A stretch of 51,212 bases of DNA from positions 1-51,212 of the forward strand of contig JAUYSQ010000082.1 in assembly GCA_030696285.1 (NCBI GenBank). Reading direction: 5' to 3'. Shown here one piece after another: positions 1-51,212 of this stretch. A program made the translations under genes and the position numbers. The stretch comes from Sulfuricurvum sp. GTDB lineage: Bacteria > Campylobacterota > Campylobacteria > Campylobacterales > Sulfurimonadaceae. Below the pieces are notes generated by a model. The model saw only the letters and a program-made list of their open reading frames with translations, was not told the origin of the DNA and did no database searches. Position 1 is the first letter of the stretch. Every line of letters starts with the position of its first letter.

Positions 1-1
1 T

Positions 2-382
2 ATTCGCTCCTGTTTTGGCAGAGGCAAGGGAGAGACACTTAACAATGGTGCGCTGGAGTTTATGTTCAGTCGTAAAGAAGTTTTTAGCTTTCCCACACCT
101 GCTATGGATCTTGATGAATTAGAACTTTCTCTTATTGATGCAGGTCTGGAGTCGATTGAATAAGAAGAGGGTGAAGTGACTGTGTATGGTGATTACACTG
201 CATTTGGCGAACTTTCTCGTGCACTGGAAGAGATGGGTTTTGAGCTCACCAAAGCAGCGTTGGAGCGTATCGCCAACAGTCCTGTAGAATTTACCGATGA
301 ACAAATGGTCGACATTGAAAAACTTATTGATAAGCTCGAAGAAGATGAGGACGTTCAGGCGGTTTATACAAATATCGGGTAA
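2..382 (+). pseudogene. yebC: YebC/PmpR (TACO1) family protein, 3' part, interrupted by an in-frame TAA
   Basis: The window opens inside this gene. The frame from base 2 encodes the middle of a YebC-type protein (LNNGALEFMFSRKEVF), and the same frame from 164 to 382 encodes the typical YebC end ([17 protein letters not shown]). Between them, at 161-163, lies a TAA in the same frame, between ...AGLESIE and [11 protein letters not shown]. Members of this family have an acidic run there, so a single GAA-to-TAA change explains the stop. YebC proteins act as transcription regulators or help ribosomes through difficult sequence. The part after the stop could only be made by restart, for example at GTG 176, or by read-through. 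It is either a true nonsense mutation or a base error in the assembly; the sequence alone cannot decide. Family call is strong, pseudogene status moderate. Confidence 0.75.
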
Positions 383-393
383 AAGATTTTTAT

Positions 394-473
394 CCGTTCG
401 TGGTGAGCCCACGTGCCCTATAGGGTATGTCGAACTATGAATTCTTACCCTTCGACAGCCTCAGGGCGAACGG
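394..473. repeat. Dispersed palindromic repeat, 'VRPE.VEG' type
   Basis: The outer ends CCGTTCG (394-400) and CGAACGG (467-473) are inverted, and inside are GTGGTGAGCCC and CTTCGACAGCCTCAGGG. I recall this as a widely scattered bacterial intergenic repeat whose translation gives peptides like VRPEAVEG. It lies between yebC and the lytic transglycosylase gene and supplies the last codons and the stop of the latter. It differs from the GTCAT/ATCCA repeats found elsewhere in this window. Confidence 0.7.
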
Positions 474-1128
474 TTGGCTCCTCTTTACTTTTACTGTGAT
501 GTATCGTCGCATCGAGCAATAATGTTTTGGCAAAATGAGATTTTGTGCCCGAAGGAAAATGGGGATCTTTAAGTAAAACGGAAATTTTTTTACTCCCATG
601 TTTTTCAATCAAACGCCGCAGTTTTCCCTCACCCATTCCGTAAGCAAAATCAGCCAAATACCAACTTCCAAATTCTCTTTTTAGGCTTTTTATGTAACGA
701 ATAGCTGCATCGGTAGAGTCATTGATATTGAGACGCTCATCCTTCCCTTTTTTGACGGAAAGCCCAAAGTTTTTTGCACTTCTTACGGTAAATTGCCATA
801 GTCCTGCAGTACCGGAACCTCTTGCTCTGGGATTGAATTTTGATTCACAATAGGGGATGAGAGAGAAAAAAAGAGGAATATTTTCTTTTTTGAATTTTTC
901 TTCCACGTATTGATACTCTTCTCGTGTTGCTTGATAGCGTTTATAGTGGCTGACGTAGCTGGTTGCATACTCTTCACGTACCTCAGAAAGGGCTTTGATC
1001 TCTTCGAATGATTCTTCGGAACCTATTGAGGAGAGGGAAGCATTCAGCGCAGCAGACGAGGGAGAAGCGTACCCTTGGGTTAGTCCCAGTACGCATAAGA
1101 AGATGAGGGTATGAAGGATATTTCTCAC
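445..1128 (-). CDS. Lytic murein transglycosylase, SLT/MltD-like
   Basis: This 227-residue exported protein should cut peptidoglycan glycan strands in the periplasm. A signal peptide covers about residues 1-22. The SLT lysozyme-like domain covers roughly 80-190, with the likely catalytic glutamate E95 in PYCESKFNPRARG, followed by TAGLWQFTVRSAKNFGL and the tyrosine motif FAYGMGEGKL. The start overlaps the upstream MFS gene by four bases (ATGA), so translation is probably coupled. The last ten or so residues (PTVRPEAVEG) are encoded by a dispersed repeat and are not part of the family fold. The substrate class is firm. Whether it serves general turnover, flagellar assembly or secretion cannot be told. 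Confidence 0.88.
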   Translation of the reverse strand: MRNILHTLIFLCVLGLTQGYASPSSAALNASLSSIGSEESFEEIKALSEVREEYATSYVSHYKRYQATREEYQYVEEKFKKENIPLFFSLIPYCESKFNPRARGSGTAGLWQFTVRSAKNFGLSVKKGKDERLNINDSTDAAIRYIKSLKREFGSWYLADFAYGMGEGKLRRLIEKHGSKKISVLLKDPHFPSGTKSHFAKTLLLDATIHHSKSKEEPTVRPEAVEG

Positions 1129-2357
1129 GCTTCGATGTAGTCGAGGTCTTTATGAAATGTCTCATGCGTGTAATAGAGGGCAATAGCACCTAAACTAAAA
1201 CACACAACTCCTACGATAGCACCTGCTCCGAGTATTCCATACGTCTCTTTGAGTGCGATAAAAGAGAGGGTGATCGGAACAACGGCACCGCGAACGAAGT
1301 TCGGTGCAGTGGTAGCGACAGTGGCACGGATATTGGTTCCGAACTGTTCGGCTGCCATCGTGATAAAGAGTGCCCAATAGCCGCAAAAAATACCCAGAGC
1401 AAAGCAACTCCAGTAAAAGGCATCGGGCGTGGCACCTGTGAGAGTGTAATACCATAGAACAGTCACGGCGGATAGAGTCAAAAAGAGGGCGAACGCTTTT
1501 TTGCGGCTTTTCAACTTTTGAGAGAGATAACCGCTTGAAAAATCTCCGATGGCCAAACCGATATAACAATACATGAGAGCCGTCCCCGCACTCACTTCAC
1601 CGCTGATTTCCAATGCCTTTGCAAATTCAGGCGAGAACATTACCAAAACACCGACAACAAACCACAGCGGGATTCCAATTGCGATCGTTTTGAGGTATTT
1701 GCCGAGCAAGATGCGATTCTTAAAGAGGGAAAAGAAATCGCCTCGCTTGATATTTTCGCTGAGGTTATGTTCAAACATCCCAGATTCACGCACTTTGAGG
1801 CGGAGAATGAGAAGTGAAAAACCGAGTAATCCTCCGAAGATGTACGCATTACGCCAGTCAAAATGTTGTGCAACCAGATTGGCGGCAACGACCCCGAGAA
1901 CGCCGAAGCTCGCAATACTCATGACACCATAACCGCGCAGGTGTTTAGGGAGAATTTCGGCGACGAGGGTTACCCCTGCACCCAGTTCACCCGCTAAACC
2001 GATCCCTGCGATAAAACGAAGAACCGCGTATTGTTCGACGTTGGTAACGAAAGCGTTGAGAAAATTGGCAACGGAGTAGAGGATGATAGAGGCAAATAAA
2101 ACAGAAAGACGCCCTTTTTTATCGCCTAGAATTCCCCATAAAATCCCACCGAGCAACATCCCTCCCATTTGCATATTGAGGATGGTTGACCCCCATGAGG
2201 TGATCTCTTCGGCATTGAGCCCAAGCTCACTGAGGCTTGCCACACGGACAACACCAAATAAAATAAGGTCATAAATATCGACGAAATATCCCATTGCAAT
2301 GACAATGACCGGGAGGGTCAATACTTGACGAAGGGTAGAAATAGGGGTTGTGGACAT
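1125..2357 (-). CDS. MFS transporter, metabolite:H+ symporter type
   Basis: A 410-residue inner-membrane carrier with about twelve hydrophobic helices. The loop between helices 2 and 3 has the MFS signature GDKKGRLSVL, and a related sequence, ...LPKHLRGYG, follows helix 4. The architecture resembles the sugar/dicarboxylate symporters (ShiA, KgtP, ProP group). A clear GGAG ribosome site precedes the ATG. It overlaps the lytic transglycosylase downstream by four bases. The substrate cannot be read from sequence; organic acids are typical of this branch, but that is inference. Confidence 0.85.
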   Translation of the reverse strand: MSTTPISTLRQVLTLPVIVIAMGYFVDIYDLILFGVVRVASLSELGLNAEEITSWGSTILNMQMGGMLLGGILWGILGDKKGRLSVLFASIILYSVANFLNAFVTNVEQYAVLRFIAGIGLAGELGAGVTLVAEILPKHLRGYGVMSIASFGVLGVVAANLVAQHFDWRNAYIFGGLLGFSLLILRLKVRESGMFEHNLSENIKRGDFFSLFKNRILLGKYLKTIAIGIPLWFVVGVLVMFSPEFAKALEISGEVSAGTALMYCYIGLAIGDFSSGYLSQKLKSRKKAFALFLTLSAVTVLWYYTLTGATPDAFYWSCFALGIFCGYWALFITMAAEQFGTNIRATVATTAPNFVRGAVVPITLSFIALKETYGILGAGAIVGVVCFSLGAIALYYTHETFHKDLDYIEA

Positions 2358-2418
2358 TAAAACTCCAAAAGTATAGTGTTTTATTATAAATGATTTTGGC
2401 TTAGAAGAGCCATTATGC

Positions 2419-2424
2419 TATACT
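2419..2424 (+). promoter_or_regulatory. Probable -10 box (TATACT) for the 2463 gene
   Basis: TATACT lies 39 bases before the ATG of the small unknown gene at 2463, in the A/T-rich gap between divergent genes. No convincing -35 is visible, as is usual for sigma-70 promoters of Campylobacterota. Position fits a short leader with AGAGAGGAG as ribosome site. Confidence 0.5.
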
Positions 2425-2462
2425 AGTTCAATGGATTTTCACTAAGAGAGGAGAATACTTTT

Positions 2463-2792
2463 ATGTATGCAGAGAGAAAAAAACTTATTCGATATGCACT
2501 GGATTTTGAGATAGAAAATATCAATACGTATTCAGGCTATAAGGGCGATCTTATTGTTAAGATCACTACAAAAGAGAAAGAGGCGGTTATTGCCATTCGT
2601 AAATTTGCTCTCTCTATAGGGATCAAAGAGGTGGTTATCAAGCAGAATTCAAATATTGAACAATTTGAGATTTTTTGCGTAACCTCCGATGAAAATGTGT
2701 ATGATTTAAAAATTAAAGAGTTGCTGGATGAGGTTCACGCGGAACACCTCAAGACATCTAAGGATGTATGGGAAGAGGGGCGGCTGGATTGA
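2463..2792 (+). CDS. Conserved-looking small protein of unknown function
   Basis: I do not recognise this 109-residue protein. It is soluble, charged and has no signal peptide or Cys cluster. It reads as alternating beta and helix (GDLIVKITTKEKEAVIAIRKFA, then IKEVVIKQNSN), which suggests a small alpha/beta fold. An AGAGAGGAG ribosome site sits 8 bases before the ATG, and a -10-like TATACT is upstream, so it looks expressed. Its 3' end runs 35 bases into the convergent methyltransferase gene. The overlap may allow antisense pairing of the two messages. Confidence 0.7.
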   Translation: MYAERKKLIRYALDFEIENINTYSGYKGDLIVKITTKEKEAVIAIRKFALSIGIKEVVIKQNSNIEQFEIFCVTSDENVYDLKIKELLDEVHAEHLKTSKDVWEEGRLD

Positions 2793-3687
2793 TTTTGGTT
2801 CCCGTTAAAAATACATAATCTTTTCCCGTTAGGGTAACCCGAAATTTTTTCTGCTGCAAGTATTTTTTACAGTAATAAGCGTCTTTGTAAAGCAGTGTCA
2901 TCTCTGAATAGGGATAGTTGGGTGCTTTGGCTCCGTAGATCATCTCTCCCCCCATCCACCTGCAATTCGGAAATCCTAAAATAATTGCTCCATTCTTGGT
3001 TAAAAATTCTTGAATAAGTTTCATAAAAAGGAGTTTGAAATCAATCCCAGGACTTTGCAGGGTACCTATCGTAATGATGAGGTCAAATTCTCCAAGATTT
3101 AGACGAGCGAGATCGTTGATATCGTGGACAAAAAAAGTTGCATTCCCCTCGCTAAACCGTTCTCGTGCACGCGCAATGGCTGTCTCGGAGTGATCGATTC
3201 CGACCAGTTCTATTTTTTCAAATACTTGGGGAGAGAGAATTTGACGGATTAAATCAAACTCATCCCCGGTATTGATCCCCAAATTTAAAATCCGTAGACG
3301 TTCTCCCACCTTGACACTTCGTAAGGCACGCAGATAAGGGGAGAGAAAAGCGGGCTCTTCGTTTTTGTGGAGTGCGGCGAAGCGTGAGGTTGTCCCATAT
3401 TTTTCTTCTCTTTCGCCACTATGGTGAAACGAATCGCTGAGGTCGAGTTTCTCGTACGTGATTAGGACAGTATGATCGGATAAAGGCTTAGGGGTCAGCA
3501 TTCGGCAAAAAAGAAGTTCACCCAAATCGCTCCATGCTTTGTAGCCTCGATAGAGATAGTGTACGCCGTCGACGGTTATGGACTCACCTGCGTAGATACC
3601 GCGTGAAATATCGGGATTGAGGACTTCGAATGTGATTGTGTCAGAGCTTTTGAGGTTCTCGTGTGCAAAGCTGAGGATATTATTCAT
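2758..3687 (-). CDS. Class I SAM-dependent methyltransferase
   Basis: The central part holds a Rossmann SAM-binding region: RILNLGINTGDE as motif I, then ELVGIDHSETAIARAR for the ribose-binding acidic end of strand 2, then DLIITIGTLQS as motif IV. The N-terminal 130 residues look like a separate beta-rich domain. The target is unknown. The start is uncertain. An ATG at 3687 gives 309 residues; a TTG at 3735, inside the end of the upstream pseudouridine synthase, would give 325. It is the last gene of a long minus-strand run rich in RNA-modifying enzymes, so an RNA or translation-related substrate is possible, but this is only inferred. Confidence 0.8.
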   Translation of the reverse strand: MNNILSFAHENLKSSDTITFEVLNPDISRGIYAGESITVDGVHYLYRGYKAWSDLGELLFCRMLTPKPLSDHTVLITYEKLDLSDSFHHSGEREEKYGTTSRFAALHKNEEPAFLSPYLRALRSVKVGERLRILNLGINTGDEFDLIRQILSPQVFEKIELVGIDHSETAIARARERFSEGNATFFVHDINDLARLNLGEFDLIITIGTLQSPGIDFKLLFMKLIQEFLTKNGAIILGFPNCRWMGGEMIYGAKAPNYPYSEMTLLYKDAYYCKKYLQQKKFRVTLTGKDYVFLTGTKINPAAPLPIHP

Positions 3688-3707
3688 GGACTCAATGGTA
3701 AAGGTTT

Positions 3708-4376
3708 TCAAAACAGTTCCCACGGTGTACTCCAATTGTCAAGCTGTGTATGACACTCCATGCTCACAAATCGCTCTCCCTCATCCGGTGATGAAATGAA
3801 GGAAAAATCTTCACCGTTGAAATGAAACCGCAGTGCATAGGCGTGCAGATACCCGCGTGCCTCTTTGCGTGCTTCATCGGCTTGCGCGTAGCGGTCATCT
3901 CCAGCGATGGGGGAGCCGAGGCTTTTAAGGGCAACACGGATTTGATGCGTTTTACCCGTATGGGGTTTGATAAGGAAAAAGCGCTCGTGGGTACGCAATG
4001 CGCAGCTAATAAACTGCGTGATAGCAGGGTTCTCCATGGTAGTGAGGAGTTTGTAATCACCCCGTCGTGCACTTGCCATATCCCCTTTGACCCACCCTTG
4101 TTTCTTTTTTGGTTTGCGCATTGAGATGGCAAGATAGTATTTCTCGATCTCACGGTTTTCAAACATTTTTCCAAACAGTGCGGCAACTTCGGAGCTTTTG
4201 GCAAAAATAACCAAACCCGACGTCATTTTATCAAGGCGATGGACGGGGAAAAGGGAGATACCTGTTTGTTCACTCACTTGGACGACAAATCCCGCTTCCT
4301 TTTCAGAGTGAAAATTTGCCCCTGCCGGTTTAAGGGAAATAAGAAAATCACTGTTTTCAAAAAGGATTGTAATCAT
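3708..4376 (-). CDS. RluA-family pseudouridine synthase
   Basis: This 222-residue enzyme should convert uridine to pseudouridine in rRNA or tRNA. The catalytic motif is HRLDKMTSGLVIFAKS, with the essential aspartate in RLD. Further family marks are KYYLAIS and HTGKTHQIRVALKSLG near the C-terminus. There is no S4 RNA-binding domain, so it is a compact catalytic-only member, as in the RluE/TruC or RluA size range. It lies five bases downstream of a second pseudouridine synthase in the same operon. Which base it modifies cannot be said. Confidence 0.88.
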   Translation of the reverse strand: MITILFENSDFLISLKPAGANFHSEKEAGFVVQVSEQTGISLFPVHRLDKMTSGLVIFAKSSEVAALFGKMFENREIEKYYLAISMRKPKKKQGWVKGDMASARRGDYKLLTTMENPAITQFISCALRTHERFFLIKPHTGKTHQIRVALKSLGSPIAGDDRYAQADEARKEARGYLHAYALRFHFNGEDFSFISSPDEGERFVSMECHTQLDNWSTPWELF

Positions 4377-4381
4377 AATTG

Positions 4382-5173
4382 TTACTCGTCATTCCCGCGA
4401 AGGCGGGAATCCAGCTTGGTAGTTGGGATGGATCCCCGGGTTAGACCTTCGGATGACGGGAATAGTTCATCTTCTAATATAATCCGATACTCACCTGCCT
4501 TTAAATCACCAAGGGTTAAATCACCAATGCGGGAGCGGTGCAGGGTGGTGACGTGATTACCTACGGCAGCAAACATCCGTCGAACTTGATGATAGCGCCC
4601 TTCGGTGATCTCTAATGTCACGTGTATTTCGTCAATGATAGTGAGCTTTGCAGGGAGGCAAGGACTCTTTTCCCCGTTGAGCATCAATGTTCCTGAAGCG
4701 AAAATATCCGCTTCATTACCCTTTAATGGTCGATCCAAAGTCGCTTTGTAGAGTTTGGGTACATGATATTTGGGGGATGTGAGGCGGTGGAGGAACTGTC
4801 CGTCATCGGTCAGTAACAGCAGTCCGCTCGTCTCTTTGTCGAGTCGTCCGATGGTAGAAATTTTGGGATCACGTTTTTGCCATCTTTGCGGAAGGAGTGA
4901 ATAGACGAGCTTCCCCTCTCCCTCATCGTGGGAACAAACAAACCCAAGCGGTTTATGCATCAAAATCACTATTCCCTCACGTGGGTCAAGCGGTTCGCCT
5001 TGAAACGCTACGTCATGATGAAATGCTTTGAAATCAGGTTTGGTGACACACTGTCCAAGAACGGTGACAATCCCGTCTGCAATGAGTTTTTTGGATTCAC
5101 TGCGACTTGCATATCCCAAGCTGGTGAGGAGTTGATCGAGCCGTTGTTTAGAGGGCTTCAAGTTTATCCTCAT
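4382..5173 (-). CDS. S4-domain pseudouridine synthase, RsuA/RluB type
   Basis: The N-terminal S4 RNA-binding domain (about residues 10-55: RLDQLLTSLGYASRSESKKL) is followed by the RsuA/RluB/RluF catalytic core with GRLDKETSGLLLLTDDG, and by EGRYHQVRRMFAAVGNHV. It should modify 23S or 16S rRNA. The first 26 bases overlap the end of the ABC-F gene, so the two are co-transcribed. The C-terminal stretch ending KLDSRLRGNDE is encoded by a dispersed palindromic repeat at 4387-4459. The family core ends around ...YRIILEDEL, so the tail was probably added when the repeat displaced the old stop. Confidence 0.88.
   Translation of the reverse strand: MRINLKPSKQRLDQLLTSLGYASRSESKKLIADGIVTVLGQCVTKPDFKAFHHDVAFQGEPLDPREGIVILMHKPLGFVCSHDEGEGKLVYSLLPQRWQKRDPKISTIGRLDKETSGLLLLTDDGQFLHRLTSPKYHVPKLYKATLDRPLKGNEADIFASGTLMLNGEKSPCLPAKLTIIDEIHVTLEITEGRYHQVRRMFAAVGNHVTTLHRSRIGDLTLGDLKAGEYRIILEDELFPSSEGLTRGSIPTTKLDSRLRGNDE
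4387..4459. repeat. Two-armed palindromic repeat (GTCAT...ATCCA / TGGAT...ATGAC)
   Basis: Arm 1 (4387-4413) is CGTCATTCCCGCG-loop-CGGGAATCCA, a strong hairpin with CCCGC/GCGGG in its stem. Arm 2 (4429-4458) runs TGGATCCCCGG...CGGATGACG, a weaker palindrome. The repeat forms the 3' end of the RluB-like gene, where arm 1 encodes SRLRGNDE. Confidence 0.85.
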
Positions 5174-6980
5174 ACTCTTTTGTTAGACGTTCAAATTCCT
5201 CGCTTGCCACTTCCAATCGCTCAAACAGCTCTTCGATCATGATCTCATCGGCACCAATTTGTTTGGAAACTTCTTGGAGTTTCCCGTTTTCCCCTTGCTC
5301 GGAATAGGCGATGAGAAGGGCGTGAGAATTTTTGAGTTTTTCCTCAAGTGTCATAATGGTGTTCTCACAAAAATCGATCTCTTTTTTCAGAGGATTCAAA
5401 AGTTTAGAGCGCTCTTGGACGAGTTGGGTACGTTGTTGCTTTTGCTCTTTTTTATTGCTGTTTTGGGTTACTTTGGCAACTTTCGGAGCGTCGCTAATCT
5501 CTTCATCCCAACCAATTTTCTCTAAAAATTCATCGTAGTTTCCATCAAAAAACTCAGCACCTCCCTCACGGAAGATGATGAGCTGATCGGCAAGCTCACG
5601 TAAGAGCATCTCAGAGTGGGTGACAATCACTACGGAGCCCTCAAAGCGTTTGACTGCATCGCACAGTGAATCAATGGACTGCATATCGAGGTGGTTGGTC
5701 GGCTCATCGAGAAAGAGGAGGTTGGCAGGGGTAGCGATGATTTTTCCCAGCATAACACGGCTGCGCTCGCCTCCTGAAAGGATAGAGATTTTTTTATCGG
5801 CATCGTCACCGCTGAACATCATCGTTCCGCAAATACCGCGAACGCGAACATTTTGGAGTGTATTGTCGGCACTTTGTATCTCTTCGCTAATCGTACGGTT
5901 TTTATCGAGTCGATCAATATTGGTTTGACCGAAATGGGCGATAGCGGTGGAGGGGTGAGTGAGTATTTCTCCGCTTGGTGTCAGTACCCCGGCGAGGGCG
6001 TTGAGGAGGGTTGATTTCCCTTTACCATTTTTCCCGATGATGGCAAGACATTTGTTTTTTTCTAAAATAAACGAGAGGTTTTGAAACAGCGGTTCATTTG
6101 GTTTGTAGCCAAACGATAGATTTTTGACTTCCATAGTAATCTTGGAGGGAGTAGGGCGATAGGAGAAGGAAAAACTTAAATCTTTTTCACCTTCCAACGA
6201 TTCCATCATCCCCATTTTTTCCAACTCTTTGGCTTTGGATTGCGCCATGACTGCTGTGGAAGCACGGGCTTTGTTTCGAGCGACAAAATCGATAAGCTCT
6301 TCCCGTTTTTTGTCGTGATTGATTTTGGTTTTGACGTAAAGCTCATCTTCCTGAGCCATCATTTCATAATATTTATGGCTATTGCCTTTGATGATAGAAA
6401 CGTTGCGACGACGCAAGCCCATCGTATGGGTAGAGACAGCATCCATAAAATCACGATCGTGGGTGATCAGAATGACTTCCCCCTCAAACCCTCGGATAAA
6501 CGAGCCAAGCCAGCGAAGCGAGACAATATCGAGATAATTGGTCGGTTCGTCCAAAAGGAGGAGATTGGGTTCGGTGACAAGGAGTTTGACAAGATTGAGC
6601 CGTATTTGATACCCTCCCGAAAAACTCAGAGGATCTTTATCCAAATCTTCCAGTGTAAATCCCAGCCCGAAAAGAATTTTTTCCACCCGATACACTTCAT
6701 GTTCCGCGTCACCCGTCAGTACTGAGGCACACTCATCCCGCACCGTTTTGTAGGTGAAATGGAGATGCTGTCTCAATGTTCCGATACGGTAATTTTTAGG
6801 GATGAGTATTTCGCCGTCATCATACGGCTCTTCGCCCAAAATGATTTTAAAGAGGGTCGATTTTCCCGAACCGTTACGTCCGACAAACCCGATTTTTTGA
6901 CCTGCGGAGAGTTTGAGATTGAGATTCTCAAACAGTACGCGTGTGCCGTAACTTTTAGTAAGATTATTAATTTGAATCAT
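5148..6980 (-). CDS. ABC-F family ATPase (ribosome-associated)
   Basis: A 610-residue soluble protein with two ABC ATPase domains and no membrane part, typical of ABC-F proteins that act on the ribosomal E site. Domain 1 has Walker A GRNGSGKS (34-41), signature LSFSGGYQIRLNL and Walker B LLLLDEPTNYLD. Domain 2 has GKNGKGKS, LSGGERSRVMLGK and LLFLDEPTNHLD. The linker between them is basic and helical. The C-terminal 120 residues are a charged coiled coil, as in Uup/YheS-like members. Its stop overlaps the following pseudouridine synthase gene. It could be a housekeeping translation factor; a role in antibiotic protection cannot be excluded but nothing here points to it. Confidence 0.9.
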   Translation of the reverse strand: MIQINNLTKSYGTRVLFENLNLKLSAGQKIGFVGRNGSGKSTLFKIILGEEPYDDGEILIPKNYRIGTLRQHLHFTYKTVRDECASVLTGDAEHEVYRVEKILFGLGFTLEDLDKDPLSFSGGYQIRLNLVKLLVTEPNLLLLDEPTNYLDIVSLRWLGSFIRGFEGEVILITHDRDFMDAVSTHTMGLRRRNVSIIKGNSHKYYEMMAQEDELYVKTKINHDKKREELIDFVARNKARASTAVMAQSKAKELEKMGMMESLEGEKDLSFSFSYRPTPSKITMEVKNLSFGYKPNEPLFQNLSFILEKNKCLAIIGKNGKGKSTLLNALAGVLTPSGEILTHPSTAIAHFGQTNIDRLDKNRTISEEIQSADNTLQNVRVRGICGTMMFSGDDADKKISILSGGERSRVMLGKIIATPANLLFLDEPTNHLDMQSIDSLCDAVKRFEGSVVIVTHSEMLLRELADQLIIFREGGAEFFDGNYDEFLEKIGWDEEISDAPKVAKVTQNSNKKEQKQQRTQLVQERSKLLNPLKKEIDFCENTIMTLEEKLKNSHALLIAYSEQGENGKLQEVSKQIGADEIMIEELFERLEVASEEFERLTKEYEDKLEAL

Positions 6981-6990
6981 AGCTAAGGTC

Positions 6991-8067
6991 TTATTCCTCT
7001 ATTTTGTGAGGAAGTTTTCCGGGCATCGCCTCTTTATTGGAGAGAAGATCTTCGATCTGGCGTTTCACTTTATCGTAACGAAACTGCTCTTTGAACCCAT
7101 TGATCCGTCCTCCGGCTGCGTTAGGATGACCTCCTCCATTGGCCCATTCACCCGCCATCATGGCAACGTCTACTTGATCATGCCCGCGTAAACTCATGGT
7201 TCCACGAGTGCTGATATCAACGATAAAATCAAAATCTGGGAATGCAGTGACGAAACCGTTTCCAATGATAGAGGTATTGCCCAAGCCGTAGCTCAAAAAT
7301 CCGCGCCACCCTTTGTAATAGATGGTCATTGTAGAGCGCTTCGTTCCCAGCAGTGCCACGATGTATTTGGTCGAGAGGTTATCAAGGGTATTGTCTACGC
7401 CGTCTTTGAAAAAATCTTTTTTCATTTTATGGAGTGCTTCATCAAGGACGATATTGGCATCCGGGAGGAGGCGCATTGTTGCCGCCCGTTCCAGCAACGC
7501 CAGTTTGTATTCACGGTCTTCATTTCCAAACATTACGCGACTGAGTTCACGGGCATCACTGATGAGACGCATACAGACTTTACCGTATTCGAAATCCTCT
7601 TCCTCCTCTTGTTTCCACAAATCGACGGCATTGACCACTTTGACAAACGGTTCAATCCATCCTCCTGCTTCTAATCCATAATGTTCGATAGCATATTCGT
7701 AAACAATTTTAGTGGCACATCTCTCTGTGTCCAGAGTATACCACTCGTATTGCACCGCTGAATCTTTTCCGCTTCCATGGTGGTCGAGCAGTGTGAGGGT
7801 AATCGTCCATCCCGCTTCATTGAGCTTTCGTACTTCGTGGTGAAGCCATTTTGCTTCATCGGGACTGAGATTTAAATCACTCACGAGGATGGTAGCCTCT
7901 TGCTTGGATTTTTTGAGAGTATCAATAATCTCTTCGAGACGCTCCATCACCTCTGCGCCGTAATTGGCATTATAACTGTTCATCGTGTGGTTCGTTTGTG
8001 CCATAACCAGTTGGCAGCTGTAGCCGTCAAGATCGGTGTGTGAGAGGTGGTAAAAGGTTTTTTTCAT
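6991..8067 (-). CDS. DHH/DHHA1 family phosphoesterase
   Basis: A 358-residue cytoplasmic metal-dependent phosphoesterase. The N-terminus has the first metal motif HTDLDGYSCQ. The DHH motif LLDHHGSG lies near residue 97, and the C-terminal DHHA1 substrate-binding motif reads GGGHPNAAGGRI. Relatives degrade short oligonucleotides (nanoRNA) or cyclic dinucleotides, or hydrolyse pAp. The sequence does not separate these. It sits seven bases after flhA and ten before the ABC-F gene. An HD-GYP gene in the same run makes a link to cyclic-di-GMP breakdown (pGpG removal) an attractive guess. Confidence 0.82.
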   Translation of the reverse strand: MKKTFYHLSHTDLDGYSCQLVMAQTNHTMNSYNANYGAEVMERLEEIIDTLKKSKQEATILVSDLNLSPDEAKWLHHEVRKLNEAGWTITLTLLDHHGSGKDSAVQYEWYTLDTERCATKIVYEYAIEHYGLEAGGWIEPFVKVVNAVDLWKQEEEEDFEYGKVCMRLISDARELSRVMFGNEDREYKLALLERAATMRLLPDANIVLDEALHKMKKDFFKDGVDNTLDNLSTKYIVALLGTKRSTMTIYYKGWRGFLSYGLGNTSIIGNGFVTAFPDFDFIVDISTRGTMSLRGHDQVDVAMMAGEWANGGGHPNAAGGRINGFKEQFRYDKVKRQIEDLLSNKEAMPGKLPHKIEE

Positions 8068-8074
8068 AACTATC

Positions 8075-10258
8075 CTATTTGTCTAAAGTGATGGAACCGA
8101 GAACTTCGAATTTAGCGCCTGAATCGATTTCAGCATGTGAGAGAACCACGATATCGAGATTGAAACGCTCGAAGATTTCGGCAAGTGGGCGTCGAAGTTT
8201 GGGATCAACAATGATGATAATAGGAGAGATCCCCCGCTGAAGAAGTTCGCTTGCTTTGGAACTGCTGGCTTGAATGAGACCGTTGATCTCTCCGACGTTG
8301 AGCAACAATTGACGATTACCATCACGCTCTTGAGATTTTTCGAGCAGGCGTTGTTCGCTCATTGTCTCAAACGTCAGCAGCTTGATAACCCCATCCGATC
8401 CGGTATAGAGTTGGGTAATAATCCGAGCCAATTTGGCGCGAACGTGTTCCGTAATCGTGTCCACACTTTTGGTGTATTCGGCAACATCCGCCATCGTCTC
8501 TAGGATAGTAATCATATCTTTGAGCGGAATGCGTTCGTGAAGGAGGGCTTTAAAAACGCGTTGAATCAGACCGATATTGGCCACTTTGAGCAAATCATCT
8601 ACAACAACAGGGTAATCATTTTTGATTTTATCGATCAACGTTTGAGTCTCTTGACGGGTTAAGAGCTCTTCAGCGTATTTTTTGACCAATTCACTCATAT
8701 GGGTGGAGATAACAGTAGAGGGATCGACCACGGTATAACCGTTGATGATCGCATCTTCTTTGAGCTCAGGGACAATCCAAAAAGCATCGAGTCCGAATGC
8801 CGGCTCTTTGGTCGGTTCCCCTTTGATTTCAGCGATGGCCATACCGCTGTCCATTGCCAAAAATTTATCAGGCTGGATAAGACCATCTCCGATCATTACC
8901 CCTTTGAGTAAAATAGAGTACTGGGTAGGTTTGAGATGAAGATTGTCACGGATACGAACTTGCGGCATCAAAAATCCAAAATCCGACGCTATTTTACGGC
9001 GCATAGAGCGAATACGTTCGAGCAAATCGCCCCCCTGATTGCTATCAGCAAGGCGTATAAGCTGATAGCCCAGAGTTAGTTCGAGCATTTCGATTTTGAG
9101 AATATCTTCGAGGGCGGCTTCTTCGTCTTTTGCGATTTCTTCATTCGTTTTTTTGCGCGGTGAAGAGGAAGAGGCAGCTCCTTGGGTATCCGTTGAGCCT
9201 GAACCGTCTTTAGCTCTGCTTGAATCTGCTTTCGGGGTTATAACAAAGTCACCCTTTTCGTATTTGTGCAGAGCATATCCAAGCCCTAAGAAGACAAGTC
9301 CTACAAACCCCATTGAGAGAGTTGGCAACCCGGGTACGGCAGCAAACATGAGCATAATTATCCCTACGATAATCATCACCTTGGCATTGCCCATGAGCTG
9401 TTTGATACTTCCCTCGGCAAAGTTTCCCTCATCATTGGAGGCGCGAGTGATCATAATACCGGTTGCGGTAGAGATAATAAGCGCAGGGATTTGGGAGACC
9501 AAACCGTCACCGATGGTGAGGATCGTATAGGTTTGAGCACTGGCAGCCACATCGAGGTCAAATTGGAAAACTCCGATCAAAAATCCGCCGATGATATTGA
9601 TAAAAGTGATGATAATACCCGCGATAGCGTCACCCTTGATGAACTTGCCCGATCCGTCCATCGCTCCATAAAAATTGGCATCTTGGAGAATATCGGCACG
9701 ACGGCGTTTTGCTTCACCTTCATCGATGAGTCCGCTGTTGAGATCTGCATCAATCGCCATCTGTTTTCCGGGCATTGCGTCGAGGGTAAAGCGGGCTGCG
9801 ACTTCGGCAACGCGGTTAGACCCCTTGGTAACAACCATAAAGTTAATCAAGACGATAATCGAAAAGACGATCACCCCAATGACATAATTGCCTCCGACAA
9901 CAAAATTCCCGAAACTGGTGACGATGTCGCTGACCGCTTCCGGACCCTCATGCCCGTGACTCAAAATCATCCTGGTAGTAGCGATATTGAGAGAGAGCCT
10001 AAAGAGGGTTATAACGAGTAAGAGTGTTGGAAATGTCGTAAGATCGGTCGGCTTGGGAATATAAAGAGAAATGAGTAAAATAAGAATAGAGAGCGAGATC
10101 ACTATGGCGATAAATACATCGAGCATCGCACTGGGCAGCGGGATGATAATAATCGCCAAAATCGCCATAACAAAAATAACGACACTAAGATCTCGTGATG
10201 CGAAAATCGTTGATACGATCGATTGTGTGTTGGAGGGTTTATTTTTCGCTTTAGCCAA
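8075..10258 (-). CDS. flhA: Flagellar export apparatus protein FlhA
   Basis: A 727-residue protein of the flagellar type III export gate. The N-terminal half has about eight membrane segments and the FHIPEP-family cytoplasmic loop GKQMAIDADLNSGLIDEGEAKRR. A low-complexity charged linker (about 345-375, with SSSSPRKKTNEE) leads to the large cytoplasmic domain that receives chaperone-substrate complexes. Length and order fit FlhA, not a virulence-type homologue. As I recall, flhA lies next to an Rrf2-type regulator and rpsO in Campylobacter jejuni too, which supports the organism call. Confidence 0.96.
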   Translation of the reverse strand: MAKAKNKPSNTQSIVSTIFASRDLSVVIFVMAILAIIIIPLPSAMLDVFIAIVISLSILILLISLYIPKPTDLTTFPTLLLVITLFRLSLNIATTRMILSHGHEGPEAVSDIVTSFGNFVVGGNYVIGVIVFSIIVLINFMVVTKGSNRVAEVAARFTLDAMPGKQMAIDADLNSGLIDEGEAKRRRADILQDANFYGAMDGSGKFIKGDAIAGIIITFINIIGGFLIGVFQFDLDVAASAQTYTILTIGDGLVSQIPALIISTATGIMITRASNDEGNFAEGSIKQLMGNAKVMIIVGIIMLMFAAVPGLPTLSMGFVGLVFLGLGYALHKYEKGDFVITPKADSSRAKDGSGSTDTQGAASSSSPRKKTNEEIAKDEEAALEDILKIEMLELTLGYQLIRLADSNQGGDLLERIRSMRRKIASDFGFLMPQVRIRDNLHLKPTQYSILLKGVMIGDGLIQPDKFLAMDSGMAIAEIKGEPTKEPAFGLDAFWIVPELKEDAIINGYTVVDPSTVISTHMSELVKKYAEELLTRQETQTLIDKIKNDYPVVVDDLLKVANIGLIQRVFKALLHERIPLKDMITILETMADVAEYTKSVDTITEHVRAKLARIITQLYTGSDGVIKLLTFETMSEQRLLEKSQERDGNRQLLLNVGEINGLIQASSSKASELLQRGISPIIIIVDPKLRRPLAEIFERFNLDIVVLSHAEIDSGAKFEVLGSITLDK

Positions 10259-10261
10259 AAA

Positions 10262-10666
10262 TTACTCTTCTAAAATGGCTTCAAGGGTGAGGATTCCCAA
10301 AAAAGCGTCCACTTTCCCTTGCAATCGATTGAGAAAAGGCCACAGGGAACAAGTCATTGCTTTATTGGAGGGACAATCTTCTTTTGTAGGAGCACAGCTA
10401 AATACGGCGGGACTTTTTCCTTCGACTGTTTCCAGCACTTCAAGGACAGTGATCTCACTGCTTTTACGGGCTAGCTCAAATCCGCCGTTCACCCCTTTGA
10501 AAGACTTTAAAATCCCTTTTCGGGCTAGTGATTGGAGGATTTTGGCTAAAAAGCTTTTAGAGATATCAAGTTCACGTGAAAGAGAGTCAACATCGAGTGG
10601 ACGTGATGCTTTCGCTAAAATAATGAGTGACAATAGGGCATATTCACTCGCGCGGGTCATCAACAT
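10262..10666 (-). CDS. Rrf2-family transcriptional regulator with three cysteines
   Basis: A 134-residue winged-helix regulator. The DNA-binding part (LDVDSLSRELDISKSFLAKILQSLARKGIL, GVNGGFELAR) is typical of Rrf2. In the C-terminal part three cysteines (SC, then DC, then TC, spaced six and seven residues apart) match the iron-sulphur ligand pattern of IscR/NsrR/RsrR relatives, so it probably senses iron-sulphur status, nitric oxide or redox state. AAGGAG lies seven bases before the second in-frame ATG (10666), which I take as the start; the first ATG is at 10672. It is three bases upstream of flhA. What it regulates is unknown. Confidence 0.88.
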   Translation of the reverse strand: MLMTRASEYALLSLIILAKASRPLDVDSLSRELDISKSFLAKILQSLARKGILKSFKGVNGGFELARKSSEITVLEVLETVEGKSPAVFSCAPTKEDCPSNKAMTCSLWPFLNRLQGKVDAFLGILTLEAILEE

Positions 10667-10711
10667 CGACATTCTCCTTTGTAGTATGGAGGATATTATA
10701 GCTAAAACTAC

Positions 10712-11722
10712 TTAATCGGCATTATCGTATTTCTCTTTGATATCCAAAAAGAGGGCAAAATTATCAAAAAAGAGATCCACAATTTTTGGGTCAAAATGTT
10801 TCCCGTGTTCTGATTTAATAAACGAAAATATTTCATCAAGTTTCCATCCTTTTTTGTACGCACGTGCACTGCTAATAGCATCGAGAACATCGGCAAATGC
10901 AACAATACGACCGAAAATATGAATCTCATGACCCTTCAGTGCTCGAGGGTATCCGCTACCATCATATTTCTCATGGTGCTCGTGAGCCATGATGGCAGCG
11001 ACTTGAAATAGGGGTAATGACGAGAAGCTAAGTACCTCGTATCCTAATTTAGCATGCTGCTTTATAATAGCGAATTCTTCAGGCGTTAATTTCTCGGGTT
11101 TGTGCAGTACCGCATCAGGGGTAGCGACTTTCCCAATGTCATGGAGCATAGAAGCTGATTGAATAATTTTGGATTGTTCTTCCCCAAATCCAAGCAACCT
11201 AGATACAAGAGCCGCATATTCACCGACCCGTTTAACATGGATTGCAGTGTCTTGATGATGGTTCTCAGCCAAAGAACCCATCATAGAGATGAGTTCATAT
11301 TGGGTTTTTTCAATCTCTTGATCTTGGTAAAATTTGAGTTTTAGATGGGTTTGTATCCGTATAAGCAACTCTTTGGTTCGAAACGGCTTGATGAGGTAAT
11401 CGACTCCACCTACTTCAAATGATTTGGTCAGGGCTTCGATGTCATTATAGGCCGTTAAAAATATAACCGGTATTTTAGATAAAACCTTTGAACTCTTGAG
11501 ATGCTGACACACGGTATAGCCATCCATATGCGGCATCATAATATCGAGTAATATCAAATCGACGGTGGTATGTTTCGTTACATAATCCAACGCCTCTTGC
11601 CCATCCAGTAGGCAAGTGACTTTATAACCGTTCTTGCTCAAAACTGAATCGAGCAGTTGAAGATTGGTTTGAGAATCATCGACGCATAAAATATGAAATG
11701 TTTTTTGGTTAATATCAGTCAT
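10712..11722 (-). CDS. Response regulator with HD-GYP phosphodiesterase domain
   Basis: A 336-residue RpfG-type regulator. The receiver domain (1-125) has the phospho-acceptor D60 in DLILLDIMMPHMDGY, the acidic pair VDD and the conserved lysine in LIKPF. The HD-GYP domain follows, with H194-D195 in MLHDIGK, HEHHEKYDGSGYP (GYP at 257-259) and FADVLDA. Family members hydrolyse cyclic-di-GMP. No histidine kinase is encoded in the window. It heads the run that includes flhA, so motility-linked signalling is plausible. Confidence 0.92.
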   Translation of the reverse strand: MTDINQKTFHILCVDDSQTNLQLLDSVLSKNGYKVTCLLDGQEALDYVTKHTTVDLILLDIMMPHMDGYTVCQHLKSSKVLSKIPVIFLTAYNDIEALTKSFEVGGVDYLIKPFRTKELLIRIQTHLKLKFYQDQEIEKTQYELISMMGSLAENHHQDTAIHVKRVGEYAALVSRLLGFGEEQSKIIQSASMLHDIGKVATPDAVLHKPEKLTPEEFAIIKQHAKLGYEVLSFSSLPLFQVAAIMAHEHHEKYDGSGYPRALKGHEIHIFGRIVAFADVLDAISSARAYKKGWKLDEIFSFIKSEHGKHFDPKIVDLFFDNFALFLDIKEKYDNAD

Positions 11723-11790
11723 TAATTATTCTTAATAGTAATAGTATGGTTTAAAAAAGCTTATTATACATATTTTTAAGATTTTTTGGC

Positions 11791-11796
11791 TATAAT
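11791..11796 (+). promoter_or_regulatory. Probable -10 box (TATAAT) of rpsO
   Basis: A consensus TATAAT preceded by TTTTTTGGC lies 66 bases before the rpsO ATG, in the gap shared with the divergent HD-GYP gene. A T-rich stretch instead of a -35 box is common in this phylum. Confidence 0.65.
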
Positions 11797-11861
11797 TCCG
11801 GTTCTGCTTGAAGAGAATTTTCTTTATTCAAGTAAATTTAACTACCCATCAGGAGGCTATT

Positions 11862-12137
11862 ATGGCTTTAGATACGGCTAAAAAAACAGAAATTATTAAA
11901 GAATTTCAACGAACAGAGGGTGATACCGGTTCAAGTGAAGTGCAAATTGCATTGCTTTCAAAGCGTATCGGTGATCTTACTGAACACCTTAAAATTTTCA
12001 AAAAAGACCACTCATCACGTCTTGGACTTTTGAAACTTGTTGGTCAGCGTCGTCGTTTGATGCGTTATTTGAAACGTACAAACCGTGCAAGCTACAACAA
12101 ACTTATCGCTGAACTTGGTATCCGCGACAATATCTAA
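11862..12137 (+). CDS. rpsO: 30S ribosomal protein S15
   Basis: A 91-residue S15 protein that binds 16S rRNA in the platform and bridges to the large subunit. Family sequence is clear throughout: [21 protein letters not shown], then [28 protein letters not shown]. The start is the ATG at 11862, nine residues into a perfect context with AGGAGG at 11851-11856. A longer in-frame reading from 11808 lacks a ribosome site and has no counterpart in the family. It is followed by its own terminator. Confidence 0.97.
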
Positions 12138-12145
12138 ACCCTCTT

Positions 12146-12184
12146 CCCCGATCTTCGGGGATCTTCTTCTTTTTCTCTTTTTTA
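12146..12184 (+). terminator. Rho-independent terminator of rpsO
   Basis: A perfect stem CCCCGA/TCGGGG (12146-12160) with a three-base loop, followed by the T-rich tract TCTTCTTCTTTTTCTCTTTTTT. It works in the + direction only; no T tract lies on the other side. Confidence 0.85.
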
Positions 12185-12190
12185 TAGTAA

Positions 12191-12532
12191 TTAAATATCG
12201 TGATGATAATGGCTTAATATTCGTTTGTACTCTTCATACACCTGTTTCGGTGTGAGGGAACTTTTGTACATTTTCAGGATTTGTCGGATGAAATCGAGTG
12301 GATATTCGATCGAAAGACCGCTGTTGCGTTTGTAGATCTTATCTAATGTCTCATACATGAGCGTATAAATTTCAGGCTCTTCGCTTTTGAGACGTTGAAG
12401 GTTCTCTTCGGCTCGAAGCAATGAAGCATCATTAAACTCCCCGCGTTCATGAATTGTTTTTCGAATCTTCACATAATCTTTGAGATTTTTTTTATTAAGA
12501 ACGTAATCGGTAAAAATTTCTATAAGTGACAT
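12191..12532 (-). CDS. Small helical protein of unknown function
   Basis: I do not recognise this 113-residue protein. It is predicted from composition to be almost wholly helical and soluble (EENLQRLKSEEPEIYTLMYETLDKIY). The start is the ATG at 12532, with AAAGGAG six bases before it. A longer version from 12553 would place that ribosome site inside the gene. It is convergent with rpsO, standing alone, with its own promoter region at 12554-12670. A C-terminal SHYHHDI could bind metal weakly. Confidence 0.72.
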   Translation of the reverse strand: MSLIEIFTDYVLNKKNLKDYVKIRKTIHERGEFNDASLLRAEENLQRLKSEEPEIYTLMYETLDKIYKRNSGLSIEYPLDFIRQILKMYKSSLTPKQVYEEYKRILSHYHHDI

Positions 12533-12670
12533 GTTTTCTCCTTTTGTATCCATTCAAACTTATTGTACGTCTTAAGTATAGCAATAGTGTAGCAGTTATA
12601 AAAATACTATGTGTAACAATTTTTTAAGAACAATAAGGCATAATCATCATAAATATATGGAGAACTTATT

Positions 12671-13066
12671 ATGAAAATTGCTGTACCTGTTATGGATGAT
12701 ACTCTAAAAATGGCTGGAAATGCCGGTCATACCCCTTATTTTGCTGTATTTAATCTCAAAGGGGGGATGTTTAGATCCTTTGAGTTCGAGGGATTACGCG
12801 CGAATCCAAAAGTTGCCGGAGAAGATGACCATCATGATCATGATGAAGGCCATACGTGTGATCACGATGAAAATGATACGGAACATCTTAAAGCTCACGA
12901 TACCATGGCAGATGCCATTCATGACTGTGATTATCTCGTTGTGAAAATGGCCTGCAAAAATACGGCTAAAAGTATGAGTAATTTAGGAATAAAAATCAAA
13001 AAATACAATGGTACAGAAGCAAATGCTCAAAAGATTCTGATGGAACTTTCTCCTCAGTTTGCATAA
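12671..13066 (+). CDS. NifX/NifB-like (dinitrogenase iron-molybdenum cofactor fold) protein with His-rich insert
   Basis: The N-terminus (MKIAVPVMDDTLKMAGNAGHTPYF) and the C-terminal half (DTMADAIHDCDYLVVKMACKNTAKSMSNLGIKI) match the small ribonuclease-H-like fold of the Nif-Mo-Co family (NifX, NafY, MTH1175). These proteins carry metal clusters. Between them, residues about 54-70 form a metal-binding-looking insert rich in His, Asp, Glu and one Cys (DDHHDHDEGHTCDHDE). The gene stands alone with a -10-like CATAAT upstream and no nif genes near it. So it more likely handles a metal or cluster in general than nitrogenase cofactor. The function is inferred. Confidence 0.75.
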   Translation: MKIAVPVMDDTLKMAGNAGHTPYFAVFNLKGGMFRSFEFEGLRANPKVAGEDDHHDHDEGHTCDHDENDTEHLKAHDTMADAIHDCDYLVVKMACKNTAKSMSNLGIKIKKYNGTEANAQKILMELSPQFA

Positions 13067-13086
13067 GTTCGAAAATTAGAAGAGGG

Positions 13087-13143
13087 TTAAACCTCGAAAA
13101 TTTTCGTCGTCCACTCCAAATCTTCTAATGTGTAGATCTTGCT
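13087..13143 (-). pseudogene. 3' remnant resembling the end of kdsB
   Basis: Read on the minus strand this gives IYTLEDLEWTTKIFEV and a stop. The intact kdsB 1 kb away ends IDTVEDLERAKKIFGV and a stop: ten of sixteen residues agree, and roughly three quarters of the bases. Upstream of the fragment the frame closes at a TAG (13153-13155), so no gene remains. It appears to be the decayed tail of a second kdsB-like gene. An inverted CGAAAATTTTCG lies within it. Confidence 0.5.
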
Positions 13144-13202
13144 AACCCTTCGCTAATTCTTTTGTGCTATAGTAATAATATTAAAATAGAAAGGATTGTT
13201 AT

Positions 13203-13697
13203 ATGAAAAAATTAACGTTAATTGCTCTTTTGAGCTTACCTATTTTTGCAGCTGAGTATGGCAATGTGAATGATGTTGAATATGTACCTGTAACTCACTC
13301 GGTTCCAATATATTCAACAGTTGCTAGAATGATTCCACACGAAGTGTGTCAGGATCAGCAAGTAGCTGTTCAGCAGCAAGGCAGTAATAATGCTGTTGCT
13401 GGAATTATAGGGGGGGTCATCGGAGGTGTGCTTGGACATCAAATCGGTGGCGGAAGTGGAAAAGTGGCTGCGACGATTGGCGGTGCTACGGTAGGAACAA
13501 TAATAGGTCAAAACGCCAGTAACGATACCCAAACGAGCTATCAGACGGTGCGTAGATGTTTTACTCAATATGAAAAGCAAACGGAAACGGTTATTACAGG
13601 GTATACCAATTTTGCAAAATATCGCGGAAAAGACATTGCTAAAACGAGTGATCAACCACTCAAAGAAATCAAAGTTGTCAACTCGTTCAGTTTCTAA
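13203..13697 (+). CDS. Exported glycine-zipper 2TM-domain protein
   Basis: A 164-residue envelope protein. A signal peptide covers about residues 1-17 (MKKLTLIALLSLPIFAA). A glycine-zipper segment with two short membrane-like helices follows at about 65-100 (AGIIGGVIGGVLGHQIGGG, then AATIGGATVGTIIGQN), as in the SlyB/17-kDa surface antigen group. There is no lipobox cysteine. The N-terminal half has one cysteine and many glutamines. Members of the group are thought to stabilise the outer membrane, but function is poorly known. A second small exported protein follows 33 bases later. Confidence 0.82.
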   Translation: MKKLTLIALLSLPIFAAEYGNVNDVEYVPVTHSVPIYSTVARMIPHEVCQDQQVAVQQQGSNNAVAGIIGGVIGGVLGHQIGGGSGKVAATIGGATVGTIIGQNASNDTQTSYQTVRRCFTQYEKQTETVITGYTNFAKYRGKDIAKTSDQPLKEIKVVNSFSF

Positions 13698-13730
13698 CAG
13701 ATTAGAATTTTAGATCAAAGGAGTTATGTA

Positions 13731-14057
13731 ATGAAAAAAGTAGTTTTAGTAGCAACATCTGCTCTGATTTTGGCAGGATCGCTTCATGCCCGTGGAGGTC
13801 ATGGTAGTTATTATTATGATGGATGGAATGGATGGATTGCTCCATTTTTTATCGGTAGTATGCTTGGGTACAGTGTTGCAAGACAGCCTGTCATTTACAC
13901 TACATCGCCGGCCGTTATCTATACAAACGCACCTGTCGGTATGATACAAGATAGTTATACTGTGCAAGAAAATGAAGGACCGGTGTATGAAGAACGTTGG
14001 GTCTATTTTGAAGATTGTAAATGTGAACGAAAAGTGTTGGTTAATATTCAGCAGTAA
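13731..14057 (+). CDS. Small exported Gly/Tyr-rich protein, unknown function
   Basis: A 108-residue protein with a clear signal peptide (MKKVVLVATSALILAGSLHA, about 1-20). The mature part starts with a Gly/His/Tyr/Trp-rich patch (RGGHGSYYYDGWNGW), followed by a hydrophobic stretch and a C-terminal pair of cysteines (FEDCKCERKV). A good ribosome site (AAAGGAG) precedes it. It probably forms a unit with the glycine-zipper gene just upstream. I cannot assign a function; an outer-membrane or surface location is likely. Confidence 0.75.
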   Translation: MKKVVLVATSALILAGSLHARGGHGSYYYDGWNGWIAPFFIGSMLGYSVARQPVIYTTSPAVIYTNAPVGMIQDSYTVQENEGPVYEERWVYFEDCKCERKVLVNIQQ

Positions 14058-14059
14058 AG

Positions 14060-14103
14060 AGACTTCTTGCTATAACTAGGTTTCAAGGTTATGCAAGAAG
14101 TCT
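14060..14103. terminator. Long hairpin between convergent genes
   Basis: AGACTTCTTGC (14060-14070) pairs with GCAAGAAGTCT (14093-14103), extended by ATAAC/GTTAT with one bulge, giving a stem of about 16 pairs and an 11-base loop. It lies between the convergent small exported protein and kdsB. No T tract follows on either strand, so it may act as a message-end stabiliser more than a classic terminator. Confidence 0.55.
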
Positions 14104-14107
14104 AATA

Positions 14108-14827
14108 TCAAACCCCAAAAATTTTCTTCGCCCTTTCCAAATCTTCTACCGTATCGATTCCAAATCCGCTGCTCGCTACTTTCACCATAGAGATTTTTTT
14201 GCCATGATACAAAGCCCTAAGCTGTTCGAGCTTTTCAATATCTTCGAGTGGCGCTTCACCGAGGGCACAAAAATCATGCAAGCTTTTTTTCGTAAATCCG
14301 TAAATCCCGATGTGTCCAAAATACGATGCCTCTCCGCTGCGATTAAAGGGGATCGGTGAGCGGGAAAAATAGATAGCATTATGATTCGCGTCCGTGATGA
14401 CTTTCACCATATTGGGATCATTTGCTGATTCGCTGTTGATGGCGTTGTAACAGCTCGCCATGATAAAAGGCTCGTTTTGCGATTTGAGAGCATTGAGCCG
14501 TTCGATGAGGTGGGCTAAAACTTCTGTTTCGATAAACGGTTCATCGGCTTGGACGTTGATAATGAGCTCATCATCAGGGATGTCCAAAATCTGAGCACAT
14601 TCGTTGATACGATCGGTTCCGCTTTTATGGGTGGTAGAGGTGAGTCGTGCTTCGATACCGTGAGCAGCACAAATCTCCAAAATTTTTTCATCATCGCACG
14701 CAACAACGACACGGTCAATCGTTTCAACACGCTTGGCCGTACGGATCACCATTGGCAAACCGCCGATATCGGCGAGAACTTTTTGGGGGAAACGGGTGGA
14801 AGCGAGACGGGCAGGGATAATAATCAT
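14108..14827 (-). CDS. kdsB: 3-deoxy-manno-octulosonate cytidylyltransferase (CMP-KDO synthetase)
   Basis: This 239-residue enzyme activates KDO with CTP for the inner core of lipopolysaccharide. Family marks are MIIIPARLASTRFPQKVLADIGG at the N-terminus, RTAKRVE, VVVACDDE and the metal-binding NVQADEPFI. The start is the ATG at 14827 with GAGGT upstream. A longer open frame reaching 14935 runs through a dispersed repeat and is rejected. The gene is divergent from a methyltransferase gene, and the 130-base gap between them is half filled by that repeat. Confidence 0.95.
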   Translation of the reverse strand: MIIIPARLASTRFPQKVLADIGGLPMVIRTAKRVETIDRVVVACDDEKILEICAAHGIEARLTSTTHKSGTDRINECAQILDIPDDELIINVQADEPFIETEVLAHLIERLNALKSQNEPFIMASCYNAINSESANDPNMVKVITDANHNAIYFSRSPIPFNRSGEASYFGHIGIYGFTKKSLHDFCALGEAPLEDIEKLEQLRALYHGKKISMVKVASSGFGIDTVEDLERAKKIFGV

Positions 14828-14866
14828 TTGTAAACCTCGATATGGATATAATTTTATATGAATTTT

Positions 14867-14923
14867 GTCATACCCGCGAAGGCGGGTATCCAGCTGGATA
14901 CCCGGGTCAAGCCCGAGTATGAC
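14867..14923. repeat. Two-armed palindromic repeat between divergent genes
   Basis: Arm 1 (14867-14892) is GTCATACCCGCG-loop-CGGGTATCCA. Arm 2 (14895-14923) is TGGATACCCGGGTC...GAGTATGAC, with one stem mismatch. Only two bases separate the arms. It sits in the shared upstream region of kdsB and the trmN6-like gene, where it could affect both leaders. Confidence 0.85.
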
Positions 14924-14958
14924 GGAGATGAACAAAATAATATCAAAAAGAGTCGTAA

Positions 14959-15654
14959 ATGCTCCTTTACCAACCGGATGGCGGCTATTGTTATAACAGT
15001 GATTCGATTTTGCTGTACGGATTTATTACGCAGTTTAATCCCAAGGGAAAGCTTCTCGATGTCGGGGCAGGATGCGGAATCGTGGGATTATTGGTTGCGC
15101 GTGATTTCCCCTCCCTCACCCTCGAATCTGTTGAAAAACAGTCGATTTACGCTGAATTTGCAAGGCGAAATGCTCAGATTAACGGTATCGGCTACACCCT
15201 CCATGAGGGAGATTTCTTGGAGCTTGGAAGTCATGGTACGTATGACTGGATTGTCTCGAATCCACCGTTTTATCATGAGGGGTCGGCAAGAAGTGAAAAT
15301 GAAATGCTTCATCAAGCTCGTTACAATGTTCATTTGCCGATAGAGCCATTTATAACCAAAATATCGAAACTTCTTAAATCAAACGGTGAAGCTATCATCT
15401 GCTACGATGCACGTCAGTTTGTTCAGCTTGGCAGTGCGTTTGAGAGTGCAGGATTAAGAGTCGTTGATGTACAATTCGTCTATTCTAAAAGCGATCGTCC
15501 AAGTACATTGGTGATGGTGCATGTGAAAAAAAACAGCAAGTCGGCGATGAATATTTTAGCGCCGCTGATTACGTTTGAAAACGATCACTATACACCGGCC
15601 GTACAGGCTATTTATGACAAAGCAAAGGCGCACAGTATCAAATGTCCGATTTAA
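14959..15654 (+). CDS. TrmN6/YfiC-like N6-adenine methyltransferase
   Basis: A 231-residue SAM-dependent enzyme. It has YQPDGGYCYNSDSILLYGFI at the N-terminus, SAM motif I LLDVGAGCGIVGLLVAR, and the amino-methyltransferase catalytic motif IVSNPPFY. This combination is typical of the family that methylates adenine 37 of tRNA-Val (TrmN6/YfiC, COG4123). Its end overlaps the next gene by 13 bases, beginning a four-gene run to trpC. Substrate call is by family only. Confidence 0.83.
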   Translation: MLLYQPDGGYCYNSDSILLYGFITQFNPKGKLLDVGAGCGIVGLLVARDFPSLTLESVEKQSIYAEFARRNAQINGIGYTLHEGDFLELGSHGTYDWIVSNPPFYHEGSARSENEMLHQARYNVHLPIEPFITKISKLLKSNGEAIICYDARQFVQLGSAFESAGLRVVDVQFVYSKSDRPSTLVMVHVKKNSKSAMNILAPLITFENDHYTPAVQAIYDKAKAHSIKCPI

Positions 15655-16022
15655 TGACACAAGAAGGTTTTAGTTACGCATTTGATCCTCGCGCATGCGC
15701 ATCGTGCGGCGGCAATTGTTGTACGGGAGAGAGTGGCTATATATTCGTATCCGTTACCGAGATTGCAGCAATAGCGAAACTGCTTGAGATGGATGAGCGA
15801 GATTTTAGACGTGAGTATTTACGCAAAGAGGGTTTTCGCTTTTCACTCAAAGAAAAGATGGTAAACGGTTCTCACGATTGTGTGTTTTTCAATCGTTCAC
15901 AAAACGGGTGTAGTATTTACCAAGCCAGACCATTACAGTGCCGAACTTTTCCTTTTTGGGATTACTTCCGCCACCGTATCGATGAGCTTAAAGCCGAATG
16001 CCCAGGGATTATCCATGATTAA
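15642..16022 (+). CDS. YkgJ-type cysteine-cluster protein (putative zinc/iron chelating)
   Basis: A 126-residue protein with the CxxxCxxCC-like cluster typical of UPF0153/YkgJ: ACASCGGNCCTGESGY near the N-terminus, then NGCSIYQARPLQCRTFPFWDYF and a late cysteine in AECPGI. The cluster probably binds an iron-sulphur group or zinc. The start may be 15642 or the ATG at 15654, which overlaps the stop of the upstream gene (TAATG). It overlaps the following TPR gene by eight bases. Biological role is unknown. Confidence 0.82.
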   Translation: MSDLMTQEGFSYAFDPRACASCGGNCCTGESGYIFVSVTEIAAIAKLLEMDERDFRREYLRKEGFRFSLKEKMVNGSHDCVFFNRSQNGCSIYQARPLQCRTFPFWDYFRHRIDELKAECPGIIHD

Positions 16023-17271
16023 ACTCGTACTTAGCACACTCATAGTGACCAGCGCACTCTTTGCCGCTCCTAAGCCGACGATCAACAAAACGATGCTTGA
16101 AGATACCTTTATTCTCTATGCCCTCGATGCTCAAACGCGTCAGAAGCCTCATCAAGCGTCGGAGTTTTTTGCCGAACTTTATAAACAAACATCCAAAAAA
16201 GAGTATCTTTATCAATCTCTTCGGATGCTTGAGCAAGCCAATGATACGAAAGCTTTGAGTAAATCGACGCACGATGCGTTAGTCCTCTCCCCCGATGATG
16301 AGACCTTGAAACGATTTGAGATTATCGGATTACTCAAAGAGGGTAAATTTGGTGAGGCTTCTCAAAGTGCGGCCCTTTTGAGTGAGAAAACCAAAAAGGC
16401 CTCCGATTATCTTCTCTATGCCGAGGCACGGTTCAAGCTTACTGATTATAATGGCGGAATTTCGGCGTTAAAAAATGCGTATGCGTTGAATTATGATGAG
16501 ACGACCGCAGAACGCATTGCCCTTATCCAATACGCCCATCTGGGAGAAAAAAAAGAGGCAATAGAATTTTTAAAGAACCATATCGAGACGCATGGAAACA
16601 GCAAAGTTCTCGGAAAACGGTTGGGCAGTTTTTACGGTGATAGCGGCGCACTCGATGATGCCGCGTCCATGTATGAACAGACGTATGACTTTACACAAGA
16701 TCCCCTGATCGCGCAAGAGGCAATCAAAATTTACGTATACCAGCAAAATTTTGTCAAACTCAATGCTTTGCTTGAAAAATCAGGTGTCAATGATGCTATG
16801 TTGTTGGAATTGTATATTCGAGAGAAACAGTTTGACAAAGCATCGGAACTGGCCAAAAAACTCTATAAAGAAGAACAAAATCCTGTTCATTTAGCGCAAA
16901 GCTCTGTTTTTGCGTATGAAGCGTCCAAAAATAAAAACGATGCAACTCTTTTAAAAGAAGTGATAGAGGGTCTCAAGCTTGCGAACAGTGAGATGGATGA
17001 TCCTCTTTATCTGAATTACTTAGGATATTTGATGATTGATCATAATCTCAATATTACTGAGGGGATGCTCTACGTTGAACGCGCTTTAAAAAAACAGCCC
17101 GATTCCCCGTTTTACATTGATTCGCTCGCATGGGGGCATTATAAAAAAGGTGAATGTTCTGAAGCCTTGAAATTGATGAAACAAGTTGAATCAATGATCG
17201 GAACGGATGAAGATGAGGTTAAAGAACATTTAAAAGCGATTGAGAAGTGTAAAATTAAGGAGAAACAATGA
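16015..17271 (+). CDS. Exported TPR-repeat protein
   Basis: A 418-residue protein with a signal peptide ([19 protein letters not shown]) followed by tetratricopeptide-like helical repeats along its whole length, for example [21 protein letters not shown], and near the end [27 protein letters not shown], the best-conserved part of this family. The ATG at 16015 is chosen because it begins the signal peptide; the longer frame from 15880 lies inside the previous gene. It should be periplasmic and scaffold protein complexes. It overlaps trpC by four bases. I recall a lipoprotein gene in the same place before trpC in C. jejuni. Confidence 0.82.
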
Positions 17272-18053
17272 TACTAGACGACATCATCAAAAGAACCAAA
17301 GAAGATTTAAAAGAGCGAGAAGCCAAGTTTAGTATGGATTGGCTGGGACGTTCGCTCGCGTTTAATGCCCGTGCTCCCCGTGATGTGCGCCCGTTTTTGA
17401 CCTCAACCCCAGAGGAGCCGTATCGCATTATCTCAGAGGTAAAAAAAGCGAGCCCTTCAAAAGGGGTCATTCGTGAGGATTTCGATCCTGTAGCGATAGC
17501 GCAAGCGTATGAGCGCGGCGGGGCGAATGCGATTTCGATTTTAACGGAGCCCCATTTTTTCCAAGGGCATTTGGATTATTTGGCGGAAATTCGTCGTTAT
17601 GTGGGCATTCCGCTCTTACGCAAAGATTTTATCATTTCCAAATATCAGCTCGTTGAGGCATTGGTCTACGGAGCCGATTTTGTCCTCTTGATTGCGGCGG
17701 CATTATCGAAAAGCGAACTCAAAGAGCTGTTAAATTACACGCGTCACTTGGGCATGGAAGCGTTGGTGGAAATCCATGATAAAGCGGAGCTCACCAAAGC
17801 AATTTATGCGGGTGCCGATATCATCGGAATCAATCATCGTAACCTCCAAACGTTTGAGATGAATATGAACCTGAGCTATGATCTCATCCCTTTGATCCCT
17901 AATGGAAAGATCATCGTTGCCGAAAGCGGTATCTATGAGCACGGTCAGTTAGAGGATTTAAATAAGGCGGGAGTCGATGCATTTTTGGTCGGTGAGTCGC
18001 TAATGCGTCAGGATGATGTAGAAACGGCACTTAAAAAACTTAAATACGGTTAA
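17268..18053 (+). CDS. trpC: Indole-3-glycerol-phosphate synthase
   Basis: A 261-residue single-domain TIM-barrel enzyme that closes the indole ring in tryptophan synthesis. Diagnostic parts are [13 protein letters not shown] with the catalytic lysines, [45 protein letters not shown] and AESGI. It is not fused to TrpF. It overlaps the TPR gene by four bases (ATGA), so it is expressed from that run and not from a trp operon. Confidence 0.96.
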
Positions 18054-18055
18054 TT

Positions 18056-18102
18056 GGATACTATTTAAGCAACCCTTGAGATTGTTTTAGGATACTATTA
18101 AG
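18056..18102 (+). promoter_or_regulatory. Short direct repeat in front of the ATP-grasp operon
   Basis: GGATACTATTTAAG (18056-18069) and GGATACTATTAAG (18090-18102) are 34 bases apart, just upstream of the ATP-grasp operon start at 18132. Either copy contains a -10-like TACTAT. They could be two promoters or two binding sites for a regulator. Confidence 0.35.
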
Positions 18103-18131
18103 AAAGTCTTATTTTTTAACAAGGGGTGTTC

Positions 18132-19496
18132 ATGATCGAACCGGTAAGTCCAGAGTTGCAAAAGTTTTACGATATATTTGAAAGCGTCGATCAAAGCAAA
18201 GTTTCCGAATTTGAAGATTTTTTGGATGCTAATGCCGTTAATTTCAATCTCTTCAAAGATGGCAATTTTATTGAGCGCTCGTTCCCTTTTGATATGATCC
18301 CCCGAATTATCCCCAAAGCAGAGTTTGACCATTTGGAAGCAGGAATAATCCAGAGAGTAAAGGCTCTTAATGCTTTTTTGAATGATATTTATACGGATCA
18401 GAAGATTTTAAAAGATGGAATCGTACCGCGTGAGTATGTTGATTCGGCGAAGGGCTTTTTGCCTGAGTTTATGGGTGTTACTTCACCAAAAGCCATTCGC
18501 ACTCACATTAGCGGGATTGATTTGGTCAAAGACTCGGTGTCGGGTAATTGGATTATTTTGGAAGATAATCTTCGCGTTCCCAGCGGTGTGAGTTATCCTC
18601 TCAGCATCCGTCGTGCCTTTCGTCATACCTATCCTGAATTTTTTGAGTCGATGAAAATTTCCAAAATTAAACAATACGGTGATCAGCTCAAAGCAGCGAT
18701 GCAATATGTTAATACGGGTGGGTTAAACGTTGTCCTCACACCTGGGCGATACAATTCAGCCTATTATGAGCACAGTTATCTGGCCAAAATTACCGGAGCA
18801 ACGCTCGCATTGGGAGAAGATTTACTGGTTGAAAATGATGAAGTATTTTTACGCGCTTATAACGGCGAACGGCTTCGTGTCGGGGCAATTTATCGTCGGC
18901 TTGATGATGATTTTCTTGATCCGTCAGAGTTTGATGCGGAGAGTTTGATCGGTGTGCCTCATCTTGCAAGTGCGTATCGTGCGGGTAATGTCGCGATTAT
19001 GAACAGTATCGGTAATGGTGTTGCGGACGATAAAGGAATTTATTATTTTGTCCCTGCAATGATCCAATATTATTTAAATGAAGAGCCTATCCTTTCCAAC
19101 GCACCCACCTATTTGCCGTATTATGAAAAAGATCGTGAGTATGTTCTTGCCAATATCGATAAACTTGTTATCAAAGACGTAGCCGAAGCAGGCGGTTATG
19201 GGGTATTATTCGGAAATCGTCTCTCTCCTGAACAACGGACTGAAATCATTGATATGATTTTGGCCGATCCTCGCCGTTTCATTGCGCAGGAGGTAATTGA
19301 GTTTTACGATTTACCCTGTATGATGGAGGGACAAATTCTTCCTCGAAAAGCTGATTTACGTGCGTATGTCATTCACGGTGAAGAGGTTACCGTCAGTATG
19401 GGCGGATTGACCCGTTACGCAATGGAAGAGGGAAATTACCTCGTCAACTCGTCTCAAGGAGGCGGATTTAAAGATACATGGGTGGTGGAATTATGA
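18132..19496 (+). CDS. Circularly permuted ATP-grasp protein (COG2308 type)
   Basis: A 454-residue protein of the circularly permuted ATP-grasp family (former DUF404/DUF407). Family marks are RSFPFDMIPRIIPKAEFDHL, AFLNDIYTDQKILKDGIVP, ISGIDLVKD, WIILEDNLRVPSGVSYPL and, near the end, RRFIAQEV...LRAYV and VNSSQGGGFKDTWV. Such enzymes are predicted amide-bond-forming ligases that make peptides or modify proteins. ATG 18132 is chosen because AAGGGG lies just before it; GTG 18126 is possible. The next gene starts inside its stop codon. The usual partner, an alpha-E protein, follows at once. The substrate is unknown. Confidence 0.88.
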   Translation: MIEPVSPELQKFYDIFESVDQSKVSEFEDFLDANAVNFNLFKDGNFIERSFPFDMIPRIIPKAEFDHLEAGIIQRVKALNAFLNDIYTDQKILKDGIVPREYVDSAKGFLPEFMGVTSPKAIRTHISGIDLVKDSVSGNWIILEDNLRVPSGVSYPLSIRRAFRHTYPEFFESMKISKIKQYGDQLKAAMQYVNTGGLNVVLTPGRYNSAYYEHSYLAKITGATLALGEDLLVENDEVFLRAYNGERLRVGAIYRRLDDDFLDPSEFDAESLIGVPHLASAYRAGNVAIMNSIGNGVADDKGIYYFVPAMIQYYLNEEPILSNAPTYLPYYEKDREYVLANIDKLVIKDVAEAGGYGVLFGNRLSPEQRTEIIDMILADPRRFIAQEVIEFYDLPCMMEGQILPRKADLRAYVIHGEEVTVSMGGLTRYAMEEGNYLVNSSQGGGFKDTWVVEL

Positions 19497-20203
19497 TGAC
19501 AAACGGAGTAGCCATTTCCGTCAATACGGCGCAAAGACTCTATTGGTTCGGGCGCTACGTTCAGCGTGCTGAAACCCTTTTACGTGAACTCGTCAACAGT
19601 TATGATTATGTCATCGACCGTGATGTAGATGATGGGCGTAAGCTGTATGCAAAATTGGGGGTTGAGATCGAGTATCGCAATGCCCTTGATTTTTTGAAAG
19701 AAGGGATTTATGGGAACCACGCATCGAGCATTGAGTCGATTATCACGTGGGCAAGAGAAAATGCGATCGAGACACGCCATTTGCTCGATGAACGAGGTTT
19801 TTCTACCCTAAATAAAATTTATAATCATCTTGTAGCAGGACGGGAAAGTACTGTTAGCCCTACATCATTGGAAGAGATGATTGATGATTTTGCTTTGATT
19901 CTGGGTATTTTTTCATCGGAGTTGGGACGACCTAAAGCGTACCATTTTATCCGTTTAGGTCAGTATATCGAACGGTTTGATCTGATTTTAAGACTCTATG
20001 ATGGGATTGATCTCGTCAATGCCGAACTTGAAGCAATGAATGTGATTGCCAGACGGCTCAATCGTTATTATCAACCGCTTAAAATTACATCATCGGATGT
20101 TTCTAACGTGCTTAAATCGGTAAATGGGGTTGTTGATAGGGTGATTCAAGAAAACACATGTGCTTTAGACTACGCTGAGGAAGCGTCACAATCGCAAGGA
20201 TGA
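19493..20203 (+). CDS. Alpha-E domain protein (COG2307 type)
   Basis: A 236-residue all-helical protein of the alpha-E family (former DUF403). The N-terminus VNTAQRLYWFGRYVQRAETLLREL is diagnostic, and FIRLGQYIERFDLILRLYD repeats the pattern in the second half. These proteins almost always accompany permuted ATP-grasp ligases. They were proposed to help the ligation, but the chemistry is unproven. The ATG at 19493 overlaps the stop of the ATP-grasp gene (ATGA); a second ATG follows directly at 19496. It overlaps the next gene by four bases. No transglutaminase or Anbu-type peptidase, frequent partners elsewhere, is present here. Confidence 0.88.
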   Translation: MMTNGVAISVNTAQRLYWFGRYVQRAETLLRELVNSYDYVIDRDVDDGRKLYAKLGVEIEYRNALDFLKEGIYGNHASSIESIITWARENAIETRHLLDERGFSTLNKIYNHLVAGRESTVSPTSLEEMIDDFALILGIFSSELGRPKAYHFIRLGQYIERFDLILRLYDGIDLVNAELEAMNVIARRLNRYYQPLKITSSDVSNVLKSVNGVVDRVIQENTCALDYAEEASQSQG

Positions 20204-21156
20204 GAATGGGAATAGTTGAAGAGGTATTTACTATTGAACTCCCGGTAGGGGAGTCTTTTCGGATTCAGAGATGCCGATACACTTCCAAAAATGAGGAAGA
20301 TTCCAAACGTATTTCGATTGTCAGCGGTATCCATGGCGATGAACTGGAGGGACAATACGTCTGTTTTTTGCTCGGAGAGTGGCTGCGTCAAAATCCTGAG
20401 AAAATTCGGGGAACGATTGATATCTACCCGGCAATTAATTCGTTGGGGATAGACAGTATTACCCGATCTATCCCCTTTTACGATGTTGATTTGAACCGTA
20501 TTTTTCCCGGAAGTAAAAATGATTTTCTCCCTGCTCAGATCGCGGATGGGGTGGTGAATGTGATGCGAGGAAGCGATCTGGCGATCGACATTCACTCAAG
20601 CAACGTTTTTTTACGCGAAATTCCACAGGTTCGTATCGCAAAGTCTCAAGAAGAGACGCTGGTACCCTTGGCAAATCTCCTCAATATTGATTTTGTATGG
20701 GTTCATGATGCGGTAACGGTTCTCGAATCAACATTTGCCCATGCCATGAATACCATCGGAACCAAAACGCTCGTAGTGGAGATGGGAGTAGGAATGCGTC
20801 TGGGTAAAGCGTATGGTCATCAGCTGCTCGATGGACTGTTAAACCTAATGGCACATGAGGGAATTTTGGAGATCGAACCATTGAAGGTTCGTTTCCCTAT
20901 TCAATCGCATGTGGGGGAAGTGGCGTATTTGAATGCTGCATATCCGGGGCTTTTTGTTCCTGCAATCGAGCATTGCCAAATGGTTTCCAAAGGGGATGTT
21001 GTGGGTCATATCGTGAGTGCTCTCAGCGGAGAAGTGATGGATGAAGTGATCGCCCCGATAGGGGGTATGTTATTTACCCTTAGAGCCTATCCCATCGTCT
21101 ATGAGGGTTCATTGCTTGGAAGAATTTTTGGCAAAATTTGTGGAGATAGTCAATGA
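20200..21156 (+). CDS. AstE/aspartoacylase-like zinc hydrolase, catalytic residues intact
   Basis: A 318-residue M14-type amidohydrolase-like protein. Zinc ligands are visible: H45 and E48 in SGIHGDELEG, and H132 in AIDIHSSN. The substrate-binding VDLNRIFPG (R100) and a probable catalytic glutamate in LVVEMGVG are also present. Family members remove acyl groups from amino acids or cut amide bonds at C-termini. The C-terminal 90 residues form a beta-rich barrel-like extension (VGEVAYLNAAYPGLF...GDVVGHIVSALSGEVMD). It overlaps its neighbours on both sides by four bases, so it is made together with the ATP-grasp and alpha-E proteins and may hydrolyse the product they form. Confidence 0.87.
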   Translation: MRMGIVEEVFTIELPVGESFRIQRCRYTSKNEEDSKRISIVSGIHGDELEGQYVCFLLGEWLRQNPEKIRGTIDIYPAINSLGIDSITRSIPFYDVDLNRIFPGSKNDFLPAQIADGVVNVMRGSDLAIDIHSSNVFLREIPQVRIAKSQEETLVPLANLLNIDFVWVHDAVTVLESTFAHAMNTIGTKTLVVEMGVGMRLGKAYGHQLLDGLLNLMAHEGILEIEPLKVRFPIQSHVGEVAYLNAAYPGLFVPAIEHCQMVSKGDVVGHIVSALSGEVMDEVIAPIGGMLFTLRAYPIVYEGSLLGRIFGKICGDSQ

Positions 21157-22106
21157 GACGATTTGATATAGTAACTCTAGAATCTCCCAACCGAGCACCC
21201 TTGCGGATCGAAGGATTTTTGTTTGGTGAAGAAAATACCAAGGGGCCTTCTATTGCAATCGTAGGGGCGATGAGCGGAGATCATGTCAATCAGCTTTATG
21301 TTGCATCGGGATTGGTGGACTATTTGCGTACCAAAGAGGAAGAGGGAAAAATTATTGGCAAAATTCTCGTTATTCCTGCCGTAAATGCGTATGCTCTCAA
21401 TATGGGAGAGAAATTTTGGCCGCTGGATAAAACCGATATCAATATGATGTTCCCGGGGTACCATCAAGGTGAAACGACGCAACGGATTGCCGCACGCCTT
21501 TTCGATACGCTCAAAGGATATGATTATGGGGTGATTTTAGAGGGGCGTCGTGATCAGGGGATGTGTTTGCCGTATGTAAAAATGATTCAAAGCGGTTATG
21601 AGGATTTAGAGTGTGCCAAAGACTTAGGGATGAATTTTATCCATTATCGTCCGCATGAACCGGTAGAGACGGCCATGCTTCAATACAATTGGCAGCTTTG
21701 GGAGACAAAAGCATTTTCAATCGTATTTGGTAAAAATGGAACCATTGACCAACGCGATAGCGAAGAGGTTCATACCGCACTGGTTCGTTTTCTTTCGAAG
21801 AGGGGAATGTTAAAATTTTCGGTTTTTGAGGGAAAACAAAGCAATATTATCGATCCTCATAAAATTACGCTGCTCAAAGCGTCGCGTGCAGGGATTTTTA
21901 TCTCCAAAGTACGCTGTGGTACACATGTGGAGAAAGGGGAGCGGTTAGGAAAAATTATTGACGCCCTCAGCGGAGAAAAGCTTGAAAAAATTATTTCGCC
22001 GTGCGAGGGGATTGTAACGTGTCAGTACTCCCATCCCCTTATTTTTCAAAACTCCATTGCGTTTCGGATTGCATCGGTGGAGATATGTTGTCAAATTATT
22101 AATTGA
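21153..22106 (+). CDS. AstE/aspartoacylase-like paralogue lacking the catalytic residues
   Basis: A 317-residue paralogue of the preceding protein, aligned along its length without large gaps. At the positions of the zinc ligands it has S41 (for H45), H44 (for E48) and E130 (for H132). The substrate arginine in DLNRIFPG becomes methionine in DINMMFPG, and the catalytic glutamate of VVEMG is replaced (IVFGK). The C-terminal domain is well kept (GIFISKVRCGTHVEKGERLGKIIDALSGEKLEK). It therefore looks like a non-enzymatic partner or binding protein and not a decaying gene: the frame is intact and translation is coupled to the active copy. Confidence 0.82.
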   Translation: MRRFDIVTLESPNRAPLRIEGFLFGEENTKGPSIAIVGAMSGDHVNQLYVASGLVDYLRTKEEEGKIIGKILVIPAVNAYALNMGEKFWPLDKTDINMMFPGYHQGETTQRIAARLFDTLKGYDYGVILEGRRDQGMCLPYVKMIQSGYEDLECAKDLGMNFIHYRPHEPVETAMLQYNWQLWETKAFSIVFGKNGTIDQRDSEEVHTALVRFLSKRGMLKFSVFEGKQSNIIDPHKITLLKASRAGIFISKVRCGTHVEKGERLGKIIDALSGEKLEKIISPCEGIVTCQYSHPLIFQNSIAFRIASVEICCQIIN

Positions 22107-22119
22107 GTAGCATTAGGGA

Positions 22120-22563
22120 TTACCCTAAAATCTTTTTGGCACACTCGTTAATCCGTTTGCCATCGGCGCTCGCTCCGAGTGCCTTGGAAGCTGCACCCAT
22201 CACTTTTCCAATCTCTTTTATGGAGGAGGCTCCTGTTTCGGCAATGATAGCACGCAGTGCGGTTTCTAACTCTTCATCGCTGAGTTGTTGAGGGAGATAG
22301 GTTTCAAAAATAGCAGCTTCAGATGCTTCTTTCTCATACAAATCTTCGCGACCCGCATCACGGTACTGCGTCATCGCATCGTTGCGTTGCTTGACTTGTT
22401 TTTGGATAATTTTGATGACGTCTTCATCACTCAATTCTTTGCGTTCATCCACTTCGATTTGCTTCATAGCACTGCTAAGAAGTCGTAGAGCATCACGCAG
22501 CGCGTTATTTTTTTCTTTCATAGCGGTTTTAATATCGTTGCTGATTGTCTCTTTTAGTGTCAT
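22120..22563 (-). CDS. GatB/YqeY-domain protein
   Basis: A 147-residue protein that is the free-standing form of the helical tail domain of GatB (tRNA amidotransferase). Family marks are SNDIKTAMKEKNNALRDALRLL, KQVKQRNDAMTQYRDAGREDL and SIKEIGKVMGA. It probably binds tRNA, but its role as a single domain is not known. It is convergent with the AstE-like operon and divergent from flgH. Confidence 0.92.
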   Translation of the reverse strand: MTLKETISNDIKTAMKEKNNALRDALRLLSSAMKQIEVDERKELSDEDVIKIIQKQVKQRNDAMTQYRDAGREDLYEKEASEAAIFETYLPQQLSDEELETALRAIIAETGASSIKEIGKVMGAASKALGASADGKRINECAKKILG

Positions 22564-22620
22564 TACTGTCCTTGGAACTCTTTTTGCTTAATTATAGCCA
22601 AATAACTCATCGGATGTGAT

Positions 22621-23337
22621 ATGCGCTACCCTCTCTTTCTTTCGATCTCTTTAGCGTCATTGTTGCTTGGTGGATGTACAGCAAAGCTTACTGAACCTGA
22701 AATGGCTTTTACTCCTCCTCAATATGTCGAAGAAATGCCATCACGCGAGGAAGAAAATGCGTTCACTGCTCAGGGGAGTTTGTTCGGTCAAGGGGATAGC
22801 CCCCTCTTTTCCGATCACAAAGCGATGCATGTCAATGATATTGTAACCGTAGTCATTTCTGAAAAAGCGACAAGCTCGAGCAAAGCGAATAAAGCACTTA
22901 CCGAGGCAGATACGTTGGGGCTTAACGGTGGAGTGTTTGCCAGTGCAGGCGGTAATACAGCCGTCGGCTCTGCTGTGAGTAAGCTCAACGGTCTTAGCAA
23001 TATCGGATTTACGGCGGGGTCAACGTCTGATTATGCCGGTTCGGGTTCAGCGACCAAAGATGCATCGTTTACGACGACGGTGTCGGCTCGTATCGTGAAG
23101 GTGATGGCAAACGGCAACTATTTTATCACAGGACGACGAGAGATTATGGTGGACAATCAAAAGCAGATTATGCAGTTAAGCGGTGTAATTCGACCGTATG
23201 ATATCGATCAAAACAATCAAATCAGCTCTGCTAAAATTTCCGATGCCAAAATCCTCTACGCAAACGAAGGGGATGTGGATCGCTCCGTCAACCAAGGATG
23301 GGGTAGTAAAATAGTACAGGCAGTTTGGCCGTTTTGA
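22621..23337 (+). CDS. flgH: Flagellar L-ring lipoprotein FlgH
   Basis: A 238-residue outer-membrane lipoprotein that builds the L-ring bushing of the flagellar rod. The lipobox LLGGC places the modified cysteine at residue 19. Family sequence follows: GQGDSPLFSDHKAMHVNDIVTVVISE, KDASFTTTVSARIVKVMANGNYFITGRREI and SGVIRPYDI. It stands alone and not within a flagellar operon, as is common in Campylobacterota. It converges with the M23-type gene five bases away. Confidence 0.96.
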   Translation: MRYPLFLSISLASLLLGGCTAKLTEPEMAFTPPQYVEEMPSREEENAFTAQGSLFGQGDSPLFSDHKAMHVNDIVTVVISEKATSSSKANKALTEADTLGLNGGVFASAGGNTAVGSAVSKLNGLSNIGFTAGSTSDYAGSGSATKDASFTTTVSARIVKVMANGNYFITGRREIMVDNQKQIMQLSGVIRPYDIDQNNQISSAKISDAKILYANEGDVDRSVNQGWGSKIVQAVWPF

Positions 23338-23342
23338 AAATC

Positions 23343-24560
23343 TTAGCGAATGACTTGCATCGGGTCGATGTGAGCATTGCGCTGGGTCACTTGGAACATT
23401 AATTCACGACCGACGCGACCGATGATAGAGCCTTGTTTGAGTCGCTGACCCACAGTGATGGTTGGGGCTATTTTATCCAAATGGGCATAGATGGTATGCA
23501 AGCCGTTGTCGTGCTCGATAATGATGACATTTTCCAGCATTGCAGTGGCTTTAGCAAAGATCACTTTCCCATTGAAAACGGCTTTGACTTTTGCATCGGG
23601 ATCCGTAGGACGGAGAGAAACCGATTCATTCTGGATTTTAATCCCATAGACAGGATCGGTATAGGGGCCGAAACGTTTGCTGACGATATAGCCATCCAGC
23701 GGTGCAATAGTCCTTTCACCACTGTATGCAGCAGTTTTAGAAGGCTGATACTCTGAAATGGCTTGTCTTGCCCCCTCTGGTAGTGGCTTTGACCCAGGCT
23801 TAGGAGCAACAAGCATCGGAGGAGCTTTTTTGGGTTTCATCGCTTCAAGTTTGATAATATTAAGACTGGCAAGGGTATTTTGAAGTGCGCGTTGCTGATT
23901 CAAAATACGACCAAGAGAGCGTTTATACTCTGATTTCTCTTTTTCCAGCAGGGCAATCGCTTTTTCATTTTCCTGCTTAGTCGCTAAGACATTTTGTTTT
24001 TGTTTATCGATGACCGCAATGGATTGCTTGAGTGCTGTGGTTTGGTTCGATAGGGAAGAGATTTTGGTTGCATTTTCCCCAAAAATAAAATTGAGCTCTT
24101 TTATTTCGGAGTTGATTTGTTTGAGATGAAGCTTGAGGGCTTCTTCGGTAATGATGGCGTTGGCCTCTTTGGCGCGATCATCGTTGATAAGAAGTGAAAT
24201 TGAGGTATTGCGTGCGAGTGCAAATACAAGTTTTTGCTCAATCTCATTTTGTGTTTTTATGAGGAGATCTTGTTGCGTTTGAAGTCCGTGAAGGCTTTGT
24301 TTATTAGATTGGTAGATGTTTTCTTTTGATTTTAGCTCAGTGACGAGCGTGTTGAGGTGCTGTTGTTGAACACCAATCACTTCGCGCTGTTTGACGATTT
24401 TATTCGCGGTTTGTTCGAGTTTTGCTGTGAGAGAGGAATAGGTTTGTTTCGTCTCTTGGAGTGCAGAGGAGGTTGATTTTATTTTTTCATCAATCTTGGC
24501 TCCATACAGAGAGAGAACCAAAAAAGAGGAAAGGATCAGAGAGGTATGCAGGCCTATCAT
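23343..24560 (-). CDS. EnvC-like murein hydrolase activator (degenerate LytM/M23 domain)
   Basis: A 405-residue exported protein: signal peptide (about 1-20), a long coiled coil (about 20-240), and a C-terminal LytM fold (about 285-405). The active M23 zinc motif HxxxD is missing (PVYGIKIQNES in its place) and the last histidine position reads ELMFQV; only YAHLD remains. As in E. coli EnvC, it is probably not an enzyme but activates an amidase at the division site under FtsEX control. It follows ftsX with no gap, which agrees with that role. I recall the same neighbours in C. jejuni (Cj1275c). Confidence 0.88.
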   Translation of the reverse strand: MIGLHTSLILSSFLVLSLYGAKIDEKIKSTSSALQETKQTYSSLTAKLEQTANKIVKQREVIGVQQQHLNTLVTELKSKENIYQSNKQSLHGLQTQQDLLIKTQNEIEQKLVFALARNTSISLLINDDRAKEANAIITEEALKLHLKQINSEIKELNFIFGENATKISSLSNQTTALKQSIAVIDKQKQNVLATKQENEKAIALLEKEKSEYKRSLGRILNQQRALQNTLASLNIIKLEAMKPKKAPPMLVAPKPGSKPLPEGARQAISEYQPSKTAAYSGERTIAPLDGYIVSKRFGPYTDPVYGIKIQNESVSLRPTDPDAKVKAVFNGKVIFAKATAMLENVIIIEHDNGLHTIYAHLDKIAPTITVGQRLKQGSIIGRVGRELMFQVTQRNAHIDPMQVIR

Positions 24561-25385
24561 CTATTCTTCTTCGCGGTGGAAAAGTACAATAGTAAAGGTG
24601 AGTGCCACGGAAACCCCAAGTGCAATAATAAGAGAGCGAACCGCATCGTCTACAAAATTAAAAAGTTGCACACTTATGCCGATTTCTTTGAGCTGCATGG
24701 TCAAGTAGCCATAATAATCGATGAGGAAAAAAGCCAAACATAAAATCAGCGTAGCAATAATTGCATCAACAATAGCAAGACGAAACAGCACAGCAGAACG
24801 GAGCCAGACGGGAGCACCGAAGAGAGCCATAATATTCATGCGCTCAGCATGCTGAAACTGCCATAGCCGCATCTCTTTGAGGATCAACAATGAGGTAACG
24901 GCAGCAATAGCAATGGAAAAAATTTGAACGACATCTTTAAATAGTAGCATCAATTTATAGACGGTATCGTGCGTTTGAGAAAAGCCTTCCACACGCTCGA
25001 TAGCACTGTTGCTCTCTAGCTTTTTTTGAAGCTGACTGATTTCACGAGGCGTTGGAAATCGATTTAAATAAAGACGATAAAACTTCGGAAGAGTGAGCTT
25101 CAGAAGATCAAGATTTTTTTGACTCATCTCCCCTTTGAGACGCTCAAGTACTTGGGCAGTACTGATTGGCTCACTGCGATCAATCATAGAATTCATTGCT
25201 TTAAATTCGCCAGGGTTAATCAATTCGCTGGTGACAACGATGACGGAATAATCGTTTTTTAAGTGGGATTCGTACGCCGCAATAGTGCGATCAACCGCCA
25301 CATAAATTTGAACGCTTGCCAGTACGGTAAAGAGGGCGATAATGAGGGATAGATGATTTTTAAGCGATTTCATTGATAGTTCCAA
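24561..25385 (-). CDS. ftsX: Cell division protein FtsX
   Basis: A 274-residue inner-membrane protein: one N-terminal membrane segment, a periplasmic domain of about 130 residues that in other bacteria contacts EnvC-type activators, then three membrane segments with the FtsX-type ILKEMRLWQFQHAERMNIMALFGAP between the first two. With FtsE it forms the complex that transmits ATP hydrolysis to peptidoglycan cleavage during septation. Its start lies inside ftsE (26-base overlap). Confidence 0.9.
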   Translation of the reverse strand: MELSMKSLKNHLSLIIALFTVLASVQIYVAVDRTIAAYESHLKNDYSVIVVTSELINPGEFKAMNSMIDRSEPISTAQVLERLKGEMSQKNLDLLKLTLPKFYRLYLNRFPTPREISQLQKKLESNSAIERVEGFSQTHDTVYKLMLLFKDVVQIFSIAIAAVTSLLILKEMRLWQFQHAERMNIMALFGAPVWLRSAVLFRLAIVDAIIATLILCLAFFLIDYYGYLTMQLKEIGISVQLFNFVDDAVRSLIIALGVSVALTFTIVLFHREEE

Positions 25386-26031
25386 ACTCGATATGGTAGT
25401 GCTTGTAGGGAATACGGAGTCCCTCTGGGATGTGATGGGTCACGACGATAACAGTAGTTTTGAGCTGGGTATTTGCCCCCTCGAGAAGATTCCAAATAAC
25501 GGAAGAGGAGTAGTCATCGAGATTGCCGGTCGGCTCATCCGCGAGGATAAGAATAGGGTTATGGGCTAATGCACGCGCCATAGCCACACGCTGCTGCTCT
25601 CCGCCGCTGAGCTCTTGGGGATATTTTCCTGCTTGATGGGTTAGTTTAACGTGTCCAAGAAGTTTTTGTACCTGAGCACCGCTTACGTCACCTGTATAGC
25701 CTGAAATGATCAGCGGAAGCATGACATTTTTCTCAATGGTCCACTCTTTAATCAGTTTGTAATCTTGAAAAACAATACCGATATGACGACGAAGAAAATT
25801 CAGCTTTGAGGTGCTGATATGGTTCATTTTGACCCCTCCTACCATCAGTTGCCCTTGGCGTGGTTCAATAGCCCCATAAAACGATTTCAGAAGGGTTGAT
25901 TTACCGCTTCCGCTCGCACCGGTGATGAAGACAAAACTCCCTGCTTCAATACTAAATGTCGCTTTGGAGATGATGGTTTCAAACTCTTTGTAGGAGAGAG
26001 AAAGATTTTCGGCAATAATTACGTTATCCAT
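25360..26031 (-). CDS. ftsE: Cell division ATP-binding protein FtsE
   Basis: A 223-residue ABC ATPase. Walker A is [11 protein letters not shown], the Q-loop lies in [10 protein letters not shown], the signature is [16 protein letters not shown], and Walker B is [13 protein letters not shown]. It partners FtsX, encoded just downstream with a 26-base overlap. It overlaps trmB upstream by eight bases. Confidence 0.93.
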
Positions 26032-27199
26032 GGAGTAGCTCGTTTAATAAAAGATGGGCTTTCAAATTAGGGCTTGATCGTACGGGGAGAGAGGGAAAAT
26101 AGCGTGCTTGACCGTTTTGAACAATCAAATAAAGATGCTCTGGTCGATCAAAGCTCCCCATTGCAAGACGAACCATCCATCCACCCTCTCGTATATCAAA
26201 ACTCGCTTCCGCGTGCAAAAAGCCCCACTCACGACGAAATAGCTGACGTTCTAGTGTTGGAAGTATACCATCATGGATTCCTGTTTCGGTGAAAACAAAG
26301 TCCCCTTCCAAGATTTTTTCAGGACTTTGCAAATCATTGATGAGGGTAACATCATAGATATTTTTTTCCATTTTCTTCCAACGATCTTCGTATTTGCTCG
26401 TAATAGCAATATCTCGATTTTTATGAACTTCGAAACTGACATACGGCGGATGCGAGTAGGTTTCCAGCGCAAAGCGGTAATAATTTTCACTGTCGGTACG
26501 CAGCTCAAGTCTTCCTTGAATTTCCAACGTACGAATTGCTTCATCTACAAACGAATCGCCGATAACACGGCGATGGGGCTTCTTGTCCCATGGAACGGGA
26601 AAATGGACATAAATACGACTAAGAGAATTGGAGGGGACAAACTCTAAAAAGAGTCGTGCATCATAATCTAAAATCATAATATTGGTCAGATTTTGGATGG
26701 TAATTTGCTTGAGCGCCTGCTCGATTGAGGGCTTATGAATTTCCAAGCCGATAAACAGAACATCCGGATTGGTGATGGCTTGATGAAGCAGATGGCGCGC
26801 TGAACCGAACCCTACTTCAAGACGTATTTCTTGCCCGCTTGGAAAGTTGTCAGCAAAAAAATCAACCGATTTGAGTGCGTCATGGGTTTTAAGGTGGACG
26901 TTTTCACCTGCAGTATCAACATTCGAAGCTAAAATCGTACTATTAGAGCATTTTGCGTAAGCAAGAAGCGTGTGTTTAACGAGAAAATTGGGACTAGGCC
27001 GCGTTATTTTGTCGCTTTTGAGTAAATCTTTTTCCCCACTTTTTTTATGGAGAATAAAAAATTCACGATCTTTATAGCGAGTGGCGATGAGGGATTCTTT
27101 CCATTCACCGCGAGAAGTGGCCATAAAATCAAACGCTACATCCCCTTCAACACAGGGGAGAGCGATGGGGTGAAAGGATTCTAAATGTAGATGCGGCAT
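26024..27199 (-). CDS. trmB: tRNA (guanine-46-N7)-methyltransferase
   Basis: A 391-residue TrmB. The SAM site is in EIRLEVGFGSARHLLHQA, followed by LFIGLEIHKPSIEQAL and the TrmB-specific RIYVHFPVPWDKKPHRRV. It is longer than the E. coli enzyme because of an N-terminal domain of about 110 residues and a C-terminal extension. Long versions like this are, as I recall, usual in Campylobacterota, so this is not a novel fusion. It sits in the conserved flpA-trmB-ftsE-ftsX cluster. Confidence 0.93.
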   Translation of the reverse strand: MPHLHLESFHPIALPCVEGDVAFDFMATSRGEWKESLIATRYKDREFFILHKKSGEKDLLKSDKITRPSPNFLVKHTLLAYAKCSNSTILASNVDTAGENVHLKTHDALKSVDFFADNFPSGQEIRLEVGFGSARHLLHQAITNPDVLFIGLEIHKPSIEQALKQITIQNLTNIMILDYDARLFLEFVPSNSLSRIYVHFPVPWDKKPHRRVIGDSFVDEAIRTLEIQGRLELRTDSENYYRFALETYSHPPYVSFEVHKNRDIAITSKYEDRWKKMEKNIYDVTLINDLQSPEKILEGDFVFTETGIHDGILPTLERQLFRREWGFLHAEASFDIREGGWMVRLAMGSFDRPEHLYLIVQNGQARYFPSLPVRSSPNLKAHLLLNELLHG

Positions 27200-27202
27200 G
27201 AT

Positions 27203-28450
27203 TTACTTAGACTCATAAACAAGTTCGATTCCCTGGGTAGGGAGAGATCGAATGCCGTCTTTATCGACACCCAAAACTTCATAGATATAACCCGTATTTG
27301 GTTTGATATCGGAGTCGTGAAATTTGGTCTCTTTGATGTTATTAATCTCAACCGATACGCGATTAATCCAACTTATTTTCGTTGTTTTAATAACGGTATA
27401 ACTAATGATGCGCGGATTGCTGCTGCTCCATTGCAAGTCAACACCGTTTGCGTTTATTTTTCCATCGTAAGCGATAGGCGTATGCGGTTTTGCTAAACTG
27501 ATCCCCTGTGTGATGGTTGAACCTACGGGACTCTCTAAGCCATCTTTATCAACCGCAGTGACTTTGTAGTAGAAAGCCTCTCCGTCTTCTTTTGTAGTGT
27601 CAGTAAAACTTGTTTCTACGAGCTTTACATGGTACGTATACTTAGCCTCTGGGTTTGTAGCACGGTAAATGTTGTAGTGAGAAAAATCTTCCAAGGAACT
27701 TGGTTCCCATTTAAGGGCAATGGCTTTAGGAAGATTGGTCGTAGCGGTGATCTGTTTGATCTCCGGAGGGAGCGGTTTAGTAACGACTTTGGCTATTTCA
27801 CTGGGCTCGGTGGAGAGTTTATCAAAGGTAATAGCGCGTACACGGTAGTGATAAACCTGACCGTCTTTGAGGTCTGTATCAATGAATTCGGCGTTTAATC
27901 GTCCATTGATCGTCGTGATTTCAGACCATTTTTGATCATTGACGTTCAGTCTGTCAATTGCATATCCGTTGATGCGCAAATTCGGGTGGGGACGCCAGAG
28001 GAGTTTCGCACTGCGCGGCATATTGCCAACGGATTGAAAAAAACTGATAGGGGCAATCATCGGCAACGTCGTGACGTTCATTGTTTCACTGCCGGTGGAT
28101 TCAATATTCTCTTTACCCTTGGAAGTAAAGCGATACAGGTATTGAGTATTGGGCGTGAGTTTTTCATCTACATAGTGAGTCGCAAAGCGGCCATCAACCG
28201 TCGCTACGCGGGTTAATGTTTGGTTCCCCTCGCTAGAGCGGTAGACACTGTAACCGCTTACTTTAGGATCGCTAATCGCTTTCCATTCAAATGCAATAGT
28301 ATTGATATCCGATAACGACCCATTGAGAGAAGGAACGGGGAGGGTTGGATCAATGGTAACGGTTTTTACCGGGGTTGGCTGAGGAGCACAACCGCTAAAA
28401 AGACTAAGCGCTAAAGAGATGCTCAAAGCGTATTTGACTGATTGTTGCAT
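27203..28450 (-). CDS. flpA: Fibronectin type III lipoprotein (FlpA-like)
   Basis: A 415-residue outer-membrane lipoprotein with lipobox LFSGC near residue 20 and four successive fibronectin III-like modules (for example AFEWKAISDPKVSGYSVYRS, LLWRPHPNLRINGYAIDRL and ALKWEPSSLEDFSHYNIYRA). In C. jejuni the protein in this genomic place binds host fibronectin; in an environmental bacterium it more likely acts in envelope structure or attachment. ATG 28450 is chosen because AAAGGA lies six bases upstream. The first 47 bases overlap the end of the rluD-like gene. Confidence 0.88.
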   Translation of the reverse strand: MQQSVKYALSISLALSLFSGCAPQPTPVKTVTIDPTLPVPSLNGSLSDINTIAFEWKAISDPKVSGYSVYRSSEGNQTLTRVATVDGRFATHYVDEKLTPNTQYLYRFTSKGKENIESTGSETMNVTTLPMIAPISFFQSVGNMPRSAKLLWRPHPNLRINGYAIDRLNVNDQKWSEITTINGRLNAEFIDTDLKDGQVYHYRVRAITFDKLSTEPSEIAKVVTKPLPPEIKQITATTNLPKAIALKWEPSSLEDFSHYNIYRATNPEAKYTYHVKLVETSFTDTTKEDGEAFYYKVTAVDKDGLESPVGSTITQGISLAKPHTPIAYDGKINANGVDLQWSSSNPRIISYTVIKTTKISWINRVSVEINNIKETKFHDSDIKPNTGYIYEVLGVDKDGIRSLPTQGIELVYESK

Positions 28451-29372
28451 GCAAATCCTTTGGTTCAAAATGTTTGTTTAAATAATCATTCATTACATCA
28501 TCGAGAGGAGCTTTGAATGAGAGTGACTCCCCACTGCGGGGATGAGTCAAATAGAGCATGTAGGCATGTAGCAAAATATGTTCCAGCTTGGCATCTTTTT
28601 GATGGGCTCCATAGAGGTGATCTCCGAGGATATGACGGCTGATCGATTCGAGATGGACACGGATCTGATGGGTTCGCCCCGTGAAAAGTTTGCAGACGAT
28701 GAGTTCACTGCTGAGGTCGTGTGACGGCAATAATTTACGAAACATCGTTTTAGCACTTTTTCCGCTTTCACTGATTGCCATTTTGAGACGGTTTTGAGCA
28801 CTTCTGCCGATCGGTTTGTCGATAAGAGTCTCTTCGTCTTTGAGAGGAGGGGTGACAACGGCTAGATAATAGCGCCCCATAGTCTTGTCTTGCAATTGTA
28901 ACGAGAGGGCTTCATGCGCTTCATTGTTTTTGGCAACGACCATCACACCGCTGGTTCCGCGGTCGAGACGGTGAACAATTCCATGACGCTCTTCACCGCT
29001 GAGGGTTGATAGGCTGATTCCACGGGTTTTAAGCCAGTCTACAAGAGTAGGTTCCTTGACGCTGGGTGCCGGGTGAACGGTGAGGCCGCTTGGTTTGTTA
29101 ATAATCAAAATATCATCGTCCTCGAACAAAATCTCGACGTCAAAATCGATGATGTGTGCGGGTGTTGATTTAACCTCCGGAAAGATGATCTCAACGTTTT
29201 GACCTATTTTAAGTTTAAGTCCAGCCTTAGAAGTAGATTTTCCATCGACTTTAATCGCATTTTGCTCGATAAGCTGGACAATTTGGTTGCGTGTTTGGGC
29301 AAGTTTGAGGGTTAAAAACAAATCCAGACGCAGTGCGTCTTCGACAGTATAGGTTACATTTTCGCGTTGCAT
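28404..29372 (-). CDS. RluD-like 23S rRNA pseudouridine synthase
   Basis: A 322-residue enzyme: an N-terminal S4 domain (RLDLFLTLKLAQTRNQIVQLI, about 12-70) then the RluA-type catalytic domain with GIVHRLDRGTSGVMVVAKN and FTGRTHQIRVHLESI. The domain order and length match RluC/RluD, which modify the large-subunit rRNA. This is the third pseudouridine synthase in the window. It leads the flpA-trmB-ftsEX run, an arrangement also known to me from C. jejuni. Confidence 0.9.
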   Translation of the reverse strand: MQRENVTYTVEDALRLDLFLTLKLAQTRNQIVQLIEQNAIKVDGKSTSKAGLKLKIGQNVEIIFPEVKSTPAHIIDFDVEILFEDDDILIINKPSGLTVHPAPSVKEPTLVDWLKTRGISLSTLSGEERHGIVHRLDRGTSGVMVVAKNNEAHEALSLQLQDKTMGRYYLAVVTPPLKDEETLIDKPIGRSAQNRLKMAISESGKSAKTMFRKLLPSHDLSSELIVCKLFTGRTHQIRVHLESISRHILGDHLYGAHQKDAKLEHILLHAYMLYLTHPRSGESLSFKAPLDDVMNDYLNKHFEPKDLHATISQIRFEHLFSA

Positions 29373-29442
29373 CGATTTCCTTGATAGTATGATTGTGCTA
29401 CAATTTCGTCATAAAACAAAAAATTTAACGTAACGGACTATT

Positions 29443-30552
29443 TTGCTTAATATTGATCGGCGAATTTTAGCACATTTTGACTTTGTAACTCTTATATTGC
29501 TCATTCCGATTGTTTTTGTATCGGGTTGGTTGATCCATGAAATACATCCCGTATTGGGGCAGAAACACTTGACGTATGTTATCATCGGTGTAGGGGTATT
29601 CATCACGTTATTTTTACTGCCGATTCGACGAATGTTTTGGATGATCCCTATTTTTTACTGGGGGAGTATTTTACTGTTGATTGCCGTAGAGTTTGTCGGA
29701 GATACGCGCTTGGGGGCGAAACGGTGGATTGAGATACCGTTTGTCCATTTTACCCTCCAACCCTCGGAACTTCTCAAGCCCGCATTTGTCCTGATGCTCG
29801 CATACCTTATCAGCCGTAACCCGCCACCGCGACAGGGATATGGTTTAACAGCATTTATGAAACTCTCTTTCTTCATCATTTTGCCCTTTTTCTTAATTGC
29901 TAAAGAGCCCGATTTAGGGACAGCGACGGTATTGGCAATGTTAGGATTCGGAATTTTATTTATCGTTGGAGTTCATTGGAAAGTGTGGATTGGGTTGGGT
30001 GCGGTATTTTTAATCTCATTGCCTCTAATCTATTCGCAGTTACACGGCTATCAAAAACAGCGCCTTTATGATTTTGTCGGAGATAAACCGAGCTATCACG
30101 TCGAACAATCAATCATCGCAATCGGTTCAGGGGGATTTTTGGGCAAAGAAAAAGAAGAAGCAACCCAAACGCAGATGAAATTTCTCCCCATTGCATCAAG
30201 TGATTTTATTTTCGCTTACGTCGTAGAGCGGTTTGGCTTTTTGGGAGCGTTTGCTCTTATTTCACTCTACGCGGCACTCATTATTCACCTCCTGATGCTC
30301 TCCTCATGGGCAAATGATTATTATACCAAGGTGGTCTCAGGCGGACTGTCACTGTTGGTCTTTATCTATATGAGTGTGAACATTGCAATGACGATGGGGC
30401 TTGCTCCGGTGGTAGGAGTTCCTCTGCCGATGTTTAGTTATGGGGGAAGCAGTTTTGTCAATTTTATGGTACTTTTTGCCGTGATGGAAAACTTGATCGC
30501 CTATCGTTTTCGTTATTTATACGACAATGTCGGTAAAAAAAGCTTCGTCTAA
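29443..30552 (+). CDS. rodA: Rod-shape protein RodA (SEDS glycosyltransferase)
   Basis: A 369-residue membrane protein of the FtsW/RodA/SpoVE family, with about ten membrane segments. It polymerises lipid II during side-wall growth. Family marks are WIEIPFVHFTLQPSELLKPAFVL, EPDLGTATVLAM, a conserved segment at YHVEQSIIAIGSGG, FLPIASSDFIFAYVVERFG and GVPLPMFSYGGSSF. The start is a TTG at 29443, after TAACGGAC. No ATG lies early enough to keep the first membrane segment. Confidence 0.92.
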   Translation: MLNIDRRILAHFDFVTLILLIPIVFVSGWLIHEIHPVLGQKHLTYVIIGVGVFITLFLLPIRRMFWMIPIFYWGSILLLIAVEFVGDTRLGAKRWIEIPFVHFTLQPSELLKPAFVLMLAYLISRNPPPRQGYGLTAFMKLSFFIILPFFLIAKEPDLGTATVLAMLGFGILFIVGVHWKVWIGLGAVFLISLPLIYSQLHGYQKQRLYDFVGDKPSYHVEQSIIAIGSGGFLGKEKEEATQTQMKFLPIASSDFIFAYVVERFGFLGAFALISLYAALIIHLLMLSSWANDYYTKVVSGGLSLLVFIYMSVNIAMTMGLAPVVGVPLPMFSYGGSSFVNFMVLFAVMENLIAYRFRYLYDNVGKKSFV

Positions 30553-30564
30553 TCAAAGAGCGTT

Positions 30565-30570
30565 TATAAT
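30565..30570 (+). promoter_or_regulatory. Probable -10 box of the tRNA gene
   Basis: A perfect TATAAT, 16 bases before the first base of the tRNA, fits a promoter with a start just upstream of the mature end. Confidence 0.6.
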
Positions 30571-30585
30571 TGCGCTCCACAAAAC

Positions 30586-30661
30586 GGGTCTTTAGTTCAG
30601 TGGTTAGAGCCCTCCGCTCATAACGGAGTTGTCGCAGGTTCAAATCCTGCAAGACCCACCA
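30586..30661 (+). tRNA. tRNA with CAU anticodon, probably tRNA-Ile2 (lysidine type)
   Basis: A full 76-base cloverleaf with encoded CCA. The acceptor stem is GGGTCTT/AAGACCC, the anticodon stem CTCCG/CGGAG with loop CTCATAA, so the anticodon is CAU. The T arm is GCAGG-TTCAAAT-CCTGC. It is not the initiator: the first base pair is intact and the anticodon stem lacks the three GC pairs. The GTGGTTAGAGC D arm and GTCGC before the T arm look like the Ile2 type, where C34 is changed to lysidine by TilS, and less like elongator Met. The Ile2 versus Met choice is inferred. Confidence 0.9.
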
Positions 30662-30760
30662 CCTCAAACCTCCTAAAATACGTACTTTCAAGAGATTAAA
30701 AAATAAACTTTTTTCTTTGATACTTCAATAAGTCGTTCGCTTCTGTATTTCTTCTTTAAA

Positions 30761-30982
30761 TTAATGGCTAACGATTTCATCCCACTGACGTCTGAGTTTT
30801 TGTGTATAGTAATGAAGTGCTTGTGTACGTGAGAGGCGTTTGGGCTTATCTTTGATATGCAGGGTGGAGACGAATTGTCCCTTTATCATCCGAATACTCA
30901 AAACTTCAGCATGGGCGCATTCGCCATAGGTTCTTCCATTGGGAGTTTCTACGGTTATAAATTCATCTTGTTTTACTCTCAT
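30761..30982 (-). CDS. Small basic protein of unknown function
   Basis: A 73-residue protein with no recognised family. It begins with a beta-like segment (DEFITVETPNGRTYGECAHAEVL) and ends helical and basic (SRTQALHYYTQKLRRQWDEIV). Its ATG overlaps the stop of the GIY-YIG gene upstream (ATGA), which supports that it is a real gene translated together with it. Confidence 0.55.
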   Translation of the reverse strand: MRVKQDEFITVETPNGRTYGECAHAEVLSIRMIKGQFVSTLHIKDKPKRLSRTQALHYYTQKLRRQWDEIVSH

Positions 30983-31266
30983 AGGGCAGGGGAACTTTGC
31001 GCTATTAATCTCTCTTTTTGAAGACGGCTCATTTTTTTAATGGCAATTTCACGTTTCAATGCCGTGCTTTTATTTTCAGACGTTTCAGAGTAGGCCAAAG
31101 TGACCGGACGGCGGGAATGGGTATATTTGGCACCCTTTGGGGAAGTGTTGTGCTCTATGAGACGTTTTTCAACATTCAAAGCGATACCGGTGTAGAGAGT
31201 TTCATCATTGCACCGTAGAATATAGAGGCAATACGGAGTTTTAGCGAACAACGACCAATCCTTCAC
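30979..31266 (-). CDS. GIY-YIG domain protein, UPF0213/YhbQ-like
   Basis: A 95-residue single-domain GIY-YIG protein. The motif reads YCLYILRCNDETLYTGIALNVEKRLIEHN (about residues 12-40), with arginine at the expected catalytic place, and the later LAYSE and ALKREIAIKKMSRLQKERL typical of the YhbQ/UPF0213 group. These small proteins are possible nucleases of unknown biological role. It begins 26 bases inside the rhodanese gene. No repeats flank it, unlike the second GIY-YIG gene at 49.2 kb. Confidence 0.83.
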   Translation of the reverse strand: MKDWSLFAKTPYCLYILRCNDETLYTGIALNVEKRLIEHNTSPKGAKYTHSRRPVTLAYSETSENKSTALKREIAIKKMSRLQKERLIAQSSPAL

Positions 31267-31651
31267 TCTTCCATTCGCTTATACCCCCTTTGATATTGAG
31301 CGGGACAAAGCCATTTGTAACCAGAATACGTGAGGCAGCAACACTTCGACTGCCACTGTGACAATAGACGATGATTTTTTTCTCTTTAACGCTTTGAAGT
31401 TTTGAAAGATTTTCACTCAATTCCTGCACGGGGATCAGTATTGCTCCCTCGATGTGCTCTTGTGAAAATTCTTCTGTTGTTCGGACATCAAGGAGGGTGA
31501 CGTTGTCATCATTTTTTAAAAGAGCATAGGCTTGCTTGGGAGAAAGTGACTCAAAATCCGTGAGTATCCACCCTTTGGAATAGGCAAAATAGGTCACAAT
31601 GGCGGCGAGTACGCTCCAATAAAGGATATTTGTTACTTGTTTCTTTGTCAT
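31241..31651 (-). CDS. Membrane-anchored rhodanese-domain protein
   Basis: A 136-residue protein with one N-terminal membrane segment (about residues 8-24) and a rhodanese domain (about 35-136) with the active-site cysteine C97 in VYCHSGSRS. The domain should face the periplasm. Rhodaneses carry sulphane sulphur; in a sulphur-oxidising lineage such a protein may handle sulphur, but this is inference. ATG 31651 is chosen because GGAG lies seven bases before it. Confidence 0.87.
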   Translation of the reverse strand: MTKKQVTNILYWSVLAAIVTYFAYSKGWILTDFESLSPKQAYALLKNDDNVTLLDVRTTEEFSQEHIEGAILIPVQELSENLSKLQSVKEKKIIVYCHSGSRSVAASRILVTNGFVPLNIKGGISEWKSEGLVVVR

Positions 31652-31696
31652 TATAAACTCCAACTTTTTTAGTATTGTAACGTCATTTGCTCTTTT

Positions 31697-32359
31697 TTAG
31701 AGATAGGTTTTAAACCGTACGGCACTTTGATCACGGCGAGAGATGCACTCAATCTGATACTCTACCATCGATAAAAAGGGGTCTAAAAAAGGCTCAAAAG
31801 CCTCCTTCTCTATCGTCTCTAATTCATGAGCATTGAGCAATTCTAAAATTGTCAGTGTTGATTCGATGGTTGAGAGGCAAAAATCGGCAGGTTGCTCTTT
31901 GATTTGAAATTGCGACGTTTTGGAGTGGGTGAAACTAAGCTTCGGTAAGCGCTGAAGATTTTTACTCAGACGAAGCATCTTCACCGAACACGGCCATGTT
32001 CCGTCAATGATGAAGATCACAAGTTGTTTGCCGTGTGTTACGATTTTTTGAGCATTGAGAGGTAAACTTTCTTTTCCGGGATAGAGAACATAACAAAGAG
32101 TATCATCATCGTTTAAAATCGCATTGACAGCGTTATGGTTAGTAAAATCGACGTCGATGAAAAGTTCTGAGTTAGGGAGGGAGAGATGGGTGAGGTGTCC
32201 TGTACCGTTTTTGGTCTTTTTAAACTCTTTTGGATGCATCAAAATGACAAACTTGGTATTGGTCGTGATGGGTTTGACATGTGAACACAGACATAAGGGC
32301 ATGGGACGATAGCAGCGGTAACACGTTGTTCTTCTCTCTGCCATCGTTATTTTACTCAA
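31697..32359 (-). CDS. DTW-domain protein (tRNA aminocarboxypropyltransferase-like)
   Basis: A 220-residue protein. The N-terminal cysteine cluster (TTCYRCYRPMPLCLCSHV) and the motif IIDGTWPCSVKMLRLS define the DTW/TDD family. Members such as TapT transfer the aminocarboxypropyl group of SAM to uridine 47 of tRNA. The substrate here is assumed by family. The start overlaps the DEAD-box helicase gene by four bases, so the two form an RNA-related operon. Confidence 0.87.
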   Translation of the reverse strand: MSKITMAERRTTCYRCYRPMPLCLCSHVKPITTNTKFVILMHPKEFKKTKNGTGHLTHLSLPNSELFIDVDFTNHNAVNAILNDDDTLCYVLYPGKESLPLNAQKIVTHGKQLVIFIIDGTWPCSVKMLRLSKNLQRLPKLSFTHSKTSQFQIKEQPADFCLSTIESTLTILELLNAHELETIEKEAFEPFLDPFLSMVEYQIECISRRDQSAVRFKTYL

Positions 32360-33603
32360 ACTCTTTTGCCATTATTTTGGGCGGCTTGTTCTCTTAGCTT
32401 GTCTTTTTTGCTTTTCCCTTTTCCTTTGACAGGTTCGGGCCCTCTCTCTTTTACGGGGGCAGTTCCGGTAAGCTCAAATCCCTCTATCTGCTCTCGATCA
32501 AGTTTTATTTTTGACCGTTTTTCGATCAGGGCAAAATGATCTTTTTCCTCATGGGAAATAAACGAAACGGCAACTCCCGATTTTCCGGCTCTTCCCGTCC
32601 GCCCTATACGGTGGATGTAATCCGCCGGAGAGCGGGGAAGATCAAAATTGACAACACACGTGATGTCGTTAATATCCAGCCCGCGTGCGGCGATATCGGT
32701 GGCAAAGAGGATACGGATTTTTTTTGTTTTAAACTGCTTCAGCGTGTAGTTACGCTCCTCTTGGAGGAGGTCGCCGTGAAAAGATTCTGCCGAGAAGCCG
32801 TATTTCTTGAACTTTGCAGCGATGTTGTCTGCCGCTCTTTTATTTGCCATAAAAACAAGGACTTGTTCCCATTTTTCGGTATTTAGCAGGTGGCGGAGTA
32901 GGGGACCGCGATTTTCATTGTTGACCTCTATAACACGTTGGACGATACTCTCTACCGTAGGTTCTTCAGATTCAAAGGTAACTTCCACCGGATTTTGAGT
33001 AATTTTGGAGGCGATGGCAACCATTTTCGGCGGGTAGGTTGCAGAAAATAGAAGGTTTTGACGCTGAGCTGGCAGTTCTTGGAGTATTAGCTCTAGTTCC
33101 TCAGAAAATCCGAGATCAAGCATCTTGTCTGCTTCATCGAGTACGAAAAATTCCAGATGTGAGAGATTCATCTGCTTTTTTTTCACAACATCGAGGAGTC
33201 GCCCCGATGTCGCTACGAGGATATCGCACCCCTGCTGGATTGCATAAAGCTGATCACCGATACTTTCACCGCCGATGATGCTCACTACTTTTGGTTTTCT
33301 CGGTAAAAATTCACCAAAGGTCTCAAAGGCCTCGGCAACTTGAAGCGTCAGTTCACGTGTAGGGGTGAGCACCAATGCCTTGATTTTCGCTTTTCCTTCA
33401 CCGACACGTCCAGACCAAAGTTCCAAAATCGGCAAGACAAAGCTCGCACTTTTACCGCTCCCCGTCTGTGCTCTCGCCATAACGTCATGGTGGGAAAGTA
33501 CGAGGGGAATCACCTTTTCTTGGACGGGAGTGGGGAGCGTATAGCCGCTTTTACGAAGAGAACGCTGTATATGCGGTGAGAGTCCGAGTGTAGAAAATGG
33601 CAT
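32356..33603 (-). CDS. DEAD-box RNA helicase, RhlE-like
   Basis: A 415-residue helicase. Motifs in order: Q motif (LPTPVQEKVIP), AQTGSGKS (45-52), PTRELTLQV, DEAD in VLDEADKMLD, SAT in LFSATYP, then domain 2 with VLVFMANKRAAD, RILFATDIAARGLDI and HRIGRTGRAG. The C-terminal 40 residues are basic (GKGKSKKDKLR), suited to RNA binding. ATG 33603 starts the conserved MPFSTLGLS; a longer frame to 33651 lacks support. Confidence 0.93.
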   Translation of the reverse strand: MPFSTLGLSPHIQRSLRKSGYTLPTPVQEKVIPLVLSHHDVMARAQTGSGKSASFVLPILELWSGRVGEGKAKIKALVLTPTRELTLQVAEAFETFGEFLPRKPKVVSIIGGESIGDQLYAIQQGCDILVATSGRLLDVVKKKQMNLSHLEFFVLDEADKMLDLGFSEELELILQELPAQRQNLLFSATYPPKMVAIASKITQNPVEVTFESEEPTVESIVQRVIEVNNENRGPLLRHLLNTEKWEQVLVFMANKRAADNIAAKFKKYGFSAESFHGDLLQEERNYTLKQFKTKKIRILFATDIAARGLDINDITCVVNFDLPRSPADYIHRIGRTGRAGKSGVAVSFISHEEKDHFALIEKRSKIKLDREQIEGFELTGTAPVKERGPEPVKGKGKSKKDKLREQAAQNNGKRV

Positions 33604-33693
33604 TGGGAGATTCCTCGTATTATTTACGCGTATTTTAGCGGAATTTGCCATAAACTCTTGATTCTCGTCAATACAAAAAATGGTGCAAAAGAC

Positions 33694-33699
33694 TATAAT
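33694..33699 (+). promoter_or_regulatory. Probable -10 box of the FmdE-like gene
   Basis: TATAAT preceded by GCAAAAGAC lies 31 bases upstream of the ATG at 33725; AGGAGAG at 33710-33716 is the ribosome site. Confidence 0.55.
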
Positions 33700-33724
33700 C
33701 TCTTTTTTTAGGAGAGTATGATTT

Positions 33725-34333
33725 ATGAAAACACCCGATTTTTTTAACGATGTAACCCCAATTGTGATGCGTGATCCTCTGGCGGCAGTTCTTGGTGCTG
33801 CACAGGGCGGAATACTGCACTATACCTACGCCGATGTAGTGAAACTCGCTGGGCATTCGTGTCCGACGGTTGCGGGTGCCTATTTGATGGTTCAAAAGGC
33901 ACTTAAAGAACTTTACGGAGATGAAACGCCTGTGCGCGGAGAGATAAAAGTGTTCATGCGCGGTACGCTCGGTGATGGTGTCGTCGGGGTAATCTCTAAT
34001 GTCGCTTCCATGATTACGGGGGCAACCGATGTGAGTGGCTTTCACGGATTGGGCGGAAAATTTGATCGTCGGCAATTGCTTTTTTACGCAGCCGATATCA
34101 ACGGTGAAATGGCACTGGAACGTGTCGATACGGGCGGGCGTGTGACGCTCAGCTATGATCCCTCTTTTGTCTTTCCGAATCCGCAAATGGGAGAGTTGCT
34201 GCCGCTCATACTATCAGGTCGTGCGGATGAAAAGAGTCGTGAGTTGTTTGGGACACTGTGGCAGGATCGTGTAAAACGGATTTTAATAGATAACAGAGAT
34301 AACCCTCGATTAGTGCAGTGCGTGATACAATAG
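33725..34333 (+). CDS. FmdE-like protein
   Basis: A 202-residue protein with VVKLAGHSCPTVAGAYLMVQKAL, which resembles the GHxCP motif of the FmdE domain (named after subunit E of formylmethanofuran dehydrogenase), a metal- or cluster-binding fold. Downstream it has RGEIKVFMRGTLGDGVVGVISN. No zinc-ribbon tail is present and no methanofuran or formyltransferase genes are near. It stands alone with its own promoter. Molecular function is unknown; the family call is moderate. Confidence 0.6.
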   Translation: MKTPDFFNDVTPIVMRDPLAAVLGAAQGGILHYTYADVVKLAGHSCPTVAGAYLMVQKALKELYGDETPVRGEIKVFMRGTLGDGVVGVISNVASMITGATDVSGFHGLGGKFDRRQLLFYAADINGEMALERVDTGGRVTLSYDPSFVFPNPQMGELLPLILSGRADEKSRELFGTLWQDRVKRILIDNRDNPRLVQCVIQ

Positions 34334-34380
34334 CAATTATTGATGTATTCGTTGAGTACACTTGCACAAGGGGAAAATGA

Positions 34381-34791
34381 GTGAAAGCACTTTTGATGTT
34401 AATGATGGCTGGTTATACGCTTTTTGGGGCGGATGGATACGATGTCTATAAAAAACAGTGTATGCAGTGTCATGTGGAGATGATGGAGAAAAAAGAGGTA
34501 CTTAAAGTATTTAAAACGCTCAAATCTCCCCCAATGATCGAAGTCTCGAATCGACTCAAAGAGAATATTTTAATTAAAGAAGATGATGATAATATTATAA
34601 AACGTCGTGTTGTTATTGCTTTTATCAAAGATTATATTGAGAATCCGAGTATTGATTACAGTATGTGTCATTTGGGTGCAATTGATCGATTCGGGATTAT
34701 GCCCTCACTCAAAGGAAAACTGAGTTCAGATGAGCGCCAAGCGGTTGCAGAGTGGGTATATGATCGCTATCAAGGAGTGTCGTTTAAATGA
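34381..34791 (+). CDS. Periplasmic c-type cytochrome, monohaem
   Basis: A 136-residue exported protein: signal peptide (MKALLMLMMAGYTLFGADG), haem site CMQCH (residues 27-31), and a likely methionine ligand in FGIMPSLKGKLSSDER near the C-terminus, as in class I cytochromes c. The start is GTG 34381. It should carry electrons in the periplasm. The middle insertion of about 70 residues is unlike small cytochromes c553. It overlaps the next gene by four bases. Confidence 0.82.
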   Translation: MKALLMLMMAGYTLFGADGYDVYKKQCMQCHVEMMEKKEVLKVFKTLKSPPMIEVSNRLKENILIKEDDDNIIKRRVVIAFIKDYIENPSIDYSMCHLGAIDRFGIMPSLKGKLSSDERQAVAEWVYDRYQGVSFK

Positions 34792-35051
34792 AGCCCTTTA
34801 TTTATTTGGTGATTTTTGCCATTGTTTTTATCATACTTAAGGCTTTCTATTTCGATTCAGCTCATGAAGAGATAACTCCCGAGATGAATGTCACTGTTGA
34901 AAATACTCAAAGTGTTGAAGTTCCTGCTGTTGAGGCAGAAAAAAATACCAGTGCGGATACTGTACCAAAAAGTGTTTGGCAAGATAATGAAAAACTACCG
35001 ATAAATCAGCTCGGAGATAGCATAGCTGAAAAACTTAAGGGGAAAATGTAA
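34788..35051 (+). CDS. Small membrane-anchored protein of unknown function
   Basis: An 87-residue protein with one N-terminal membrane segment (IYLVIFAIVFIILKAFYF) and a hydrophilic acidic tail, presumably periplasmic. Its ATG overlaps the stop of the cytochrome c gene (ATGA). It may tether or assist that cytochrome; no family is recognised. Confidence 0.65.
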   Translation: MKPFIYLVIFAIVFIILKAFYFDSAHEEITPEMNVTVENTQSVEVPAVEAEKNTSADTVPKSVWQDNEKLPINQLGDSIAEKLKGKM

Positions 35052-35070
35052 ACCATATTCTCAGTCACCA

Positions 35071-35511
35071 TTATTCTTTAATAATATAATCTTCTAAATC
35101 GATCCCTTCTGTTTCTAAAACAGGATTGATTGCATAAACTCCATAGTGTTTAGCGCTTTCACGTGATCCGCTAATAAGCGGATGCCATGCAGGGAGAGGG
35201 AGATTATGGTGACGCAAGCGATACGCGCATGTGACTGGAAGCCAGTCAAATTCTGAGGCTCTTTGTGGAGTGAGTTTGGTACACCCCTCAACATTTTTGG
35301 CTCGGTTGGCATAGTCACTGCATTGACCCGCCTCTAAATCATAGCAACGGCATACGACACGGGTGGTGAGGACGGGAGCGTTCTCCTCCTCCTCATCTTG
35401 GAGCCGATGCAAACAACACAACCCGCATCCATCACACAGTGCTTCCCACTCATCATGCGTCAGTTCATGAAGTTGCTTGGTTTCCCAAAAATTAGTTTTA
35501 TGTATATTCAT
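35071..35511 (-). CDS. YcgN-type cysteine-cluster protein (UPF0260)
   Basis: A 146-residue protein with the UPF0260 pattern: FWETKQLHELTHDEWEALCDGCGLCCLH at the N-terminus, then RVVCRCYD, GQCSDYANR and GCTKLTP, and the end PLISGSRESAKHYGV. Eight or more cysteines could bind an iron-sulphur or zinc centre. The role is unknown. It is related in cysteine pattern, not in gene order, to the YkgJ-like gene at 15.6 kb. Confidence 0.87.
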   Translation of the reverse strand: MNIHKTNFWETKQLHELTHDEWEALCDGCGLCCLHRLQDEEEENAPVLTTRVVCRCYDLEAGQCSDYANRAKNVEGCTKLTPQRASEFDWLPVTCAYRLRHHNLPLPAWHPLISGSRESAKHYGVYAINPVLETEGIDLEDYIIKE

Positions 35512-35520
35512 TGTGAAAGT

Positions 35521-36396
35521 TTACCCTTTTTTCCCTCGTGATAGGATTATTCCGCTTGTTACAATCAGTACTGCACCTATAACCATCATGAAAGTAGGAA
35601 GTACATCTCCTAACAATATCCCAAAAAATGAAGCGAAAAGTACGACGGAGTAACTGATGGTACTAACCAGTCCTGCTTCTGCATAAAAGTAGGCACGGGT
35701 CATGTAGATTTGTCCGTATGCGGCGGATACTCCCATGAGAAGTATCCAAAGCCAGTTAAGCCCATGAGGTATAACAAAAGGATTGAGGGCAAAAGCGAGC
35801 TCTTTTGAGGTATAAAATTCGGCACATATCATCAACACAGCAGGGATAAGGACTCCAAAAAACATAAAAGAGAGGACAACGGTACGCTCATCATAATAGG
35901 CTTTGAGACTTCGTACGCTGGTGTAGGCGAGGGCGGATAAAAATCCTACTAAAATTCCCATAATATTGAGGTAGGAAAATTCCAATCCACTTAAAACGGC
36001 TACACCTGAAAATCCAACAACAATGGCAGCGATAGAGCGGAGGGTGATTTTTTCACCGAGCAGGACAAAAGCGAATAGAGCGGTGAAAATGGGTTCTGTT
36101 TTTCCATAGACAATAGCGTGTGAGAGTGATGTGGCACTGATGGTGTAAAAAAAAGCGAGCAGCGCAACCGTCCCGATAACCCCGCGAAAAATGAGGGTAC
36201 CGGGACGGCCACCGATATTTTTGATGGGTTTATGCCATACCAATGCTAGGACAAGGATGAGTCCGATGGCATTGCGCCAAAAGGTTACTTCGACCGAACC
36301 CATCGACGAGGATAAAAGTTTGGCAAATACCATCGTTAGGGCAAATAAAAAAGAGGCAATAAGCATCAAGAGTATGCCACGGCGCGTATCGGTCAA
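35521..36396 (-). CDS. DMT-superfamily (EamA) transporter
   Basis: A 291-residue inner-membrane protein with ten membrane segments forming two EamA halves (residues about 5-140 and 150-288). The first half has FWRNAIGLILVLAL and HAIVYGKTEPIFTALFAFVLLGEK; the second has AEAGLVSTISYSVVLFASFFGILLGD. Such carriers export or import small metabolites; substrate unknown. The start is taken as TTG 36396, for lack of an earlier ATG; it has a poor ribosome site, and ATG 36366 is possible but would cut the first helix. Confidence 0.85.
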   Translation of the reverse strand: MTDTRRGILLMLIASFLFALTMVFAKLLSSSMGSVEVTFWRNAIGLILVLALVWHKPIKNIGGRPGTLIFRGVIGTVALLAFFYTISATSLSHAIVYGKTEPIFTALFAFVLLGEKITLRSIAAIVVGFSGVAVLSGLEFSYLNIMGILVGFLSALAYTSVRSLKAYYDERTVVLSFMFFGVLIPAVLMICAEFYTSKELAFALNPFVIPHGLNWLWILLMGVSAAYGQIYMTRAYFYAEAGLVSTISYSVVLFASFFGILLGDVLPTFMMVIGAVLIVTSGIILSRGKKG

Positions 36397-36407
36397 TGAG
36401 GGGGATA

Positions 36408-37682
36408 TTAGTTTGATGTTGCATACCCTGCAAGAGCTATTTTTGATCCAAGGGGCAATGAGATGAGGTCTCCGTTTCTGCGAAGGGTGAGTGTAGTTAT
36501 CTCATTTTCTTTAAGTTTAGAGAGCTGTGCATTGCATTCTTTAATTGTTTTGATAGAGGTTCCGTTTATTTTTAACAGTACATCGTCTCTCATAAAACCT
36601 GCCGTTTTTGCAATACCAAAGCTAAGAATCACGAGAACTTCTTGAGGTGTTTCGGACAAAACTAACCCCAGTTTTTCTGCTGAATCACCAGTCCCAGCGT
36701 TGGTCAAGGGAGAGATTGCGGGTATCTCTTCGCCAAGCTTCACTGTTGCGGTAACGTTTTTTTTATCTCGAATAAAAGATAATTTTAGGAGATCATTGGG
36801 CTTGGAAGTGTACAAGAGTCGGTGCAATGACCCGTTGTCGGAAAATTTTTCGTCATTGACTCCGATAATAATATCACCTGCCCTGAGACCTGCGAGAGCT
36901 GCAGGGCTTTTGGATTCGATGCGGGTAATGAGAGTGGAGGCTTGATACCCAAAGCGGCGTGAAACTTTGTCCGAAATCAGCAATTCTGCTCCCAAATATC
37001 CCCGAATGATTTTTTTATCGCGGATAAGGGCGTTAGCAACACGCAACGCCTCTTCGATAGGGATGGCAAAGCCGATATTGGTGTAGCTGCCGGAGCGTGA
37101 AAAAGTCATTGTCGCGACTCCTACCGCTTCACCTGCCCCGTTGCATAACGGACCTCCTGAATTTCCGGGATTGATAGCGGCATCGGTTTGGATGAAATAT
37201 TGGTAAGGGTAGTTTTGAAGTGAACGCTTTAGAGAGCTAATGACTCCGACGGTAACGCTCGAGCCGAGGGAATAAGGTGCTCCTATTGCAAAGACATTCT
37301 CCCCTAGAAAAAGTTTGGAGCTGTCACCCATTGGGAGTTTGGGTGCATTAAACAAGGGGACTTCTAAAAGTGCAATATCGGATTTTTCATCTTTTGCAAT
37401 CAACGTAGCGATGTATTCTATGTTGTTGTGGTCAATAATAAATATTTTTTTGGCATCGCGGATAACGTGCTCATTGGTCACAATATGATGCTCATTGTCC
37501 ATCACAAATCCTGATCCTCCCGAATCACTTTGGATGAGTTCGTTCTCTTCTGAGATGGCATCGGTGCGTTGAATTTTTACTTTGACGACAGAGGGGAGCA
37601 AGATGCCGGCATGCTGTGCTACGGCTGAGTCTGCCGCATGGACAATACTAAAAAAAATAGCTAAAAAAATTAAAAATTTCAC
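36408..37682 (-). CDS. HtrA/Deg-type periplasmic serine protease with two PDZ domains
   Basis: A 424-residue exported protease: signal peptide (about 1-17), trypsin-like domain with H72 (TNEHVI), D102 (SDIALLEV) and S175 (NPGNSGGPL), then PDZ domains at about 230-320 (SPAALAGLRAGDIIIGVND) and 340-420 (AGFMRDDVLLKINGTSI). It should degrade or hold misfolded envelope proteins. The start is GTG 37682. I cannot say whether it is the only HtrA of the cell; the second PDZ lacks a normal carboxylate loop and may be degenerate. Confidence 0.9.
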   Translation of the reverse strand: MKFLIFLAIFFSIVHAADSAVAQHAGILLPSVVKVKIQRTDAISEENELIQSDSGGSGFVMDNEHHIVTNEHVIRDAKKIFIIDHNNIEYIATLIAKDEKSDIALLEVPLFNAPKLPMGDSSKLFLGENVFAIGAPYSLGSSVTVGVISSLKRSLQNYPYQYFIQTDAAINPGNSGGPLCNGAGEAVGVATMTFSRSGSYTNIGFAIPIEEALRVANALIRDKKIIRGYLGAELLISDKVSRRFGYQASTLITRIESKSPAALAGLRAGDIIIGVNDEKFSDNGSLHRLLYTSKPNDLLKLSFIRDKKNVTATVKLGEEIPAISPLTNAGTGDSAEKLGLVLSETPQEVLVILSFGIAKTAGFMRDDVLLKINGTSIKTIKECNAQLSKLKENEITTLTLRRNGDLISLPLGSKIALAGYATSN

Positions 37683-37765
37683 GGTATAAACATCCTACTT
37701 TTGAGGATGAAAGTATAGCTAAAATCGGTTTTCTAATAGATTTAGCGGATTGAAGTCCTTTTGCT

Positions 37766-38026
37766 TTAAGCCTTGGCCTCATTGTGAGTGATAGTATAGA
37801 GAAATTGGAAGACTTCGACAACGGCGACGTATAGATTTTCGGGAATTTCATGATCGATCTCTATTTTACTGAGGAGCTCAACGAGATCTTCATCTTTTTT
37901 GATAGGGAGATTGTGTAGCTCAGCAATTTTTAGGATATTTTCAGCACTTATTCCCTTTCCCGAAGCAATGACACGCGGGGCATTCTCTTTTTCACGATCA
38001 TAGCGAAGTGCGACGGCTTTTTTCAT
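37766..38026 (-). CDS. FlhB C-terminal-domain-like protein (FlhX/FhlB)
   Basis: An 86-residue protein equal to the cytoplasmic C-terminal part of the export switch FlhB/YscU (AVALRYDREKENAPRVIASGKG, then LHNLPIKKDEDLVELLSKIEIDHEIPENLYVAVVEVF) without the membrane part and starting after the autocleavage NPTH position. In Campylobacterota such free tails exist and can replace the FlhB tail in export switching. It overlaps the FliK-like gene by four bases. Confidence 0.88.
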   Translation of the reverse strand: MKKAVALRYDREKENAPRVIASGKGISAENILKIAELHNLPIKKDEDLVELLSKIEIDHEIPENLYVAVVEVFQFLYTITHNEAKA

Positions 38027-38976
38027 ACCCTTTCCTCAAAGCTTGAGTGAAAACTGTTTTCTTCAGGTGTATAGGCACTCATTTTAGAGGTGATGACTTC
38101 GCTTGCTTCATAGATTCGAATAGAGCGAGGGGTGATTCCGGCGTTCATCAGTAAACGTTTCAGTTCTCCTAAATGTTCTTGAAGGAGGGTTTTAAATTCT
38201 CCTTGCTGCGTGTGCACTTGTATATCGAGTTGATTATTTTCGTACAGCGCCATCAAGAGATCGACTTTTCCATACTGCTTGAGAACGAGATCGATTTCAC
38301 AGTAAAACTTCTCTCCCTTGCTCTTTTTGAAGGAGAGGGATCCACGCTCTAACTGATCCCATGTAAATGGAAAATAGAGTGAATTAGAATTATTTAAATG
38401 AGAAAGAAGCTGATGATAGTCGATTTGGGTAACGAGTTGATCGATTTTTGTTTGGAATTTTTCATGATTGAGAGGATGTAATTCTTCAATCTCCTCGCCA
38501 AGAAGCAGAAGCTGAGCTTTGACATCATAGCCTATCCTTTCTTCAAATTCTGAAGGTGATGCTTCAAGAAGTGAACCGAGTTTAGATTCCATAAAAATAC
38601 CGGAATTAACAATTTTTTCTTTCAGTACAGGAACATCCAGCGGAGAAGCCGGTTGTAAAAATGCTTCGAGTTTTAAAAGTTTCGGTGCGAGAGAGGGTTC
38701 TGATTTTAGAGTTGTTAGGAGTGCTTTTAACTCTTCGCTAAAATTCCCAAGACTCTTGAAAGCTCCATTGTTTTTGAGAATATCAAGCAGTACGGCATCC
38801 GATTTAGTATTGTCTATTTTTGCGTGAAAAAGAGAGTTAAGAATCGACTTGAGATCTTTTCCTTCTTTTAATTGGAATAATTGTTCAGGAGATGCCTGTT
38901 TGAGAACATCTGCCAGTACTTTATTGGTATGAGGCAAAAGTATGGCGAATTTTGGATTAGTGGCTAGGGGTATCAT
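38023..38976 (-). CDS. FliK-like flagellar hook-length control protein (putative)
   Basis: About 317 residues, mostly helical and poorly conserved, with a C-terminal domain (about 195-300: LKQYGKVDLLMALYENNQLDIQVHTQQGEFKTLLQEHLGELKRLLMNAGI) that fits the FliK C-terminal fold which contacts the FlhB tail. Translational coupling to a free FlhB tail gene strongly supports a role in export switching. The start is uncertain: ATG 38976 is chosen; a GTG at 39093 would overlap the upstream membrane-protein gene much more. The FliK assignment is inferred. Confidence 0.62.
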   Translation of the reverse strand: MIPLATNPKFAILLPHTNKVLADVLKQASPEQLFQLKEGKDLKSILNSLFHAKIDNTKSDAVLLDILKNNGAFKSLGNFSEELKALLTTLKSEPSLAPKLLKLEAFLQPASPLDVPVLKEKIVNSGIFMESKLGSLLEASPSEFEERIGYDVKAQLLLLGEEIEELHPLNHEKFQTKIDQLVTQIDYHQLLSHLNNSNSLYFPFTWDQLERGSLSFKKSKGEKFYCEIDLVLKQYGKVDLLMALYENNQLDIQVHTQQGEFKTLLQEHLGELKRLLMNAGITPRSIRIYEASEVITSKMSAYTPEENSFHSSFEERV

Positions 38977-39202
38977 CGGATTTTTTGTGTAATCCTGAGG
39001 GATTTCCCTTTTGATCAGGGGGTGGGCGGTACTGACCCTCTTTGATCCCTTTAGAAATTTTTTCCAAGGTATGTCTGGCTTGGATATCCGCACTTACAGA
39101 ATTGTCTTTAAGAGGTAAAACGAAAGCAAGTAAAATAAAGACGAGGCTAAAGACTAATCCTGCAAGACCTGCAAGAATCAGTTTAAGTTTTTCATCATCC
39201 AT
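38957..39202 (-). CDS. Small single-span membrane protein
   Basis: An 81-residue protein with one membrane segment (LILAGLAGLVFSLVFILLAFVLP, about 8-30) and a hydrophilic tail with RHTLEKISKGIKEGQYRPPP. GGGGAG precedes the ATG. It overlaps the FliK-like gene by 20 bases and probably belongs to the same flagellar or envelope unit. No family is recognised. Confidence 0.68.
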   Translation of the reverse strand: MDDEKLKLILAGLAGLVFSLVFILLAFVLPLKDNSVSADIQARHTLEKISKGIKEGQYRPPPDQKGNPSGLHKKSDDTPSH

Positions 39203-39243
39203 GCCTGTCTCCCCATCAAAATGGAAATATTATAGCTAATTTT

Positions 39244-39786
39244 TTAGGATAGTTTTCCTGAAGAGACCAGTTGAGCCACAATTGCTTTGTTTTTCATCAC
39301 TTTATTGTAGTAGGTATGGTTCACCATTCCTCCATTGTATCCGCTAACGGCATTGAAAGGATTTTTACGTTGATTGTGTAGCAAAACAACATAATAGGTA
39401 GCAACTTTTGCTGAGAGGCGTGTGTCGCCTAGAAGTCGTGCAGCGAGCTGTATATCACTCAGCCGATTGAGCCAATTCAAGCTTTTAACAGACTCTGAAA
39501 CATGACGTGCTGTTGATACTCGAACTTGCATCGCTCCAAGAGAAGCTTTGGTAATGGACTTTTTATGGTGAAAATCACCAATGGTATTTTTCCCGGCACT
39601 GCTTTCAGTGATACAGATGGCACTCACCGTATTTTCATACGTTTTTCCATTTTTATCAGGAATGTTTTTAGCGACGTCTCGAACCGTTTGCAAAACATGA
39701 AGTTGCTTATCGGTCATTTTATGAATTGTATTATCGGCTAATGATGCACATACAAAGAGAACTATTAATGAAATAAATTTCATCAT
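39244..39786 (-). CDS. Exported lysozyme-like (SLT-type) protein
   Basis: A 180-residue protein with a signal peptide (MMKFISLIVLFVCASLA) and a compact lysozyme-like domain. The likely catalytic glutamate is in ICITESSAGKNTIGD, followed by KASLGAMQVRVSTARHV and a late FNAVSGYNGGMVNHTYYNKV, the tyrosine-containing motif of transglycosylases. It should cleave peptidoglycan. The two flagellar-type genes downstream suggest, but do not prove, a link to flagellar penetration of the wall. The start may be the first or second ATG. Confidence 0.8.
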   Translation of the reverse strand: MMKFISLIVLFVCASLADNTIHKMTDKQLHVLQTVRDVAKNIPDKNGKTYENTVSAICITESSAGKNTIGDFHHKKSITKASLGAMQVRVSTARHVSESVKSLNWLNRLSDIQLAARLLGDTRLSAKVATYYVVLLHNQRKNPFNAVSGYNGGMVNHTYYNKVMKNKAIVAQLVSSGKLS

Positions 39787-40048
39787 ATTTTACCTCCTTA
39801 TTTTGGGTGTGAAATTTTAAGGTATTCATAAGCTTTGAATACTGCTATAAACGTTTTAGATGGTTTAGTTAAGAAAAAGTAATGAAAATAAGGCGTTTAC
39901 CCCTATGTATAGGGAAAGTTGATGTTAAGATTACTTTAAATTATAGGTTAAAAATATTAAAAATAGTTATATATTTGAGCTATACTTAAGTTTGGATTTA
40001 AAATTAAGCTAAATTTAAGCTATAAAAAGGAAATTTGAAGGGAAGTAA
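39787..40048. other. A/T-rich non-coding gap
   Basis: A 262-base stretch upstream of the lysozyme-like gene and downstream of the 40049 gene. It contains a small perfect hairpin CCCTAT-GT-ATAGGG (39901-39914) and a tandem AAATTAAGCT / AAATTTAAGCT. No credible gene is seen on either strand. It probably carries the promoter for the minus-strand gene at 39786. Confidence 0.5.
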
Positions 40049-40339
40049 TTAGTCTTCAGTCGTGAGATAAACCCAGAACTCTTTATGGGATTTTCCTTGG
40101 TCAAGGAAGTAAAGCTGCAAAATGGCAACACGGTAGAGGGTGATAACCATTTTAGCAAAAGGAATTGCAAGAGAAAGTGAGAGCCACCATGGCTGCTCTT
40201 TTTCCCCTTTGGAGAGCATCATCTCTTCTATCCCGATATTATTGCTCAGATACACCCCAAACGCTATCGAAAAGACAAAGTTTAGGATTACACCAAAGAT
40301 GGCATATGAGAAAAATTCGGGTGAAGTTAAATCAAGCAT
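40049..40339 (-). CDS. Small membrane protein of unknown function
   Basis: A 96-residue protein with two membrane segments (FFSYAIFGVILNFVFSIAFGVYL and WWLSLSLAIPFAKMVITLYRVAILQLYFL) separated by a charged loop EEMMLSKGEKEQ. No known family. It lies eight bases after the pyrophosphatase gene on the same strand and may be co-transcribed. Confidence 0.7.
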   Translation of the reverse strand: MLDLTSPEFFSYAIFGVILNFVFSIAFGVYLSNNIGIEEMMLSKGEKEQPWWLSLSLAIPFAKMVITLYRVAILQLYFLDQGKSHKEFWVYLTTED

Positions 40340-40347
40340 AGGGTTTA

Positions 40348-40869
40348 TTACTCTTTGTAAGCAGCAATTGCGTCTTCAAGGATTTTCGTTGCGGATGCCT
40401 TGTCTTCAAATCCTTTTACTTTTACCCATTTATTTGGTTCTAGCATTTTATAGGTTTCGAAAAAGTTTTTGATTTTAGCCAAGGTATGTTTTGGAATATC
40501 GCCAAGATCTTGGATCTCTTCAAAGGTAGGATCGATTTTTGAAGTCGGAACGGCTAGCAGTTTTTCATCAATACCGCTTTCATCTTCCATAATTAAAACA
40601 CCCACTAATCGGCAGTTCGTAACACACCCTTCTACCATAGGATATTCAGTAAGGATCAAAATATCCGCCGGATCACCGTCTTGGGAAAGTGTTTTATTGA
40701 CAAAGCCGTAGTTCGCCGGATAATACATCGCTGAGTGCATGACACGATCCAGTACCAAAGCACCGCTCTCTTTTTCAACTTCATATTTGATGTTTGAACC
40801 GCATGCAATCTCAATAATTGCTTTAACTTTATCCGGGTTTTCGCCATATCCGATTTTACTAAGATCCAT
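40348..40869 (-). CDS. ppa: Inorganic pyrophosphatase, family I
   Basis: A 173-residue soluble enzyme that hydrolyses pyrophosphate to drive biosynthesis. Typical stretches are IEIACGSNIKYEVEKESGAL, the MYYPANYGFV segment, and the metal-binding motif DGDPADILILTEYP with its aspartates, followed by VGVLIMEDESGIDEKLLAVP. Length fits the bacterial hexameric form. A TACAAT -10-like box lies upstream on the minus strand. Confidence 0.96.
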   Translation of the reverse strand: MDLSKIGYGENPDKVKAIIEIACGSNIKYEVEKESGALVLDRVMHSAMYYPANYGFVNKTLSQDGDPADILILTEYPMVEGCVTNCRLVGVLIMEDESGIDEKLLAVPTSKIDPTFEEIQDLGDIPKHTLAKIKNFFETYKMLEPNKWVKVKGFEDKASATKILEDAIAAYKE

Positions 40870-40967
40870 TTGCGTACCTCTTTGTCATTATTTTATTGGT
40901 GCGGATTGTAACAAAATAATCTTTGAGCTATATTGAAACGGTGCAGTAAAAGTTTTTTAATGAAGTT

Positions 40968-40973
40968 TATACT
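40968..40973 (+). promoter_or_regulatory. Probable -10 box (TATACT) of the oad operon
   Basis: TATACT preceded by a T-rich stretch (GTTTTTTAATGAAGTT) lies 51 bases before the proposed GTG start at 41024. Confidence 0.5.
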
Positions 40974-41023
40974 AAAATCACGCCAACGTGTTACGTTTAA
41001 AATATACAGAAGGGGTTAAAGAC

Positions 41024-41326
41024 GTGAAATTACTGAATAAAATAATGAAATATTTTACGAAGCTTCAACCCAAAAATCTCTTAGAGTTGCAAGTATGCAC
41101 AGGGGAATCGTGTGGTTCGTCTCGTAATGATGAGGGTGCAAAAGTGGCCGCAATTGCTGCGGCACTTCATCATCATTCTTTAGAGCATGATGATGTAAGA
41201 GCAAGAGTAGCCGCAATTGCTGTTGCCCTTCACCATCATGAGCTTGAGAATTCAGGTCAAAATAATGGTTTAGCCGGACTTGCTTCGCTCGTTGCAGCAA
41301 TTCATCATCATAATAAAAAGAAGTAG
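41024..41326 (+). CDS. Soluble OadG-tail-like protein with three VAAIAxALHHH repeats
   Basis: A 100-residue protein. Residues 41-51, 62-72 and 88-96 repeat a hydrophobic segment ending in three histidines (VAAIAAALHHH, VAAIAVALHHH, SLVAAIHHH). The same motif is, from memory, the extreme C-terminus of OadG, the small subunit of the sodium-pumping oxaloacetate decarboxylase, where the histidines bind zinc and the tail binds OadA. OadG has one copy after a membrane helix; here there are three copies and no membrane segment. The first two copies are a 63-base tandem duplication. GTG 41024 follows AGAAGGGG. OadA is encoded five bases downstream, so it is most likely an OadA-binding protein. Confidence 0.72.
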   Translation: MKLLNKIMKYFTKLQPKNLLELQVCTGESCGSSRNDEGAKVAAIAAALHHHSLEHDDVRARVAAIAVALHHHELENSGQNNGLAGLASLVAAIHHHNKKK

Positions 41327-41331
41327 GGATT

Positions 41332-43158
41332 ATGGCAAAAAAATATATCGACATAATGGATACAACGTTCCGTGACGGATTTCAATCCGTATTCGGCGGA
41401 CGGGTACTAATGAATGATTTTTTCCCTGCAGTTGAAGCGGCAGCGCATGCGGGAATTACGCACTTTGAATTTGGAGGCGGAGCACGCTTCCAAAGTCTTT
41501 TTTTCTATTTGAATGAAAATGCGTTTGATATGATGGACAAGTTTCGTTCCATCGTAGGACCTGATGCCAATCTTCAAACACTTGCTCGCGGTGTTAATAC
41601 GGTTATGCTGGATACGGGTAGCCGTGAAATGGTTGATTTGCATGCCAAAATGTTTAAAAAGCACGGTACAACGACCATCCGAAACTTCGATGCGCTTAAT
41701 GATGTTGAAAATCTTAAATATTCCGGTGAGCGAATCGTTCATCATGGACTGAAGCACGAAGTGGTTGTGACCATGATGGATCTTCCTCCGGGGTGTGTCG
41801 GAGCGCATGACGTTGCGTTCTATGAAAAAACACTTCGTGAGATCTTGGATTCGGGTATTCCGTACAGTTCAATTTGTTTCAAAGATGCAAGCGGGACATC
41901 AAGCCCTCAAAAAGTGTATGAGACGATTCAAATGGCACGCAAACTTGTTCCTGAAGGAACCCATTTGCGTTTGCATACCCATGAAACAGCGGGTGTGAGT
42001 GTCGCATGTTATCTTGCGGCACTTGAGGCTGGGATAGATGGTATCGATATGGCAGCTTCTCCGGTCAGTGGTGGTACATCACAACCCGATATTTTGACGA
42101 TGCTGCATGCAGTCAAAGGTAAAAACTTTGATCTCGGTGGTTTAGAACTTGAAAAAATTCTCCAATACGAAGATGTGTTGGGTGATTGTTTAAAAGATTA
42201 TTTTATACCGCCGGAAGCGACGCAAGTCTCTCCTCTTATCCCATTTTCACCAATGCCGGGCGGTGCGCTAACCGCAAATACACAAATGATGCGCGATAAC
42301 AATATGTTAGACCGTTATCCTGAAGTGATTCGTGCAATGCGTGAAGTAGTAGAGAAAGGTGGATACGGTACGTCCGTTACTCCGGTATCGCAATTTTATT
42401 TTCAGCAAGCTCTTAACAATGCTCTTATGGGTCCATGGAAGAAAATTGCTCCCGGATATGGCAAGATGGTATTAGGCTATTTTGGTAAAACTCCAACGGC
42501 TCCTGATGCTGAAGTGGTGCGTATTGCTCACGAACAGCTCAAACTCGAGCCTACTACAGATAATGCAATCGATATTGCTGATCGTGACGAGAAAAAATCG
42601 ATCGCGTATTGGACGGATCTTCTTGAAAAAGAGGGACTTGAAACAAGCGATGAAAATATTTTTATCGCGGCTTCATGTGATGTCAAAGGGATTGCATTCC
42701 TCAAAGGGGAAGCAACCGTAAACGTTCGAAAAAACAGCCCGAAAACGGACGAAGTAACACAATCAATTCAATCAACACTACAGGAGAATTTCACAATGGC
42801 AAATGGTACTTACACAGTAATCGTAGACGGACAACAATACAATGTACAAATCGTAAATGGAAATGCAAATGTTCAATCAGTAACAGCGGCACCAGTGGCA
42901 GCACCCGTAGCCGTAGCAGCTCCAGTAGCAGCACCTGCGGCAAATGAAAATGCTATCCGTTCAGAACTTCCGGGGTCTGTTTTCAAACTCGTAGCGCAAG
43001 TGGGTGCTCCGATTAGTGCAGGCGATAAGATTATGGTTCTTGAAGCAATGAAAATGGAGATCGATGTCATTGCACCTCGTTCAGGTGTCCTTACCGCTGT
43101 AATGGTTCAAACGAATGATAAAGTTGAAGCAGGTCAAGTTCTTGCAATCGTAGAGTAA
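41332..43158 (+). CDS. Pyruvate/oxaloacetate carboxyltransferase with biotin-carrier domain (PycB/OadA)
   Basis: A 608-residue protein. The carboxyltransferase TIM barrel (about 1-300) has DTTFRDGFQS, the metal-binding LRLHTHETAGVS and GTSQPDIL. A conserved carboxylase domain follows (300-470), then the association region (NGTYTVIVDGQQYNVQIVNG, about 490-510), an Ala/Pro/Val linker and the biotinyl domain with the biotin lysine K574 in LEAMKMEI. It transfers carboxyl between biotin and pyruvate. Without OadB in the window it may be the B subunit of a two-part pyruvate carboxylase, as in C. jejuni, or OadA of a sodium pump; the adjacent OadG-like gene points toward Oad ancestry. A strong ribosome site lies inside the gene before residue 489. 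Confidence 0.92.
   Translation: MAKKYIDIMDTTFRDGFQSVFGGRVLMNDFFPAVEAAAHAGITHFEFGGGARFQSLFFYLNENAFDMMDKFRSIVGPDANLQTLARGVNTVMLDTGSREMVDLHAKMFKKHGTTTIRNFDALNDVENLKYSGERIVHHGLKHEVVVTMMDLPPGCVGAHDVAFYEKTLREILDSGIPYSSICFKDASGTSSPQKVYETIQMARKLVPEGTHLRLHTHETAGVSVACYLAALEAGIDGIDMAASPVSGGTSQPDILTMLHAVKGKNFDLGGLELEKILQYEDVLGDCLKDYFIPPEATQVSPLIPFSPMPGGALTANTQMMRDNNMLDRYPEVIRAMREVVEKGGYGTSVTPVSQFYFQQALNNALMGPWKKIAPGYGKMVLGYFGKTPTAPDAEVVRIAHEQLKLEPTTDNAIDIADRDEKKSIAYWTDLLEKEGLETSDENIFIAASCDVKGIAFLKGEATVNVRKNSPKTDEVTQSIQSTLQENFTMANGTYTVIVDGQQYNVQIVNGNANVQSVTAAPVAAPVAVAAPVAAPAANENAIRSELPGSVFKLVAQVGAPISAGDKIMVLEAMKMEIDVIAPRSGVLTAVMVQTNDKVEAGQVLAIVE
42782..42798 (+). promoter_or_regulatory. Internal ribosome binding site and ATG within the OadA gene
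   Basis: AGGAGA (42782-42787) lies eight bases before an in-frame ATG (42796) at codon 489. Start there would give a 120-residue protein made of association domain, linker and biotin carrier alone. The spacing is ideal and stronger than most start sites in the window. Confidence 0.5.
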
Positions 43159-43170
43159 GTTTTTATTCCC

Positions 43171-43291
43171 GTCATTCCCGCGAAGGCGGGCGAAGTGCCC
43201 TTGCGGTGAATCCAGCTTTGATTAGAAGGGATGGATCCCCGTGTCAAGCACGAGGACCTCAAAGAGGTTCTTGTGCCCTTCGGGTATGACG
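43171..43291. repeat. Two-armed palindromic repeat, enlarged
   Basis: Arm 1 (43171-43214) begins GTCATTCCCGCGAAGGCGGG and ends ATCCA but carries an 18-base insertion. Arm 2 (43233-43291) begins GGATCCCCGTGTCAAGCACG and ends GGGTATGACG, also enlarged by a GAGGACCTCAAAGAGGTTC palindrome. It lies between convergent OadA and cheV and could end both messages. Confidence 0.8.
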
Positions 43292-43293
43292 AA

Positions 43294-44256
43294 CTAAGCC
43301 AACAACAACGCTTGCTTGGCAGCTTCCATCTTGCTTATAATAAGCGGGATAATATTTTGACTTTTCGTTTTATCAATAAATCCATCTGCTCCTAAACTCA
43401 TCGCCTCGCGCTTATTGTTATCCCCTGTCATTGAACTGTTGACAATAATAGGAATTGCCTTAGTTTCTGAATTGCCTTTGAGTAAGCGAACTACTGTGAA
43501 CCCTGACATTTCCGGCATCTCGATGTCGGTGATAATAGCGGGGATACTAGAGGGATTTGGATGAGCATTGACATACTCTATCAGCTCTTTTCCATTGTTG
43601 AAAATTTGATAGGACAGATGGGCGTTGGTGAAAATTTGTCGTAAGTAGCGCTGCGCGGTTTTGGAATCTTCCGCGATTAAAACGGTACCGTGCTTTAGTT
43701 TTTCAGGGATGACAAGGTTCTGAATTTCATTCGTGGATTCAGAGATGTTTACCATTGCTTGAGGAATAACCTCGGAGAGCAATTTTTCGTAATCGAGTAC
43801 TAAGCACAAGCTTCCATCATCGAGACGCGTATCGTTGATAACCAGCCCATCTTCACCAAGCCGGTAGCTGTCGGGCGCATGCATCTCACTCCAATTTTTC
43901 TTGGCAACACGGTAGGCGAACATAATCCGAATCCCGATGATAATGCCATTAAAATCACAAATGAGGAGATTGGAGTTTTTTTTATTTTCATTATTCAGTT
44001 CTGATCCAAGCCATTTCGGGAGGTTGAGAATAGGAATTTGAAGACCACGCAATACAATAGTCCCTTCTAACAGTGGGTGTACGGAAGGGAGCAGGGTCAA
44101 ATGGTGATGTTTGGCTTCGACTACTTCTCGGGTTTTAAAGACGTTAATAGCATAATAAGGAGAAGTCTGAGCAGCATCAATTTTGAAAATAAGAAGCTGC
44201 ACTTCGTTGTTCTTGGCTAGATTGGTAGATGCATCTACATGCTCTAAAAGAGACAT
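43294..44256 (-). CDS. cheV: Chemotaxis protein CheV (CheW-receiver fusion)
   Basis: A 320-residue chemotaxis adaptor. Residues about 15-170 are a CheW domain (LLIFKIDAAQTSPYYAINVFKTREVVEA, VLRGLQIPILNLPKWLG). Residues about 190-318 are a receiver domain with TVLIAEDSKTAQRYL, the phospho-acceptor aspartate in AIITDIEMPEMSG, and the conserved lysine in DGFIDKTKS. It couples receptors to CheA and tunes signalling when phosphorylated. It stands alone; other che genes are not in the window. Confidence 0.94.
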   Translation of the reverse strand: MSLLEHVDASTNLAKNNEVQLLIFKIDAAQTSPYYAINVFKTREVVEAKHHHLTLLPSVHPLLEGTIVLRGLQIPILNLPKWLGSELNNENKKNSNLLICDFNGIIIGIRIMFAYRVAKKNWSEMHAPDSYRLGEDGLVINDTRLDDGSLCLVLDYEKLLSEVIPQAMVNISESTNEIQNLVIPEKLKHGTVLIAEDSKTAQRYLRQIFTNAHLSYQIFNNGKELIEYVNAHPNPSSIPAIITDIEMPEMSGFTVVRLLKGNSETKAIPIIVNSSMTGDNNKREAMSLGADGFIDKTKSQNIIPLIISKMEAAKQALLLA

Positions 44257-44381
44257 TCAAAACCTTTGTTTTTTTATTGCATCAATCATATCCAAATCAG
44301 GGCTTTTTTTTACTAAAAACTAAAGCCTTCCGTGGGTAAAATATGGCGAAATTATCAATAATATCAGGAAAGGAATACCCG

Positions 44382-46118
44382 ATGCATCAAACAACTGCTT
44401 GTCCACTAGACTGTTATGATGCGTGTCGTATTGTAGTCAATGAAAACAACGTTATTAAGGGGGATAAGAGTCATCCAATAACGGGAGGGTCCTTGTGTCC
44501 AAATCTGAACCATTTTGATGATTTTACACGTATAGAGGAGCCTAGATTTCAAGGTAAAGTTGTTTCTATGGACGAGGCATTACAGATAGTGATAGATGTC
44601 TTGACAAAGAGCAATCCTCACAAAACACTTTTTTATCGTGGAAGTGGCAATATAGCTCTTATGCAACGCTCAATGGATCATTTTTTTGCAGCTATGGATG
44701 CCGTGGGGACACGAGGATCATTGTGTGATGGTGCTGGAGAAGCTGGGATACTGCAAGGGCGAGGTATTAATCATCCTCTCTCTCCCAGCATGATAAACGA
44801 AGCAGAGGTCGTTGTGGTGTGGGGGAGAAATCCTCATACTACCCATTCGCATTTACTCCCTTTTTTAAAAGATAAAAAAATTATTGTGATTGATCCTATA
44901 CGGACTTCTTTGGCGGATAAGGCAGATTTACATATTCAGATCAAACCCCATTGCGATCTTCATTTAGCCCTTCTTCTCTCACGTTTTAGTATCATTGAGG
45001 GGGCGCAAGATGAGGAATTTTTGGAAAAATATGGCAGTGATTATAAAGAGTTTTATGAATTAACGCAAACCGTTCGGATAAAAGCGACGATGGAGGCGAT
45101 CGATGTAACTCTTGGACAGATTGGTGCGATATTAGAACTGATCCGTGGAAAAAAGACAGTTATTTTAGTCGGAGCCGGGGTACAAAAGTATCAAAACGGT
45201 GCTGAAGTATTGCGTGCTATTGATGCGTTTGGAGCGATTTTAGGATTGTTTGGGAAGCATGGATGCGGGGTGAGCTTTTTGGGGACATCACGTGAGGGAT
45301 TGGAACTTCCTTTTCGATCACTTCATAAAACGGTACCGATACCGACGGTTAATTTTTCTTTATATGAGACGGTTTTTGTTCAGGGGGGAAATCCCCTCTC
45401 GCAAATGCCAAATTCTTCAAAAGTTGAGGAAGAATTTGACAAAGCCGGATTTAAAATCTATTTTGGCTTGTACGATAATGAAACGTCACGTGAATGTGAT
45501 TTGATCATTCCCGCCAAAACATTTTTAGAAAAAGAGGATATCCGTGCTTCGTACGGTGATTTTACTCTCCAAAAGATGTCCAAATTACGGGAAAGTACTG
45601 TCGGTATATCTGAGTATGCCCTCTCGCGTGCTCTTTGTGACCATTTTCACCTTTTGATTCCCGAAGAGGATGAGTGTTTGGAACTGCTGAGTCATCAAAT
45701 GGAAATTGTTGATGGGGTGTGCACTAAAAAAAATCGTCCCGAAATTCCATATGAAGAGGGATTTGCAACGCCCGGTGGTGAGTTTGAATTTATGGATGAG
45801 GTGGATTTGAGTTTTAGTAAGGAAGAGGGACTGTTTTTAATTACGGCGAAGTCGCCCAAATCGCTGAATTCACAGTTCCATCGCTCATCGGGTGTTTATT
45901 TGCATCCTGAGTGTGGCTTTGAAGAGGGTGAAGAGGTAAAAGTGAATTCGAAAGCAGGGTCAATTTCTCTTATTGTCCATCATGATGGTAGACTTAGGTC
46001 TGATTGTGCTTTGATCTATACCGGGACTCCAAAAATGAACACCTTGACTCCTAGTCTGCTCAGTTACGAGGGTGAAAATGCCGTGTATCAAGAAATTAAA
46101 ATAAAGGTAGAAAAATGA
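44382..46118 (+). CDS. Molybdopterin-dependent oxidoreductase (DMSO reductase family)
   Basis: A 578-residue protein. The N-terminal cluster site (ACPLDCYDACRIVV...SLCPN, four cysteines) should hold a 4Fe-4S group. The molybdopterin domain has GSLCDGAGEAGILQG, VVVWGRNPHTTH, IDPIRTSLADKADLHIQIKP, FVQGGNPLSQMPN and a C-terminal cofactor-binding domain with SQFHRSSGVYLHP. No Tat signal is present, so it is cytoplasmic. It is shorter than formate dehydrogenases (usually over 700 residues). ATG 44382 follows AGGAAAGGAA. The substrate is unknown. It overlaps argD by four bases. Confidence 0.85.
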   Translation: MHQTTACPLDCYDACRIVVNENNVIKGDKSHPITGGSLCPNLNHFDDFTRIEEPRFQGKVVSMDEALQIVIDVLTKSNPHKTLFYRGSGNIALMQRSMDHFFAAMDAVGTRGSLCDGAGEAGILQGRGINHPLSPSMINEAEVVVVWGRNPHTTHSHLLPFLKDKKIIVIDPIRTSLADKADLHIQIKPHCDLHLALLLSRFSIIEGAQDEEFLEKYGSDYKEFYELTQTVRIKATMEAIDVTLGQIGAILELIRGKKTVILVGAGVQKYQNGAEVLRAIDAFGAILGLFGKHGCGVSFLGTSREGLELPFRSLHKTVPIPTVNFSLYETVFVQGGNPLSQMPNSSKVEEEFDKAGFKIYFGLYDNETSRECDLIIPAKTFLEKEDIRASYGDFTLQKMSKLRESTVGISEYALSRALCDHFHLLIPEEDECLELLSHQMEIVDGVCTKKNRPEIPYEEGFATPGGEFEFMDEVDLSFSKEEGLFLITAKSPKSLNSQFHRSSGVYLHPECGFEEGEEVKVNSKAGSISLIVHHDGRLRSDCALIYTGTPKMNTLTPSLLSYEGENAVYQEIKIKVEK

Positions 46119-47293
46119 TGACCACCAATTTTGAAAATTATGTACTTCCAACCTATGCTCGTCAGCCGATTAGTTTTGTAGAGGGGAAAAATGCTCTTTT
46201 GATTGACAGTGAGGGGAAAGAATATATTGATTTTGCAGCCGGTATTGCAGTGTGCAGTGTAGGGCATGGCAATGATCGTCTGACCAAAGCGATTTGCGAT
46301 CAGGTGTCCAAGCTCATCCACGTTTCTAATTTGTATTATATAGAGCCACAGGCTGCGTGTGCGAAAAAAATCGTTGAACTCAGCGGATACACGATGAAAT
46401 GTTTTTTCGGCAACAGTGGTGCGGAGGCAAATGAAGGGGCGATTAAAATCGCTCGTAAATTTGGCGAAGTAGATGGAGAGCCTAAGCGGTATAAAATCAT
46501 TACCTTAGAAAATTCGTTTCATGGACGTACTATCACGGCACTTAAAGCAACAGGTCAAGAGTCGATGCACAACTATTTCGGACCATTTCCGGATGGATTT
46601 GTGTATGCCAAAAATATTGATGAAATTGAATCATTGCTCGATGAGCATACGGTAGCGGTAATGATCGAGCTGGTGCAAGGAGAGGGCGGAGTTCAACCTT
46701 TGGATCGTGCAAAGGTTCAAGCGCTTGCCGCGCTACTCAAATCACGCAATGTTTTGTTGATGGTTGATGAGGTGCAAACGGGGATCTATCGAACGGGTGA
46801 GTTTTTGGCTTCCAACCTCTACGGAATCGAACCCGATGTGATTACCCTCGCAAAAGGTCTCGGAGGCGGTGTCCCCATCGGTGTTGTGATGACCAATCGA
46901 CTCGATATTTTCGCCCCTGGGGATCATGGTTCCACGTTCGGAGGGAACTATCTTTCCACAGCGGCCGCCAATGAAGTGCTTGATATTCTCGACGAGATGA
47001 AACAAAGCGGAGAGCTCGATGAGATGCTTATGTATTTTGAAAAATCATTAAATACGTTTGCGTCAGCACATCCCGCACTTTTCTTGAGCCATGTCGGACT
47101 TGGGCTTATGCGCGGGCTTCGTGTTTGTGATGCAGAAATATTGGGTAAAATTATTAATTCAGCCCGTAATAATGGAGTTATCGTCCTTAAAGCAGGGCGC
47201 AATACCCTCCGTTTCCTCCCTCCTCTTACGATCACGAAAGCGGATATTGATGAGGGATTTGCACGTTTAGAGAAAGCAATGAGTGCTTTATGA
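46115..47293 (+). CDS. argD: Acetylornithine aminotransferase, class III PLP enzyme
   Basis: A 392-residue enzyme of arginine synthesis (N-acetylornithine transaminase, possibly also succinyldiaminopimelate transaminase for lysine). Key parts: the N-terminal YARQPISFVEGKNALLIDSEGKEYIDFAAGIAV, CFFGNSGAEANEGAIKIAR, FHGRT, LVQGEGGV, the aspartate in LMVDEVQTGIYRTG, and the PLP lysine in TLAKGLGGGVPIG. ATGA overlap with the molybdopterin enzyme gene indicates co-translation. A palindromic repeat follows its stop by five bases. Confidence 0.9.
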   Translation: MMTTNFENYVLPTYARQPISFVEGKNALLIDSEGKEYIDFAAGIAVCSVGHGNDRLTKAICDQVSKLIHVSNLYYIEPQAACAKKIVELSGYTMKCFFGNSGAEANEGAIKIARKFGEVDGEPKRYKIITLENSFHGRTITALKATGQESMHNYFGPFPDGFVYAKNIDEIESLLDEHTVAVMIELVQGEGGVQPLDRAKVQALAALLKSRNVLLMVDEVQTGIYRTGEFLASNLYGIEPDVITLAKGLGGGVPIGVVMTNRLDIFAPGDHGSTFGGNYLSTAAANEVLDILDEMKQSGELDEMLMYFEKSLNTFASAHPALFLSHVGLGLMRGLRVCDAEILGKIINSARNNGVIVLKAGRNTLRFLPPLTITKADIDEGFARLEKAMSAL

Positions 47294-47297
47294 TTTT

Positions 47298-47387
47298 CGT
47301 CATTCCATGCTCTGACATCCCGTCATTCCGTGCTCCGACACGGAATCCACAAACAGCCAATGGATCCCGTATCAAGTACGGGATGAC
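47298..47387. repeat. Two-armed palindromic repeat with 11-base spacer
   Basis: A degenerate half (47298-47320, CGTCATTCCATGC...) precedes a clean unit: arm CGTCATTCCGTGC...ACGGAATCCA (47321-47349), spacer CAAACAGCCAA, arm TGGATCCCGTATC...ACGGGATGAC (47361-47387). Bases 47336-47365 match the inverse of the repeat at the window end (51183-51212) for 30 bases without a mismatch. Confidence 0.88.
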
Positions 47388-47401
47388 AGAGAAAGGTTAT
47401 A

Positions 47402-48391
47402 GTGCTTTTTAGCGATTATATGAACGAATGGCTCTATGGGGAGAGCGGCTATTATGGCACCTACCGCCCCATCGGTAAGGGAGGAGATTTTTATACAGCA
47501 GTAAGCACCTCCAAATTTTTCGGAGGGACGATCGCGAAACATATTATCAAACGTATTGATGAGGGGTTTTTGGCTCACGATTCTCTAGTTTGCGAGATCG
47601 GTGCACATCATGGATATTTGCTTGCCGATATTATTGAATTTTTACATACGCTTCGACCGCAGCTGTTGCAAACGCTTCGCTTTGGAATTGTGGAGCGTTT
47701 TGATACGCTTCAAGATCAGCAAAAAAGCTATTTTACCGAATCGTTTGGGGATGCAATACACTTAGAACATTATCACGATGCAAGCGAGATAAAGGGTTCG
47801 TGTGCCTTTTTCATTGCCAATGAGATTTTTGATGCATTCGCGTGTGAACTGTTTTATCAAGGAAAAATCGGACGTGTTGAAAAGGGGAAAGTCCTTTTTG
47901 ATGTCGAATCACCTGAAGCTCTTGAACATACGCAAAAATATAAAAAAGATCGTGGGGAAATTGCGATAGGATTTGAATCGTTTGCGAAAACGATGGCGTC
48001 CAGTGTTCCAAAATTCGAGTTTATGAGTTTCGATTACGGTGAGCAAGAAGCACGAAGTGATTTTTCGATACGTGTGTATCAAGAGCACCAAGTCATTCCC
48101 CTTTTTGATGAAAATTTAGATCTTGAAAAAGTTTTTGGAGTGACCGATATTACGTATGATGTCAATTTTGCTCACGTGAGAGATGCCTTCGAAGCAGAGG
48201 GATTGAAATGCGTTGGGTACGCAACACAGCTCGTAGCCTTGGTTGAAATGGGAGTTCTGGATCTCCTCTCACTGCTCAAAGAAAAAGTCAGTGATGAGAT
48301 TTACATTCAAGAACTCGAAAAAGTGAAAATCTTAATTACCCCTTCGTTGATGGGAGAGCGATTTAAGATGATACGGTTTACCCAAGGATAG
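47402..48391 (+). CDS. MidA/NDUFAF7-type SAM-dependent methyltransferase
   Basis: A 329-residue protein of the DUF185 family. The start region MLFSDYMNEWLYGESGYYGTYRPIGKGGDFYTAVSTSKFFGG is diagnostic; SAM motif I is VCEIGAHHGYLLADI; FIANEIFDAFACELF and FEFMSFDYGE follow. The mitochondrial relative methylates an arginine of a complex I subunit; a similar target among respiratory proteins is possible. It starts at GTG 47402. A repeat lies just upstream, so its leader includes repeat sequence. Confidence 0.83.
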   Translation: MLFSDYMNEWLYGESGYYGTYRPIGKGGDFYTAVSTSKFFGGTIAKHIIKRIDEGFLAHDSLVCEIGAHHGYLLADIIEFLHTLRPQLLQTLRFGIVERFDTLQDQQKSYFTESFGDAIHLEHYHDASEIKGSCAFFIANEIFDAFACELFYQGKIGRVEKGKVLFDVESPEALEHTQKYKKDRGEIAIGFESFAKTMASSVPKFEFMSFDYGEQEARSDFSIRVYQEHQVIPLFDENLDLEKVFGVTDITYDVNFAHVRDAFEAEGLKCVGYATQLVALVEMGVLDLLSLLKEKVSDEIYIQELEKVKILITPSLMGERFKMIRFTQG

Positions 48392-48394
48392 AGT

Positions 48395-48907
48395 GTGAAG
48401 CAGATTTTTTTAATCCTTATTTTGGCTTTATCCCTCAGAGCTGGGGAACTGCATACTGTGGTATATGAGGGAAATATTGAAAAAGTTAAACAGCATTTAG
48501 CGCATGGGGCAAAAGTGGATGAGCCAAATGAAGCGGGTCTGAGCGCGCTTCATGTCGCCATAAAATTAAATGATATTAAAATGGCAAAGTTTTTACTGAG
48601 CCAAAAAGCTGATATAAATTTTCAAGATTTTCAAGGTAATACACCCTTAATTTTGGCGGTTAAGAAAAAAAATCTCCAATTAACGACGTTTGTCGTGATG
48701 AACGGTGCGGATGTCAATTTGGCGAATAACGATGGGATTACCCCACTGCATCAAGCAGCCTTTAGCGGAAATGAGCATATCGTTGATTTTTTGCTAAAAG
48801 CCAAAGCTGATCCCCATTTGAAAAATAATGACGGAGCAACGCCATACGATTTTGCGATAGCAAAGAAGAATTTACTGATCGCTCAAATGATTAAAATGAA
48901 TATGTAG
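48395..48907 (+). CDS. Exported ankyrin-repeat protein
   Basis: A 170-residue protein with a signal peptide (MKQIFLILILALSLRAGE) and four ankyrin repeats (NEAGLSALHVAIKLNDIKMAKFLLSQKADIN, FQGNTPLILAVKKKNLQLTTFVVMNGADVN, NDGITPLHQAAFSGNEHIVDFLLKAKADPH and a final one). It should bind protein partners in the periplasm. In other bacteria small periplasmic ankyrin proteins accompany catalase, but no catalase is here. It starts at GTG 48395, three bases after the previous stop. Confidence 0.88.
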   Translation: MKQIFLILILALSLRAGELHTVVYEGNIEKVKQHLAHGAKVDEPNEAGLSALHVAIKLNDIKMAKFLLSQKADINFQDFQGNTPLILAVKKKNLQLTTFVVMNGADVNLANNDGITPLHQAAFSGNEHIVDFLLKAKADPHLKNNDGATPYDFAIAKKNLLIAQMIKMNM

Positions 48908-48915
48908 GACTGAAA

Positions 48916-49116
48916 ATGGATATAAAAGTAAACGGTGAAGTGCGAGAGATGAATGAGGGATCAACGCTTCATGATTTGATCCATACGTTAGGGTTAGAAG
49001 AGCGTGTGATGGCAGCAGCGGTCAATATGCAGATTGTCAAAAAAGATGCGTGGGATAGTGCTGTATTGAACGATGGCGACACCATAGAGCTTCTTGATTT
49101 TGTCGGGGGTGGTTGA
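48916..49116 (+). CDS. thiS: Sulphur carrier protein ThiS
   Basis: A 66-residue beta-grasp protein that carries sulphur as a C-terminal thiocarboxylate for the thiazole ring of thiamine. It shows the family form MDIKVNGEVREMNEGSTLHDLI...VAVNMQIVKKDAW and an end of DFVGGG, with the glycines that are adenylated. It lies nine bases after the ankyrin gene. thiG, thiF and thiH are not nearby. Confidence 0.9.
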   Translation: MDIKVNGEVREMNEGSTLHDLIHTLGLEERVMAAAVNMQIVKKDAWDSAVLNDGDTIELLDFVGGG

Positions 49117-49129
49117 TTCGTCACTTTTT

Positions 49130-49191
49130 GATTCCGTGTCGTGGCACGGAATGACAGCTTTTCCGTCATACCGAACTTGATTCGGTATCCA
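49130..49191. repeat. Palindromic repeat, left copy flanking the GIY-YIG gene
   Basis: GATTCCGTGTCGTGGCACGGAATGAC (arm of TGGAT type) followed by AGCTTTTC and the arm CGTCATACCGAAC...TTCGGTATCCA (49164-49191). The 62 bases recur at 49501-49562 with two mismatches, as a direct repeat on the other side of the GIY-YIG gene. Confidence 0.9.
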
Positions 49192-49526
49192 CAAAATTAC
49201 AAAATCGTTTCATACAAATCTTCCCATTTTGAATTCTGTTTTTCAATCAATTCTATTTTCCATTTTCTCTGCCACTCTTTTAACTGTTTTTCTCTCTTAA
49301 TAGCCTCAGCTATCTCATCAAAAACTTCATAATACACCAAACTTTTAAGCGCATATTTTCGACTGAAACCATCTACAAAATCATTTTTATGCTCATACAC
49401 TCTCTTGATTATATCCGATGTCACGCCGATATAGAGCGTTCCTTGAGGCTTATTTGCCATAATATAGACATAACCTTGTTTCACTTAATAACCTTTTGTG
49501 GATTCCGTGTCGTGGCACGGAATGAC
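49164..49526. mobile_element. Candidate GIY-YIG element bounded by palindromic arms
   Basis: The left arm (49164-49191, GTCAT-hairpin-ATCCA) and right arm (49499-49526, TGGAT-hairpin-ATGAC) enclose only the GIY-YIG gene. In the repeat units at 47.3 kb and at the window end the same arm order is separated by just 11 bases; at the window end the arms are identical in sequence to these as far as visible. The gene thus occupies the spacer place of a repeat unit. By analogy to REP sequences and their RAYT transposases, the short units may be derivatives of this element. Mobility is inferred; no target-site duplication was identified. Confidence 0.45.
49197..49484 (-). CDS. GIY-YIG domain endonuclease-like protein, repeat-flanked
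   Basis: A 95-residue single-domain protein: GYVYIMANKPQGTLYIGVTSDIIKRVYEHKN holds the GIY-YIG core (YVYIM...LYIGVTSD, arginine and histidine following), then FVDGFSRKYALKSLVYYEVF and AIKREKQLKEWQRKWKIELIE. The glutamate expected for metal binding is likely in AIKREKQLK. The start is GTG 49484 after AAAGG. It stands between near-identical palindromic repeats and not in an operon. It belongs to a group distinct from the GIY-YIG gene at 31 kb. Family call firm; nuclease activity and target inferred. Confidence 0.85.
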   Translation of the reverse strand: MKQGYVYIMANKPQGTLYIGVTSDIIKRVYEHKNDFVDGFSRKYALKSLVYYEVFDEIAEAIKREKQLKEWQRKWKIELIEKQNSKWEDLYETIL

Positions 49527-49646
49527 AGCTTTTTCGTCATACCGAACTTGATTTGGTATCCAGTTATACTTTACTTTCTCCGTCATACCATGCTTGCTTT
49601 GTTATACGGTGCTATCTCCGTCATACCGTGCTTGACACGGTATCCA
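49499..49646. repeat. Palindromic repeat array, right side of the GIY-YIG gene
   Basis: Arms in order: TGGATTCCGTG...CACGGAATGAC (49499-49526), CGTCATACCGAAC...TTTGGTATCCA (to 49562), a decayed CGTCATACCATGC... copy (from 49591), and CGTCATACCGTGC...ACGGTATCCA ending 49646. Stems differ in sequence between arms, but pairing partners differ with them. Confidence 0.88.
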
Positions 49647-49664
49647 TCCCCATATTTGCTCATT

Positions 49665-50192
49665 TTAATTTAGTTTATCCCCGTTTACTATTGCTATTTC
49701 ATTGTTCTGCCTAATTTCTTCTATTTTTTCAGCTAATTTTTTTTGAAATTCTTCTTTGGACGAAACGTCATTACAATCAAACAAAAAAGTTCCATTTTTA
49801 TTTGCAGCTTTAAGTGCTTTTTTATCGCATGAGACAAAGATAGCTCCATGTGTTTTAGCCAATGAGATGATGTGTCTATCATTAAAGTTCTTGATAGAAC
49901 CTATATTAATAAATTCAATATCTTCAACACGTGCCCATACTCCTGCATCCCAGCCAAGCGTATTCTCATCATCCCAACCAAAATATCCTATTTCACTTTG
50001 AGAGACATCGTCTTTTTTTTGAATCAAATTATTTTTATTTTTCTCATCAACAGTGCTACAAAGCTCATTATGTGAAACTAGCGCTGTATACACCTCAATA
50101 TTCATACTCTTAAAAAGATCTGTTTTAATATCCCATTCTATTAATTTATCAAAAACATTAGAATCTAATACAAGTAGCATTGCTTCTTTCAC
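49665..50192 (-). CDS. PIN-domain protein (putative ribonuclease)
   Basis: A 175-residue protein with the PIN-type acidic set: LLVLDSNVFDKLIE (first aspartate) near the N-terminus, the HNELCS glutamate, and NDRHIISLAKTHGAIFVSCDKKAL (late aspartates). The C-terminal 35 residues are a charged helix. The GTG at 50192 overlaps the stop of the restriction-modification gene (GTGA), so it is translated with it; an ATG at 50180 is also possible. No antitoxin-like gene lies beside it, so it may be part of a defence unit and not a VapC toxin. Function inferred. Confidence 0.72.
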   Translation of the reverse strand: MKEAMLLVLDSNVFDKLIEWDIKTDLFKSMNIEVYTALVSHNELCSTVDEKNKNNLIQKKDDVSQSEIGYFGWDDENTLGWDAGVWARVEDIEFINIGSIKNFNDRHIISLAKTHGAIFVSCDKKALKAANKNGTFLFDCNDVSSKEEFQKKLAEKIEEIRQNNEIAIVNGDKLN

Positions 50193-51212
50193 TCTCTCCC
50201 CTCCACAATCGCTATCTCATCCTCACTCAACCCATACAGCGCATACACCATCGCATCGATCTCTTTTTCGCACTCGATTACACGATTTTCAAATGTTTCA
50301 ATCTCTTTTTTGAGCTTGATTTCGCGGTCGAAATTGTCATTTTTGATGGCTTCGTCGAGGAGAGATTTATACTCTTTGATTTTTGGCTTGGTTTCTAATA
50401 TTTCATCGACAAGATTTATAAACGGTGTTTCATCGTCTGCTATGGCTATCGGCAAAAGCTCAAGTTTAAATTTTTTCCACCGATTTGTTCCCATTCCTGT
50501 AGTCGTTGATATTCGCTCGAAATACCATTTAGAAAGTTTAGAATTTAGTAAAGCCAAAAGATATTTTAGATTTTCACCCGTCATTGTAAATGTAGTTGCT
50601 TCCGCATACATTTGAGTATCGTCATAAGCAAATTTTGGCTCATCGGATATTTCACCCCAAATAATTTTTGGTTTTTCAAAATCTGATAAATAAGCACAAT
50701 TTCGTAAATTATAAGGCGTTTTTCCTTGGTCAGATCGTTTGACAAGTTTTTCATAATAATTGTCTAAATGCTCTTTAATCATAGGATAATTTTCAATATC
50801 TATAGGGGGATTGTTATGTGGATTTATTAACCAAATATTAGCCCAATTCGTCGTGTATTTTTGAACGTCTCGCCCACGTAACATTGGCTTGATTATTTCG
50901 GTTGATTTTGGATCGCGTGCTACCAATTCATCTTTTTTTGTGGTATCGATAATAAAGGCTTCGTTAAAACCTGTTTTAATACCAAAATTAATAGAAATCT
51001 TCCACTCTTTAAGAGGTTTACCAATACTTTCAATCTTTCTCATCAAAAGCGACTCTCCATCATCACCTGCACTATTTACTATCGCTTCGGTGATAGTTTC
51101 AACACTGGCATTTTGGGTGGTGAAGTGTCGGATGTTGGTGATGGTGATGGTGATATTTTCGTCATACCGAACTTGATTCGGTATCCATTGGCTGTTTGTG
51201 GATTCCGTGTCG
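50189..51212 (-). CDS. Eco57I/TaqI-type restriction-modification protein, C-terminal part (5' end outside window)
   Basis: The frame is open from 50189 to the window edge, about 340 residues. The sequence KISINFGIKTGFNEAFIID, IIKPMLRGRDVQKY, WLINPHN and PKIIWGEISDEPKFAYDD is typical of the target-recognition part of single-chain (type IIG) enzymes and of the TaqI-like specificity domain. The methyltransferase and nuclease parts must lie upstream, off the window. A helical C-terminus (EYKSLLDEAIKNDNF...) ends in the usual YALYGLSEDEI. The first 18 codons seen (DTESTNSQWIPNQVRYDE) come from a palindromic repeat placed inside the gene. Confidence 0.8.
   Translation of the reverse strand, partial: DTESTNSQWIPNQVRYDENITITITNIRHFTTQNASVETITEAIVNSAGDDGESLLMRKIESIGKPLKEWKISINFGIKTGFNEAFIIDTTKKDELVARDPKSTEIIKPMLRGRDVQKYTTNWANIWLINPHNNPPIDIENYPMIKEHLDNYYEKLVKRSDQGKTPYNLRNCAYLSDFEKPKIIWGEISDEPKFAYDDTQMYAEATTFTMTGENLKYLLALLNSKLSKWYFERISTTTGMGTNRWKKFKLELLPIAIADDETPFINLVDEILETKPKIKEYKSLLDEAIKNDNFDREIKLKKEIETFENRVIECEKEIDAMVYALYGLSEDEIAIVEGRE
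51160..51212. repeat. Palindromic repeat inside the restriction-modification gene, cut by the window edge
   Basis: Arm CGTCATACCGAAC...TTCGGTATCCA (51160-51187), spacer TTGGCTGTTTG, then the beginning of the arm TGGATTCCGTGTCG (51199-51212). The first arm is identical in all 28 bases to the left arm of the GIY-YIG element, and the visible part of the second to its right arm. Confidence 0.9.

Follow-up and report, generated by a model that had tools for sequence, protein, structure and literature searches.

The locus

The window, i.e., the whole 51,212-nucleotide stretch of Sulfuricurvum DNA analyzed here (contig JAUYSQ010000082.1), carries on its forward strand a short ORF at 41024–41326 (GTG start, TAG stop) that encodes a 100-residue protein, a soluble, triple-tail derivative of OadG. 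The ORF lies directly 5' of oadA, with a gap of 5 nt between its end and the oadA ATG at 41332. An N-terminal region (residues 1–37; 41024–41134), a remnant of the OadG juxtamembrane segment, is followed by three tails: tail 1 (residues 38–51, GAKVAAIAAALHHH; 41135–41176), tail 2 (residues 59–72, RARVAAIAVALHHH; 41198–41239) and tail 3, the most diverged (residues 84–96, AGLASLVAAIHHH; 41273–41311), with mean identities across the genus of 95, 91 and 76%, respectively. The motifs of the first two, KVAAIAAALHHH and RVAAIAVALHHH, are near identical, while the third, LASLVAAIHHH, has diverged. The repetition is also visible in the DNA, where a 50-nt unit starts at 41127, 41190 and 41262 (spacings of 63 and 72 nt), with copies 2 and 3 being 80 and 62% identical to copy 1; the first spacing is the 63-base duplication that an earlier note on this sequence had described. 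Two or more tail-like matches arose by chance in only 17 of 20,000 composition-shuffled versions of the protein.

The maximum 19-residue hydropathy is 0.40, as compared to 2.0–3.2 in membrane OadGs, and the absence of a membrane helix, also claimed in that note, is thus borne out. A low-confidence AlphaFold model (mean pLDDT 51.5) places helices at residues 37–55, 58–76 and 83–99, and the computed amphipathicity of the tails is weak. Elsewhere in the window, a 19-nt unit forms a short tandem array (49577–49632, 2.9 copies).

Descent from OadG

The 100-residue protein is matched in three stretches by TIGR01195 (oadG_fam) at E = 7.5e-5, with 23.2 bits against a curated cut-off of 36.05, and by PF04277 at E = 0.005, with 17.9 bits against a cut-off of 27. 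A profile-profile alignment (hhalign) of 17 soluble relatives with 14 Campylobacterota membrane OadGs has a probability of 97% and an E value of 8.4e-11, spanning both the tail and the stretch that follows the membrane helix in OadG (MSYVTQFMSK vs VMKYLTMFQSK). Searching the PDB with the protein sequence or its profile returned chance matches only. Since the juxtamembrane stretch and the tail both align with OadG, the protein looks like a helix-less OadG in which the tail has been kept and multiplied. The earlier note had proposed three OadG-like tails in 100 residues, to be given up if a profile search showed no relation to OadG tails or if homologues occurred without an oadA/pycB neighbor; neither was observed, as the search upholds the relationship to OadG tails and the homologues have oadA as their neighbor.

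Like OadG (PF04277, TIGR01195), the protein is encoded directly upstream of oadA and has the C-terminal tail [KR]VAAIxxA[LI]HHH, along with part of the juxtamembrane segment. Unlike OadG, it has three tails instead of one, lacks the membrane helix, scores below both curated cut-offs, and is encoded in an operon without oadB. The membrane helix and oadB were both tested for and are both missing; consequently, the protein should not be filed as a gamma subunit of oxaloacetate decarboxylase (OAD), even though the peptide-domain contact by which it works is probably the same. It is a real and conserved OadG variant, undescribed as far as the literature searched shows.

The partner enzyme

The adjoining oadA/pycB gene (41332–43158, forward strand) encodes a 608-residue protein with a carboxyltransferase, an association domain and a biotin carrier with the biotin motif EAMKMEI; the Pfam domains are PF00682, PF02436 (PYC_OADA) and PF00364 (biotinyl). 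Among PDB sequences, PycB of the two-subunit pyruvate carboxylase 5ks8 is the nearest to OadA, and it is also the best structural match of the OadA model (mean pLDDT 79). A second, PycA-like biotin carboxylase, unlinked to oadA, is present besides AccC in most of the genus; in the window’s own genome, its gene is cut by a contig end, and the product is a candidate PycA partner of OadA/PycB. The 41 Sulfuricurvum genomes yielded no PEP carboxylase. Taken together, the OadA domains, the match to 5ks8, the PycA-like carboxylase and the missing PEP carboxylase fit a pyruvate carboxylase: the partner enzyme is most likely a two-subunit, cytoplasmic enzyme that makes oxaloacetate, not a sodium pump, and would run in the carboxylase direction. 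We know of no two-subunit pyruvate carboxylase for which an OadG-like partner has been described. Campylobacter jejuni is described as having a PycA/PycB pyruvate carboxylase (Cj1037c/Cj0933c; PMC4178425).

The association domain of OadA is predicted to include a β hairpin at approximately residues 491–508 (TYTVIVDGQQYNVQI; 42802–42855), with strands at 492–498 and 501–507 in a low-confidence segment of the model. This hairpin is the expected docking site of the tails, a role assigned by analogy with the gamma-alpha contacts described for OAD (PMC7274780; PMC2881705). When OadA is modeled alone, residues 471–537, the region of the hairpin, have very low confidence, as would be expected of a domain that needs a partner, which is a weak hint from the model. 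The association domain is kept in tail-bearing and tail-less lineages and has diverged in Campylobacter.

Distribution in Sulfuricurvum and the status of oadB

The triple-tail ORF is present in 26 of 41 Sulfuricurvum genomes and is the immediate upstream neighbor of oadA at all loci seen; the constant neighborhood that the earlier note suggested checking thus holds throughout the Sulfuricurvum lineage. In nine genomes, the order is a gene for a membrane OadG with one tail, then oadA, then oadB, which adjoins oadA in all nine. Four of the 41 genomes have no oadA match; G003 and G023, both among these, have no tail-protein match either. G026, a genome of 88% completeness, has an oadB locus, and OadA was not found in it. 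Weak matches of the triple-tail protein in ~500-residue frames of relatives (E 0.01–0.3) were taken as chance.

One genome, G016, has oadA and neither OadG nor oadB. A malic enzyme-like gene (L158, 2906–4186) is found there 210 bases upstream of oadA, where the relatives have oadG, and the gap between the two genes encodes no tail. In the OadA tree, the 23 triple-tail rows tested and G016, whose exact placement is unsure, form one group (support 100/99) beside the membrane-OadG group. This topology fits one origin of the triple-tail form and one loss, in G016.

oadB (PF03977) is found in 13 of the 41 genomes. It does not adjoin oadA in any triple-tail locus and is absent altogether from 23 of the 26 triple-tail genomes, including the window’s own, which is rated 100% complete; the observation in the earlier note that no oadB follows oadA thus extends to the genome. 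The remaining three, G029, G035 and G012, have oadB at a separate locus, together with its own membrane OadG gene and without oadA (L154, 5003–6621; L155, 4986–6601; L156, 1755–3340), and the only OadA found in each genome is encoded next to the gene for the soluble triple-tail protein. The OadB proteins of these three genomes fall inside the genus clade. The separate membrane OadG-OadB pair and the single OadA suggest a shared alpha subunit. An nhaD-like antiporter gene lies near the OadG-OadB pair in L154 and L155 (in G029 and G035).

Similarity to OadA retrieved 80 Campylobacterota loci, about 65 of which have oadB right after oadA; with the proviso that in a few the ORF was missed by the script or cut by a contig end, a multi-tail OadG was seen among these in L029 only. 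The rest are ten triple-tail loci and L046, L055, L060, L070 and L077, from genomes in which no oadB was found.

Selection on the tails

Pairwise codon comparison of 25 distinct sequences gave pN/pS values of 0.055, 0.081 and 0.20 for tails 1–3, as compared to 0.57 for the N-terminus and 0.30–0.41 for the linkers; synonymous differences are near saturation, making the absolute values rough, yet the contrast between the tails and the rest is large. Purifying selection is strong on each of the three tails, while the N-terminus and the linkers drift. In G007, G032 and G060, the N-terminal region has been lost and the protein is little more than three tails. The low pN/pS of the tails and this reduction identify the tails as the functional part. 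The N-terminal segment was also considered as an essential amphipathic membrane anchor; this was rejected because it is deleted in these three genomes.

A proposed trivalent assembly subunit and its alternatives

In the OADs of Salmonella and Vibrio, as described in PMC7274780, the gamma tail mediates the contact of alpha to beta-gamma. The same paper, citing Balsera 2011, gives a 1:2 ratio for the binding of this tail to the alpha association domain, with alpha tetramers being promoted; together with that domain, the tail helix is proposed to make up a PT-like fold, and as many as six alpha subunits could be bound by beta3-gamma3. By analogy with OadG of V. cholerae and S. typhimurium (PMC7274780; PMC2881705), the tails of the Sulfuricurvum protein would bind the OadA association domain; its stoichiometry, a promotion of tetramers and any bound zinc we infer likewise.

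On balance, we favor the view that the triple-tail protein is a remodeled OadG, now a soluble and trivalent subunit in the assembly of a cytoplasmic OadA/PycB enzyme. It would display three docking helices on one soluble chain. As with the single gamma tail of Vibrio and Salmonella, each helix would complete the PT-like association domain of OadA and link a pair of OadA chains, and three tails on one chain could gather up to three OadA dimers, the soluble counterpart of the membrane beta3-gamma3. In a two-subunit pyruvate carboxylase, such a scaffold would both complete the OadA/PycB association domains and cross-link them. The arrangement resembles the tetramerization (PT) domain of pyruvate carboxylase, to which the OadA association domain with the gamma tail has been likened (Balsera 2011, as reported in PMC7274780), except that the completing helix would be supplied in trans, with three copies on each polypeptide. 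A broader scenario is put forward more tentatively, as it falls somewhat short of an even chance: a sodium-pump subunit would have turned into a soluble trivalent scaffold that gathers OadA/PycB dimers into a defined higher-order complex and that, in some species, also apportions one shared OadA to a membrane Na+ pump and a cytosolic pyruvate carboxylase.

The genomes with both partners inspire a different, rather unlikely explanation, in which the triple-tail protein is a partition factor: it and membrane OadG would compete for one pool of OadA, and it would keep OadA cytosolic as PycB and off the OadB pump, and the oadB-less genomes would have inherited it from such a state. G029, G035 and G012, which combine the triple-tail gene and oadA with a membrane OadG-OadB pair elsewhere and in which one OadA was found, have the required composition, and the position of their OadB inside the genus clade agrees with it; yet 23 of the 26 triple-tail genomes have no competing oadB, and their tails are strongly selected nonetheless.

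A little less probable still is a role in metal handling, with the three histidine clusters binding zinc or nickel to load OadA or to buffer the metal and scaffolding being secondary. Among the 25 sequences, HHH is invariant in tails 1 and 2 and HH in tail 3, and the OAD gamma subunit is reported to contain a zinc ion (PMC2881705). However, conservation of the hydrophobic VAAIxxAL core roughly equals that of the histidines, and Campylobacterota OadGs that are accompanied by oadB usually have HH only, some none. Moreover, HHH is already present in the single-tail sister OadG and predates the tripling, which metal binding therefore does not explain.

The protein could also be a functionless, decaying relic, in which the OadG helix was lost after the loss of oadB and the tail drifted by slippage. 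OadG remnants do follow oadB loss in Sulfurospirillum-like and Sulfurimonas genomes, yet in Sulfuricurvum the tail pN/pS is 0.055–0.20 across the whole clade and the gene is kept in 26 genomes, having been lost in only one genome with oadA (G016); already contradicted by the selection pattern, a relic is highly improbable. Finally, a chance low-complexity Ala/His protein unrelated to OadG, to which scores below the PF04277 and TIGR01195 cut-offs might point, deserves next to no credence, being contradicted by a gene position identical to that of OadG, a profile-profile E value of 8e-11, and an almost identical tail on the one-tail OadG encoded in that position in the sister clade.

If the triple-tail protein is a trivalent scaffold, it suggests a route from a membrane energy-converting decarboxylase to a soluble carboxylase, in which the anchor is deleted and the docking peptide is kept and multiplied. 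A peptide-domain interaction so far known from membrane complexes alone would then exist naturally in a soluble and multivalent form, making the alpha:gamma stoichiometry and alpha tetramerization testable without detergent. The genomes with one OadA and both soluble and membrane partners possibly present one alpha subunit serving two opposing reactions.

Tail variants and tail loss across the phylum

In a survey of 397 genomes of the phylum, OadA was found in 283 and OadB in 140, a few of these being fragments or weak matches. In a regex-based search of the 450 nt upstream of oadA, 28 of 36 readable loci from oadB-less genomes had no tail ORF, and the idea that oadB loss alone explains tail retention was rejected on this ground. 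After the loss of oadB, OadA does not as a rule need the tail: most oadB-less relatives, e.g., Campylobacter, as well as G016, have OadA without OadG. Once oadB has been lost, oadG usually decays, and the Sulfuricurvum clade differs; since most oadB-less OadA genes elsewhere in the phylum lack any OadG, tail retention and tripling are lineage-specific. S. cavolei is described as lacking the oadB that S. multivorans has (PMC6242987).

Two membrane OadGs with two tails were found, in unrelated lineages (L029; G100 = L191). Like the triple-tail protein, they combine a tandem repeat of the OadA-binding tail with a broken or absent oadB; unlike it, they keep the membrane helix. In L029 (3675–6826; also L201), the oadB that follows is frameshifted and truncated beside the start of a transposase-like ORF, although frameshifts in metagenome assemblies can be errors. 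The other (L191, 1486–1812; also L200, 5677–6003) belongs to the Arcobacteraceae-like genome G100, which is 99% complete and in which no oadB was found; a PEP carboxykinase-like ORF follows its oadA. All three tail multiplications coincide with an oadB that is lost, broken or displaced, a count biased by the fact that G100 was found by a search with the triple-tail profile.

In Sulfurimonas (L055, 3874–4008; L204), the OadG helix has been lost and a soluble one-tail ORF still precedes oadA, with no oadB; in L055, from a genome without oadB, the membrane helix is interrupted by stops. L218, L230, L232 and L238, from oadB-less genomes of a single family (probably Sulfurospirillum), hold OadG remnants in decay ahead of oadA and are snapshots of gene loss. 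In G382 (L241, L242), two closely similar OadA genes each have their own membrane OadG, along with a single oadB.
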